From the NCBI RefSeq assembly GCF_000001735.4, contig NC_003071.7, forward strand, positions 17,521,443 to 17,585,442: a stretch of DNA of 64,000 bases. Reading direction: 5' to 3'. A program made the position numbers and the translations under genes. This DNA comes from Arabidopsis thaliana. Its lineage: Eukaryota > Streptophyta > Magnoliopsida > Brassicales > Brassicaceae. Positions within the stretch are counted from its first letter, which is position 1; each line of letters opens with the position of its first letter. This document shows positions 1 through 64,000 of the stretch, in pieces. Under the pieces are notes generated by a model. That model was not told where the DNA came from. It searched no databases and saw only the letters and a program-made list of their open reading frames with translations.

Positions 1-862
1 TTCAGCACCGGTCCTGGCTCAGCCCCTTGCACTCCCTTTCTCCCTAAAGATTCAATTGGTCCATATATATTTCATGTACCATATACTAAAATATGAGTAG
101 TGAGAGTTAAAATTTACGTACCGTGTAATACATCATGTAAAGAACCTTTAGTTGCAAACTGGTAAATGAGAATGCGATTATTTGCCTCCAAGCAGTACCC
201 CAGCAACTCCACAAAATGGTCGTGTTTGAGCCGCGATACCACCGATAACTTAGCCATTTTGAATAGAAATTAATTAGATTAGAAAATAACAGTAGTTTAA
301 TCTAAACAGCTTGAAGAGAAGAAGCTTGAACAAATTATAGCTTGAAGAGAAGAAGCTTGAACAAATTATAGTTTGAAGAGAAGATAATCGTTATTGTAAT
401 ATGTATGTGTGTACCTGTGAGGTGAAATCTGAGTCAGGTTCTTCAGAAGAACTAGCATCAAGTTTCTTGATAGCAACAGCTTCTCCTTTAAACTTGCCGC
501 AGAAGACACGTCCATAAGAACCTTCACCGATCAGTGCCTTGTTTCCGAAGTTACCCGCCATTCTGTTCAACTCATCCAATGCAACAGAAGGGATCTCTAT
601 GGGCAAAACCTTTGCAGGAGCTCCTGATCTCGGTGCATTCGGATTCCTCGGTTCCCCTCTATTCCCACCTATTCACACACGCAGAAATGCAAAAACGCAA
701 ACGCTCATGGTGAAACTCAGAACATAAACGTACAAGGAACGGTTGAGGAAGATTAGGGAATTTACCGCCAAAATTGGGATTTCCGGCTTTGTTAGGAGGG
801 GCTGCATACTGGTTTGCGGGCGGACCGGCGGGTTCCTCATCCGCACCACCGCAACAAAACAT
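1..862 (-). CDS. MRI: Receptor-like cytoplasmic kinase MARIS, 5-prime part (runs off the window)
   Basis: Exons 862-766, 668-415, 248-122 and 43-1 join in frame through GT-AG introns; the rest of the kinase lies outside the window. The N-terminus MFCCGG is short and Cys-rich, so lipid anchoring at the plasma membrane is likely. A Pro/Asn-rich linker follows, then the kinase start: glycine loop GEGSYGRV and the ATP-binding lysine in VAIKKLD, both in exon 2. I recognise the PTI1-like RLCK-VIII family; the sequence matches my memory of At2g41970 (MARIS), which acts below the FERONIA/ANXUR receptors in root hairs and pollen tubes. The ATG at 862 is chosen because it gives the family N-terminus; longer frames upstream lack an ATG. 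The leader probably has its own intron, about 1102 to 947. Intron 2 contains a tandem 31-bp repeat. Confidence 0.85.
308..383. repeat. Tandem 31-bp repeat, 2.4 copies, in MRI intron 2
   Basis: Two identical units at 308-338 and 339-369 are followed by a partial, slightly diverged third at 370-383. Each unit contains AAGCTTGAA twice over. It is entirely intronic. Confidence 0.9.
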
Positions 863-1340
863 ATCTTCAGATCTTTTGCCAACACGGGTTTTGTCTTATT
901 CTTATGTTCCGATTCTGTTTCAGCCAATCTCTGTTTTTACCTGTTAAAAACATATAAAAAAATGTGTATTAACATTCATATTTTACCATGCTTATGGAGA
1001 GAAATTTCGATATTGAAACAACAATTTGCAGAAAAGCTTTCCGATCATATTTCGAGAATCGTTAAGAGGGTAAAAGAAGATCGAAGAAATGAATGATTGT
1101 TACCTTGATTCTGCCATTGAATCAACCCAAGAAAATGATGATGAGAGTAAATACTTCAGAAAATCACAAAGGAAGGATCTGTTTCTGAAAAGTTTGAATA
1201 AATGTCGGGAAAAAAAAGATCAAACGAGCCTGAAAATGTTTAGAAATCTGGAAAAAGATAGTTTGAGAAAAAAGGAAATTAATTTTCTTAGAATTATTGA
1301 AAGTCTCTCTGTTTCTCTGTTCCGCGATAAAGTCGGGAAA

Positions 1341-2051
1341 CAATAAAAACACATTCGCTTATAATTTTGTTACTAATTTAATATAACCAACGTAGGAAAA
1401 AAAAACATGTTAAGTTGTCTTCACGTCTTGCACGACCTCTTCAACCATACTTCTAATTTATCTTTGTAATCATTCATTCAACTGTCTAAATTCTGTCTCA
1501 TCATTTGGTTGAATTTCATAATTTATCAGTTTTGGTACGTAGACAATCATCTTTGACAATTGAATAATCTCTTAAATCCAAACATTCATCAAGGTTAGTT
1601 TCATTATCCTTGAAAATTAACCTTTGTTCAGGATAATACATGATGAATCATTCTGTATGATTAACTCATGCACATGCATATATATATATGCATCTGAACC
1701 TTAGAAAAAAGTAACCATTTGGTCGAAGAATAGAACAAAATAGATCGTCTTCATTTTTTCCAACAAAACCAAGATTACAAGATAGAGATAGTAACATTGC
1801 AAACCACAAAATATTTCAACCGATCATGGGATGATTTTCATCTCATAGTTACTGAAAAAAACAAAGTTGAAGAAAAAATTTCGAATTTCAACTCATCCCA
1901 TATGATCAAGAAACTCTCTCAAGGCTGTTATGTACATCATCCGTTTGAATTTAATCAACTCTTATTTCTCTTTCTTCTCTCCTTATATCCCATTTTGCAT
2001 TGGCATCATGAATCATAATCATCATCATCATCATCATCATCATCATTAGCT
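1341..2051. other. Intergenic, MRI promoter and SINAT1 3-prime side
   Basis: AT-rich DNA between the 5-prime end of MRI and the 3-prime end of SINAT1. It contains a short TA run near 1680 and an uninterrupted CAT trinucleotide microsatellite at about 2017-2046, just outside the SINAT1 stop codon. No gene is seen. Confidence 0.7.
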
Positions 2052-3250
2052 TTATTCTTCTTTCCAAATCCGTCCAGTGACTCGCAACTTGAGCTCTTCT
2101 TTGTCACTGCCAGAGAAGTACAAAGCCAAGTTTCTAGGGATTATGAGTCCGTCTTGACTATCTCGGACTTTCCTGTGACTGTCTCTGATGCTTCTTGGGA
2201 TCCCTTGCCATGTTAGTTTACGACTGTGAGCTCCAACTTCCAAGCTGTAACTGAACTTCTTAGCCTCGTTCTCGTCTCCCATAAACCTTAGAAACGCCAT
2301 GTACACTGGTGCCATCCCGAGCTGAAACGCCTCAAAGTGTAAGCAGAACTGTCTTCCGAAACAGTTGAAGACCTAAACAGCATCAGATGAAAACAGGATT
2401 CAATTCAAGTAGTGAAATTGTCAGTTCCTTTTCTTATACATGGAATAAAATGCCTTAGAGAAAAATACATATGTGAAAGGTAACATCAAATACATATTAA
2501 CAATGACTATTTAGCTATAAGGGAATGCATAACTATCAAAATTACCGTAAGCATCCATGTAGCATTCTCGACCTCATGCGGATTTGACTTCACATAACGA
2601 TGGTTGAAAGTGCACCCATCATGCATGTCAACTTTATGATCATCTTTGAGATGGTCAACAAGCGTTGGAATATCACCCGTCACTGAACACTCAGAACCAG
2701 CATAAGGACAGCTGTAGGATCGAAACCTGCAATGCTGCTCGTGCTTGAGCTTGCTGTAGTATGGGAAAATGTCCTGACACCCTAAATTTTGGTACCGGCA
2801 TGGAACTTCCAATGATTCCGCAACCTTCTCAAGAGCCAAGCATCTTATGTTACCAAGCTCATAGCGGCATGTAGGGCATGTGTTCTGCACTCTCAGTTTG
2901 CAGCTTGAACACAATGTGTGGCCGTTCGGGCACTATGGGAAATTAACAAACATAGATGTCAACATGAAATAAACGAAGAACGAAACTCAAGAATGAACCA
3001 TATTTTACAGATCAGGACGTAAGAAAGAAAAGCAACAAACCTGATGAATTGGAGGATACATTAAATTTGTACAAACCGGACATTCAAGGAGCTCATAAAC
3101 ACCATTGCTCGAATGGAATTTTCCAATGGAGCCACTACCTGATTTTGTTGGTTTGCTATTAGCCTCAACCTTTGCCATCTTAACCTCATAATCTACGCCT
3201 GTCGAGTTAGATTCTAGAGCTTCTTTCAATGCACTGCCACCAGGAGCCAT
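2052..3250 (-). CDS. SINAT1: SINAT1, SINA-type RING E3 ubiquitin ligase
   Basis: Three exons, 3250-3041, 2932-2546 and 2372-2052, give 305 residues, the length I recall for SINAT1 (At2g41980). The RING finger is split by intron 1: CPVC at the end of exon 1 (about residue 57), then CPNGH, LCSSC and CPTC at the start of exon 2. The SINA-type zinc fingers follow (CRYQNLGC, later HEQHC, then CPYAGSEC), and exon 3 carries the C-terminal TRAF-like fold. SIAH/SINA proteins dimerise and transfer ubiquitin from an E2 to bound substrates; plant SINATs are linked to autophagy and endosomal sorting proteins. The ATG at 3250 (MAPGGSALKE) lies inside a longer open frame that has no earlier ATG. A long leader intron probably runs from about 4448 to 3376; its distal exon resembles the PLD beta 1 leader. 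Confidence 0.93.
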
Positions 3251-4274
3251 AGAGAGTCCAAACCTAGCCAAAACTTGTTTTATTTCTAACAGCAAGTAAG
3301 TGAAAATCCCTAGTCCTCTCTTGTTGCAGATGATGTACTCCTTTCGATGATATATTCCTTTGGAACTTCGTTCTTCTGCAAGAAAAACAAATGATGGCTA
3401 AATATACAACATTTAAGGAAATGTTATCAATAAGCAAGCAGGTAACATGTTAGTTAAAAAACTGGAGCAAAGTAGGTTAGGAAGTAGATACGTGGTGCAC
3501 TTGATCAAGTTCTTTTCTTTCTTTCCGGAAAAAGGGACCAATGATCTCTTAGCAGTACACCATACTGCAAATCCAGTCTTATACCGTTGCGGTCCAAGCA
3601 TATAAAACGTAGCAGCCACTTCGTTAGGAAAAAAGGATAGTCTTGTGAATTAATGTGACTAAGTTCATTCCCAATCAACTGAAAGTTGCCAACACATCTT
3701 TCTTTCCACGAGCCTGTTGCGTCTCAGGTCCCTCGATTCTTCACAATCCTTTCTAAATGCTAGCGGAGTAAAACAGTTATGTAACAAGTCAGACTTTTTA
3801 ATTCAAGGAGAAACAGTTCATCTATGAACAATGCTAAAACCTTACAAGTTCCAATATTTTAAATGGTTATAATATAACAATCACAGGCTATTCAAACATC
3901 AAAAATAGAGCTGTCAAATGAAACGATCTGTTTTTATTTTGCAAGACATAACTTTTCAATGTAAACTATACAAAAGAGAAATTGATTCAACAGGAAAACA
4001 CAACAAGTAGAACAAACAAACATCAGGTAAGTTCAAACTCAAGATCTCATAAAAATGGAGGAAAAAAACTCAAAAAATTTAAAACAAGTAGCAAATTTTG
4101 AATTATGAAAACAAATTGAAGCTGAACTCAATTTTCAAAAACTTTGTACCCACAAAATTATTCAAAATCACCTCATCAGCGACAAAAGTTATTTCCGATT
4201 ACATGAAATAGTTAACGAATCCATAAACTAAGCAATTCAAAGACAATTGACAAGAGGAACATAACTCATTCCTA

Positions 4275-4560
4275 AAAGACTTGGCCAGATTCGTCACAAT
4301 AAGCACCCCTGAACGAAAAATAAAAACACAGAACCAAAAACCTAGTTCTTAATTCCTAAGCTCGTGTTTTTTTCTCGATTCTGATTTAAGAACCCATTAA
4401 AGAAAAAACCCAAATTTGAACAATAAAGAGAGAGAGAGAGATAATTACCCAGGGAGAAATTTGCAGGCGGTGGCGTTCGAGTTATCGAGGTTTTACTTTC
4501 AGATTCACATGAGGATTGAGGAAGACGAAAATATCAATTAATAAGAGATTGAAGAAGAAA
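4275..4560 (-). repeat. SINAT1 5-prime leader/intron block homologous to the PLD beta 1 leader
   Basis: By eye this block aligns with 16650-16880. Shared strings include GAAATTTGCA, AGCTCGTG and CGTCACAATA, in the same order and orientation, with a splice donor at the same relative place (revcomp of TTACCC near 4446; of CTACCTGG near 16819). Confidence 0.7.
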
Positions 4561-4947
4561 TGGGCTTTGAATTAGGAAGAAGAAGAAACGAATTAAGACG
4601 GCAGGGAGAGGGAGGAGATAGTTGTGTCGTGTCTTGTTGTTGGTATCGATGAAAGCCATTAATGGTGCTCTGTTTTTATTACAGCTTTTCAATTTGAATT
4701 TCACCCAATTTCGTTTTTCTTACTTTTTGGTCCCTTTTGTTTTTCTAAATAGACAAATGTCGTCCAAAAGTATTCTTTAGGGGTCAATTCATCAAAATAA
4801 ATGTAGGTGGTGTCTTAACAACAAAATAACGAAAAAGGTGTCCTCATCTCACAATTTGTCAAATGTATTGTTAATTTTTTCTTTGTTTCATTATTGTCCA
4901 TCAATTCGAGTTTACAATAAAAATCTTCATTTTTGATTGATGTAATT

Positions 4948-5052
4948 CTCAACTCTCAAGATATAATAATCCACACAAACAAACAAAAAAATGTCAACCT
5001 TACTTATTATAAATAGTTATGTATCAAATGATTCTCTTGTATGGCTATGAAG
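4948..5052 (-). repeat. Relic copy of the PLD beta 1 3-prime end
   Basis: Closely matches 11503-11608, the last codons and 3-prime flank of PLD beta 1. An uninterrupted 21-base identity, GATTCTCTTGTATGGCTATG plus the next A, encodes the C-terminal FIAIQEN on the minus strand. The flank shares TCAACTCTCAAGATATAATA and then ATCCACACA. Relative to the gene it has small indels. Confidence 0.85.
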
Positions 5053-5708
5053 TATGAACAATCAGACTATGCCTCGGCAAGCAGCAAATATGCTTACACT
5101 GGATCCAGTTGCCACCTTCAGAATGGCATACAAGGCCCATAAATTGGTCCAACTGATCCAGGGCCAGACACATTTGGAAGTCAAGCTGAGTCTTGTTGTA
5201 TGATTGTATCCTATGCAGTGTTTGTGTATGAGCTCAAAGATAAGATCATTATCTGAGCATTGAAAGTTTCTTACAAGTTGGACAAGGCCACATCATTATG
5301 ATCAATCAATAGGGAAGAGAGTTGTAAAATGATACTCTCACACCTTCAATGGCCTGCAGAGCCTCATGGAAATGTGATTTGTTAAAATTGGAAAAATTTT
5401 AAGTTCTGAAACTTTTGCATATACTATAGTAAAAATCGGAAAATGTTACATTGGGTCACTATCGATTACATAAGGAAGAGGTAATGTGAATGGGCTTGTA
5501 GTTACCTACCAAGTACCAAACAGAGCAAAGTAAAGAAAACAATAAATGCAAAAAATCTAATTCCTTCTATTTATTGAAGAAAGAGTTTTTCAAATCTTCA
5601 AAGACATTCTGGGTAACTCTGTCACCACAGTTGACTGTCTCATATCCCCACGCGCTAACTCCTGAACGTCAAACTCACCTTCCTCCATCTCTAAACTCTG
5701 TGTTTTAG

Positions 5709-5717
5709 CCACGCGTG
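5709..5717 (+). promoter_or_regulatory. CGCG-box (CAMTA-type) candidate upstream of the LEA_2 gene
   Basis: CCACGCGTG contains ACGCGT, a core bound by calmodulin-binding CAMTA factors. Another CGCG lies at about 5652. They sit roughly 240-300 bp before the ATG. This is motif evidence only. Confidence 0.3.
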
Positions 5718-5953
5718 TAATCGCGTGAGTAAGAACCACCAACAATGGGACCAACTTGCTTAAAAAGATTTATGGGTTTTCGCTTTTATTACACACTCTC
5801 CCAAATCCAAAGAAGCGTTTGTGTTTAGATACGTGGTGGTGGGCAAAGAAAAGAACCAAACACGCCACTAGGAGCTACCATCTCTGTTTTATTGCTGCTT
5901 CTGCTTCCTCTTCCATTACTCGTCTTAAAACAAAGGAGAAAGAGTCAAGAGAC

Positions 5954-7085
5954 ATGCATGCGAAGACAGACTCGGAGGCAACAAGCATCGACGCAGCGGC
6001 TTTGTCTCCGCCGCGTTCAGCGATTAGACCTCTTTACTATGTACAGAGTCCATCAAACCATGACGTGGAGAAGATGTCATTTGGTTCTGGTTGCAGCCTA
6101 ATGGGTTCACCTACACATCCACATTACTACCATTGCTCACCAATCCATCACTCCCGTGAGTCATCCACCTCTCGCTTCTCTGACCGTGCTCTCCTCTCTT
6201 ACAAGTCCATCCGTGAACGTCGCCGATACATCAACGACGGAGACGACAAAACTGACGGCGGAGATGACGACGACCCGTTTCGGAATGTGCGACTCTACGT
6301 TTGGTTGCTCCTCTCCGTAATCTTCTTGTTCACAGTCTTCTCTCTTATACTCTGGGGTGCTAGCAAATCCTACCCTCCCAAAGTTACTGTAAAGGTAATA
6401 ACTACTTTCACTTGGTGGTGACTCTGCTCTGAGCTGAGTTAACTCGTGTAGTGGACGAGTGTTCTGTTTTTTTTTCCTTAAAAGAAACAACTTTGGAGAA
6501 AAGCCAACTATGAATATAATAATATAATTTGTTTTCTAGTGAAGAAGACAAAAATATATATTTGAGACAAATGTGTTTGGAATGTGATTAGGTGTCAGAC
6601 TGAAAATGTGTTGTTGTTGTTGCACTGTGCAGGGGATGCTGGTGAGGGACTTGAACTTGCAGGCAGGGAACGATCTTAGCGGAGTGCCTACGGACATGTT
6701 GTCTCTTAATTCGACGGTCAGGATATATTACCGTAACCCATCAACTTTCTTTGCCGTCCACGTCACTGCTTCTCCTCTTCTCCTTCACTACTCCAACCTC
6801 CTACTATCCTCCGGTGAGATGAACAAGTTCACGGTTGGTAGAAATGGCGAAACGAACGTAGTGACGGTGGTGCAAGGCCATCAGATTCCCCTCTACGGTG
6901 GTGTTTCTTTCCATCTTGATACACTCTCCCTGCCGCTTAATCTCACTATCGTCCTCCATTCAAAAGCTTACATTTTGGGAAGACTCGTCACCTCCAAGTT
7001 CTATACAAGGATCATCTGCTCATTCACTCTCGACGCCAACCATCTCCCAAAATCCATCTCTCTTCTCCGCTCCTGTATTCCTTAA
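5954..7085 (+). CDS. LEA_2/NHL-like membrane protein (At2g41990-type)
   Basis: Two exons, 5954-6394 and 6633-7085, joined at AAG|GT and CAG|G, give 297 residues. The N-terminal 110 residues are hydrophilic, with PLYYVQSPSNHD and HHSRESSTSRFS, motifs typical of a plant family of tail-exposed membrane proteins. An Asp-rich patch (DGGDDDD) precedes one clear membrane helix (RLYVWLLLSVIFLFTVFSLI, residues about 114-135). The remainder looks like a LEA_2 (NDR1/HIN1-like) beta domain outside the membrane: RDLNLQAGND, NSTVRIYYRNPS, and a regular polar/hydrophobic pattern. The in-frame ATG at 5954 is the first true ATG; the open frame extends upstream only through non-ATG codons. The exact role is unknown; related proteins are linked to membrane or wall stress. 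Confidence 0.85.
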
Positions 7086-7967
7086 CACTGATTACACGTG
7101 TGTGGATGTGTGTTCTTGTATCTTTTGCCATCAAATATTTTAATCCATCAAGTACAACATCAACATTTCTACATGCCACAGTCAAATAAGTGATCACATA
7201 TATAGATGACACCGCTTTATTAGCCTTCAAGAGCCAAAATATTACTAGAAAAACAAAGTCCCTTAAACCAAATATAATCTATTCAGACGCTATGCATAGA
7301 GTTTCAGAAAGGCCAATCCATCAAGAAAGTCTCAGGCCTTACTGTAATAGTAATTTAGAACTCTGTACCAGTCTATTAGTTACAGAAAGACATAATGGCT
7401 TGTCCTACCAGTCTATAGTTGGAGCCTTTGCAGATGGAAAACCATACTACCCAACTTAGAATAGGAGGTGAGTTCTCTGTTACACAGCAAGCAATTTGTA
7501 GTCCCCATTGCATTATATACAATTTTTGAAACCATGAATGACTTTCTTCTGTTTTCATTTTATGCAATTGTTGAACGTTTCTTTTAAAGTCCGGTAAAGT
7601 GAAAAGACGATGAAATTTCTTTGATGAACACATTCATTGTTCCCTTTTGGTGTTAAGCTGGTAAAGCGTTGGAGGTGTTCCCTAAAACATGCCAGATTGT
7701 ACAGACCATCTCGATGTTGTTACTCATTCAGTATTCAAAGATTTATCTCCTTGTGTTCACTGGCTATCAGTTTTAGGAGACTCAGTTAGTGGATTGTATT
7801 AGTCCAAGACCTTCAGGATTTTCAGATTCTTGATGAGTCATAAGACGAGAGCAGAGCATACGAAACATATGTTTTCTTGTACCTGGACCTAATAAACAGA
7901 TTTATTTTTCAGATCTGACTAGCTAGTACTATTATACAAAGTGTGGTACAGACAGAGATAAGGATGT
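7086..7967. other. Convergent intergenic stretch between the LEA_2 gene and MT4a
   Basis: Should hold the two 3-prime UTRs. ACCAGTCTAT occurs twice within 50 bp (about 7368 and 7408). Open frames on both strands here start without ATG and resemble no family I know. Confidence 0.5.
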
Positions 7968-8293
7968 CTAAGTGGCGCAAGAGGCGCATGTGCAACCCTC
8001 ACCACAGGTGCAGCCCTTGGCGGAGGTTTGGGTTTGGGTCTTGGGGCAGTTGCAGGGGTTGCATCCGCAGTGCTCCCCACACGGGCACACCATGTGCCCT
8101 TGATCCCCAGCAGATGCTTCTCTCATCCTGCACCTACATGGATTGGAAACCACGTTTTAGAATCCCAACACATCAAACCCTAGAGCATATAATAAAGGAC
8201 CAACCTGCAGGAATTCCCACCGGGACAGGGAGAAGGGCAGCCACAGCTATCGTTGCAGCCAGCGACAGAGCTTCCTTTGCCTGTATCTGCCAT
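7968..8293 (-). CDS. MT4A: Type 4 (Ec-type) metallothionein MT4a
   Basis: Two exons, 8293-8205 and 8133-7968, encode 84 residues. There are 17 cysteines in three clusters: residues 13-31 (six), 46-59 (six) and 71-82 (five), separated by Cys-free linkers, with His 43 and His 51 beside the middle cluster. That arrangement is the wheat Ec type, which binds zinc through Cys plus His; plant type 4 metallothioneins accumulate in seeds and store zinc. The length and order match my memory of At2g42000. The intron splits the codon for Arg 30 between clusters. Start: first ATG in the frame, about 40 bp below a TATA box. Confidence 0.93.
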
Positions 8294-8330
8294 TTTCGTT
8301 TTCAATCTTAAAGTCCCTCTGCCACATTCA

Positions 8331-8341
8331 GATATATATAG
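8331..8341 (-). promoter_or_regulatory. TATA box and nearby ACGT cores of MT4a
   Basis: CTATATATATC on the minus strand lies about 40 bp before the MT4a ATG. Upstream, CCACGTATC (near 8360) and GTTACGTAGC (near 8445) carry ACGT cores like those bound by ABA-responsive bZIP factors, which would suit seed expression. Confidence 0.5.
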
Positions 8342-8399
8342 ACACTGGGCAGTGCAAAAGGATACGTGGTAAGTACTATGTACCATGTGGCTCCTTCTC

Positions 8400-9880
8400 C
8401 TCTTACCTCAGTCGTGACAAAGCATCCTGAATTCAAACGTGCTACGTAACCAACAACATCATCCCAAGAGTCGTTGTTTGGTTTATCAATAAATTTTCTA
8501 GTTGAAAAATATTATCAAGCCCAACAAGAGCGTGCTTGTTCCAGGGATACAGAATCAAAACACTTGACACATGCTCAATGGTTATTACTTTTAACATAAC
8601 AACATTCCAACACGTTGACACTTGCTTTCATTGAAAGTAGAAAAAATTCCCCCAAGTCAAGTGCATCCATTAATCCTAACTTGGGGGTGTAAGTATGTAA
8701 CGAAGTGTGGTTAGATCCGGATCCGACCAACTCATATAAGGAAAATTACGAGTTGGGTCTGAAACCAAAAGATTGTTCTCATCTGACTTTATCTTTGTTA
8801 GGAGTTTACATGGTCTAAAGCATGACGTGAACCATCTAGGGTTAGGGTTACCAACTTACCAACAGTGAGTCGACTCGGTCTCCGGCAGAGAGTGAACAGA
8901 CATGATCGGTAATTAGAGTCATGAAGGAAACTCAAATATACATAAAGACGACTCTCGGGGCAGCCTAAGAGAGTTCGGGTTTCGTAAAGCTCAAGAGAAG
9001 CAAGGATAGCGCGGAATCTCTTGGAAACTAAGGAAAGAGTAGGATACTACAATCAAGACGCGGGCTAAATAGTTAAAAGCATGTCATTAGGAAGCATTAG
9101 AAACGTCATCGCAATAAACTGGCTCGTTGGATTAATAGTGAAATTGACGATATATGAGTATATTGCTAGGTTGTCTTTTTGGTGTTATGATTTCGGTTCG
9201 GTTTACATGGTTTTGAAATGAAAATTGATTTGGGTTTGGTTTGCATTAGAATTAATATGGTTTTCAGAAAAAACAAAAGAAAAAAAGGTTTTGGGATCAC
9301 GCGAGCCTCTTTTGGAATCAAAGCGAGTAGAATAGAAATAGGCATGATTTTGTGGGTTTACCCCTACAGAAATTGATGACACGCGCTCAACGCGAAGTTG
9401 GTGCGAATGGGTATAGAATTGAGCGCGTGACGTGAAGTAGGTGCGAGTGGGCGTACAGAGGAGCGCTGTGATTGGCTGAAAAAATGAAAATAGTAGTGAT
9501 GCTCCTCCTCTATAATTTATGTTTCGTTATTCTTCTTCTGAAAGTTGTGTGATTTTAGAAGTCACCAAAAAAAACTATTTTGAGATACTATGAATATTTC
9601 GTTTTGCATTTTGTTGTGGAGCCATTTATTACATAGGTTAAAGCTTATAACTGAAAACTGGATTCAAAGAATAGCAGCCGAAGTGAGTTGAATATTTTCT
9701 GAACATCTGAAAATTGGTACAAGTTTGTTCTCATTTTGCTAGTTTCCTTGTTTTTTTAATGTTTTCTTGACTTTAGGAGATGACACATGGAGGTGTTGCA
9801 TACAAAGGTTGCTGCAACGGCCTATAACATTCCCCTTAATTCCAACAAAAGAAACAATGTGTCCAATTTCTTTCACCTAC
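8400..9880. other. Intergenic, MT4a upstream and AVT3B 3-prime side
   Basis: About 1.5 kb without a gene. Two telomere-like repeats (TAGGGTTAGGGTTA) lie near 8838. A GC-richer island at 9381-9475 carries a 40-bp imperfect direct repeat and a 10-bp inverted repeat. No transposase or long open frame is seen. Confidence 0.6.
9381..9460. repeat. GC-rich 40-bp imperfect direct repeat with an internal 10-bp inverted repeat
   Basis: GCGAAGTTGGTGCGAATGGG at 9392 recurs 40 bp later as GTGAAGTAGGTGCGAGTGGG. ACGCGCTCAA (9381-9390) and TTGAGCGCGT (9419-9428) are exact reverse complements. Confidence 0.85.
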
Positions 9881-11122
9881 CTACTCTTGGAAGATCTCAG
9901 TCAGAGAACTCCAAGTACCTGAGACACCAAGAATGACACCCAGCAGCAGGATCCCCACGTCTAAAGCTCGTTGCTTCCACTCCATTTCGTCTTTGAAGAC
10001 CATCAGATGAAACAAAGAAGGCAACACAAAGCCCAACGCACAACAGACGCTGCTGCCAACCAATGACAAAAAATCAGCAAAGTTTGGCACCAAGAGAGCC
10101 ACCAAAGTCACTGCCAAGACGAGCAGCCATCTGAGCCAGACGCAGTACATTCCACTCCAGAAACGTCTCTCCACAATCTCAAACACAGGGTTCATCATCA
10201 AGGGAAAGGTGAAGAAAAGGTTGATACAGAGCCCCAGCTGCACAAGACTGCTCACCACTCCTGCCCCTAAGTTAGCTGTGATTATATCCATTGTATCATC
10301 CCCAAAAGCCATGTAGCCTAACACACCAAAAGATCCATACATCACTGCAATGAATAGCATGCTGAGTGCCAACACTTTGCCAAACTTGTCCTTATCCTTA
10401 GTCTCGGATTCAAGAGGCAAAACCATTCCAACCCCTTCAAAGGCGTAAACAGCCACTCCCATACCATAGAAGAACACAGACATGCCACCAAAGGCGACAA
10501 CTTGAGGCCTTTGCACCACCGTAATCTTGATGTCCTCCACAATCACCACCGCCATTGCACCCAAATCGACCACATCAGCAAATATGCTCAGAGGAGCCAA
10601 GTGAGTGAGTGTCTTAATAGAATTCAAACCCAGCTGAAACGGAAAACATCCCCATATGTAGAGACTCTTAGGAGACACACCCATTAAATGCCTCAGACTC
10701 ATCAAAGTCGTACTCTTGGTTGGCTTAGAGAGATTAGCTAAAGTATTACCGATGAAGATAAGGTATCCAACACAAAACCCAGCCTGAGACAAAATAATAA
10801 GAATGTCGACGACGAACCTCCCGAGATTGCCGCAGGCAGCGAAACCAAGGTCCCCAAAAGATCCGATATTGGAGACACCAAGCTTGCGACGGATATGAAC
10901 AAGAAGCATCATGCAATGGTTGATCAAAGCAGCGACGGAAAAGAGCGTAAGCAAACCCATGAGCCATCCGGTTCGTTTGAAGGCGTAAGGAAGACCAAGG
11001 ACACCAGCACCAACGATAGCAATGAAGACATTAGCGAAAGTCTTGAACTTGCTCGACAATGGTCTTCCTTTACCAAGAAGAGGTGTGTCTTCTCTCGCCC
11101 TTCCTTGTTCCTCCAAACCCAT
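9881..11122 (-). CDS. AVT3B: AVT3B, vacuolar amino acid transporter (AAAP family)
   Basis: A single-exon 413-residue frame from ATG 11122 to TAG 9881. The hydrophilic start contains EDTPLLGKG, then the AAAP signature FANVFIAIVGAGVLGLPYAF at about residues 28-47, and about ten further hydrophobic segments to the C-terminus. GVGMVLPLESE in the middle and LGYMAFGDDT are also typical. I match it to At2g42005 (AVT3B), a tonoplast exporter of neutral amino acids from vacuole to cytosol; paralogues I recall are AVT3A and AVT3C. The dileucine-like TPLLGK near the N-terminus could be a vacuolar sorting signal (inference). No intron interrupts the coding part. Confidence 0.92.
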   Translation of the reverse strand: MGLEEQGRAREDTPLLGKGRPLSSKFKTFANVFIAIVGAGVLGLPYAFKRTGWLMGLLTLFSVAALINHCMMLLVHIRRKLGVSNIGSFGDLGFAACGNLGRFVVDILIILSQAGFCVGYLIFIGNTLANLSKPTKSTTLMSLRHLMGVSPKSLYIWGCFPFQLGLNSIKTLTHLAPLSIFADVVDLGAMAVVIVEDIKITVVQRPQVVAFGGMSVFFYGMGVAVYAFEGVGMVLPLESETKDKDKFGKVLALSMLFIAVMYGSFGVLGYMAFGDDTMDIITANLGAGVVSSLVQLGLCINLFFTFPLMMNPVFEIVERRFWSGMYCVWLRWLLVLAVTLVALLVPNFADFLSLVGSSVCCALGFVLPSLFHLMVFKDEMEWKQRALDVGILLLGVILGVSGTWSSLTEIFQE

Positions 11123-11575
11123 CTCTATACCTGATTAGAGATGGGCTCTGGAGATCAAAAAAATTCAATGCAATCGGAGATCTAAGATAGCCAGAGTGAA
11201 GATAGACGATCCTGCGGCATTTGCTCTCTATTACTCCTTGGAATGCTATTAAAAGGCCAAACCTTTCCATCATTTTTGCTATTAAGATGAGATTGTGGCT
11301 TATTGTGGAATGCATTACGATGTACATGTTGCATCGTATTATACGAATACTTGAGGAACACAAACAAACATGGTAGGAAAATTTAGAGTGATAATATATC
11401 AGCCAAACTATTAACAACTTTATTCATTTTTATAAGCCACCACTTTATACACGATTAATAATGTGAAAAGTTTATCAAATTAATCAAATCTCCCACCCTC
11501 TTATTATCAACTCTCAAGATATAATATCCACACAAAAAAAATGTCAAAAGTGTGCCACTGGATCCTTCCTTATTA
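11123..11575. other. Short intergenic gap between PLD beta 1 and AVT3B
   Basis: 450 bp that must contain the PLD beta 1 3-prime UTR and the AVT3B leader and promoter, both on the minus strand. Its segment from 11503 is the source-like copy of the relic at 4948-5052. Confidence 0.6.
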
Positions 11576-14500
11576 TCAAATGGTTAGATTCTCTTGTATG
11601 GCTATGAATGATCCGACAATGTTACCTCCGACGTCCGGGAACGTCTCACTCCCGGGAAGTGGTCGGACTTTTCCTTTTCGATCAACTTCCACTGGATACT
11701 TTAATAAATGTCCTCTCATGTCTGAGACTTCTTCAGCTGCAAACTGTTTCCAGTTCCTCTCTCCCATTGTTCTCACTTTCCTTACACACTCTATACTCTC
11801 TGGCTGTGTGAAACAGTCATCTAATGTTGCCATATGCTCTGCCCAAAGCGACATTCTGTATCCATAGATCTGCAGAGGAAACAAGAAAAAAACCAATGAT
11901 CCAAACTCTAGAACCGGAATCTGACCTCGTAATTGGTTTTGTCTTTGCATGGTTTGCGGGATTTACCTGACCACGAGGACCAGAATGTTTCCTTGCCCAT
12001 GTATGTTGAGGCTGGTAAGCTCCCATTGCAATCTCTGTATCTCTTGTGCCTTCCATTGATCGTTGGTTTATGTTTGCAGATCCAATTACTACGTATTCAT
12101 CATCAACTACCATCCCTTTCGAGTGAACATAGACCATAAATCTTCTGCTTTTCCGACTCAACGCCTGCAACACCACCGGGACTCCTCGTTTCAAAAACAT
12201 GAGAAATTTAAGCAGCAGGCATTCTCGGCGTTTAGTTACCTGAGGAGTGTTTGCATTGCTTGGACTCCCGGTTCCTGAGTTATCTATTCCATCCACCATT
12301 TCTCTGTTCCCAAGACAGAAGAAATTGAGATAATCTTGTGGGGAGAATGCTCCTTCAAGCCCTGTCTCCACTAACGCCTTGTAGATTGTCTCATACATCA
12401 TCTGTATTGTCTTGTGCTGCAACGATGATAACACTGACTATCAGTTTCATAATCTCCATATACCCAGACAGAACTCATGTAAGAAACATGAATCTTACAT
12501 GCATATATCTTACTTCCAAAAAATCGTTCAACCATATTGGTGATCTATGAACATTGAAATCAATATTATCTCTACTAGTCTCTACTTTAGTTTTGTGATT
12601 TTGATTTGAGAAACGGAAGGAAGATTTTGGCTAAGACAACAACCCATAAGTTTTAACTCAGACATACCTGCCAATAAAGAATCCTCTGGGTAGCAGCGCC
12701 GGTTGGAACACCTTCCGGCCACATTGGAATGACAATATAAGCAGCAAACCGTTCATTCGCCCTGATCTTTTCAGCTATCTTCAACGCAATTTCCATAGGA
12801 ATCAAATTATTCGCACCTACACACCAACGTTTTATAGCAATGTTAAGAGCCAAAGCAACTCGCATCGAATGCCAAATAAAAAAATCGGAGACTGACATCC
12901 TAAAGCTAGCATAAAGTGAAGAAGTAGGAGGTCGTGGTCAAGAATAATTTCATAGATGTCATAACATGTGACACAGTTCAAGATATATAGAAAAAAACTC
13001 CTGATGTCTTCATCCTTAAGTTTAACTATAGGAACAAACTTAAGTTTCTTAAATTCTTGAAATTAACAAGCAGAGACATATGACCAAACCTATGTCCTTA
13101 TGCGCATTCCAGTTGTATGAAGACCCAATGAAATACTGATTCTCAATATAGATGAAGTGTTGGGCTGCACGAATGGCTTTGACATACGCTGTGTGTATGC
13201 TCATATCAATCAGCACGTTCTTCCCACACACCAAGTTCTATCCAAAACAAAAACCTTTCGTGGATTAGTTTTCTGACATGTTTTAGACACCCAAACATAA
13301 TGATAGCTAAAGATTCCTTTCATTTTTTGTCACCTTGCATGTAGCATCTTTTGGATCCTTTGGGAAACCTTTCACAGAGTTTGAATCGATTGAACGGAAA
13401 ATCTGTATCAAACCAGAAAAACATCAGCTTAGCTTGCACCTGATAAATCATGGCTTCATAAAATACTCAACCTCTCCGGTCATTCAGTAACAGTTTTGAT
13501 GTTCATACCTGAACATGCCAAGCCTCAGGATCGTTCTCACTAACAGTAGGAGTATCAGAAACTCCTAATATATCTGGAATCCTATCAATCCTTAACAACG
13601 CATCGTCATAGGAAGTCTTAAACTTCTTGATCCCGCTAGGCTTTGCAGCCTTCAACCATCTCTCTTCGAAGTTGGTCAGAACATCATATGCAGCCGGGCC
13701 ATCAATCTTACTGTGTAAGTCATGCCACGGTTCTCTTGGACATCCTGAAAGATTTCCCTGTTGAAATAATAACATTTGTTTCAGTACACAATCCTATTCA
13801 GAATAAAAAGATTGGGTACCAGATCATTATTTAAGTAAGAGCTCAAGAATTCTTGATGGATACAAATGACAAAATCAACCAGGGGAGCTATGCAAGATTG
13901 TGAAAAGACAAACAAAAAACTGAAATAACTTTGGAATACAAGATCTCGACCAAAATTCAGCTATCTGATTTTATATGACACAGGATGCTATCTATTGAAT
14001 TGATTAGAAATTAGCAAATTCTTTGCATACTCTTTTAGAAAAAAACAAATGAAGCCAGAACAAAGACTAAAGATAACTGTCAAACAATACCATTTGAACA
14101 AGTTAAATATCATATTTCCATAATATAGGCTCCTAGCTACTGTTCAAGGTAATAGCTTGCTAAGTAATTGCCAAGAAAGCTACGCAAGATTGTAAACAGA
14201 AAGTTGACATTAAGAAACTGTACCGTAAAAGTGGGGTTGTGAAAATCATCTTTATGAATTGTCTGTAGTGTCCTGAACAACGGATGCTGAGGAGTGTCAT
14301 ATCGGCCATCACATAGATCAAGCCCACCGACAAAAGCTATGATTTTCCTTCTGTTACCACCAGCATCAGCATCTACTATTACGTTTTTTTGATGATGTGT
14401 ATAGATTGTCCCAACTTCCTGGTAGACAAAAATTAAATTAGAAGCTCGATTCCTAGTTTCGTATAAATATAAAGGGAAAAGAAAGTGGTACTCTACCCTC

Positions 14501-16548
14501 TGCTTGACCCAACTATGTCGCTTTCCAGCATTTCGGGGGCAAAGCAGGACTTGAACTGAGGAATGCTTAAAAAAACGGCGTGTTTCCTCATCATGGGTTG
14601 CCATAACCCCATCCTGTTCAAGTTGAGAAGTTGAGTCAAAAGTTAAAATTAATATGAGAGATGACAAGCCATACCAAATAGATAAGGTACATATCTCAAA
14701 ATGAAGTTGTAGTTACAACATGAATCAGGCTTTTCCAATGTAATACTAAATTACCAAAGCTATCATTTCATGAAAATCTAAATATATTCCGACTTGCACA
14801 CACTAAATATTAAATAGATACGATATACAAATCAGAAGATATAAAAAAAATAGAAACGAAAAGAAAGGACAGTCAAGGGTGTGTGTACTTACTGTTTTAT
14901 AACCCAAAATGCTACGTGAAGTTGGGTCATCCCATATCAAAAGGAGGACTCTCACTCCTTCTTGGGACTTTGATCTTAGAAGCTCCCCAAGAGTACATTC
15001 GGATGCAGGACCTAATTTATCACGAATCAACTTAACTTTGTGCCACACTGACCAACCTGTGATATAAATCAAACGCCGCGCCTGACGTATGGCATCAAAC
15101 ATATCATGCCAACACTTCCCATGTTCATAAGACATTCCATTGTCCAGTCTTATACCAGGGAGCATCCCTTCTGGGACATGTGCATCTTGATACAATCTCA
15201 CAGTTCCGCCTTTTCTAAGAGGAAAATATGTTCCAGGTACCCCTTGGTAATCAGGACCTGCCCCAACTCCATGATGATAAACGCTGAGTTTGTCCATAGG
15301 AGTATACTGAATCGATAATGATAAGTTTGCCCCTGGTTTACAAGGCTTCCCATTACTGTTTAGAATCGGATAAGTTCCTTCGATCTTGGCACCTGAGTAT
15401 ATCTGCTCCACCGGGATTGTAACCAATCCAATAAGCTGTGAACCCACAACATCACTGTCTTTAACAACAAAATGAACTTCTGCAGCATGATGAGCAACAG
15501 GAACATAAAAATGTTGCATCCAAACAGGATTTTCGCTGTTACTCATGACATACGTTCTTCCAATCACAGCACCAGCAACTGATACAGAAACATAAGGATC
15601 ACTGGTAATCTTACTAGTAAGCTGCCCTTCAATTTTCCCTGGCAATCTTCCAAACATATCACCCAGTGTCTTATGGAACATATCCATGTTAGGGAGATTT
15701 TTAGCATGATAGATCCAAATATCCAAATTCCCATGCAACAACAGGACCTTCAACGACCCTTTACCAAACAGTGTCATCTGCATATCCGCACTATGTGGCG
15801 ATTCGGTAGATGCATAATAAGAACTTGAGGAATCTACTCTCCCTAACTGTGGCAAATGAGAGTTACTTGGAAACGAGCTGTTAGGGTAACCATACAAGTC
15901 CCCAGGGCGGCTTTGCCAAGAGTTCGAAGGAAGGGAGGATAGTTGTGGAACTGAGGGACCTGGTTGGTTAGTAGAAATATGCAGACCACCTAGAAGTTCA
16001 TCCACAGGAGGATAAGAAGATCCAGAATTGCTTACATTATCATGACCTGTTCCCCCGGTACTGAGACAATCTTGCCTACGATATTCTTGAAAACCTTGAG
16101 TTTGCTGCGGAGGAGGCAGAGGCTCTTGCGGTTTAGTTTCAGGTGGAGGGTATTGAGCTGGCTCTTGATACGAATAGTGAGGAGGCGGAGGACCATAAGC
16201 ACCAAAGTTACCTTGGGGCTGATAAGGGTAAGGAGAAGGTTGGTAGTCAAAAGAATGTCTGTGATACTCTGGAGGAGCAGCCGCGAGAGATGATGGTTGT
16301 GGGTTGTGGCTATAGTCTAATGGTCCAGAATGCGAACCCGAAGTGTGCTGATGAGGCGGTGGTGGTGATGCATATGGTGGTGGTGTTGCGTATGGAGGTG
16401 GTGGGTAAGGGTAATAAGGAGCACTGTATTGATTGGTTGGAGGAGGTGGGTATGGCTCTGAACTGGGAGGTCTATAAGGAGCTGGGTATGGGTAAGGGTA
16501 TGGGTACTGACCGTAAGGGTATGGATAACGAGGACCGTGATTATCCAT
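11576..16548 (-). CDS. PLDBETA1: Phospholipase D beta 1
   Basis: Ten exons: 16548-14893, 14613-14497, 14418-14224, 13757-13509, 13402-13334, 13237-13090, 12816-12668, 12416-12240, 12164-11967 and 11869-11576. They sum to 1083 residues, the length I recall for At2g42010. Order: a Pro/Tyr-rich low-complexity arm (residues 1 to about 190, from [14 protein letters not shown]), a Ca2+/phosphoinositide-binding C2 domain (about 255-415), then the catalytic core with HKD motif 1 in [10 protein letters not shown] (His near 599) and HKD motif 2 in [12 protein letters not shown] (His 934). Plant PLD beta hydrolyses phosphatidylcholine and -ethanolamine to phosphatidic acid, needs PIP2 and micromolar calcium, and associates with plasma membrane and actin. 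The leader has an intron of about 16819-16596, homologous to the SINAT1 leader. All exon phases close without a break. Confidence 0.96.
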
Positions 16549-16649
16549 TATCAGTAACGCATATAAGCTACTGATCTAGAGAGTTTATTTCCTCTGCAGA
16601 GAGATTCAAAGCAAAAGCAAGATCAATCACCAATCAACAAGTAGTATTA

Positions 16650-16880
16650 CTCGCAAATCATAAGAATCGTCACAATATTCGTCTTGCGATTTAGATCAGA
16701 AAGATAGAACACAAACCAAAATATATATCAATTCCTTAGCTCGTGGATTTTCCCGATTGAGAACAAATAAAACACCCAAATATGAAGAAAAATCAAAGAG
16801 AGGGAGAGGGAGGAATCTACCTGGGAAGAAATTTGCAAGCGTGGAGTTATGGAGATTTTGGCTTGGTATTGTATTGATCG
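16650..16880 (-). repeat. PLD beta 1 leader block shared with SINAT1
   Basis: Counterpart of 4275-4560. It contains the distal leader exon, its splice donor near 16819 and part of the leader intron. Confidence 0.7.
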
Positions 16881-17260
16881 ACACGAGAAGAAGAATCAAT
16901 GAAGAAATTGGAAAAGAAGAGAAACGCGGATTTCTATTAATCAAAGAAACGCGGATTTACCAAGATAGGAAATTAAACAAGGAGGTAGGACAAGTTATTG
17001 ACGTTTGTTCCAGATTCACCAAGTTCGTTTCCTTTTTTGCTCATTTTTTCCCTTATTCAACCTTCAAATATTTATTCTTACTAGATTTCAGATAGTATTT
17101 TGATTAACAAACTTTTTAGATCAGATTTTTCAATCTATTTATAAAAAAATTTACGTTTTGCTTCTATCTTCAATTGGCTATCTAGCTCCTGCATGAACAG
17201 AGGGACACAGGTTGGTTACAATTTACAAACCCCGCGTCGATAAAAATGTAAAATAGAATT

Positions 17261-17342
17261 CGTCGCCTGAGAGATTCGAACTCTCGCGGGGAAACCCCAT
17301 TTACTTAGCAGGCAAACGCCTTAACCACTCGGCCAAAGCGAC
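17261..17342 (-). tRNA. tRNA-Ser (anticodon GCU)
   Basis: Read on the minus strand, an 82-nt cloverleaf starts GTCGCTTTGGCCGAGTGG (A box) and ends AGGCGAC plus a discriminator G. The acceptor stem pairs GTCGCTT with AGGCGAC. The anticodon stem TTTGC/GTAAA encloses loop CTGCTAA, so the anticodon is GCT, reading AGC and AGU. A long variable arm (GGGGTTTCCCC) is the serine class mark. The B box GAGTTCGAATCTC is intact. T runs at about 17253-17240 can end Pol III transcription. No intron and no encoded CCA. Confidence 0.96.
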
Positions 17343-17626
17343 GTTTTGTCCAGTCAACAACAAAAACTTTTATATTCTATCACAAGTCAAAACTCTGCCG
17401 CAACAAGTCAACAACTGCCAACAACCGAATTCATTCACCAGATCAAAAGAATTGAAAAAACCATATATCCTATTGATGTATTTATTTATTAGTCTTTTAG
17501 CATAAAAACTGAAACAACAAAAATCCAAAATCCCATATAAAAAACAAACTGAAAAAACCAATAAAATCACTGCTTTCTACTACAGATTATTACTCTAGCT
17601 TCCTCTTTCTTCTCCTCCATTCTCTT

Positions 17627-18904
17627 CTAAGCTAATCTCCTTCTTCTCCTCAGTGGACGAGAATCTGCACTGTCAACATCAGAGACCCTTGAACTGTTCT
17701 CATGTCTTCTAACAGACGAAGAAGTCGATACAGTCAACATTGAATTAATCTCAGCCGCCGTTTCAACTTGACTCTCCGAGTTTATCACACCTACTATGCT
17801 TGAGAACGAATCCCTGTCTTCAACACCAACAGGAGGACTGCTGTTTTGTTCTTGGTTCCTCCCCAATGCATGTGTTATCAAATAAGTATCCGCTAATCTT
17901 TCAGCAGAGCTCAAAGTAAACGACGACACCCTCCCATACATCTGTGCCCATCGTCTCTGGGTTGCCAAAGCACGTGACGAGCTTAGGTTTTCGTTTTCCT
18001 CTTCATTTTCAGGGGCATTATTTAAGATCAGATCAATATCGTTAATCTCATCTGATGAAGGTTCAACCAGTGCTTCACTAGACTGGTTCTCCTCTGCTCT
18101 AACTCCCCTCGAAGTCATAAACCGGTTAAGAGATGGTCTGGCGCGTCTTTCTCCTGTACTAGATTCCCTTTCAAGCCTATCCTGCAAATGTCTAAATATT
18201 TCCGTTGGTATATGACCTGACCTGTTAAGTGTAGTCCTCAAACTCTCTGTGCGTCGTGCTTGGGGTCTCGAAGGGATCTTGGTGTTTGAAACCTCCTCAG
18301 ATTCTCTTTTCTGTATCCCACGTCCATAGATTGGAGTCACTGTTTTCACAGATACCTCCCCTTTACAAACCGGGCATTCTTTTGCCTCTGAAACCTGTAG
18401 CCACTGGTAAAGGCAAGACCAACAGTAAAGGTGGCCACAATTAGTAACAACTGGATCCTTGGACAAATCCAAACATATATAACAATCGAAAAAGCTCCCA
18501 TCGCTGCCAACGCTCTTCTCAACATCTCTTTTCTCCTCTGTTACATTGTCTTCTGCCATCACTTTGCTCCCATTCTCGCACTTTTTGGAGTCCTCGATGA
18601 CCCTTTCTCCACTAGCCATGCTTCCCTCACCAGCAGGCAAAGCAACTACATTTCCAGAAGTGATCAACAACTGACTCAATTCCATCGCCGGGCTATGTGT
18701 CTCAGCAAGAACCGGAAGCATATCAATCCGTCTGAAACGTGACCGGTACCGACTTCTAAACCTTCTCAGAGATTCGGATTCCCTAGCAGCAAGTCCATTA
18801 CCCCAATCAGACCGAGCATAATTCGTCGCTGGCTCGAGACCTAACTCAGGATCAGGACCCAGATTCAAATCCAGGTTCACAGTGCTAGATATCTCTTCAC
18901 CCAT
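17627..18904 (-). CDS. MUSE2: MUSE2-type RING E3 ubiquitin ligase
   Basis: A single exon of 425 residues, ATG 18904 ([10 protein letters not shown]) to stop 17627; the codon before is TTG and not a start. The N-terminus has LDLNLGP, an EAR-like LxLxL stretch. A C3HC4 RING near residues 139-183 runs [24 protein letters not shown] and is followed by VTPIYGRG, the arrangement of the RMA/RNF5 class; the usual C-terminal membrane anchor is missing and the protein ends in a run of five arginines before Leu-Ala. I match it to At2g42030, described as MUSE2, which with MUSE1 promotes degradation of immune-receptor partners in the SNC1 pathway. The leader intron probably spans about 19183-18937. Confidence 0.85.
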
Positions 18905-19479
18905 CAATTAACAGATAAAATGACCCTCCTTTGTTATCCTGCTTGAAAAGAAACCATAATCAAACCTTATCTTATATTAAAGACTAGAAGAATGAAGCAT
19001 GACATAGAACCAAACAAGTTTCACACACAAAACCATAAACATATGGATAAAGAAGACGCTAAAACTAAAAAACAAATCAATGGCGGATTTTTATACCACT
19101 AAACTCAACCATTTCAATAACCACTGTCAATGGATAATATAATTGAACAAATTTAAACTCAGCAGAAGAAAACGAGAGATTACCTAAAAAGTAAAATTCC
19201 AGAGCGGTGTTTATGAATTCTGCATTCTTCAATTACCGAGCCCAACGCTGAATCTCCAAAGTCCTTTCGATGTAACAAAATCCCCAATCCGAAACCCTAA
19301 TTCGCAAAATCCCCGTGAGAAAAACCCCAAAGTTTCAATTAAGATTGGAGAAAAAGCCTCAAGCTCTTGTCTTCAATCCAAAATTGAGGCAGATTTTGCA
19401 AGGAAAGCGTAAGAGAAGTCTGGAACATAGGGTTTTTCACGATAAGCGCCGGAGAGGTTACTATTGAGAACTCGTCAGC

Positions 19480-21839
19480 GAGCTTTTGGAACTCCGATTC
19501 GTCGAATGGAAATTTTCACCGATCAAATCTTTTCAATCGGAGGCTCTCTATACTTTTAATCAGAGAGGGAGAGAAGGCACGATCCTCTGTGCTCCGGTGT
19601 ACACTATTGACGTGACGTCTATATTCCACGGCGATGATTACCTTCCCTCTGACCGGACGGTCAGGATTAGTTTACTTTCTTACCTAGTTTTCTTTTTTTA
19701 ATAAATCTCATCTATTTATATTGATTTGGTAAAATGTAATTAATTTATTATTGGTTAAAGTTGAATAAAGATAAAGATAATTCATTAAATGCAATTATCA
19801 AACTTTATAACTTTACATAAGACTAAAATTATTCATTGACTAAAAATAACAAATAGTATCATGGTTATTGTTATGCATAACAACTTTTTTATGAATGTGA
19901 AGTTTGATAACCAACATTAATATAATATATCGATCTCTTAATTTATATTCCTTGAACTTCATAATGTTAGGTGTTTACACTATTCACACATATTTTTAAA
20001 AAAATTGCAACACAATATAGTATCCATATTTTATTTTTTATAGCTCTAACCAATACAAAAAAAAAGATGATACAAATTTTGCATTAAAAAATACAAAACA
20101 TTTATTTCTTGGTGAGATACACACCAGCACTTACCCGTTGGTTTCTAAAAAAATAATTTTCTCGACTAATAAACAATAGACTATATACTCTATAGTACAC
20201 TAGCATATTATAAAATAATGATTTATGATTTATGATATATGAGTAAAGAATAAATTTCTTTGTAACATTTGGATATCGAACGGTTCCATGAACGAAATCA
20301 CAACCAACCATATTACTCATAATTCATAAACAAAAATTCACAATAGACGATTCTAACAACAAACACATTCATCGAAAAAAAAAAAACATTCATGAATTGA
20401 AAAGTATGTGACTGAAGAAGGTGCACGTTAACACATTAAGCTGGATCATCTCTATCCTACGCCTACACGATAACAAAAAGATGAAGAAAAAACTAATACC
20501 CGTTTTGGCTTAATGTGACATGCCAGCCCATTCCCACCTATTTCAATGGAGAGTGCAAGTGCAACATTGTCGTTCCTCTTTTCTTTATTATTATTATTTG
20601 CTAACTTTTGTCTTAATACTTCAAAAAAAGATATGATATGATAAAAAAAAGACACATCATATGCTTATATTCGTATTATATGAGGTGATGTATTAGAAAT
20701 TATAGAATAAACGAAGAAAGAAAAGAAAGAAAGAGGGTAAAAATCGGAAGAAATGAAACATAAGGGGGTCGTAATGAAATTATGAGATTTTAAAAAGGAC
20801 CCACAAATGAAAGCCTACGGATAAAACTTCTCCGCTCACCCACTCCCTCTCTCTCTTTCGTCCAAGCTGGCAACGATGAGAGCCACCGATTACCTTCTCT
20901 CCCGGTTTCCCCGCACGTGAGCCATCCACTCTCCACGTGCCTCCCTCCTATAATTCTCTTCTTCTTCATGTTTTTTTTTTTCTCTCATTCAAAATAAGAG
21001 TACTCAACGCAAATCACACCTCATTTCATACTAGTTTCAAGAAATTTATATACCATGGGCGTTGATTACCAATTTTTTAGCTCTCTATATTGTTTTTAAC
21101 TATTCATGTTCAAATCTGTTTTTTTTTTATCTATACAAACATTTGTTTAAACTGTACATATGAATCATTAGATTTTATATCTCACATTATACATGTGTAA
21201 CATGGTTCAAAAACTGGTGTGAGTAGATACCAAATTACATCCCCCAGTCTTTTCATATGTGAGACTATTTTACAAAGTATGGTTATGTAAAACGTTCTCA
21301 TGTACATATAAGTCTCTATAGATATATGACTCATCATATTTATCTAATTACAACTTCAAAAACTCAATCTTAATTACCACTAGATGCTTAGCATTTCCAT
21401 TGTTACCAAATATGTAAATAAAAAATTAACAGTGCATCTAAAAAATGGTTTTATCGTTTTGTAATTCTAATCAGGCACATGTTATCAATTATCACATTTT
21501 CAATAAAAACTTTATATTGAAATATCAGTCATTCCTACGTGAGCTCTTCCTCTCTCAATATACTACTACTTACTTGCTTTTTGGGTGCAACAAAAACAAA
21601 AAAAGTTAGAGATAGAGAGAGATAAAAAAGAGTTAATAAAAAGAGCTCACAACAAGAACACAACACCACAAAGCCTTCCCCTTTATTTTTTTCCCGTGTA
21701 ACCAAAAAAATCAAAAAGATTACTCTCTCTTTAATATCTGGGTTTATACTACAGTCCTTCTTTGGTGCAAAGATCCCAAAAAATCAAAATCGAAAGAGAG
21801 AATAAATCAAAAGGAAGAATCTTTATCTGCTTTCTCTCG
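19480..21839. other. AT-rich intergenic region, divergent promoters of MUSE2 and the WRC gene
   Basis: No gene recognised over 2.3 kb. A GC-richer block at 19440-19680 probably belongs to the MUSE2 leader or promoter. At 20840-20960 there is a CT-rich stretch with CACGTG-like cores (CGCACGTGAG, CCACGTGC), and at 21600-21760 the AG/CT-rich leader of the WRC gene. Confidence 0.6.
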
Positions 21840-23621
21840 ATGAGGATCCGGAAACGACAAGTGCCTCTTCCTTTATCGTCTCTATTACCAGTTCCTCTAT
21901 CAGATCTCTACTTTAACCGCTCACCGACGGCCACCGCGAGATACTTTCGCGGTGGTTATAAAGACGGCGGTGATGATTTTGGTTCTCTTCAGCTTTCGCT
22001 TCCGCCGCCGTCGCAGATTTCTGATCGGCTTATTCAAAGAGATTTGATAAAGAAGAAGGAGGAGGTCAAGGCTTTGGTAAGCTTCTTAGTATACGTATAG
22101 AGACACCAATTTAAAACATCCAATTCGTTTTTATCGATGGATTATAACAAATTGGATTTTTGGGTGCAAGTTTTTGTTGTGTCGTGTATGAAGACAGAAG
22201 ACCGTACTTGACTCTCTTTTTTCTTTATTTTTTAAAACTACTTTTTTGGTTGGGTGGGAATATTTGGTTCAATTTTACACCACTGAGAATAACTCTTGTC
22301 ATTTGCAGATCTTATTACAATGGAATGTTCAATTGTTTATCTTACTTCTCTTCTGTTTTGTTTTTGCTAAAAGGATGATGATAATGGTGATGTAGACGTC
22401 AAGAGTCGTACTGATGCATCGGGCAGGTATGTGAGAATTCGATAAAGATTTCTTCTTACATCAAAATTCCTTCTCTTGTCTCTGGACTCTCATATAACTT
22501 TGCGTGGTGTAATTACTTATTGGAAAAAATATACCAAATTTTCTTTTCTTATTAGATCCAAGCTTCGAAAACCCCAACACTGACTGCAACTAGATCAAGA
22601 TCAAAACTTTCATATTTTTTTTTTTTTTTTGTGAATTATAATGTTTTGAAGATGAATGATCAGGTTGGATCTCATCCTTTAATTTTCTTATGGTTTTATA
22701 ATCGTCATTCTTCTCATCACACTGTAAACATTTGGGGATATATACATGGAGTAGTTAGGGAAGAGTAACACAATAATACTCATCTAAACATGCACATCTC
22801 ATGACGGTGCACGTTAGCATGGGATACTCTTATACGAATGGTCCCATATCGACCCTTACCTTGTGTGTGTGCTCTATTATTGTCATTATTGATTACTTGT
22901 TCTTTTTTCTTGCACTCATATATATAGATCGCTTTCATTTCTTTAAATAAAAAGTCTGATTACATTCTTTGTCCTTCTCTTGCTTCAAACAATCGCAGCA
23001 AGAATGTTAATCCCCGAGGAGAATCCGTCTCTTCAATACAAGGTACACCATAGTGCTTGATCAATATATGTTTTTGGTGAACTTAAGCTGTTTTTTAGTT
23101 GCACCATTCACCGTTTGTATGAATATATATATATATATATGATAGTTGTCGAGAAGAATGAAAAGGTTGTGTCTTTGAGGAAGAGAAGAGGCTTTATCAA
23201 CTTTGAGGATTACGAAGATGAGGAAGATGAAGAAGCTAGTGGCGGTGGAGGCCGTATTAATAAAGGGAAAAAGAAAGCGAAAAAGAGCGGTGGTGGGTTA
23301 GAGGAAGGATCACGGTGCAGCCGTGTTAACGGTAGAGGATGGAGATGTTGTCAGCAAACGCTTGTTGGTTATTCTCTTTGTGAGCATCATCTCGGTAAAG
23401 GAAGGGTAAGGAGCATGAACAAGAGTGGTGGTGGTCGTGGCGGCGAGAAAAAGGCGGTGGTGGTGGAAGTGAAGAAGAAGAGAGTAAAGCTTGGCATGGT
23501 AAAGGCACGTTCAATAAGTAGTTTGCTTGGACAAACCAGCACTAGTGGTGGTACTAGTGGTGATGTTGATCAGGGTGAGATAAGTGCACCTGCTGATCAG
23601 TTCGCTGCATGTGATAAGTAG
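21840..23621 (+). CDS. WRC-motif protein (At2g42040-type)
   Basis: Four exons, 21840-22076, 22374-22426, 22999-23042 and 23146-23621, close in phase to 269 residues. A basic start (MRIRKRQVPL) leads to an acidic patch (DYEDEEDEEA), a basic stretch (KGKKKAKK), then the WRC motif at about residues 166-198: RCSRVNGRGWRCCQ, then LCEHHLGKGR. Its three Cys and one His suit zinc-linked DNA binding or nuclear targeting, as in growth-regulating factors, but the QLQ domain of GRFs is absent. The last intron ends in an ATATAT run next to TAG, so the acceptor at 23145 was chosen on phase. A nuclear regulator is likely; its target is unknown. Confidence 0.8.
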
Positions 23622-24317
23622 GTCTGTTGATCAGCATTTGCATGTATATGGATATGTGTATGTTTATGTACATGATGATAATGGGCATAGCTCTATGTAT
23701 TGGGTGTGTGAACATGTCTATGTGTAGATTGATCGAGGACGTAATTGGCCTTTGCTCTGCATCTTATATATATTGGTGGATGTTTCCTAGTTTCATTTTC
23801 GTTTATACCAAGGCTTTAATAGTTGAAACTTAGATGAATAAATGGACTAAAGAATATGATTGAATAAGATATAACTAAAATTGTATTCTATCTAGCTATT
23901 ACTTCTGTAAGTTAGTTACTACTTACTGTAAAAGAATAGTAGTAATTCATTGATGTTTCAACTTTTTTAGCAAAATCATGTGAACTGTTTTTCTCCACGA
24001 TGCTCACTGCAACTGGTGCAAAATAAATGAAATCAAACGATAGGACTACTTTGTTTCAGTTTCCAACCATAATTTTTTACGGTATTTGGAACACTAGTTA
24101 CACCCTAGTTACCTCGGTTTAAAACACTATTTCTACTACTACCAGTTTTAATTATATGGATTTTCTTTATTAAAAAGAAACAGTTTTAATTAATTGTATG
24201 GTTTTTATATATCACATTTTCAAAGACCAGTTTTAATTGTGTGGATTTTAATATATATTCATGTAACTTTCTTTTTTTAAAACTCTATGTTCTCTATCAA
24301 ATCTGGATTACTATTAA
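23622..24317. other. 3-prime flank of the WRC gene
   Basis: AT-rich sequence with the probable 3-prime UTR of the WRC gene to about 23860. Nothing else is recognised before the TIR element. Confidence 0.5.
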
Positions 24318-25358
24318 GACCCTGTTTGTTTCTCCATCCAGATGGATCATCTAGATGGAGATGAAAAATGATGTTTGTTTTTGACAATTTAACATACCAT
24401 TTGGATGAATCACTAAGATGATCCATCTGAATGACTTTGTAAATTTAGGCAAATTTTTAAAACTCATTTGGATGGACTTGGTTGGACTTGGTTGGACCAT
24501 TTGGATGGAGATGATTTAGTCAAAAAGAATAAATGACAAATATAACCTTTGTAATAATACTAATTTTCTATAAAGTTTTTTTTTTTTTAATTACATATTG
24601 CACCCAAAAAAATTAAAAATTAGGAAATCACGGACTATTATTTTACGTCAAAATTGTATTCATTTTCCCGTCAAAACCGCAAAATCATATTTTTCTGTTA
24701 AAACTTTAAAATAATGTTTTTCCGCCAAAACCGTAAAACCATGTTTTCCCGCCAAAACTTCAAAATCATGTTTTCTGGCCAAAACTTCAAAATCATGTTT
24801 TCCCGCCAAAACCGTAAAATCATGTTTTCCCGCCAAAACTTCAAAATCATGTTTTCTCGCCAAAACTTCAAAATCATGTTTTCCCGCCAAAACCGTAAAA
24901 TATTTTTTCCCGCCAAAACCGTAAATTCATGTTTTCCCGCCAAAACTTCAAAATCATGTTTTTCCGCCAAAACCGTAATATCATATTTCCCGCCAAAACC
25001 GTAAAATATTTTTTCCCGCCAAAACTTCAAAATCATGTTTTCCCGCCAAAACCGTAATATCATGTTTTCCTGGCAAAACCGCAAAATCATGTTTTCCCGC
25101 CAAAGCCATAATATCATGTTTTCCCGCTAAAACCGTAAAATATTTTTTTCACCAAAACCGTAAAATTATTTTTACCTACTAAAATGTGGACGAACTACAA
25201 AATAATCAAACAAATAAAAATCCATTTAAATGCATCATTTAGATTAAATCTCAAATGGTTAAACAAATACTAGAAACATCATTCAAATGCATCATTTAAA
25301 TGAATCATGTAAATGGATCATTTGAATGAAAATGCTAAATGATGAAACAAACAGAGCC
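24318..25358. mobile_element. Harbinger-like non-autonomous TIR element (candidate)
   Basis: The ends are GACCCTGTTTGTTTC at 24318 and, reversed, GGCTCTGTTTGTTTC at 25358, 13 of 15 matching. The element is flanked on both sides by TAA (24315-24317 and 25359-25361), the 3-bp target duplication typical of PIF/Harbinger. Subterminal DNA repeats GATCCATTTGAATG-like words on both arms, and ATGATGTTTNT then ACCATTT are shared between the arms in inverted order. The 1.04-kb element has no transposase; about half of it is a 27-bp minisatellite. hAT-type MITEs can have similar ends but leave 8-bp duplications, which I do not see. Confidence 0.75.
24661..25185. repeat. 27-bp minisatellite carrying E2F-type sites
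   Basis: About twenty units of 26-27 bp with core TTTTCCCGCCAAAAC. Units alternate between two tails, CCGTAAAAT and TTCAAAATC, hinting at a 54-bp higher-order unit. I count eleven exact TTTCCCGC, ten of them extended to TTTCCCGCCAAA. Since 27 is a multiple of three, long open frames run through it on both strands; they are repeat artefacts, not genes. Confidence 0.95.
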
Positions 25359-26751
25359 TAAGTCGAGAAATTGTTTTTCACTTACGGACGATATAACCAA
25401 AACTATCATGACCTTCAATAATGTAGAATATACTGTTACGTACTTGGTCTTGGTGTCAGGTCTTGTGCAACATCTGATCTTGGTCGAGATAGGAGATTTG
25501 TTCCCTTGTTCTGTGTACTTTGTGGAAGGTTTTTATATGTATGACAAAAAAAAGAAAACAAAACAAAACAAAACTACGTACCCTTACGAAAGGAGGAAAC
25601 CATGCTGAACCAATAATAAAAAAATAAAATTAAAAAAAAAATGAAATCCCTAAAGCTTCTCATTAGAGTTTGAAGTCATCTACCTCCATATATAACATCA
25701 TCCTATACCAAGAACGATGTTAGTATTTAATACGACTTTCTATGGAATGGTTTGGAGCTTATATTATATGTCTCGAATTTCAATAAATAAATAGAAAGAT
25801 ATACAATAAGACGGCTAGAAAGTGGGTATAACTTTAATTTGGTGATGATGATGGCTTGTTTATAAAATATATGGTGGGAAACAAACTAGTTTGATTAGGT
25901 AAGGCTGTCGTATTATCGATTGTAGACTATTTAGCTGAAACCACCAATATTATTAACGTAAAGTTTGTTAGTTAAGGTAACTGTCCCCAATAATGTTTAC
26001 TAGCTAACCTAATGATTCCCTATACTTTTTGTTTGATTTATTTGGTTTTGTAATTTTTGACAAACCAGCAAGGTATTAACCATTTTACGATCATGGACAT
26101 GGTATAATATATCTACACAAGCCAATAGTAACGTTGAATACTTGAATTCCATATTTTCCACACTAGTCTTGTTTGGTGCAACATTAATGTTATTTTGTTT
26201 GGACTGCAACTTGCATGTTGGATGAGTATAATGTCCTTTGTTCAAATTTGTTTTTGTGATTATTTACAATATCAAATAATCTTGGATGTTGGCCTATTGG
26301 GTTGTAAAACAAAAAGTTTGAAGAAAACAGAAGAATCCTACTAGATAAAGCAATTTATTTGTTTTTGTAAATGAAAAAAGGCTCACAAAGAAAAATGATG
26401 TTAGTGAATCCATCAAATTTATGTCGTTACGATTTGATTAAATAATTGTTAGGCATCGAATGATTGCACCAAATAATTTGACATTACGAAATTAACAAAA
26501 GAGTTTATTGAGATACGACGACTTCGTTGGTCAAACCTCAAGTAGTTGACTTTCTTAAGTTCAACGCTGTTTCCTTCAACTATTATGTAATCATCATCAT
26601 CCAAAAACTACTAATTTCCCATTAAGAAAACCAAATTTGTAACCAATCAAAACAACTCAGACTTGGAACAATTCAAAGTCAGACAAACCTTATATGCAAT
26701 GTGATCAAAACTCCAAACACACAAGATTGCTAAATCAAAGAGACAAACTCA
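25359..26751. other. Intergenic between the TIR element and the C1-domain gene
   Basis: AT-rich. No ORF with an ATG and recognisable family is seen. A-rich tracts lie at 25545-25640. Confidence 0.5.
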
Positions 26752-27558
26752 ATGGAGTACAAACATTTCAGCCATCCACACACTCTAAAACTCCAACAGA
26801 TTCAGCCACATAAAAGCTCAGATTCTTCAGTAATCTGCTCAGGTTGTGAATCAGCCATCTCTGAATCCGAAACCGCGTATATCTGTTCAACATGTGACTT
26901 CAATCTTCATGAGCAATGTGGTAACGCAGTGCGTGGGATGCAACATCCTTCTCACGCTGGTCTCCACCACTTGACTCTAGTCCCTTACACAACTTACAGC
27001 GCTGGTACCTTCCTCTGCAGAGCCTGTGGCTGCACTGGAGGTAAAGGGTTCTCTTACTGTTGTCCTTTGTGTGACTTTGACCTTCATGTTCAATGCGCTC
27101 ACCTGCCTCAGGTCTTGGTTCATGAGTCTCATCCTATGCATAGTCTTCTTCTTGTCTACAACAGTACTCCTCCTATGTCTTTTACTCAGTTTGGTTTCGG
27201 GAATCAGCTTGTTTGCAATCTTTGTAATATGACTATGGATGGTAGGTTTTGGTCTTACAACTGTTATGCTTGTAACTATCATATTCATGCTTCATGTGCT
27301 GTGAATAAGCCCAATCCAGTGGCTGCTTCTGCTGAGAACTGTGGGGCGAGTGATGAAGGAAAGACACCGACTGCTGAATCTGTTCCTGTTCAGGGTTTGG
27401 AGACTGAGCAGACGGAACAAGTAGCTGCAATAACAGAGCAAGTGGAAGATCCAGTTTTGAGGCAACAGCTTGAGCTTCAGAAGCTTCAGCTTGAGCTAGA
27501 TATGAGTTCTGCTCTCGCAAACATGATTGGTTCCTTCAATCTCAGTTCTTTCGTTTGA
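26752..27558 (+). CDS. Cys/His-rich C1 (DC1) domain protein
   Basis: An intronless gene of 268 residues, ATG 26752 to TGA 27558. Three DC1-type zinc modules follow one another: HPHTLKLQQI with CSGCE, CSTCDFNLHEQC (residues about 6-62); HHLTLVPY with CRACGC, CPLCDFDLHVQC (about 71-118); HPMHSLLL with CNLCNM, CYACNYHIHASC (about 124-180). Each ends in the LHxxC pattern. A C-terminal Gln/Leu-rich segment (RQQLELQKLQLELD) may form a coiled coil. Plant DC1 proteins of this size form a large, fast-evolving family, often stress-induced, with few defined functions; this would be At2g42060. Confidence 0.88.
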   Translation: MEYKHFSHPHTLKLQQIQPHKSSDSSVICSGCESAISESETAYICSTCDFNLHEQCGNAVRGMQHPSHAGLHHLTLVPYTTYSAGTFLCRACGCTGGKGFSYCCPLCDFDLHVQCAHLPQVLVHESHPMHSLLLVYNSTPPMSFTQFGFGNQLVCNLCNMTMDGRFWSYNCYACNYHIHASCAVNKPNPVAASAENCGASDEGKTPTAESVPVQGLETEQTEQVAAITEQVEDPVLRQQLELQKLQLELDMSSALANMIGSFNLSSFV

Positions 27559-28226
27559 AGTGTCTTTGTGTTTCAGTTTGTTTGATTTTATGCATTTACA
27601 TGTGTTGAATTGTCTCTGTTCTTGTGTTCCCTAATGTGCTTCTGATTTGAATAAATATATCCTATCTATTTGGTTTATCTTTCTTTCACTGAAGACCTTG
27701 AAGTAACAGTAACACGGTGACTTAATTACACAAAGATTGATCAACATGTTGCATCCACATATGATTTTTTTCCTTTTACATTTGAGGCAACTGAAACCAG
27801 AAACAGATAAAGATACACATTGTTCAGCCATAAAATCTGACATGAGAGACCTAAAAGTCATCCAAACCTATTTCTCCACCACAAATACAGAACAAAACTC
27901 TGTCCAAATTATCTTCTTCCGAGTTCTTTCTCATCTGTCCAAGGAATCTCTCACATAAGCAACTTCATCATTCCTTTTCTTTTAGTAACATCGAGTTGCG
28001 AAATGAAAAGACTCGACATGGAAGAACAAAGCCAATCCAGAAGCTGCTTCTGTAAACTGTGGAGAATAAAGCTCTAAATTAGCTTTCATAAAGACAAAGT
28101 CTCCATGAAGATAACCCATCATGAAAGGAGATTTTCTCCTAAAGGATTCGTTATCTGAGGAGCTTCACTAGACTCATACAATCCAGTACATCTATGTAGA
28201 GAGGGTAAGGATTTTCAAACCTTGAG
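27559..28226. other. Intergenic between the C1 gene and NUDX23, with a C1-gene relic
   Basis: Convergent 3-prime ends. A short stretch at about 28021-28066 resembles the C1 gene at about 27303-27348 (AATCCAG, then GCTGCTTCTG, then ACTGTGG). Confidence 0.45.
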
Positions 28227-29624
28227 TTACGGTTGCAGATGGTAATCAAGACTAAAGGCGCGAATATCTGAAGGACTACTTCCAGGCCTGAGAAAGAACA
28301 AAGCAGATAATAGTCACATCAAACCATAAGTGGAATAAATTAGCATCTCAGTAACCACTACATGCGGGAGATATCAATTGGAACGCACCTTTTATTTATC
28401 GTACCATAGTGAAACTTTAGTTTCCCTTTTTTCAGATCTTCCAAGTACTGCAAATACAAAACCAAAAAAAAACAAAAATAAATTTAGAAATCTAGTGAAT
28501 GGAAATGGGGAGAGTATGAGAATCTTCTCAATCCATACTCTTACCAAATTTAAGGTAACATATATAGATGAAAAAGCCAAGGAATCAAACGGTATCTCAT
28601 CTAGTGCAAAAAGACGGCACTCCAATGATTCAGGACCAGGTGCAAAATGCAGGTTCTTCAGTTTGGCTAAGAATATAACATAAGTCTGATCCAAAATAAA
28701 CAGAGCCATGTAAGAATCAATCATATGAAGAATCAAAACTAGGGATATTTTGTATATATATTTACTTGGCCAATAAGAGGAATATCAAGTTGAGCAAAAG
28801 GTGAAATAACTTCCACAGTAGCTCCTGCTTCTTCCCAAGTTTCCCTCATTGCTCCTTGTGCAGCTGATTCTCCAACTTCTAGATAACCAGCAGGAAGAGT
28901 CCTGCATACTCAAAGTTCCATCTATCATTCACATAACTTCACACACAACACTAGAAAAAACTCAAAGAGACAAAGAGAAGAAATGTTTTTGATTTGTATA
29001 TTACCATAAACCGTGTGAAGGTTGAATGTTACGTTTGCAAAGTAAAACTTTTCCTTCATGCTCTATAAGGCAACCAACAACCTGCAATTTCACATTTAAT
29101 CAAACATTCTCATGATTGACACAAAACAAAAAGGTTGTTGGTAGATAGAGATATCAAAAACAGTACCATCTTAGGATTCTGATAAGCGATTTTGCCGCAA
29201 TGTGTGCAAATAGCTCTCAATTTCTCTTCACCGTCAGGTATTTCATGCTTGGTTGGTCCTCCACACCATTGACAGAACTTTATCTTACGAACATCTCCCT
29301 AATAAAACAACCAAAAACACTATTGAAGCGACCAAAAACCTTAAAGATAAGATCTTTCTAGGAGATGAATTAGAATTAGAGACTCACAGCTGATTGAACA
29401 GAGACGAAAGTCGGGGAATTTGCAACTGGGTCAGACCCGGGAAGTGAGGAAGACATTCTGGTTGGCTTGAAAGAGAAGATTCTCCGAGGAGAGCTCGAAG
29501 TGACAGAGGAGAGATTGAGAGATGACGAGATGAAAGAGACGGTAGAGGACTTGCGAGTCTTGGTCAATCTCTGTGAGATGGTTAACCCTGATGACCAACC
29601 CAAGATCTGGACGGCCTTTAGCAT
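28227..29624 (-). CDS. NUDT23: NUDX23, plastid FAD pyrophosphatase (Nudix)
   Basis: Seven exons: 29624-29388, 29298-29167, 29081-29005, 28901-28766, 28685-28545, 28447-28389 and 28287-28227; 280 residues, as I recall for At2g42070. The first 60 residues are Ser/Thr/Arg-rich ([15 protein letters not shown]), a plastid transit peptide. A zinc-ribbon (CQWCGG, CTHCGK; about residues 88-117) precedes the Nudix fold. The Nudix box starts with GYLEVGE at about residue 154 and continues with RETWEEAGA, holding the catalytic RExxEE. NUDX23 hydrolyses FAD to FMN and AMP in chloroplasts and helps balance flavins. An in-frame Met (MSSSLPG) at codon 57 could be an alternative, non-plastid start. Confidence 0.93.
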
Positions 29625-30055
29625 TATACGCACCGGAAATTTCTTCACTTCCGGCTATAGGACTCTTTGTCAATGAAGCTCCTCTCTCGATGGCCAATCT
29701 ATTTCGTTCCAAAAATTTGACATTTGAGGAGATTTGTTGAATGAAGTGACTCTTTAACTTAGCCAAAGGTCCGGCATTATTGGTTTCACTAAGACCCAAC
29801 AACCGGTTTAATTTGACCAAATTAACCGGTTCAGACACAAAAGCAGAGCTGAGTGAGTGTTATAGAGTCACATGTACTTGTAAACTAAAGAGAAAACAAA
29901 CATTAAAGAATCACAGGGCAATACATATAGCAAATGCTTAAACATTGTAGTGTATATTGGTTGATCAGGTGTCATAATAAAAACATTTCTGTAGGAAATT
30001 CTTTGTTATAAGAGTAATCAAAACCTATCTAACTCTCTTGCGTTACACAAAAATC
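29625..30055. other. Intergenic between NUDX23 and the tandem J-domain genes
   Basis: Contains NUDX23 leader and promoter. The minus-strand frame extends upstream of the NUDX23 ATG without another ATG in the right context. Nothing else is seen. Confidence 0.45.
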
Positions 30056-31451
30056 TTATTTGACTGCTAACTTCTCGATTAAAGATTGATAAGCAACAGT
30101 GCAGAGCTTGAACTTTTCTTCAGCTGCCTCCTGTCAGTTTATATAGTCAAGGATTAACACAAGAGATAAAAACATATAAATGGAGATTGAAGAAGATCTT
30201 ATATTGGTTTACCTTGTTAAATTCCTCATGACGATCTGGATGCCATTGTAATGCACAAGTTCGATATCTGAAAATAAACAACACGTTTGGTCATGAATGT
30301 ATGTGTTGTGTGTTTGAACTTGGAGTAAAATAACTTACGCTTTTTTGACATCTTCGAGTTTTAAGGGACCCCAAGGACTCAGACCAAGTGTTTGTCTATG
30401 AGAGGCTTGGTATTCAATTGACTCAAACACTGAGCCTCTGGATTTTCTTGAACCATAGCCATCTTCTTTGTTTTCTTCTTCTTTCTCATCTTTTTCTTCT
30501 CCTCCTTCATAGAAGTTATATTTCGATCTCCAAGAGTTGCTAGAGTAATTAGAAGACCATGAAGAGTGATACCACCAATTATGTTCCTTCTCTCTATGTG
30601 TTGAATAATAGGAATCTCGAGATTCTTTGAATAAATTTTGGAATATAAATTCAAAGTCGTTATCACAGTAACTGGAATGCTCTGCAAAATGGAACACATG
30701 CTTTTTCTTAATAAGAGTAAATATATATATGTATACAAAACAAAACTGCACCTTAAACTAGACATTTTCAACGTTTAAATTAAACAACACTAACTTTTTT
30801 TACAGGGGTCGTTTGGTTTTCTCTTTTTCTTTAGCTTCTTTGGCTTTTTTAGCGGCCTAATTTTAGTTACACCAAGAGCAATGAGATACACTAAGTTTCA
30901 TGATCCGTAAACAAACAGACAATACACTTGATTAAGAAAAGCACATAAATGGTTTTGTGCTTTAACCTCAACAAGTTTCAAACTTAAAAGGCAATGAGGT
31001 AATGCAAGAAGCAAATTGTTAGAGGCCAGCCAAAAACAAAAGTGATATAGATAGGGCCTAAACATGTTTTTGCATCATATATAATCTCAGTCATGTACCT
31101 CTTCTCTTTCTTGTTTAAGTTCTTCAACAGCACGACGCACTGCTTCTTGATGTTCCCTCAAAAATTTCTTGCTTCTCTTCTTCTTCTGAGCATTTGATTT
31201 CTGCCAAATAGTCAAAACCCTAAAAAAATCAGAACATGTATTCACACTCTAAAATCTAGAGATTGGTAATAAATGATAGAAATCCATTATCTAGATGAAC
31301 CCACACATGTAGTGAAGAGACCGTCCGAAGAAGAAGAGGAACGGCGTTTGCGTTCTAAGACAGGAGTAGAATGAAAAAACGCAGTTTTCAGGAGAGAACA
31401 ATAGCTTTGCGGTCTGCAAATCGCTGCTTTAATTGCGGCGGCAGTGTTCAT
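30056..31451 (-). CDS. Tandem J-domain gene, distal copy (gene model uncertain)
   Basis: A diverged duplicate of the next gene. Likely exons: 31451-31305, 31200-31099, 30679-30339, 30267-30213 and 30130-30056. The N-terminus (MNTAAAIKAAICRPQSYC, then AFFHSTPVLERKR) resembles a mitochondrial presequence. The C-terminal J domain is complete: LGLSPWGPLKLEDVKKA, YRTCALQWHPDRHEE, then KFKLCTVAYQSLIEKL. A further candidate exon at 30856-30804 (AAKKAKEAKEKEKTKRP) has good splice sites but 53 nt, which would break the frame into the next exon, so it is either skipped or the copy is damaged. The exon 1 donor GTGGGT was chosen on phase. Middle exons are little conserved with the other copy. Confidence 0.6.
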
Positions 31452-31469
31452 CTTTGTTGGAGAGTGCAC

Positions 31470-31966
31470 AACATTGCGTCTTAAACCACTGTGACTCGAG
31501 CTTGACTCATAAGAATTAACAAAAAAAAATTAGAGAAGAGAGGAGAAAAAAAAGAAGATTTTCTTGTTTTGTAAAAGGAAAACAAAAAAAACACAGAGAA
31601 ATGGAATATTTAAACGCAATAATTTTTGCTTGGTCTCCAAGGACTGTCCTTATTCATAAATAAATGAACGAGATTATTTACAAAACAGAGAGCTTGCTTT
31701 CGTCACTACACGCGTTGGGCCTTCCTGGTTGGGCAATTAGTAATTGGGCTTGTTTCAGTCATATTTTGATTCATATTTGTCAATTCACTCTGAAAATAAT
31801 TAACTGGTTCAAGAGGAAGAGATATATAAATTACACATCAGTAGTAGATTTTGAAGAAATAGAAAAAGACAGAACAAAGGCAATTTTGCTTGAACAAAGC
31901 CAAAATGAAACAATTCGGAAATTATTGTAATGAGGTATCTCTAAGTAATCAAGACCTATCTAACTC
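31470..31966. other. Spacer between the tandem J-domain genes
   Basis: Holds the leader of the distal copy (A-rich, 31500-31600) and the 3-prime flank of the proximal copy. The open frame at 31664-31930 resembles nothing I know. Confidence 0.45.
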
Positions 31967-34033
31967 TTAGTTCACAGATAGCTTTTCACATAAAGATTGA
32001 TAAGCCACACTGCAGAGCTTGAACTTTGCTTCAGCCGCCTCCTGTTTTCATATAATCACATATTCAATAACACGAGAAATCAAAGAGAAACTTACATGGA
32101 GATTGAACAGAGAGGAGGAGATCTTATATCTTACCTTGGTAGAGCCTTGATGACGATCTGGATGCCATTTTAATGCACAAGTTCGATACCTGATATACAA
32201 AATAAAAGAGAGTTTGATGTTAAGTGGTGAGAAGATGAAAGATATATGTTAGGTTTTGTGTGTTGACATGCAGTGAAACTACTTACGCATGTTTGACATC
32301 TTTAAGGTTTAAGGGACCTGAGGGACTCAGGCCAAGTGCTTGTCTATGAGAAACTTGGTTTGGCTCAGACTCAGAGTCACTGGAGTCTGAAGTATAGTCT
32401 TCTTCTTCTTCATCTTCATCTAACCGATATTTCGATCTCCAAGACCTGTTAGAGTTGTTGGAAAACCTTGAAGAGTGATGCCGCCATCGAGGTTCATCCT
32501 CTTCATGAGTGAATGAAAAAGAGAAACCTCGGGATCCTCCAAAAGCAGTTCGGAATACATAGTCGACATCAAAGTCCTCATCAACTTCGCAAAAATCAAA
32601 ATTCCCTACACAACGGAACAAATGGTTGATATGAGTATGTAACCAAACAAAGTAGCACCCGTTGATTATACAAAAGGACAATAATACAATTTCAACGGCG
32701 AAGCACTTATTGATTGTGGATGCTTAATATAGGAACAGCACAGAAGTCAAAGAACTAAGTCCACAAATGAGCCAGGAATTTGGATAAGTATGTAAGCTAG
32801 TACTGGAAGCACAAGGTCTTTCTTTCAGGGGATGAGTCCGAGTTAAGGAAAATCAGGGAGTTGCTCAACAAAACTAGATTGAAGCCCACTAATAACACAA
32901 ATCCTATAGCATTAGCATTAATGGCCAAGAATCTAAAGAGGACACAAATTCTTGATTGTAGAAGCAGTGAGTAAATTACATGCCAAGAGATTTTCCTACA
33001 TAGTGTAGCCGTCAAATAGAAACAGAACTAAGACATTCACTTACTTTTACCCCAAGTGTAGGGGCCGTGTTTGTTATTCTGGTTTCCTTTGGGTTCCTTG
33101 GAGTACTGTTTTTTGAACCACGAGGTTTGCTTCCGGGATGAGGGACCATCGTCATCAAACTCATCATGCCAGCTCTGGAATCAAATAATTAGCCACAGCT
33201 TTGAGAGTTTTACAAATGAAAATCCCAAAAATGGCATAAACGAATGCACCTTAATAGAAAGAGCAGTAAGATACACTAAGTCACGCAGAAGAAACTAAAG
33301 CAGAGACATTACAGTACACTTGCATTCCCCTTTCAGTAACCCAAGATCCTTCCACTATATAACCATAAAACTTTCAGTATCAACTAGCTAAGATGTTATT
33401 TAAGAGCACATGAAGTGTTTTGTGAAGCTTAGCTACAAGAAGCTGAAACTTCGAAAGCGGAGAGAAACAACAGCTGAAAGCCAACAACAAAAGTGATAAG
33501 CATAGATGAAATAAATACCGTAAACATGTTTGCAGCAAAAGCATTGACATTACGCAATAACTCTTGCTTTTCCCTCATTCTTCTGAACCTCTTCTTGTGA
33601 ACATTTGCTTTCTGCAGATAAGTAAAAACCCAAAATCAGAAGACATATCCATCCACCTGTTCAAACTCTAAGTCTCTAAAACTAGTAAAAGGGTCGCAAT
33701 TTAGACAAGAAACCATCTAAAGTCCCAACATTTTGTCTACGGAAGCTAAAAGGAGATGCCAAGAACATGGTCATCGATCCCTTTCAATCTATCTCGATAA
33801 ACCCACTTAAAGAACAACACGAAATGACATCTATGAACCCAATGAATTGTCAAAGCACGAAAATTGAGCTGGCGAATCAATTAAAAAAATCAAAATTTAC
33901 GGAAAGTACTGACCGATTCCCAGGAAGTGCGACGTTTGCGTTCTAAGACAGGAGTTGAATGAAAAAACGCGGTTTTGAGCTGAGAAGAATAGCTTTGTGG
34001 TCGGAGAATCGCTGCTCTAATGGCGGCGTTCAT
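31967..34033 (-). CDS. J-domain (DnaJ-like) protein, proximal copy
   Basis: Six exons, 34033-33914, 33611-33519, 33174-33045, 32605-32287, 32189-32135 and 32041-31967, close to 263 residues, the size I recall for At2g42080. The N-terminus (RPQSYSSQLKTAFFHSTPVL) looks like a mitochondrial targeting peptide. The middle is acidic and aromatic, then Arg/Ser-rich (RWRHHSSRFSNNSNRSWRSK). The J domain is at the C-terminus, about residues 197-263: LGLSPSGPLNLKDVKHA, then HPD near 229-231, then FKLCSVAYQSL. HPD is the contact that stimulates Hsp70 ATPase, so it probably assists an organellar Hsp70. Placing the J domain last is unusual for DnaJ proteins but shared by the tandem copy. Confidence 0.86.
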
Positions 34034-35301
34034 CTCTGTGAGATCGGAGGAGAAAAGTTTGTGTCTTTTTCGCCGTTTTGCAAAGGAAGAAACCAAAAGC
34101 CGATGTGGGTAACGTGACTCGGGCTTGACTCAGTCGATCTGACCCGGAAAAGGGCATTTTAATATTTACCGCCGGTAACAACAATTTACTTTTCCTCTAT
34201 TTACTTGTTTATTTTCTCTGCCTCACGAATATGTTGATATCACCGCAAACAGAGTGAAACCACTTGGAAATTAGAATGATTTTTAATAGGCTAGAAAGGT
34301 TATAAATTAATTGTTTTTAATCGGTTAATTAGAATGTTTAATTTTAGTTCTAATGAGAAACATTCAATTTGAGTTACCCTCCAATACGTGTTTTTAGTTT
34401 ATTTTATTTTATTTTATAACAACTATCTATTTTATTTTATAAAAACTAAATTAAAATTAGTGAAATCTCAGTTCATTAATCAATATCCCCTTAAATCTTT
34501 CACATAATATATATGGAATTTGAAGATAATTAAAATCAAATCATTAATTAAGGGATTTCAAAACAAGATATGTCTTATTCATCTAGTATAATTTTGTTGA
34601 GTTAAATGAGTAACTTTTAATTTTTCAATAAATTGAAGCTAGTTTAGTTTTTATGTTAGTCTTTATAAGCTGAATTGGCACATTAATTCTCATTTCAATT
34701 TTGTTAGGTTGTTTTAGTTTTTATCAATAAAAAAAAAATCAAAGATTAGGAAAGAATTGCACTATTTGGAAGGCTAAAAAGTAAAAATAATGCAAATTTA
34801 CTTTTGTAGGAAAAAAAAAGAGAGTCCTACTTAGTGTAGGACATATGCCTCTTTTTAGTCTTTGCATGCCCTTTATAAGAGAAATTAACAAGGTCGTACT
34901 AGGATCTTGAAACACATTCTTGTTGGCGAGACGAGAGAAGGAAGAAGAAGAAGAACAAGACACAGAGAGAGAGACACCACCTTAATTTGAGAGTAAGATT
35001 CGTAACGATTGTTCCTCTTTGATCTCTCTCCAAGTTGATTTACCTTTTGCTATTTTTTTTGTTAAAACGGTTTTCGTTAGTAAAATAAAAGTGGATAATG
35101 TTTTTAATCAATAATGGATTACAAGCCAAAGAAACAAGTTTGTGATACAAATTGAACCCTTTTCTTCTTCCCCAAGTGTTTGTGATTTGATTTTGATTCT
35201 TACAGTTCTGCTGTTAATGCTGCGTTTGAACTTTTTTATGACTTAATTTTTTGTGGAAGCATTATATATGTTTACTTTAGATTATTTCGGCATCAGAGGA
35301 C
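34034..35301. other. Promoter and leader of ACT9
   Basis: AT-rich. From about 34560 to 35010 it aligns with 38030-38480 upstream of the next actin, so both came from one tandem duplication. CTTTATAA at 34871-34878 is the TATA candidate; a leader intron probably ends at about 35280. Confidence 0.65.
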
Positions 35302-36927
35302 ATGAAGCCTATCGTGTGTGACAAGGGACATGGAATGGTGCAGGTACGTTAAAAAGAAACACACTTTTTTTTTGGTTAATCGTTAAGGCTTCGATTGTTT
35401 TACTAAACACTATTTATGCGTTTATATTAAAATAAACCATATTTTGACCTATACTCTGGAGTATTTCTCGTGAAACGTTTTGTTAAGTGCCAATTAATTG
35501 GTGAAACATTTTGAAGGCGGGATTTGCTGGAGACGAAGCACCAAAGGTTGTGTTTCCATGTGTCGTGGGTCGTCCAAGAGATGGATTGAATCCGAACGAA
35601 TCTTATGTGGGAGAAGAAGGTCATGCCAACAGAGATATTCTCACACTTAAAGACCCAATGGAGCATGGTATCGTTAACAATTGGGATGACATGGAGAAGA
35701 TTTGGCACTATACTTTCTACAACGAGCTACGTGTGGATCCTGAAGAACACCCTGTACTTCTCACTGAAGCTCCTTATAACCCTAAAGCCAATCGTGAGAA
35801 AATGACTCAGATCATGTTTGAGAGCTTTGATGTTCCTGCTATGTACGTCTCCATGCAATCTGTTCTTTATCTCTATTCCAGTGGTCGTACCACAGGTAAG
35901 CAACCAAAATCCAAAATGTCATAAATTAAGAGAAATTAATATTTTGTTAGTTTATAAGCTTGGAGTCTCATAATTTAGCAGTGGATCTTGTTAGAACATC
36001 AAATGCAAACAGCGAATGTTGTTATATTCTAAAATGTGAATTTTTGCTGTTGAACTTTTTTGGTCACTATAATACACGCAAATGCATGAATTGCGTATTT
36101 GCGTGTGAAACAATCCATGACTTAATTACTATGTTAAGTTTCTACGTGTTTAGGTGTTGTGTTGGATTTAGGAGAGAGGGTGAGCCACACAGTTCCAGTA
36201 TACGAAGGTTACGCACTCCCACACGGTATACTTCGTCTAGACCTTGGAGGCCGTGACCTAACTGACTACCTCATAGAAATCATGACCGAACGTGGCTACA
36301 CATACACCACATCCGCCGAGCGGGAAATAGTCCGAGACATCAAAGAGAAGCTTTGTTACGTAGCACTCGACTACGAGCAAGAAATGGAGAAGACAACAAA
36401 GGGTTGGACAATCGATAAAACCTACGTGCTTCCCGATGGTCAAGAGATCACGATAGAAGCCGAGAGATTCATGTGCCCCGAGGTTCTTTTCCAGCCGTCT
36501 GTGATCGGAAAGGAATCTTCTGGTATTCACGAGGCGACTCGCAATTCCATCTTGAAGTGTCCTGTTGATACGAGGAGGGATATGTATGGTAACATTTTGA
36601 TGACTGGTGGCACGACGATGTTACATGGGATTAAAGAAAGAATGACCAAAGAGCTAAATGCACTTGTACCGTCGAGTATGAAAGTTAAAGTTGTAGTTCC
36701 TCCGGAAAGTGAGTGTAGTGTTTGGATTGGAGGCTCCATTTTGGCTTCTCTAAGCACCTTTCACCAGGTAAATAAGATGATATAAAATGTGGTTTTAAAG
36801 TTAATTAGTGTAAGTTTTTTGGGGTTGTTATAATCTAAATTTTTTGATGTCCATATTGCAGATGTGGATAACTAAGGATGAATATGAAGAACATGGAGCG
36901 GCGATTGTTCACAGAAAATGCGTCTAA
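35302..36927 (+). CDS. ACT9: Actin-9, divergent actin
   Basis: Four exons, 35302-35343, 35517-35895, 36154-36767 and 36862-36927; 366 residues without stops, about ten fewer than typical plant actin. Body motifs are kept ([55 protein letters not shown], end HRKCV). Both nucleotide phosphate loops are changed: DNGTGMVK of the neighbour is DKGHGMVQ here, and DSGDGVSH is DLGERVSH. The codon aligned with the neighbouring actin start is ATT (35284-35286), so translation can begin only six codons later at 35302. ACT9 (At2g42090) has been listed as a probable pseudogene in the Arabidopsis actin family. The intact frame with altered ATP contacts suggests relaxed or changed constraint. Confidence 0.9.
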
Positions 36928-38768
36928 GTTTGTTAGCATATCATGTATACCGAGATTCGTCCTGGTGATGAGTGCTCTTTGTGCTTTCTTCTTAATTTAG
37001 AGTCTTTATTTTGGTAAATAAATTGTTATTTTGGGGGATTTTATAAATCTGATTATTTTGTTTTCATAACTTAATTATGTTGGCGTTGATATAATGGTCA
37101 AAACTATGAATATATACTATGAATATATTTAAAATTTCGTTGGCTCTGAGTAGTCAAAATGTGGTTCAGTTGCCGATTTGGATTCAAATCAACGAGCCAT
37201 TTAGTTCTCTGTAATCGCATAACTCCTAATATGCCAAAGCTTTACCATTATGGCGAGAAAGAAATGGCCGTATAGCATCTTCGTGGGCATCACACACAAC
37301 ATTTCATCTCTCTCAGACAATTGTCAGGTTTATCCACAAATGTCTCACTTGGCTATATTATCAACAAGATCAAAGTATGGTAGTGATCTGATTATGCATT
37401 GACTTTCGACCTGAGTTTGACGAAGGATTACAGGGTTCAGAAGCACCTATGTTTTTTTATCCTCTGTTTTTGGCCTATTATACTTACAACTTTACCAAAT
37501 CCTTTTCCTTCACTTTTTTCTAAAATATGTCTTTAGTTGATCAATAAATTTAACCAAAAATATGTATTCTCAAAAAATGATTCAAAAACTTGTTCCAAAC
37601 TGCACTTTATTCTACGGGTCAAGCTATGAGATTTGCTACATACTAGCATTTTCAGAAATAAAAAGATCTCTTAATTCTAAACAATCTCCTTCACAGTTCA
37701 CATTACATATGGTTACATATACTATAGTACCAATTTTAATTCTTAATATCTTAACATATTTTATTAAAATAATTATTTTGGTTTGATTCAATCATAATAG
37801 TTAGAATTTACTTTGTAATTAGAATTATTAAATATGAGTCACCATTTAATTAACCTTAACTAAATTTGAAATCATAAATCAAGAAACATATATATGAAAT
37901 TAGAGACTATTTAAATTCAAATCATTGATAAGTTAAATTATATGAAATTAGAATCTAATTAAACTATTACACTATACATGGTTGATGGTTTTCTAGTTAC
38001 ACATGGCGCATTGTTATTCATTAATATTCAAAAAAAGTATATCTTACTCATTTAGTATAAGATTGTTTTGGGTTAAAATGGTAACTTTTTATTATTTTCA
38101 ATAAAGTAAAGCTAATCTAGTTTTTATAAAGATACAATGATACATATTATGACATATATAGTATATATACTATATAGGGCAAGGTCGGCCAAAACATGCA
38201 AGCAGTAGCGCTGAGTTGGCTCATTCATATCATTTTAATTTTGTTAGATTTTTTCTTTTTACATACATAATTTATAATCAAAAATAAGAAAAAATTCAAA
38301 AGATTAGGAAAAATTGCACTTATTTGGAAGGGGGAAAAAATTGACTCCTACTAGTGTGGGACCCATGTCTCTTTTTCCATGCTCTTTATAAACGAAACAA
38401 AGCGATAGGATTTTTGTCAGAAGGATTCTTGTTGCCGAGACGAGACAAGGAAGAAGAAGGAGAAGAACATAATTTTTGAACGTAAGAGAACGATATTCTT
38501 TAAGTGATTTTTTTTTTGTTGTCACTGCAGCGATGTTTGCCATTGCAATAACTAGGGTTCTTTTCTAACACCATCCGTTTGTAGTTATTAGGTATATATT
38601 TCGAGCTAATTTATCCTTAAACATAAGAATTAACATGATCTCTGTATACGATATCTGTTTTTTTCCGAAACTGATTGTTATTTAGTTGTGTACGTTTTGA
38701 AGGTATATAATGATAATAATTTTGAAAACCAATTTTTTGAAACATGCATGATATGTATACTCTAGATA
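36928..38768. other. Intergenic between ACT9 and the next actin
   Basis: Very AT-rich. The half next to the second actin repeats the ACT9 promoter with an extra segment of about 80 bp at roughly 38130-38210 (containing TATATAGTATATATACTATA). CTTTATAA at 38384-38391 is the matching TATA candidate. Confidence 0.6.
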
Positions 38769-40503
38769 ATGTCGGATCTAGGTGACGAATCCGTGGCTAT
38801 CGTGTGTGACAATGGAACTGGAATGGTCAAGGTAAGGAGAAACTAAAAACACTCTTTATTAATCTGTAATGCTTTTTTTTTGTTTGATGAAAAATCTATA
38901 ATGCTTCCTTTGTTTCAAACACTATTTACGCATTTGCTTTGCGTTTACATTTAAATTTTTTCAAAAAGTTAAGAAAATAAAATATTTTGCAAAGTACTGA
39001 AAACGCCAAAAAAAAAAAACTTTTTCTATTTCCCGTTTTCATTTACGAATACCAAAAGATTTTTTCCTTTATGTACTTCCGGTTGGGCAATAATGAGTTA
39101 GAAAAATGTATACTAAATATAAACGTAAGCAACCAATCAATGTATATTGTAGACCTAAATCCTAATGATTGGTAAAACATTTTGAAGGCGGGATTCGCTG
39201 GAGACGATGCACCAAGAGCTGTGTTTCCAAGCGTTGTGGGTCGTCCACGACACAGGGGAGTGATGGTAGGAATGGATGAGAAGGATACCTTTGTGGGAGA
39301 CGAAGCTCAAGCCAGGAGAGGTATTCTTTCACTTAAATACCCAATCGAACACGGTGTTGTTAGCAATTGGGATGACATGGAGAAGATTTGGCACCATACT
39401 TTTTACAATGAGCTGCGTTTGGAACCTGAAGAACACCCTATTCTTCTCACTGAAGCTCCTCTTAACCCAAAGGTCAATCGTGAAAAGATGACTCAGATCA
39501 TGTTTGAGTCATTTGCTTTTCCTAGTATGTATATTGGTATTCAGGCCGTTCTCTCTCTCTATTCCAGTGGTCGTACCACAGGTATGTAATATCGTTCACA
39601 TGCAAAATCTTTAAATATATATATTTTTTTATATAAATGTGATTTTTATGAAAATCTTGAAATGTGATTTTTTTTTTTGGTAATAACAATGGTCCTAAAT
39701 CTGTTAAATTTCTGCGTGGTTAGGTATTGTGTTGGATTCAGGAGATGGTGTGAGCCACACAGTTCCAATCTACGAAGGTTATGCACTCCCGCATGCGATC
39801 TTGCGTCTAGATCTAGCAGGCCGTGACCTAACCGAGTATCTGACGAAAATCATGATGGAACGTGGCTACACATACACCACATCCGCCGAGCGTGAGATAG
39901 TCCGAGACATCAAAGAGAAGCTTTGTTACATAGCTGTTGACTACGAGCAAGAAATGGAGAAGGCTACAACGAGCTCGGCAATCGATAGAACCTACGAGCT
40001 TCCGGATGGTCAAGTGATCACGATAGGAGCTGAGAGATTCAGGTGCCCTGAGGTTCTTTTCCAGACGTCTTTGATTGGCATGGAAACTTCTGGTATTCAT
40101 GAGACGACTTACAATTCGATCATGAAGTGTGATGTGGATATAAGGAAGGATTTGTATGGAAACATTGTGTTGAGTGGTGGCACGACGATGTTCCCGGGGA
40201 TTGCAGATAGGATGAACAAAGAGATCAATGCGCTTGCACCGCCTAGTATGAAGATAAAAGTTGTGGCTCCTCCCGAAAGGAAATATAGTGTTTGGGTTGG
40301 AGGCTCCATTCTGGCTTCTCTAAGCAGCTTTGCACCGGTACATATGATAATATTATTAACTGTTTTATAAATTTAACGTGCGTATAGATATCTCTTTTTG
40401 GTGTGTTGTAATGTAAAGTTGCGATGTCTATATGCAGATGTGGATTACTAAAGCTGAGTATGACGAACAGGGAGGGGCGATTGTTCACAGGAAATGCTTT
40501 TAA
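38769..40503 (+). CDS. Actin (At2g42100-type)
   Basis: Four exons, 38769-38831, 39188-39581, 39724-40337 and 40438-40503; 378 residues. Intron positions are the same as in ACT9. Both phosphate loops are canonical ([13 protein letters not shown] and DSGDGVSH), as are [13 protein letters not shown] and [13 protein letters not shown]. The protein should bind ATP. Differences from ordinary vegetative or reproductive plant actins include the N-terminus [16 protein letters not shown], and FAPMW at the last exon junction where actins usually read FQQMW. I recall At2g42100 as an actin-like gene of unclear expression. The leader carries an intron ending at 38766. Confidence 0.88.
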
Positions 40504-40791
40504 GTTTATAATTTAGCAATTCTAAATCATGATGGTCATCATGTTCTTTAATTATGCTTTCTTTTTAATGCTTTGTTTAATTTGGTGAAAACTTGTAATG
40601 GGAGATTTCAAATATATCTGATTTTTTAAATATATTTCTATGTTTGGTCAAAAGAGCAAAGGATTTCGTGATTTGAGTTAAAACGGAAAAAAAAAAAAAG
40701 AAAAAAAAAGACGAGAAAGATGTAACACTAAACGTGAGAATAATACAAACGAATGTAAAATAGTGAGAAAAGAAAAAAAGATTGAAAAAGC

Positions 40792-41290
40792 TTAAACGAC
40801 GTCGTTGGTGAGACGCCTGTGTCTGTTATAATGCTTCTCGATGAAAACTCTTGAAGCTCCTTCCATTGTTTTACGCCATGTCTGACCAATTAGAGCAGAG
40901 TATGATTTTAAAAATAAAGAAATTTACAAATCAATTAATGGAAATTGGATTCAGTAATTATTATACCTTGCCGATGGTTCTGACGAGAGACTTGTTCCTG
41001 AGATGTGATTTTCCAGAAGCAAGCTGCCGGATAAACAGAGATCTCCGTTTACTCGCCGGGGCAAGCAAGAGCCGTTTCCTCTCCACTAAGCCACTAGTGT
41101 TACTTTCGATGTCAACGCCCTTCTCTCGAGAAGAACTCTTAGCTGATTTCTTCCGGCGTTTCGTTGACTTTGACGACTCGTCGACGTCGTCAGGATCGGC
41201 GAACTTACGGAGCAATTCGTCGGAGGATTTCTTGTTCACGTGAGTGATTTTCGTCGGAATAGTAGTCTCTGTGATAACAACAAGATCCAT
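40792..41290 (-). CDS. Small basic protein of unknown function (At2g42110-type)
   Basis: Two exons, 41290-40967 and 40881-40792, give 137 residues. It starts MDLVVITETTIPTK, then has a Ser/Lys/Arg-rich middle (STKRRKKSAKSSSREKG), a likely nuclear localisation signal, and a conserved-looking end in the second exon (TWRKTMEGASRVFIEKHYNR then HRRL). I recognise no domain. An exact E2F site lies 119 bp before the ATG, so S-phase or proliferation-linked expression is a testable guess. It is convergent with the actin upstream and shares its far side with the 3-prime end of POLD2. Confidence 0.78.
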
Positions 41291-41408
41291 ATTCTCGGTA
41301 ATGTAAGAAAGACAAGTAGTGAGTGAGAAATTGAGAGAAAGAGAGGATTAAAGTGTTAAGTGTAGAAGATGAAACTGTTTTGCGTTATAAAGGAAAGGTT
41401 AGGGAAAT

Positions 41409-41416
41409 GCGGGAAA
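41409..41416 (-). promoter_or_regulatory. E2F site upstream of the small basic protein
   Basis: GCGGGAAA on the plus strand, that is TTTCCCGC reading toward the gene, fits the E2F consensus TTTSSCGC and sits 119 bp before the ATG at 41290. Confidence 0.55.
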
Positions 41417-41839
41417 ATGGACCGTTGGAGAATATAATGCGTTACATTATTGCATTTAATTAATTTTATAATGTAATAAGTGTGGATGGATATAGCCGTT
41501 GAGAAGAGAGAGAGAGACATTTGCATGAGATTCTGTGCACTTGTTGCTTTTTTTAAGATTATTTTTGCAGTCTTTTCACGTTCTTCTGACCAACGACCAC
41601 GACACTATCTGGTCGGCCCTTTTTGTCCTTTATGTGACTACCTAAGAACTCGTGTCGAGATTTTTAGAAAATTAGGACAAAACAATGAGCATTACCAATA
41701 TATCCAAAGATTTGGAAGTTCCACTCAAGAAAAAGGATTTTTAACAAACATTTGGTTAGAACATAGGAGTGTGTTACTGAAAAAGCTCAACATTACATCT
41801 TCAAGACAGGAAATAATCTACCAAAGTAGCAACTCAATG

Positions 41840-44523
41840 TTATGATTGGTTTATCTGAGTGCTAAAGCTTAAAGTGTGACATTCCAGATTTCTTAGGTTC
41901 ACCTGCGAAATAGACATGGTGATTTTGAGATTTAGAATCTGCAATCTATGAGGGTAAATGGTCTCAAATTCTGCTCAAATTTTAAACTCACCGCAACAGC
42001 AATACCGGTCTCACAGAACTTAGGAATGCAGATCAACCGGACAAGCTGCCCTTCTGACCCTGCAGCATTCATATTTACCCAAGAAAAGTTAAAGCCTGAT
42101 GTTTGACAAAAGAGAATGTTATTTCTAATCTCTGTGTAAGGTGCTTTTACCCTTTATCAAACGGTTGTCATATTTATCTTGATTCCCGACGAAGTAGACA
42201 TGCGGGCAGGTTTCAATCAAGAAAGGGTCTCTATCGGTGAAAGGATAACAACCTGTACGCAAGTGAATCAAAACCAAATAGAACTCAAAGGATCATTTTT
42301 TTATGGGCTTAGTTCAAAAAAGTAATCTTGCAGGGCAAGGAGAATTCTTACCGAGTGTATTAGGTGCAGTTGGGGCAAGATGTCTCCACCTCAGCGTTCT
42401 TTCCACAAAATCAAGCTTGCTCTTAGCCTCTGAGTACTTGCCAAGGTCATCGATGTTCTGACCAGAAGTTCCAAGAAATCTGCAAAATGCCCCCATATGA
42501 GGTTTTCAGTCAGATAAACCCAAGAATTTTATCGTTGTAAAATCAGAGAGATTGTATTCAACTATTAATAATAATCATACCTGATATTATCGACATCAAA
42601 TGAGTGAGGATTTGTACATGATCTGAAGGTGTTATAAGGTGAAGATCCAGGGAAAAGACATCTATTCAGAGGCTGAACAAAAGAGAAGGGCCTATGAATC
42701 AGAGTTATCGATACAAAATGCGGGATTTTGAATGTTTCTTATGTATTTGCAGACCTGCTGAGGCAATGCGAAGTTAGCTGGATCATTCGTGCCTGGCATG
42801 ATATCTACTGAAACTCCTGCAGCTATCTAAAAACAATCCACAAAAAAAAAAACAGGAGTTTGAACTTTCATCTCAATAGATATCGATAACACACACGTAG
42901 ATCCAGTTAACTGACCTGGCTTAACATGATATCAAGCTCTTTGATGGGCTCATACAGTGTCGATTGATCTTTCGAGGCCAAGTTCTACAAAGATCAACCA
43001 ATAAAGATCATAAGACATAACTGGGGCAGATAATTACTGGAACTGTATCTGAGAATATATCAGCAACAAAAGTTATAAGTACCTGGCCATTAATGAGTTT
43101 GCGGGGAAATTCAAAAGAGTTTCCAGCAATTACTACATGAACTATCTGTGCTGCAAGGCCTTGTTCCTGTTCAAACCATAAAGTATAAATTAAGGAAAGA
43201 AATATGTTGAACAACCTGCAAGTTAAGAGATTTGAACCTCCTCATCTCCGAGATGCCCAGTTATATGGTCAACAAGAAGCTGAAACTGCAGGGGATTAGC
43301 CGATTTGCTTCCAATACAAAGGCCCGACAATAACACGACATATTTATCTTCCTCTGCAGATGCAATATGGATGTATCATGAGAGATTGCTTATAGAAATG
43401 ATTGAGCCATGAGGTTAGCAAAAGGAAGAGAACATAGCTAGACTTACGTAGATCGATAGGCCGCTCAATCTGAGGTGGTAAACCAGCTTCTAGTACATCC
43501 TCAACAAAGAATTCACCAGCATTAGTTTCCTTCCCATGCAGTGCAACAACAACACCTACAATGCACGGGAGGCTTCAACGTTAATTTTCTTAAAGAACCC
43601 ATCTTTTAAGAGAGGAAAGCTTGATCAAAATCTCTAAGATTTGCCACATTGTAAAGAAGGAAAAAATCATACAGTAAAAACAGTAAGAACCCATTTGCAA
43701 TACCTGTCACATAAATCGCAGGTGAAAGTGCGGAACCAGCAAGCTTAACTCTCCCACTCTCGTCTTCGAGGATCAGATTATCATCAGGATGCATAAAGTT
43801 ATGTGGTTTAACAAGCGGAGTAACTGACCTCTGCATTATGTTAAATATACTCAGATTGATTCAGCATAGACATAGCTCAAAAAAACAGTAGAGGTTAATA
43901 AAAACCAACCTCTTTAGAATATTCATCGAGAACACAAGGTTTAAGCTTCATGTGTTTGAACAAGGTTCCCACAATTATGCATTCTTTTCCTTTTTCAAGT
44001 CCCAAAACCTTACACACTGCAAAAATGAAATTCACATTCAGATCTATAATTTAAACAATACTAGCAATCTTTCTCAACTGTAATCCATAAGATAGCAAAA
44101 ATCCCTAAAAATCACTGATTTCACCTAATTATATCTAACCCAAGAAAATTCTCAAAAACTGCTCTTCGTTGTTGTGCTAAATATGAGAGAAACAAAAGCA
44201 CTGACCAGGCAAATGAGATTTCCAAGTAGGAGCAAGAGAGTAGAGAAGTGTTCTCATGAGATGAAGACGAGCAAAGTAAATCTGACTGTATTGCTGACCT
44301 CTGTACATCTCCTTCTGTATCTCGAATCTCTCATCCTGCTTCAATTGCAAAAACTCAGAATCAGATAACAAACCCTAGCCCGTACACTTATAAGTAGAAA
44401 CAGTCACCACCACGAATGATTACATTTGTCTTTCACTACAAGTCGATAAAGTAATAGAGTTCGTACCAGCGAATTGTAATCGGATTGCTTCCTTTCGTGA
44501 ATTTTCTCGGAGTCGATTTCCAT
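41840..44523 (-). CDS. POLD2: DNA polymerase delta small (B) subunit
   Basis: Fourteen exons: 44523-44467, 44335-44206, 44016-43910, 43830-43704, 43555-43448, 43353-43238, 43166-43083, 42984-42916, 42826-42755, 42672-42581, 42479-42352, 42252-42151, 42059-41992, 41902-41840. They total 440 residues, matching At2g42120. An OB fold (LAGSALSPAIYVTG in exon 4) precedes the inactive calcineurin-like phosphoesterase fold of B subunits (LLSGLCIGS, later VSVDIMPGTNDPAN, CYPFTDRDPFLIETCPHVYF). The subunit bridges the catalytic POLD1 to accessory subunits in lagging-strand replication and repair. Exon 2 was started at 44335 after CAG to reach the known length; starting at 44338 would add one Gln. An E2F site touches the ATG. 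Confidence 0.94.
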
Positions 44524-44532
44524 GGCGGGAAA
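44524..44532 (-). promoter_or_regulatory. E2F site abutting the POLD2 start codon
   Basis: TTTCCCGCC immediately precedes the ATG on the minus strand (GGCGGGAAA on plus). It matches the E2F consensus, and POLD2 is the kind of S-phase gene E2F activates. Confidence 0.65.
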
Positions 44533-44799
44533 AAAAAACTCAGAACTGAGCAGAAAATTCTGAGAAAAGGTTTCAACTTTCAACTTTGGCACTAATCGAC
44601 GACAAGAGTCTTCTTTCTTTTATGAACAATCGAACCAAACACAAAACCCGGTTAACTGTAAGAGGTTTAATTTGAACCGGATATAAACCGGTTGAACCAG
44701 ACACTCCCACCTTAACTCTTTTTTCCTGAGGTTTGGTTGCTCAAAGCAAACAAATTCTCAATCTTTCGTTTTTCACCTTCTTCTTCTTCTTCTTCTTCA
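44533..44799. promoter_or_regulatory. Divergent promoter shared by POLD2 and FBN7b
   Basis: The two start codons are only 276 bp apart and face away from each other. The interval holds both leaders, including a CTT-repeat pyrimidine tract (44778-44798) before the FBN7b ATG, and several AACCGG words (44647-44693). Confidence 0.7.
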
Positions 44800-46474
44800 A
44801 TGGCGTTGATACATGGTTCGGTTCCTGGTACGTCTGCGGTTCGATTGGTTTTTTCAACCTCAGCGTCACCGTCGAGATTTTGTCTCAATGTTCCGGTGGT
44901 GAAGCAGGGTTGGAAGAATTCGTGCCGGAGAAGGGTTTTAAGAGCAATGGTGCAGGAAACAGTTCAAGGATCTCCTTTGGTTTACGCCAGAGAAATGGAG
45001 CGCCTTTCTGCTAAGGAATCGCTACTTCTCGCTGTATAACTTCTCTCACTTTTATAAACTCTTTGAATTACTTGGTTGTTATGTGAATATATGATTTGTT
45101 TAGATCTTCAATTTTACTCTGATTTTGAAATTGTGTCTCTTTTACTATCTCTGTCGTAAGCTGAGGATAAATGGGAAGACTTTAGGTGAATTGTGTATTT
45201 GTTAGATGTAATCGAGATTTTGCAGATAACAAAAGAGAATTTTTTTCTCAAAGTCCAGAAATTGAATGATCATGTTTCAGCTCAATTGAGTTTTTCTTAG
45301 TATAGGAACAGAGCTCTGTGTGTTTGGAACTGTCAAACTATTTTTGTCCTGAAGCCATCTATGTACAGTTGAAGGATGCTGGAGGCTTTGAGGCTTTAGT
45401 TACAGGGAAAACAACTAATATGCAAAGGATCGATGTTAATGAGAGGATTACGAGTCTAGAGCGGCTTAATCCAACTCCGAGACCAACCACGTAGGTCCTT
45501 CTTTAATCTTTTGGTTACAATTTTTTGCTTCGGTTTTAGGATAATTGTCTTTTAACTGGTTCCTATAGCTTTCCAGGTCTCCTTGTTTCGAAGGCAGGTG
45601 GAATTTTGAGTGGTTTGGATCTGGAAGTCCTGGTTTACTCGCTGCTCGAGTTATATTCGAGTCTGTACTTATCATTTTCTCATCTTAAAGCTCACCAAAC
45701 TTTATTCAACGTTTTAAGTGTTTTGCCATCTGATTGTATTGTTTCAGGAGGTTTCCTTCAACATTGGCGAATTTATCAAGAATGGAGATACTGATCAAGG
45801 ATGCTAACGCAAAGGCGACTGCAAATATCAAACTTTTGAACTCGGTAACACACTCAAACCCTTTTTCCAAAGTTTGATTATTTGTTTACTCAGAATCACA
45901 AAGGAGGTTTCTCACAGTGGCAGAAAAATGCAGATAGAAAGCAAAATCATTCTGTCATCAAAATTGACTGTTGAGGGACCACTGAGATTGAAAGAAGAAT
46001 ATGTTGAAGGTATGCTTGAAACTCCAACAGTCATTGAAGAAGCAGTTCCTGAACAGCTAAAAAGCGCTTTGGGACAAGCTGCCACAACGTTGCAGCAGCT
46101 TCCTGCTCTTATCAAGGATACTCTAGCCAGTGGTCTGAGAATTCCCCTTAGTAAGCTACTTTATCCATTTTTTATACATTTAACCATTTTCCGCTCAAAT
46201 CTGCACTGAACCAACTAGTGATGTTTGCTTCAGGTGGATCCTTTGAAAGATTTTTCATGATATCTTATCTAGATGAAGAGATTCTTGTAAGTTTGTTGAA
46301 TATTTTGTTAAGAATGGTGAGAGAGACTGAGATCGTTGCACTAACCGAGTTTTATCCGCTTTTGGTTGTTTTTTCTCGTAGATAGTAAGAGATACCGAAG
46401 GAGTGCCTGAAGTTCTAACGAGGATAGAAACACCATCATCGACCGTTGTAGAAACTATCGAATATGATAGTTAG
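44800..46474 (+). CDS. FBN7b: Fibrillin/plastid-lipid-associated protein FBN7b
   Basis: Seven exons, 44800-45033, 45369-45490, 45577-45660, 45748-45844, 45934-46150, 46234-46286 and 46382-46474; 299 residues. The Ser/Arg-rich N-terminus (HGSVPGTSAVRLVFSTSA) is a plastid transit peptide. The PAP_fibrillin fold, lipocalin-like, has the signatures FEGRWNFEWFGS, LPALIKDTLASG and FFMISYLDEEILIVRD; fibrillins coat plastoglobules and thylakoids and bind lipids. I match it to At2g42130 (FBN7b), partner of FBN7a. Several alternative splice sites look usable (45491 donor, 45569 acceptor, 45911 acceptor); I chose those that keep the family sequence. Confidence 0.88.
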
Positions 46475-47521
46475 ATGTGACTAGCCATTGTTCTTGTTCT
46501 TGTTCCTATGTTCTCTGTGTGTTATATTACAAGAACCAACCACCAAGTTGGTGTCTGTAAATGTATGACGTTAATAACTTGAGGGTCATCTCCATACATC
46601 AAAACCCCTTCCTTCTTTTGTGTTCGCTCGGCAAATCTTCTCAAGTTATCCAAGTACTTGCAGATTCTCTGTTTTGATCATCTTAATAAACTCTTTCTAT
46701 GTAAGAGGCAGCTCAGATTTAATATTTTTCTTAGTTGATTTATAATGCCAACTTGATCAAATATGAATACATGATGCGGGTTATCTTTTGATGTGTCATG
46801 TGTAGTTCCATCATCATCATGCATCATCACCATCACCACCGTGACACACATGCATATATACACGTTTGTAATTGTGGTTACTTGTCGGCTCATATCTGTA
46901 ATTTTAAAATATTATATTTGTTATCTTGATTAATTATGGTCCCATTTGTACTTATCTTATGTTAAGTATCAGTCAATCGATCAATAAGTCTATTTCTCAG
47001 TCCATTTGGATAAGCGAGAAAAACACATCGCAAGTGAGGAAAAAAGTATACATAGAATTTCTAAACGTCCATTATATTCAGATAGTGTTAGTTAATTACG
47101 CTATAGCCAATCCCAATGATATTTTGTTATAGATTTTCATAATCCTTACATATTTAATAAGGATTTTCTTGGTAAAAAGTTTGCGAAATTCTATTTGTGA
47201 TTTATCATTATTATAATGTGGATTTGAATTATATAGATTTATAAAATTTCATACCTACTTACTAGATTATAGTGTAATCATATAAAAAATACAAAACCAG
47301 AGGGAAAAAATTATGCAGAAATAGAACTCGTAATAATCGTAAACCCGAACCTCCCACGATTCCACAAGAATATTGTCTAGAAAGTCAAACATTTCAATTA
47401 TCGAAAAAAACAAAAATTAGCTTCTAGAAAGTATATAAAAGAAGAAAACAAAAAATTATTAAAAGTTTTAACCTATTTTAAAGAAATAAAATGTTTAAAA
47501 GATTCTTCCGCTTGAGACGTT
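46475..47521. other. Convergent intergenic between FBN7b and the VQ gene
   Basis: AT-rich, with a short imperfect CAT/CAC run near 46812-46840. No gene is recognised. Confidence 0.5.
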
Positions 47522-48040
47522 TTAGGCGTAATGGTGAGGTTCTGCGAAAACGTTGCCATGTAAGTGGGAGGAAGAAGCAACGGCAGGGTCAATGGTGAAG
47601 GGTAAATAAGGAAATTCACCTAGCTCCTGAATGAAGCCGTCGAGATCTCCTAACCCGTTCAAGAACCCACCGGAGCTCTCGTCACCATTTCCGTTCCACG
47701 TCATCGACACCATCCCTTCTTCCTCTTCATCTGAGTTTATGCAAAATCCATGGCTCTTGTTCATGTCATGGACTTCATGATGATCATGACTTCTTCTAGA
47801 TCTAGGGTTTCTTTTGAGACCCTTTTGGTGGGGGAGATCGTGGTGATGATGATCTTGTTTCCCGGTGAGATTCTGGACGATTTCCCGGAAGTTGGCGACA
47901 TCGGTCTTAATGATCTCCGGTGCGAATATGTGAATGATTCGGATCTTAGGTTTAGATTTGGTGAGTGTTCTTGACTGTTTGTGCATGGCTATTGTTGGTA
48001 AGCTTCTTCTTTTCTGAACAGTAGTAGCTTCAATTTCCAT
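47522..48040 (-). CDS. VQ17: VQ-motif protein
   Basis: A single-exon 172-residue frame, ATG 48040 to stop 47522. The VQ signature FREIVQNLTG lies at residues 51-60 (FxxxVQxxTG); the preceding KPKIRIIHIFAPEIIKTD is the usual upstream block. A His/basic stretch follows (DHHHHDLPHQKG), then an acidic, Gly-rich C-terminal half with short hydrophobic motifs (MVSMTW, LGDLDGFIQEL). VQ proteins bind WRKY factors, mostly groups I and IIc, and tune defence or development in the nucleus. I recall At2g42140 as VQ17, though the number is less certain than the family. Confidence 0.88.
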   Translation of the reverse strand: MEIEATTVQKRRSLPTIAMHKQSRTLTKSKPKIRIIHIFAPEIIKTDVANFREIVQNLTGKQDHHHHDLPHQKGLKRNPRSRRSHDHHEVHDMNKSHGFCINSDEEEEGMVSMTWNGNGDESSGGFLNGLGDLDGFIQELGEFPYLPFTIDPAVASSSHLHGNVFAEPHHYA

Positions 48041-51020
48041 AGTTTTGTAGAAGAATAAAAATTAGGGTTTATGTGATCAGAAGAGAGAGTTGGTGATTTT
48101 TTTTGGTAAGTGAAATGTGATAAGGTTAAGGTTATATAGGAGAAAAGATAGAAGAAAATGGTAAAGAAAAATCAACTATTTTAGATGTACAAGTTTTAGT
48201 GACAACTAGGTAATATATGTTTAATCCTTTTCCTTTTCTTTTTCTTTTTTGTCAACTCGTATTTCTAGTTTATATCGTAGCAGAACGTAAAGATCCTGAA
48301 TATATTATTAATAAAGGCAAATAATATTGATTGATGTCTTGTTGAGATTCAATAGATAAACTATAGTTTGAATAATTAACATACAATATGAGATTACACT
48401 TATATTGAATATTGATGAAAGAGATGTGTCAGGCTGTCTCCGAAGACATGAGATTTATGAATCCAAAGGAAGTCCAGGGACCCCTCCAACTATAACAAAA
48501 TCCTCGTTTTGGAATGTCTTAAGACATTAATTCATTATATTTTTAGCATATTGTAATTTAGTATCATTGATATTAAATTTTTGTGGTCAGAGATCCACGT
48601 ACGATATTGCATGTAATTTGTAATCGTTTTCGCATTCATACAAGTAAATGTGTACACATGGTGTAAAAACGATACAATATTAAAGTTGGAGTTTATATAA
48701 TTCATGAAGGTGACACATACAATATTTCCAATTGAAATGTATTTTTTATCTCAACATAGTCGAAATAAAGTAAAAGTTGTCATTAGTATATTTGGCAATG
48801 TGTGTTTAGTTAAGGTATTACGCATAAATCCAGGTGGCTTCAATTAAATAAATGCCTATAGGATTGCAGAAACTTGTCCCCATGTAATGTACACAAACTC
48901 AACCACCTTATCATTTGCAATCTCTAAAGTTCAACATAAAAATACAATTTGTGTGGACCACTACCAACACTTTTTATAATCTATGATTACAGCCTTAACA
49001 ACGAGAATCTCAGATAGTACATGTTTAACTAAACTAAATTGGATGACATAATTTGAAAGAATTATATATGCAAGGTGTAAATTTAACGTATAGACATGTC
49101 TTGATAATTAAGAACCACAAATGTCACAGCTAGTGGTATATATAAAACTAAATTTTAAATACGTATATATGTGTGTGAAATGTCATGATAGGTTAATAAC
49201 CATTTAAACGAACTTATGAATAGTAACAAGACGAACTTATGAAATGAACTTGTGAAATGTCATGAGAGGTTAATAACCATTTAAACGAACTTATGAATAG
49301 TAACAAGACATGAAAAGATAAGAATTAATGTACACTTTATCACCAAAAAAAGGAAGATAAGATTGTACGAAATCGGACGTAATAATGTAAGGACATGGAA
49401 ATGGCATGACCCTCGGGTGCACGAGGCAGTTCCACTTCCTGACGACTCTCCATTTTACTTGGTTTACTTTTATCTTATCTCTTTTCCTTTTTACCTTGCG
49501 AATCAAATTGACCTTTTAACAAATTCAATTCCTAAGTGTTTTTGTACAATATTTGTGAATTATAATGTGTAGTGTATGTCTATGCTTGTTTGATTTTCTA
49601 ACGCTTGTTGGATATAAGAAACAATTATCTTGAAATCTCTACAGTACTTATCACATCCAAACACACTATATAATATATTGGACAAGCGATACACTGTCTT
49701 ATACAAAACAAACCAATCACAAACAAATAGAAAACAATACATCTGTTTCGAGTCAAGTAACGTCCTATATATTTTATATAGAAAGTATAAATATACACAC
49801 ACTAGTTGAAAAACTTGAACAAGAACATGTTAGAGGGCATACATATATCATTCTTACTAACAAGAGATGTTTTGTATAATTAAGCCAAGACTTTCTAATA
49901 TTATATTTGTGTGGTATAGATATCATACCAACAATTGAACTAGAATAAGCAATATATTTACCATACTATATCTTGTTTACCTAAGATTTAAAACGGATAA
50001 TAGCCATCGGATGTACATGTACACGTGAAGAGTTGGGATATGAAAGAAATCCAAAGGCTGAGAAAAAGAAAGAGAGGTGAAACTCCAATGAAAGAATTGG
50101 GTTTGTATACGGAAACACGAGTCTTGTGCTCTCTTTTGGATCCGGACCACACGAGCGGCTAAAGAAGCAATGTTGTCAAAAACGTTAGAGCCGTATGGGT
50201 TATGGGCCCCACCATCTCTTTACTTGACGTGGTTCCCAGTTCCAAACTTGTGTTGTGTATATATCTTGTTTGGCTGGCAATTAATTTTTGAAAATTTTAA
50301 TTCGATTTCTGAGGACAAAAGTGGTTGCTGATTAATCAACTAATCCAAATTTGCACAATGCTAATTCAACACTCGTGCTGCATTAGGTGAAAACTTATTC
50401 ACACTGGGAAACCTGCCTTTTTATATAGTATAGATTGTTTCTCATGATTATTGTTGATTAATTAAAACATTTTTTAAAAATTAGTGTTGCAAAAGAAAAC
50501 TAATCTTATATGTTGTTTTATTATATGAATGTAGATGCGGATATATGATTGAGTCCCACATGCTAACACGTATTGTTCCCTGCTGGGGAAGAAGGAAATC
50601 AAAATCATGGGAGAATTATAAGCATATTCACTCGCCTACCTACCTTGATTACTCATCATTCATAATTTCATAGAATCATTTTCCCTAAAGAATTAAATAC
50701 ACCCTTGATTTATAAAGTTTAAACGCTTAAAAAGTCCAATAACGAGAGGGCCTTTGAATCGGATTCGCAATTATATTTGTAACAAGTAAATAATTGGGCC
50801 GACTAAAGGAATGAATATACTTCCAAAACAACATTCTCAGTCGGTGCATATGGTACGGACCTAACGAATCCAAACCTAACAATAAAAAGAAAACGTTACA
50901 AAAAAATATGTAACAGAGAAAATAACAAAAATATAACGAAGGGAAAGACTAAAGAAGAGACACATTCATTAACAATTCATACACCTTTGTTCAAATCAAC
51001 GAATAAGCTTCTTTATTTTA
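48041..51020. other. Long AT-rich intergenic region with a direct repeat
   Basis: Nearly 3 kb between the divergent VQ and bromodomain genes. A 59-bp direct repeat lies at 49174-49309. I see no transposon ends or coding remnant. ACGT cores occur at about 50020 (ACACGTGAAG) and 50226 (GACGTGG). Confidence 0.6.
49174..49309. repeat. Two near-identical 59-bp direct repeats
   Basis: Copies at 49174-49232 and 49251-49309 differ at one base (GATAGG against GAGAGG). The 18-bp spacer itself starts with a piece of the unit (GAACTTATGAA). Confidence 0.9.
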
Positions 51021-53122
51021 ATGGCAAAGCCGGAAAATGACGTCACCTTAACCGAGAAACAAACATGGAGCACATGGGAAGAGCTTCTTCTCGCCTGCGC
51101 CGTACACCGTCACGGTACCGAATCATGGAACTCTGTTTCCGCCGAAATCCAGAAACTGAGTCCCAACCTCTGTTCCCTCACCGCCTCCGCTTGCCGCCAC
51201 AAGTACTTCGACCTCAAAAGCCGGTTCACCCAAGAGCTGCCCGTACCGGAATCCGTCGCTGAGATCTCAACCGCTCCTTGGCTAGAGGAGTTAAGGAAGC
51301 TCCGCGTCGATGAGCTCCGTCGCGAAGTTGAACAGTACGATTTATCTATCTCCACGTTGCAGTCGAAGGTGAAGCAATTGGAAGAAGAGAGAGAGATGAG
51401 TTTCATTAAACCGGACACGGAAACCGAGAATTTAGATCTAGAGAGGAAGAAAGAGCGTAGCGATTCCGGTGAACCAGTCCCAAACCCGCCGGTTCAGCTA
51501 ATGAACGAAACCATTTCTCCAGATCCCAAAGAAATCGGATCGGAAAACACGGAGAGGGAGGAGGAAATGGCCGGAAGCGGCGGCGGAGAATCGAAGCTTG
51601 CCGGAGAGGATTCTTGTAGAGGAAGCTGTGAAAGTGTGGAGAAGGAACCGACGACGAACTCGGAGAGAGTTGAACCGGTGAGTGTGACCGAGTTGATAGA
51701 GTCGGAGGACGGAGCGAGTCGTGGAGAGGAGATTACTAGTGATGTGCAGAGCTCGGCGAGCTTGCCAAGAAAGGGAACGTCGGAGCCGGATAAGGAAGAT
51801 CAATCTCCGACGAGCGCCAAAGATTTCACCGTTGAATCACAGCCGTTGATTAGTTTTGTCGAGATTCTTCTGTCTCATCCCTGTGGTTCCCACTTTTCGC
51901 GCCGACTCGAACGTCAGGTGAAAATTGAAATTCTTTCTTTCTTTATTTAAATAAACTTAAATTCTTTTGGGTTCCGTGACCGGTTGGGCCGAAACCACGT
52001 CGACATCCTCGTGATAGGAGCATGCATTGCAATTAAATACTTCAAAAAACAAAACAAAATCCTTAGTTTGGCTTATATTTCTACATTGTTCTAATGGCAT
52101 GCATTTTCTGTTTGAAGCTGCAGGAAACAATTGAGTACGGTACAATAATTAGAGAGCACGTAGATTTTGAGATAATTCGGAAGCGAGTCGAAGGAGGCTT
52201 GTACAAAAGTTGGAGGATCAACTTCTTTCGTGATTTGCTGCTACTTGTTAATAATGCAAGAGTGTTTTATCACAGAGGATCTTCAGAGTTTAAATTTGCT
52301 GAGCAGCTTCACCAACTCGTCAAGAAACAGATGACTACTACTCTCAAGGGACTTAGTAATAGAGATGAGATCTCAATCTCACCACCAAAAGAAGAAGTTG
52401 TTGCAATCCCTTCATCAAAGCCTGTTTCTTCTAAACCAAGAATGTCTGTTCCTAATATTGTAGCTTGTCGGAAACGTAGTGCCTTGGCTGCTAAACCTTT
52501 GCTATTATTGCCTCCTGGACCAGATAAAAAGGCCAAGAAAACAGATCATGTTGTGGACTATGATGAGAAGCCGGTTTCAGACAAGGATGGTGAAGCCTCT
52601 GGGAAAGACGATGATGACTCTCTGATTGTGAAGATAATGACTAGAGGAAGAACCTCCTCGACGGGAAAAGTAGCTAACAGGAACGACAAGAACCGTGACT
52701 CCAGTTTGAATGTTGATGATAGCAAAGATAAGGTTAAGAAAACTGATGAAGAGAAGAAAGGTGGCTCGAAAAAGAAAAGGGCTGCGAGTTTTCTCAGGAG
52801 AATGAAAGTGGGCTCTTCGGATGACACATTGAAGCGTAGCTCTGCTGCTGATTCTTCTACTACGGGAAAAGGAGGAGGAGCGGAACAGAGGAAGAATAAC
52901 AGCAACAAAGCTGATAATAAGAAAACACCGATACCAAAGATAAGACAAACAAATAAGAAAGCAAGTCCTGTGAAGAGAAGCAATAATGGTCGAAACTCAG
53001 AAAGAGAAGCTGCTCCATCTTCTTCATCTTATCCTATTCTAGCAAAGCGAAGCAGAGATGCTGGTGAAAAAGAGGAGGCGTCTTCTTATTCACCACGCTT
53101 GAAGAAACGTGCAAGGAGGTGA
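51021..53122 (+). CDS. Bromodomain protein with SANT/Myb-like N-terminus (At2g42150-type)
   Basis: Two exons, 51021-51917 and 52124-53122, join to 631 residues. Residues about 15-68 form a SANT/Myb-like helix set (TWSTWEELLLACAVHRHGTE, then SACRHKYFDLKSRF), and about 95-130 a coiled coil. A Glu/Ser/Pro-rich linker leads to a bromodomain at about 275-372 (LISFVEILLSHPCGSHFSRR, then DLLLLVNNARVFYH, the Asn that reads acetyl-lysine). The C-terminal third is Lys/Arg/Ser-rich with several nuclear signals (KKKRAASFLRRMK, LKKRARR). A chromatin reader role in the nucleus is likely. The intron interrupts the bromodomain between LERQ and ETIEYG. Confidence 0.88.
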
Positions 53123-53400
53123 TTTAGTTATTGTACTACTTCTATAACTTAACTTGAGATGAAAATCAGAAACTAATAAATTCCAAAGAGTCGCAAAACA
53201 TTCGAAAGGATATGCTTATAGATATATTTGGGCCCACAAAAGGATATGTCTAATAATAGGTGAAACACGAATTATGGGCTTTAGAACGTGATCATGAGCA
53301 CTCAAATGAATAGCACCTTAATGCAAATATATATCAATGTAGTAGTCCTGAATATACATCAAGCCTAAGTAAATCCCTATAAGCATACCAAATCTGTTCT

Positions 53401-55955
53401 TTACTTTCTCCGGTTTGACTTCTTTTGCCTTCTAACTGAGGAAACTGGCTCGGGACTGATAGGCACTGGTAAGACGGTTCCTTCGCGTATACCATCCGTA
53501 TCTGATGACATCTTCTTTAAGGTTTTCTTGGCTTCAATGAAGACCGTAATATCTCTTATCTGTACAATCCATTATTTACCAGGTCATTCGTTAACTGTTA
53601 ATAGCAAACCTCAATAAGTATAAGAAACTTACCTGTTCTTGAAGATCAGTTATCATCTCGTCTTTTGATCCTAGCAATGCAGCTTCCCTAGATAAACACC
53701 AAAAGATAAAATCATTCCTCTACTATGGCTGATGATAGTTTATGTAAAATCAAGAAAGAAGAGCAAACACATCTTGCACCTCTCTTCTATTTCTTTGGCC
53801 TTCTTCCGCCAAGTATCCTGCTCTTTTATAAGTTTTGTGTTAACCTGAAAACCCAATATTGCATAAGGAAACCTTTCGAGAATTGAACAATGATCAACTA
53901 GGCAGAGATACTCTTACTTCAGTGATACCACTTTTTTCCTCTTCACATTTTTCAATCTTATTCTGAAGCTCCTGCATTGTGTTAACAACAATTTGCTCTA
54001 CTGCTTCGGCAATACTACTTTCTTGCTTGCTTCTCGCCTCAACAATGAGAGATTCATAGTACTGTAAGACATCACAATTGCAAGTAGTTGAGATCTCTTG
54101 AATCAGTATGCCATTAGGTGGCTACAACTTCACCTTCTATTAAGTCTGTTCATATATACATAAGAAGAGAAAGAAACAAGCATCAGAAGAACCACTTGCC
54201 TGTCGCTGTCCCTTTAGTTGACTTGCAAGAAGGTCATTATACTCGATTACAATCTGTTCCACAAAAATAAAACCACTGAGGCAAACTGATGATCTAAGAT
54301 TCATATTCTTTTTCCAGGAAAAAAAAAATGGCTAAGGGTGGTTGAATATCATACTGAATCAACTTTGCTGTTAAAGATAGCTCCGCTAATTCCTGTATCC
54401 TCACTACACTCACAGAGGCCACAGTCCCCCTGGTGTGACAGACAACTGGTGCTCATCTCTACTGACTTTCCATCAATTTTTGAATGGTTTAACCGATGAA
54501 CATAGCTGTCACCAACATAATCCCAGATTTGTTGTGTTCGCAAATCAAGAGAATAGCAGTGATGCGTTTCTTTCCAGTGCCTAATAGAATGCCCTTCCTT
54601 GTATCTAAAATTGGAAAACAGAATCCACTGTGAATGAACTTCCACCTCTAAAGAAGATAAAAGATGTGGATATAAATTCAGGTTAACTAAATCTTAGAAA
54701 GGCAAACCAAGAATTACCTTCCACAACCTACGAAGCCACAGACAAGGCATGCCCATACATTCTCAGTTTTTCCACAAATAGAACAGTTTAATATCTCATC
54801 TTGCTGTTGACACAATCGACAAACCTACAAACGAAATGAGCATGTTGTGACACAAGTGCAAGGTATTTGTTAATAAATGGATGAATCAGATTCATTTTAT
54901 GGAACAAAATGTATTAGCTGAGGGAACACTGCCAATAAATGAACACCGAAAATGCAACACTAACCCATCATATAAAGTGGAAATTCAATGAAAGGAATGA
55001 AGGAGAACCACTCACCTGACAAGACAGATAAGTCCATTTCGAAGTGCAAGAACACTGAAACGAGTGATCACAAAGAGTGCTAACTATACCACTGGTGTCA
55101 GGATCTAATCTCTCTACAGGAGTCAAATCCCAAATATAGATATCAGAAAAAAAGGTACTGAAGAATTCAAAGTGATAATAACATAGAAAACGTCTTCTTT
55201 AGCACAAAACTCACCAAGACATATTGGACACGTAGGTAACTCGGTAAATCCAGTAGGTGCTTCTGCAGCAACCTCATCAAATTCTGTGTGTTCCACCGAC
55301 ATTACATATAGAATATGACAAACCTCAGCCTAAAACCCAAAGAAAAGTCAATTTCATGCAATCAAATGAACATAAATACAAAATAAACGATAAGCTCGTT
55401 TCCATATTATAACCTCAGATGGTGCGAACTTTTTCCCATTCAAGTTGTTGTAGAAACCATCAGCTTCGGATTGATCAGAAAATGTGATAAGAACACTATA
55501 TCTATCTTCCATTCCATCGTTCCTGATAATTTACAAGAATCATCAAATCAACATAATCATTCTCGTCAAATCAAGTAATCACAACACCAATGAATTTCTT
55601 GAATTTGATCATCTAACAGATAATGAATGGAACTTTCAACGAACCTGATGAAGAGGATGTCGGAGACTTGGGAGATGCGGGAATCACAGAAACGGATAAA
55701 ATCGAGAGAGGAGAGATAATTGGGAACAGCGACGATGAAGAGAGTGGTGGATCGGGAGCTAGGGTTAGGCAGAGAGCTATGTGAAGATTTGCGATAGAGA
55801 TGGATCAAGCCTTTGCGGTCGGTGAGTTTGAGAGATGGTTGTATGAGTTTAAGAGGAGGCTGAGCTCTTTTCGATGCGTAAGTGAAACCTGATTCTTCTT
55901 CTTCAACGGAGATTGGTCTCTCGGAGTCAACGGAATGAACTCTGAGGATGAACAT
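53401..55955 (-). CDS. BRIZ1: BRIZ1, BRAP2-type RING and ZnF-UBP E3 ligase
   Basis: Eleven exons: 55955-55645, 55522-55414, 55329-55215, 55113-55016, 54824-54718, 54604-54355, 54253-54200, 54061-53918, 53844-53780, 53687-53633, 53559-53401; 488 residues, matching At2g42160. An RRM-like BRAP2 domain (about 60-160) is followed by the RING (CPICLERLDPD, CDHSFQC, CRLCQQ; about 176-221), the UBP-type zinc finger (CSICGKTENVW, CLVCGFVGCGR, GHSIRHW, about 227-275) and a long coiled coil (about 325-450). BRIZ1 and BRIZ2 form a hetero-oligomeric ubiquitin ligase needed for germination. Intron 7 begins with GC instead of GT (ACAG|GCAAGT). An E2F-type site lies 9 bp before the ATG. Confidence 0.94.
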
Positions 55956-55963
55956 CGCCAGAA

Positions 55964-55971
55964 GCGGGAAA
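55964..55971 (-). promoter_or_regulatory. E2F-type site just before the BRIZ1 start codon
   Basis: TTTCCCGC on the minus strand, 9 bp before the ATG at 55955, probably within the leader. It is an exact match to the E2F core. Confidence 0.4.
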
Positions 55972-56203
55972 GAGCTCGACGACGAAAGCTTAAGCTACTC
56001 GGAGAGAAGAAAAGAGACGACGATGCTTCTTCTTTCTGATTTTTTGATTCGTCGTTCTTCCGATATTGAGATGCTTCAATTTTGTGTTTTGACTCTTATT
56101 AATGGGCCTTAGCCAGTGTCATTTGTTCGATAAGTCCGCCCAACATGTCGATATGATAGTGTTTTACAGTATATATTTTTCCCAATTTATATAAGAGCAG
56201 AAA

Positions 56204-56671
56204 TATGGGCTTTTGGTTCGGCCCATATAATAAAGACGACGATAAAAAGGCCATTATGAGACGAAGTAAACAATAATATCCCTGAATGCTTTTTTGAGCT
56301 GTCAGCAGCATTCTTATCAACAAAGACGAGACGACAGTGACTGTTCCGAGTAGCACCGCTAAAACAGTAAGAGGTGTGTGTTGGGGTGAGAGTCACGCAA
56401 GGAAATTTCATGCATGTTAAATCTGTGTTTTTTTGTAGCTAAGTTTACTGAGATTTATATCAAATTACTTTATTGTTCGTTGTTCTTGTTGATGTTTAGT
56501 TTTGAAATGTGTATGTTAAAAGATGATAAAAGGGATCTTGCTTTTGTGTTTGTACTTTCTTTGTTATACTTATTAGATCTGCTATGTGAAATGAGTAGTG
56601 TTAACTGATTGATTCTTTGTTTTAGTTTGGATATAGTTCGAGGAATGACAACGATTGTGTTCTAATGAGCC
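56204..56671 (+). repeat. Upstream DNA of the third actin, homologous to the AT-hook gene leader
   Basis: Blocks 56204-56395 and 56573-56671 align with 61134-61300 and 62002-62103 respectively. In the second block TTGATTCTTTGTTTTA, then GGATATAGTTCGAGGAATGA, are shared in full. The actin copy lacks about 490 bp present in the other. Confidence 0.85.
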
Positions 56672-56781
56672 ATGGATTTTACAGTTTCTTTTATGTTAAT
56701 GCTGTGTTAGAACTTTTTAATGATGATATTTGAATAACAAATTTGTTGAAACTGTGAACGTGATATGTTATACTCTAGATA

Positions 56782-58780
56782 ATGTCGGAAGTAGAGGGCG
56801 AAAACCGGGCTATCGTGTGTGACAATGGAACTGGAATGATCAAGGTAAGGAGAAAATAAGAACACTCTCTATTATTAATTTGTGATGCGTCGTTTGTTTT
56901 CCAAACACAATTTACGCATTTGTATTGCGTTTACATTTAAAAATATCATAATTTTGAAATATAATTATAACAAAGTCAAAATGTCAACAAAGAAACTTTC
57001 TATTTTCAATTTTCATTTAACAATACAATTTTTTTTTTTTCTAGTGAGCTTCTTCTATGTTTGAGTATTGATTCGGAAAAATATGCAAAATGTAAAAGTA
57101 AACAACCAATTAATGCACATTATAAAACAACGTGGCAGATCTAATGATTGGTAAAACATATTGAAGGCAGGATATGCTGGAGAAGATGCACCAAGTGTTG
57201 TGTTCCAAGCACTGTGGGTCGTCCACCACATACGGGAGGGATGGTAGGAATGAATGAGAACGATTTATTTGTGGGAGACGACGCTGAAGCCAGGAGCGGT
57301 ATACTTACACTTGACTACCCAATGGAGCACGGTGTTGTTAGCAATTGGGATGACATGGAGAAGATTTGGTACCATACGTTTTACAGTGAGCTACGTGTGG
57401 CTCCTGAAGAACACCCTGTGCTTCTCACTGAAGCTCCTCTTAACCCGAAAGCCGATCGTGAGAAGATGACTCAGATCATGTTTGAGACATTTGCTGTTCC
57501 TAGTATGTATATTGGTATGCAGGCCGCTCTCTCCCTCCATGCCAGTGGTCGTACCACAGGTAAAGTAACTGCAACTCAAATTTCACAATTCAAATTTTTA
57601 GTTTGTAAGCTAGAAATTTTGTGGTTTTTTTTGCTTGCATGGTAGTACCAACTACAACGTCGGTAGAGAGGCTTTACTACAGTAGATATTCGAAGGCAGC
57701 AATTTAAAGTTTTTACAAGCTTTTAAAAAACATTACTTGCAGCGTAGTCAAAAATGTAGCTGGATTTTGCTGGCAATATTAGTTTTTACGTTTTGATGTT
57801 TTAAAAATGAACCTACGACTTTAAAACATTTGAAGCAATTTGTTTTGGTTAATATACACGATAAATACCAAACGCAATCGGAATGCAAATTTATTTGGTC
57901 GATTTTGGCGTTTGTGTTTGCACTTAACAAAAATATTTTTTGGAAAACCTTGAAATGTGATTTTTTTGTTTTGTTTGAAACAATCAATAATGGGTTCCCT
58001 TTATTTGTGTTTAGGTACTGTGTTGGATTCAGGAGATGGTGTGAGCTACATAGTTCCAATCTACGAAGGTTCAGCACTCCCACATGCAATCTTGCGGCTA
58101 GATTTAGCAGGCCGTCACCTAACCAACTACCTCATGAAAATCATGATGGAACGTGGCTACACATCCGCCGAGCGTGAGGTAGTCCGAGACATCAAAGAAC
58201 AATTTGGTTACATAGCTCTTGACTACGAGCAAGAAATGGAGAAGGCTACAAAGAGTTCGGCAATCGATAGAACCTACGAGCTTCCAGATGGTCAAGTGAT
58301 CACGATAGGAGCTGAGAGATTCAGGTGCCCTGAGGTTCTTTTCCAGCCGTCTTTGATTGGAATGGAAACTTCTGGTATTCATGAGAAGACTTACAATTCA
58401 ATCATGAAGTGTGATGATGATATAAGGAAGGATTTGTATGGAAACATTGTGTTGAGTGGTGGGACGACGATGTTCCGAGGGATTGAAGAGAGGATGACCA
58501 AAGAGATCAATGCGCTTGCAGCCGCTAATATGAGGATTAAAATTGTTGCTCCCCCGGAAAGGAAATATAGTGTTTGGATTGGAGGCTCCATTTTGGCTTC
58601 TCTAAGCACATATGAACAGGTAAATAAGATAATACTAATTGTATTATTAATTTAACGTGCGTATCTCTTTTGGGATGTTGTAATGTCAAGTTGTTGTGAT
58701 GTATATATATGCAGATGTGGATTACTAAAGCTGAGTATGAAGAAAATGGACCGGCCATTGTTCACACGAAATGCTTTTGA
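56782..58780 (+). pseudogene. Actin (At2g42170-type), frameshifted; truncated frame from 57241
   Basis: Same four-exon plan as its sisters: 56782-56844, 57167-57559, 58015-58619, 58715-58780. Exon 1 starts normally ([20 protein letters not shown]), but exon 2 lacks one T near 57202 (GTGTTCCAAG against GTGTTTCCAAG), which puts a stop about 16 codons later. The next usable ATG, 57241 (MVGMNEND), opens a clean 329-residue frame to 58780 that lacks the first phosphate loop and about 45 residues. Exon 3 also has a 9-bp in-frame loss (GYTSAERE against [11 protein letters not shown]). The rest is close to the 39-kb actin, including its intron sequence. It cannot make a full actin monomer; whether the short protein is made is unknown. 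Confidence 0.82.
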
Positions 58781-59690
58781 GTTCTTTTAATGCTTTGTTC
58801 TGATGAAATAAATTCTTTTGAGGGATTTTCATTTCATAAATCTGATTTCTTTCTTTCATATTTCTTTGTTTGTTGTCGTTGTTGTTGTTTTTCTTGCCAA
58901 TAAAAGAAGACGTTTCCTTAATAAAATAAAATAAAAAGAAGAATATTCCCAATGACTAACTCTCCTTGCGATTGTGTGTGTTGATTATTGTTAGAGTTAT
59001 TTAATCTTGTAAATTAAAGTATTAAACGATTAAGAAAATGTGTTGCACAGCACCACTAATTTGGTTTTATTGGAATCAAAACAAATTTATAGTGCACAAT
59101 CTATACTGAAAATCTAGAGGTTTTGAATTTTGAACACAGCCTTTTTGTCCTCCATGTTTTATGCATCTAAAGATTGTGTATGCTGATTAATGATTACTGT
59201 TAGGGTTTATTTGTTATTAACACTATAAAATAGAACCATAAAACATAAAATTGGGTAGAATCTTTACAGAAAAACAAAAAAAACGCATGCTCCAAGTACT
59301 CTACTCTATAGTCTATAGTCATCTATACTACACCCTCTGTTCCTAATTTTTTGTTTACTCTTAAGAATCTTCATGGTTGTCAGATAACGTTTTATCTTGG
59401 ATAATGAAAAGTTCTATTAAAATCCAAATCTCGAAAATATAGTGGAAATTTGGTGTTTAAGAGTAATGCAAGAACACTTTCAATTTTGTTTCTTAGGTTT
59501 TCCAGATTCCAACTAAATCAAAATGTAATGAGTCTTAATTTTTACAATATCCAAACGACTATACTCTATAATTTGTGTATAGGCTTCAGTCTCTCTCATT
59601 TTATTAATTAAGATTTCCATCAAACAAGAATATAATTGACTTAAAAACAAAATAAAATAAACTTTTTGTCGTGGCTCTGATTCTCGGTTC
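58781..59690. other. Convergent intergenic between the third actin and the DUF761 gene
   Basis: AT-rich. AGATTGTGTATGCTGATTA near 59170 echoes GCGATTGTGTGTGTTGATTA near 58968. No gene is seen. Confidence 0.45.
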
Positions 59691-60191
59691 TCACAAACTC
59701 CTCGCCAACATATCTTGGAATCTCCTGTAAGATTCAACCTTCTCCAGCAAGAACTTCTCATGACACCTCGCGATGAATTTATCTGCCAGACGATCAATAT
59801 CATCATCACCAACATCTCTCTCCCCAACACTCTGATCATCATTAATGTTATTATTCTCATCAACTCTCTCTTCGAGCCACTGGAGGTATTGAGACTCAAG
59901 ATTATCCTCATCTTCAACATGACCATCAAGGGAGAAAGGGAAAGGTTTAGTGACGGGAACAACGACATGGGAGGATCCAAAGAAGATGTTGTGTTGGTTC
60001 ATGGATGACTTTGTCGTGTAAAACATCATCATGAATAACCTCTTCTTGTTGTGTTTCGAAATCTCTATCAGAACGGATCTGGCTCTTGAGAGAGACCGTA
60101 AAAGACGGTAAAGAGAGTGTGTGATGAGATTTATGAATAGGGTTTTGAGATTCGTGGAGTGGGAAGAAGATGATGACCTTTTGAGCTGCAT
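59691..60191 (-). CDS. DUF761 protein (cotton fibre-expressed family)
   Basis: A single exon of 166 residues, ATG 60191 to stop 59691. The basic N-terminus (MQLKRSSSSSHST) leads to a hydrophobic/basic stretch (LFINLITHSLYRLLRSLSRA), an Asp/Glu/Asn-rich middle (ERVDENNNINDDQS) and the DUF761 block at the end, residues about 133-165: DIDRLADKFIARCHEKFLLE, then ESYRRFQDML. The family is plant-specific and poorly understood; some members affect growth and immunity. This would be At2g42180. Confidence 0.82.
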   Translation of the reverse strand: MQLKRSSSSSHSTNLKTLFINLITHSLYRLLRSLSRARSVLIEISKHNKKRLFMMMFYTTKSSMNQHNIFFGSSHVVVPVTKPFPFSLDGHVEDEDNLESQYLQWLEERVDENNNINDDQSVGERDVGDDDIDRLADKFIARCHEKFLLEKVESYRRFQDMLARSL

Positions 60192-62182
60192 TACTCAACG
60201 ACAACTCTAGAGTCTATCTCACACTCTTCTTTTATGTGCATTAATCGACAATCTCGACTATTTATAAGGGACTTTCTTGACGTTTATAACCTTACAAGTC
60301 CCTGTTATTTACTTATATGAATATGACATAACATTTTGTCGTACAATTCATTTGAAAGTCTTCATTCTTCAAAATTGAACAAGGTACGCGTGAGGCGAAA
60401 TCTAGAGATGACACAATCGTGATACGAGTTGGTTTCAATTTTTAAACAACTTGCAACTGCCCCCTCCCTAATTATTCATCTCAGTTATGTTAGATCTTAA
60501 TTTTTTTCCTCAACAACTTGCATACTGAAAATTTGAGCTCAATCGCTATAAAAAGTTTGCAACGATAAAAATTTGTGATTTCTTGACATTAGGTATATTA
60601 TAAGCTCTTGATCTTTCAATAATATGTAGTTTAGGATCTTGAGGTAACAGCCAGAAAAATCAAACGTACATTACAAGTTGTTGTTTACGTGTAGCTTTGG
60701 CATATCCTATATAACGTATATAAAATGAACATATCTAGGCTAAAAATTGTTAAGAGAGAAGCAGTTCGATAGATTCAATTGCGTTGGAGAGTGGTGAAAT
60801 GTTACAATTAGGAAATACAAAGTCTAGAATATCATTTAATTACATCACCGCTTATTTCAAATTCCAATCATTTTGACATGCGTCCATCACCAATCGTGTG
60901 CTTAAAGCGTTGGGGTATATAGTTCAGTACAACATTTCTCAGCAAATAAGTTCATATGATCGAATTATATATCAATTCTAACATATAGTCGTAGTATGAA
61001 TAATTCAGTGAGTTTTTTTTTTTTTTTTTTTTTTAATTCAGTGAGTTATATGCACAAATAAAACGAATTCACTAGATTGCAATCACTTAGTCTACAAGCT
61101 AAAACAGATTTTTTGGGCTGAAGGACAGGAAGCCTTATGGGCTTTAGGTTTCGGCCCATATAATGAAGAGAGGAAAGCCCATTATGAGAGAATGCTGGTG
61201 AGCTGTCTATGAGTCTTATCCACAGAGAGACTAGAGTTGGAGAGCACCACCTAAATCGTAACAGTAAGAAGATGATCATGTGTGGGAGGGAGTGAGAAAC
61301 ACGCGCCGATAGAGAGCGTGTGGATTAGTTAGGATGAGAAAATCCGTATCCCATCTTCAACGGGGCAAAAGAAGATCCATCGGCCAATGGACTTGGTTTA
61401 TAGGATGGTGGTGGTAAGTGTGTGCTACTCTACTTATTAGCAAACTACTCTCTCTTTTTCCTCTTTCTCAGATCTCTCTGTGATCACTTATTTCAGAGTC
61501 TCAACGTTTCTCTGTTCTCTGTTTTTCCTCTGTTTCATACTGTGTTTTGAGTAGATCGATTGGAAACACAAGAACAAACAAAGAGTTCCTTTTTCTAAGT
61601 ATCCAAGAAGGAAAAAAAGAAACTTTATACTGTTTGGTTCTTAGGAGTGATTGGTTCATGTGTCGGAGATTCTGATGATTGGGTATTAGCTCCACATAGG
61701 TAAGTATTTAACCAGTTTTGCTTTACTGTACTTGTTAAGTTGTTGTGATGAGATTGGAAACAAATTAAGATCAGTCTTTTTTGTTTCATTTGTTTGATCA
61801 TGCAATAAAATTTCATGGATGTTAAGTATAAAATAGAAAATGAAACTTAAAAAGTAGGCTTTTCTTCTTCTTTAGTTTATTGGTGGTTAAGGTTTGGAAC
61901 GGTTTGGTTGGTATAAGAAATGCAAATTGGTATATGTTGAACGAGAGAAGGAAATATTGTTTTCATTTGTAAATTTGTTTGTGATTTCCACTGTTAACTA
62001 ATTAGATCAACAATGTGAAAAGCAGTAATGTTACGTGATTGATTCTTTGTTTTAATCTGGATATAGTTCGAGGAATGACATAATGATTGTGTTCTTATGA
62101 GCTGGTTTATAATGTAACAATGTGTTTTTTTGTAACTTGCAGGTTATAAGCTGTGTAGTATTTTTTGAGGTTTATAGACACT
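60192..62182. other. Divergent region and 5-prime leader of the AT-hook gene
   Basis: The first 800 bp are AT-rich promoter for the DUF761 gene. A poly-T run is at 61015-61034. From about 61130 it is homologous to the third-actin upstream DNA and probably holds the leader exons of the AT-hook gene, with donors near 61409 and 61700 (GTAAGT) and an acceptor at 62143. Confidence 0.6.
61134..62103 (+). repeat. AT-hook gene leader, partner of the third-actin upstream DNA
   Basis: Counterpart of 56204-56671. GGTTTCGGCCCATATAAT at about 61147 matches GGTTCGGCCCATATAAT at about 56217. This copy keeps about 490 bp that the other lacks. Confidence 0.85.
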
Positions 62183-62608
62183 ATGAGAAGAGGTAGAGGG
62201 AAAGGGAAGAAGCAGAATGCATCTGCTCGGGAAGATCGTGGAAGCGGTGATGAAGAAAAGATTCCAGCTTACAGGAGAAGAGGAAGACCACAGAAGCCGA
62301 TGAAAGATGATTTCGAAGAGGAAGAAGAAGAAGATGATGAAGAGATGGTAGAGAAAATGGAAGTAGAAGATGAAGATGAAGAGATTGATGATGGTTCAGT
62401 AACAAGTAAAGATTTGAAGGAGAGAAAGAGGAAGATGTCTAATGGAAGCAATACTGATCTGACTGAAGAAGAGAATGGTTTAGGATCGAAACCAAACACC
62501 GATGATTCCACGAGATCGACATCTATTGGGTTTAGACAAAATGGAAGCCGGAGGAAAAGCAAGCCGAGACGAGCTGCTGAAGCTGTCGTGGAATGTAACG
62601 GAGTTTGA
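62183..62608 (+). CDS. Acidic/basic nuclear protein with AT-hook-like motif (At2g42190-type)
   Basis: A single coding exon of 141 residues, ATG 62183 to TGA 62608. It starts MRRGRGKGKKQN, then YRRRGRPQKP (residues 32-41), which contains the RGRP core of an AT-hook. An acidic run follows (FEEEEEEDDEEMVEKMEVED), a short basic patch (KERKRKMS) and a final basic stretch (SRRKSKPRRAAE). The charge layout suggests DNA or histone contact in the nucleus, but I recognise no family beyond plant orthologues. Two non-ATG codons extend the frame upstream; the first true ATG is 62183. Confidence 0.75.
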   Translation: MRRGRGKGKKQNASAREDRGSGDEEKIPAYRRRGRPQKPMKDDFEEEEEEDDEEMVEKMEVEDEDEEIDDGSVTSKDLKERKRKMSNGSNTDLTEEENGLGSKPNTDDSTRSTSIGFRQNGSRRKSKPRRAAEAVVECNGV

Positions 62609-64000
62609 GAAACCTTCCTGTGAAGAACTCCCAAGAAACAGAATGACAAATTGACCTGAGGCTTGTTTTTTTGCTTTTTTCTTTCAAGTTTTTGAAGTTG
62701 ACAACTTAGGATCTCTTATGGTGATTCATGAAATCAATCTGCATTCTCTTTCATTCTTGTCTCTTAATCTGTTTTGGTTTATCACATTTGAGCGTCCAAA
62801 GATATGGTCTCTGCAACACATGAAGTTGGAATGAGAGATTGGGAGATCATGTGGATGACACTATGGGAGAGAGATGTGTGATCCTCTCTAATCTATAATC
62901 TCGAGATTTCTAATGAGTGTGAAGATGCTATAATTGCAAATTGTGGAACTTAGGCAAAATATAAAACAGCAAAGCCCTTAAAGGGAAGAGAACTAAGAAG
63001 TGAGAAAGGAGTAATTAGACTTTAGAGATTAGTCTAAATTGAAAAGTTAAAACAAAATTAAAATTGTCAACCAATATTAAAACTTTACAATAGTAAATTT
63101 AAGATCTTTTCATTGAAAAATGTCAAATAGTTATACATCTCCAACTTAACCAATAACCACAGATCCAAAACCCAAATTTGCCACCATTTATATATATATA
63201 TATATATATACATATAACTAATAATAAGAAATTTAGCAAGTATTTGATAGTATTTGCATCAGCATAAATCAAAATTTTCTCAAAATGTCTGTCTAGCTAT
63301 TTCAGAACCTAGACGTAGTTGTAAAACTAGTCAGGGGTTAGGAGATCGATCAGGTCTTTAGTTTCAGGGTTAAACCAATGCAGCCAAACAAGTGGAAACC
63401 ACTTTCACTAAATAAAGCTAAACAAAAAGAACAAATCAAAACCTAAACCTATAAAATAATACTATACTACAGTTTACACAGACTCTGATGGATGATGTCT
63501 ATGACTCCGATTTAACTTTTCATACTTTTCATTATAACGAATAGATCTTTCTTTAGATATTGTATAGGTACAAATTATCAAAAATAAAAAAAAGAAGTCC
63601 AAAAATAAAACTAATTTGGCTTTAACTAGCAAAGAGAAACAAACAAACTCAAAATCAAGATAATAATTAGAAGAAGAAAAAACCCATTTTTGTATATTTA
63701 AACATGAGAGAAAGAGGTTTAACAAATAAAAATAAGAGTACTGAATTCATTTATAGGGTTGCTTGCACATCTGCCGACACCAACTAGTTCCCTTGAAGTG
63801 TCACATCTTTTGTTGTGTTCCAATAACTGTACTGCTCATATTTCAGTCTTTAATACTTTTAACCTTTTCACGATCAGTATAAAAAAATTTCTTATCATAT
63901 TCGTCGTTACTCTTTAACTAACTACAGTATAGAAGAAGAAACTACCTATTTATAGAACTCTGATCTCCTCGGCAGTTTCCTATTGGTTACCACTGCTGAG
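62609..64000. other. Terminal intergenic region
   Basis: AT-rich, with a TA microsatellite at about 63188-63211. The last 33 bases form a 9-bp hairpin. No coding sequence is recognised; the next gene is outside the window. Confidence 0.5.

Follow-up and report, generated by a model that had tools for sequence, protein, structure and literature searches.

The stretch of DNA analysed in this work (64,000 nucleotides, C2:17521443-17585442 of the 119.66-Mb, 7-contig genome of Arabidopsis thaliana; referred to here as the window) contains 15 exact TTTCCCGC sequences, whereas only 0.72 are expected (100 shuffles), and 11 of them are present between positions 24745 and 25127, all on the plus strand. 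This raises the question of whether such an array of E2F-type sites serves the locus in which it is found, or whether it is a characteristic of the transposable element that carries it.

The array was recognized by Tandem Repeats Finder as a repeat of period 27 with 19.1 copies (24663-25173; an alternative 81-bp reading was also given for the same array), and by a wrap-around alignment, in which every position carried equal weight, as consecutive units of TTTTCCCGCCAAAACCGTAAAATCATG (Table 1). The units follow each other mostly in steps of 27 bp, and of 26 bp in some cases, and for 10 of the 11 TTTCCCGC sites the extended form is TTTCCCGCCAAA. The original prediction, which described a tandem array of 11 exact and 10 extended sites fitting the E2F consensus and containing decayed CTGGCC and TCTCGC units, is borne out on each of these points, the two decayed units being located at 24768 and 24849. 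A frame of 142 codons (24698-25126) runs through the array on the minus strand, since 27-bp units, being a whole number of codons, stay in frame; it results from the repeat and does not point to a gene.

That the array lies within an element bounded by terminal inverted repeats (TIRs) was likewise correctly predicted. This element is short, non-coding and present in multiple copies, its sole long frame being the repeat itself, as is the case for MITEs. A target-site duplication of the 3-bp TWA type (TAA/TAA) and ends that are shared with three elements coding for a PF13359 domain indicate that it is of the PIF/Harbinger type. The genes in its vicinity code for a C2-domain protein, a WRC protein, a C1-domain protein and actin, which fits a position on chromosome 2 near At2g42040-At2g42060. 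The element starts about 0.7 kb after the end of the WRC ORF (23621), and the frame for the C1-domain protein starts at 26734, about 1.4 kb beyond the element. Elsewhere in the window, a single TTTCCCGC at 41409-41416 (minus strand) resembles an ordinary promoter-type E2F site; an ORF with no Pfam match is present on the same strand (40961-41347), and its first ATG lies about 120 bp downstream of the site. The window also contains a tRNA-Ser (GCT) gene (17260-17343, minus strand) and, judging from ORF translations, three copies of actin-like genes in a 23-kb region of the plus strand (35505-36785, 39176-40370 and 57148-58655), of which the 39176 exon was confirmed by the Pfam Actin profile.

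Table 1. Coordinates of the element, its parts and the transposase-bearing elements with the same ends (positions without a contig name refer to the window).
Feature	Location	Length	Strand	Basis
Non-autonomous PIF/Harbinger-type MITE	24318..25358	1,041 bp		Ends GACCCTGTTTGTTT / AAACAAACAGAGCC, TAA flanks, at least 40 left-arm places
Left TAA target-site duplication	24315..24317			Flank sequence
Left arm with TIR	24318..24640		+	First ~92 bp alone match transposase-bearing elements
27-bp minisatellite, 20.1 units, 11 TTTCCCGC, 10 TTTCCCGCCAAA	24641..25184		+	Tandem Repeats Finder, wrap-around alignment, motif counts
Right arm with TIR and short subterminal repeats	25185..25358		+	Arm comparisons, repeat finding
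Right TAA target-site duplication	25359..25361			Flank sequence
PIF/Harbinger transposase element	C4:11834128-11838648	4.5 kb		TAA/TAA, same TIRs
PIF/Harbinger transposase element	C1:22693955-22699336	5.4 kb		TTA/TTA, same TIRs
PIF/Harbinger transposase element	C5:12540559-12544395	3.8 kb		TTA/TTA, same TIRs

The array had been treated as something special to this locus, which is not borne out: the elements of a multi-copy MITE family usually have such an array as their interior. Searches of the genome with the whole element gave at least 60 match rows (some copies yielding more than one), those with the left arm at least 41 rows at 40 or more places, and those with the right arm at least 38 rows, five of which are inner palindrome matches; all of these counts are lower bounds because the searches score best candidates only. 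We examined 32 distinct copies, 26 of which were picked for their resemblance to the complete element with its array and six for that to its left arm; loci overlapping others (L038, L041-L043) and left-arm loci repeating places already included were left out. An array could be aligned in all 32 copies, with 5.8 to 52.1 units (median 19.2), the weakest (L055) having 8.7 units with 22% divergence and one TTTCCCGC. An array specific to this locus was thus rejected, since the dispersed copies carry it. The right-arm search led to five further places, of which L094, L096 and L097 contain an array, whereas L095 and L086 do not, the latter being a transposase-bearing element. The array-less copies that the original prediction proposed to look for are represented by a lone right arm (L095 and L098, for which 5.7 kb of sequence revealed no left end), which is one array-less fragment of the family.

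Identical 3-bp flanks were observed in 10 of the 27 copies that have both end motifs, compared with 2.8 expected from mismatched pairing; in eight of these ten they are TAA, TTA or TAT, the other two being TAG and TCA. Identical 8-bp flanks were found in none of the 27. The nearest copy (C5:2071539) is identical to the element in 975 of 1027 aligned columns (89% by BLAST), and the two sequences differ by two 27-bp gaps, both within the array, which indicates that the length of the array changes by whole units. The family may correspond to SIMPLEGUY1.

The DDE_Tnp_4 profile (PF13359) matched 63 places in the genome, and among the 13 that were inspected are the three larger elements sharing the TIRs of the MITE (Table 1). 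Twelve of the inspected loci are L074-L085, of which L076 and L077 turned out to be such partners. The three elements resemble the MITE in their TIRs, in a 3-bp duplication of TAA or TTA and in their subterminal sequences: the right arm is 74-77% similar over most of its length and the left arm 76-77%, in its first 88-92 bp only. They differ in being 3.8-5.4 kb long and DDE_Tnp_4-coding, and in that all three contain no TTTSSCGC on either strand. The array of E2F sites is therefore cargo of the non-autonomous MITE lineage, and it is not needed by the transposase source. At two further transposase loci, both without the MITE arms, one TTTCCCGC (L079) and two TTTCCCGCCAAA (L080, about 1.2 kb or more from the transposase match) were present. 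A different short repeat, which is ATCATTTGGATGAA-like and was chosen by eye, occurs four and three times in the two arms of the MITE; in the C4 element there are three and five copies in the outer 400 bp at either end and one in the middle 3,721 bp. It would be a better candidate than the E2F array for recognition by the transposase.

Within the 32 copies, 226 exact TTTCCCGC remain in about 630 units. The commonest change is C-to-T in both core and linker, and G-to-A at G. Consensus C/G was retained at 3032 of 3737 positions in the core (0.811) and at 1988 of 2485 in the linker (0.800; paired test p=0.22), and 151 of 648 units have a T at position 5, which breaks the core. The core C/G decaying about as fast as that of the linker favours hitchhiking, and on this ground the idea that the E2F core as a whole is under strong purifying selection was rejected. 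The evidence is mixed, however, as CpG was retained better in the core (1070/1265) than in the linker (960/1254; p=2.5e-5, core higher in 25 of 32 copies), and A/T better at the core edges (median 0.979) than in the linker (0.939; p=2e-8, 31 of 32 copies). Both excesses may be due in part to amplified linker subtypes and to alignment slack in T/A runs; some past constraint, of a mild kind, on the core is therefore possible. The suggestion that the array is a passive hitchhiker thus agrees with the decay of core C/G, but not with the somewhat better retention of core CpG and A/T edges.

Searches for similar arrays elsewhere, as had also been proposed, revealed groups well beyond this locus. TTTCCCGCCAAA is present 1,561 times in the genome compared with three times for the reversed control, and 187 of these (12%) are in the 32 examined copies, so that the E2F motif has been multiplied within transposons. 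For all TTTSSCGCSAAA the count is 1,812 versus 64 for the control (palindromes counted twice), and nearly the whole excess is therefore due to TTTCCCGCCAAA alone. A total of 514 pairs of TTTCCCGCCAAA are 20-50 bp apart, whereas the control gave none; the first 100 pairs, all on chromosome 1, include 93 spaced 26-29 bp, in 30 groups. Places were taken from the first 100 for each pattern, covering C1-C3 for one pattern and C1 for the others.

Based upon their linkers, these arrays fall into classes, of which A is that of the element itself (27 bp). Class B has a 28-bp period, and its TTTTCCCGCCAAAAACGTAAA occurs 384 times exactly compared with none for the control; class C has 26-27 bp (L089, L090). 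The linkers of classes A and B show a likeness that was reached by 55 of 5000 shuffles, while the likeness of A to C (1836/5000) and of B to C (1057/5000) was not notable. Since classes B to D were found via a search for the core, their identical core is partly built in. One class B element (L088) has TAGGGGT-like ends and 8-bp flanks with 7 of the 8 bases in common, which indicates that it is hAT-type. L092 and L093 are likewise hAT-type, with TAGTGATGTTAA ends and perfect 8-bp duplications (ATCAGATA and CATATAGT); these assignments are based on the ends and the length of the duplication and not on a transposase. The consensus unit of L092 and L093, made by alignment to that of the element, is the same at 25 of 27 positions, and the arrays are 75-79% similar by BLAST, whereas no match was found between their arms. 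A shared unit within unrelated arms means that the unit either moved between superfamilies or arose twice. The hAT-type elements L087/L088 and L092/L093 thus resemble the MITE in having TTTTCCCGCCAAAA arrays with a 27- or 28-bp period, and differ from it in their 8-bp duplications, their TAGGGGT or TAGTGATGTTAA ends and their arms. A palindromic site, TTTGGCGCCAAA, was noted in some other elements (L091, C1:8238300-8240300), and its recurrence in 32-bp steps at C1:6237541-6237616 hints that there is another type of E2F-site array. A scan of viral contigs gave 13 stretches with a single match each and no array.

In light of these results, it is very improbable that the array serves the host at this one locus, be it in gene regulation, in replication timing or as a chromatin element. 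The position of 11 intact consensus sites between the WRC and C1-domain ORFs is suggestive of such a role, but the array belongs to a dispersed family as a whole and has a C/G core that decays like the linker, and the replication-timing or chromatin function raised in the original prediction gained no support from the tests made. Tandem motifs in transposons are often bound by element-encoded proteins, and the C4 element codes for a Myb/SANT-like domain (PF12776) next to a partial DDE domain; however, that the array binds the element's own transposase or a Myb-like partner instead of E2F is extremely improbable and largely refuted. An array of this kind was rejected because all three transposase-bearing partners are without the motif, and the short repeat that the C4 source has at its ends and the MITE in its arms also argues against it.

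It is unlikely, to a lesser degree, that the array has been kept because recruitment of E2F/RBR aids the spread of the MITE, for example through transposition tied to S phase. Arrays with 26-29-bp steps in two element types with unrelated arms would agree with this, as would the better retained core CpG and A/T edges, and same-period arrays in unrelated elements hint at more than chance hitchhiking. On the other hand, the overall retention of C/G is not higher in the core than in the linker, core-breaking variants are common, the transposase-bearing partners manage without the array and the core shared with arrays elsewhere is in part a product of the search.

We therefore regard the element as very probably an old member of a family of non-autonomous PIF/Harbinger-type MITEs, in which E2F-type sites repeated as a 27-bp minisatellite make up the interior. 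The array has spread across the genome together with the MITE, its length shifts in whole 27-bp steps and its units bear many C-to-T and G-to-A changes. Where chromatin is accessible, intact units would be expected to bind E2F/DP and, via E2F, RBR; the host would be affected through a minor contribution to the dilution of E2F across the genome, with occasional cis-regulation by copies near promoters. The copy described here probably has no locus-specific function and is decaying as silenced transposon DNA does. Its likeliest role, as judged from sequence comparisons, is to offer E2F/RBR a weak platform for docking, one that transposition has spread.

MITEs of Brassicaceae that carry E2F sites are reportedly the subject of Henaff et al. 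2014, Plant J 77:852, and the kind of element, an E2F-site-amplifying MITE, is already known. In the available parts of published accounts, E2F motifs have been amplified in Brassicaceae by hAT, PIF/Harbinger and MULE MITEs and by Helitrons, copies are polymorphic among A. thaliana ecotypes, and the amplified motifs are able to bind E2Fa, with binding in vivo reported (PMC12595863); the placing of the array with this amplification in the original prediction was right. The sponge idea is also in print, dilution having been proposed for the class and its many copies far from genes (PMC12595863, as available). Capture of the motif by MITEs is dated early in Brassicaceae (PMC13317346), an E2F-like site upstream of AtDRTS3 is within a transposon-like element (PMC5464667), and transposons, MITEs especially, are bound by RBR (PMC7404004), as far as the available text of these papers goes. 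The element resembles the Brassicaceae E2F MITEs, A. thaliana included, in that the motif is within PIF/Harbinger and hAT MITEs (PMC12595863, PMC13317346, PMC8725346; available parts). In contrast, neither 27-bp tandem arrays nor transposase-bearing partners that are free of the array are mentioned in the available portions of the review accounts, and the same holds for a single unit common to two superfamilies. A literature search for an E2F minisatellite in an Arabidopsis transposable element found no paper, which does not show absence in print; the array-free partners and the near-identical 27-bp unit in PIF/Harbinger-type and hAT-type elements may thus be published.

With 1,561 exact 12-mers in a 120-Mb genome, these elements provide a clean case of transposons multiplying one transcription-factor site. 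There is a small chance that they contain a mobile E2F/RBR docking module, a near-fixed 26-29-bp minisatellite that is absent from transposase sources, shared by PIF/Harbinger-type and hAT-type non-autonomous elements, and kept as S-phase recruitment of E2F/RBR aids their spread. If this were true, host cell-cycle factors would be helpers of parasitic MITEs, the presence of the same kind of array in unrelated MITEs would be explained, and a direct test would be at hand of whether E2F dilution or E2F-aided transposition has shaped Brassicaceae genomes.
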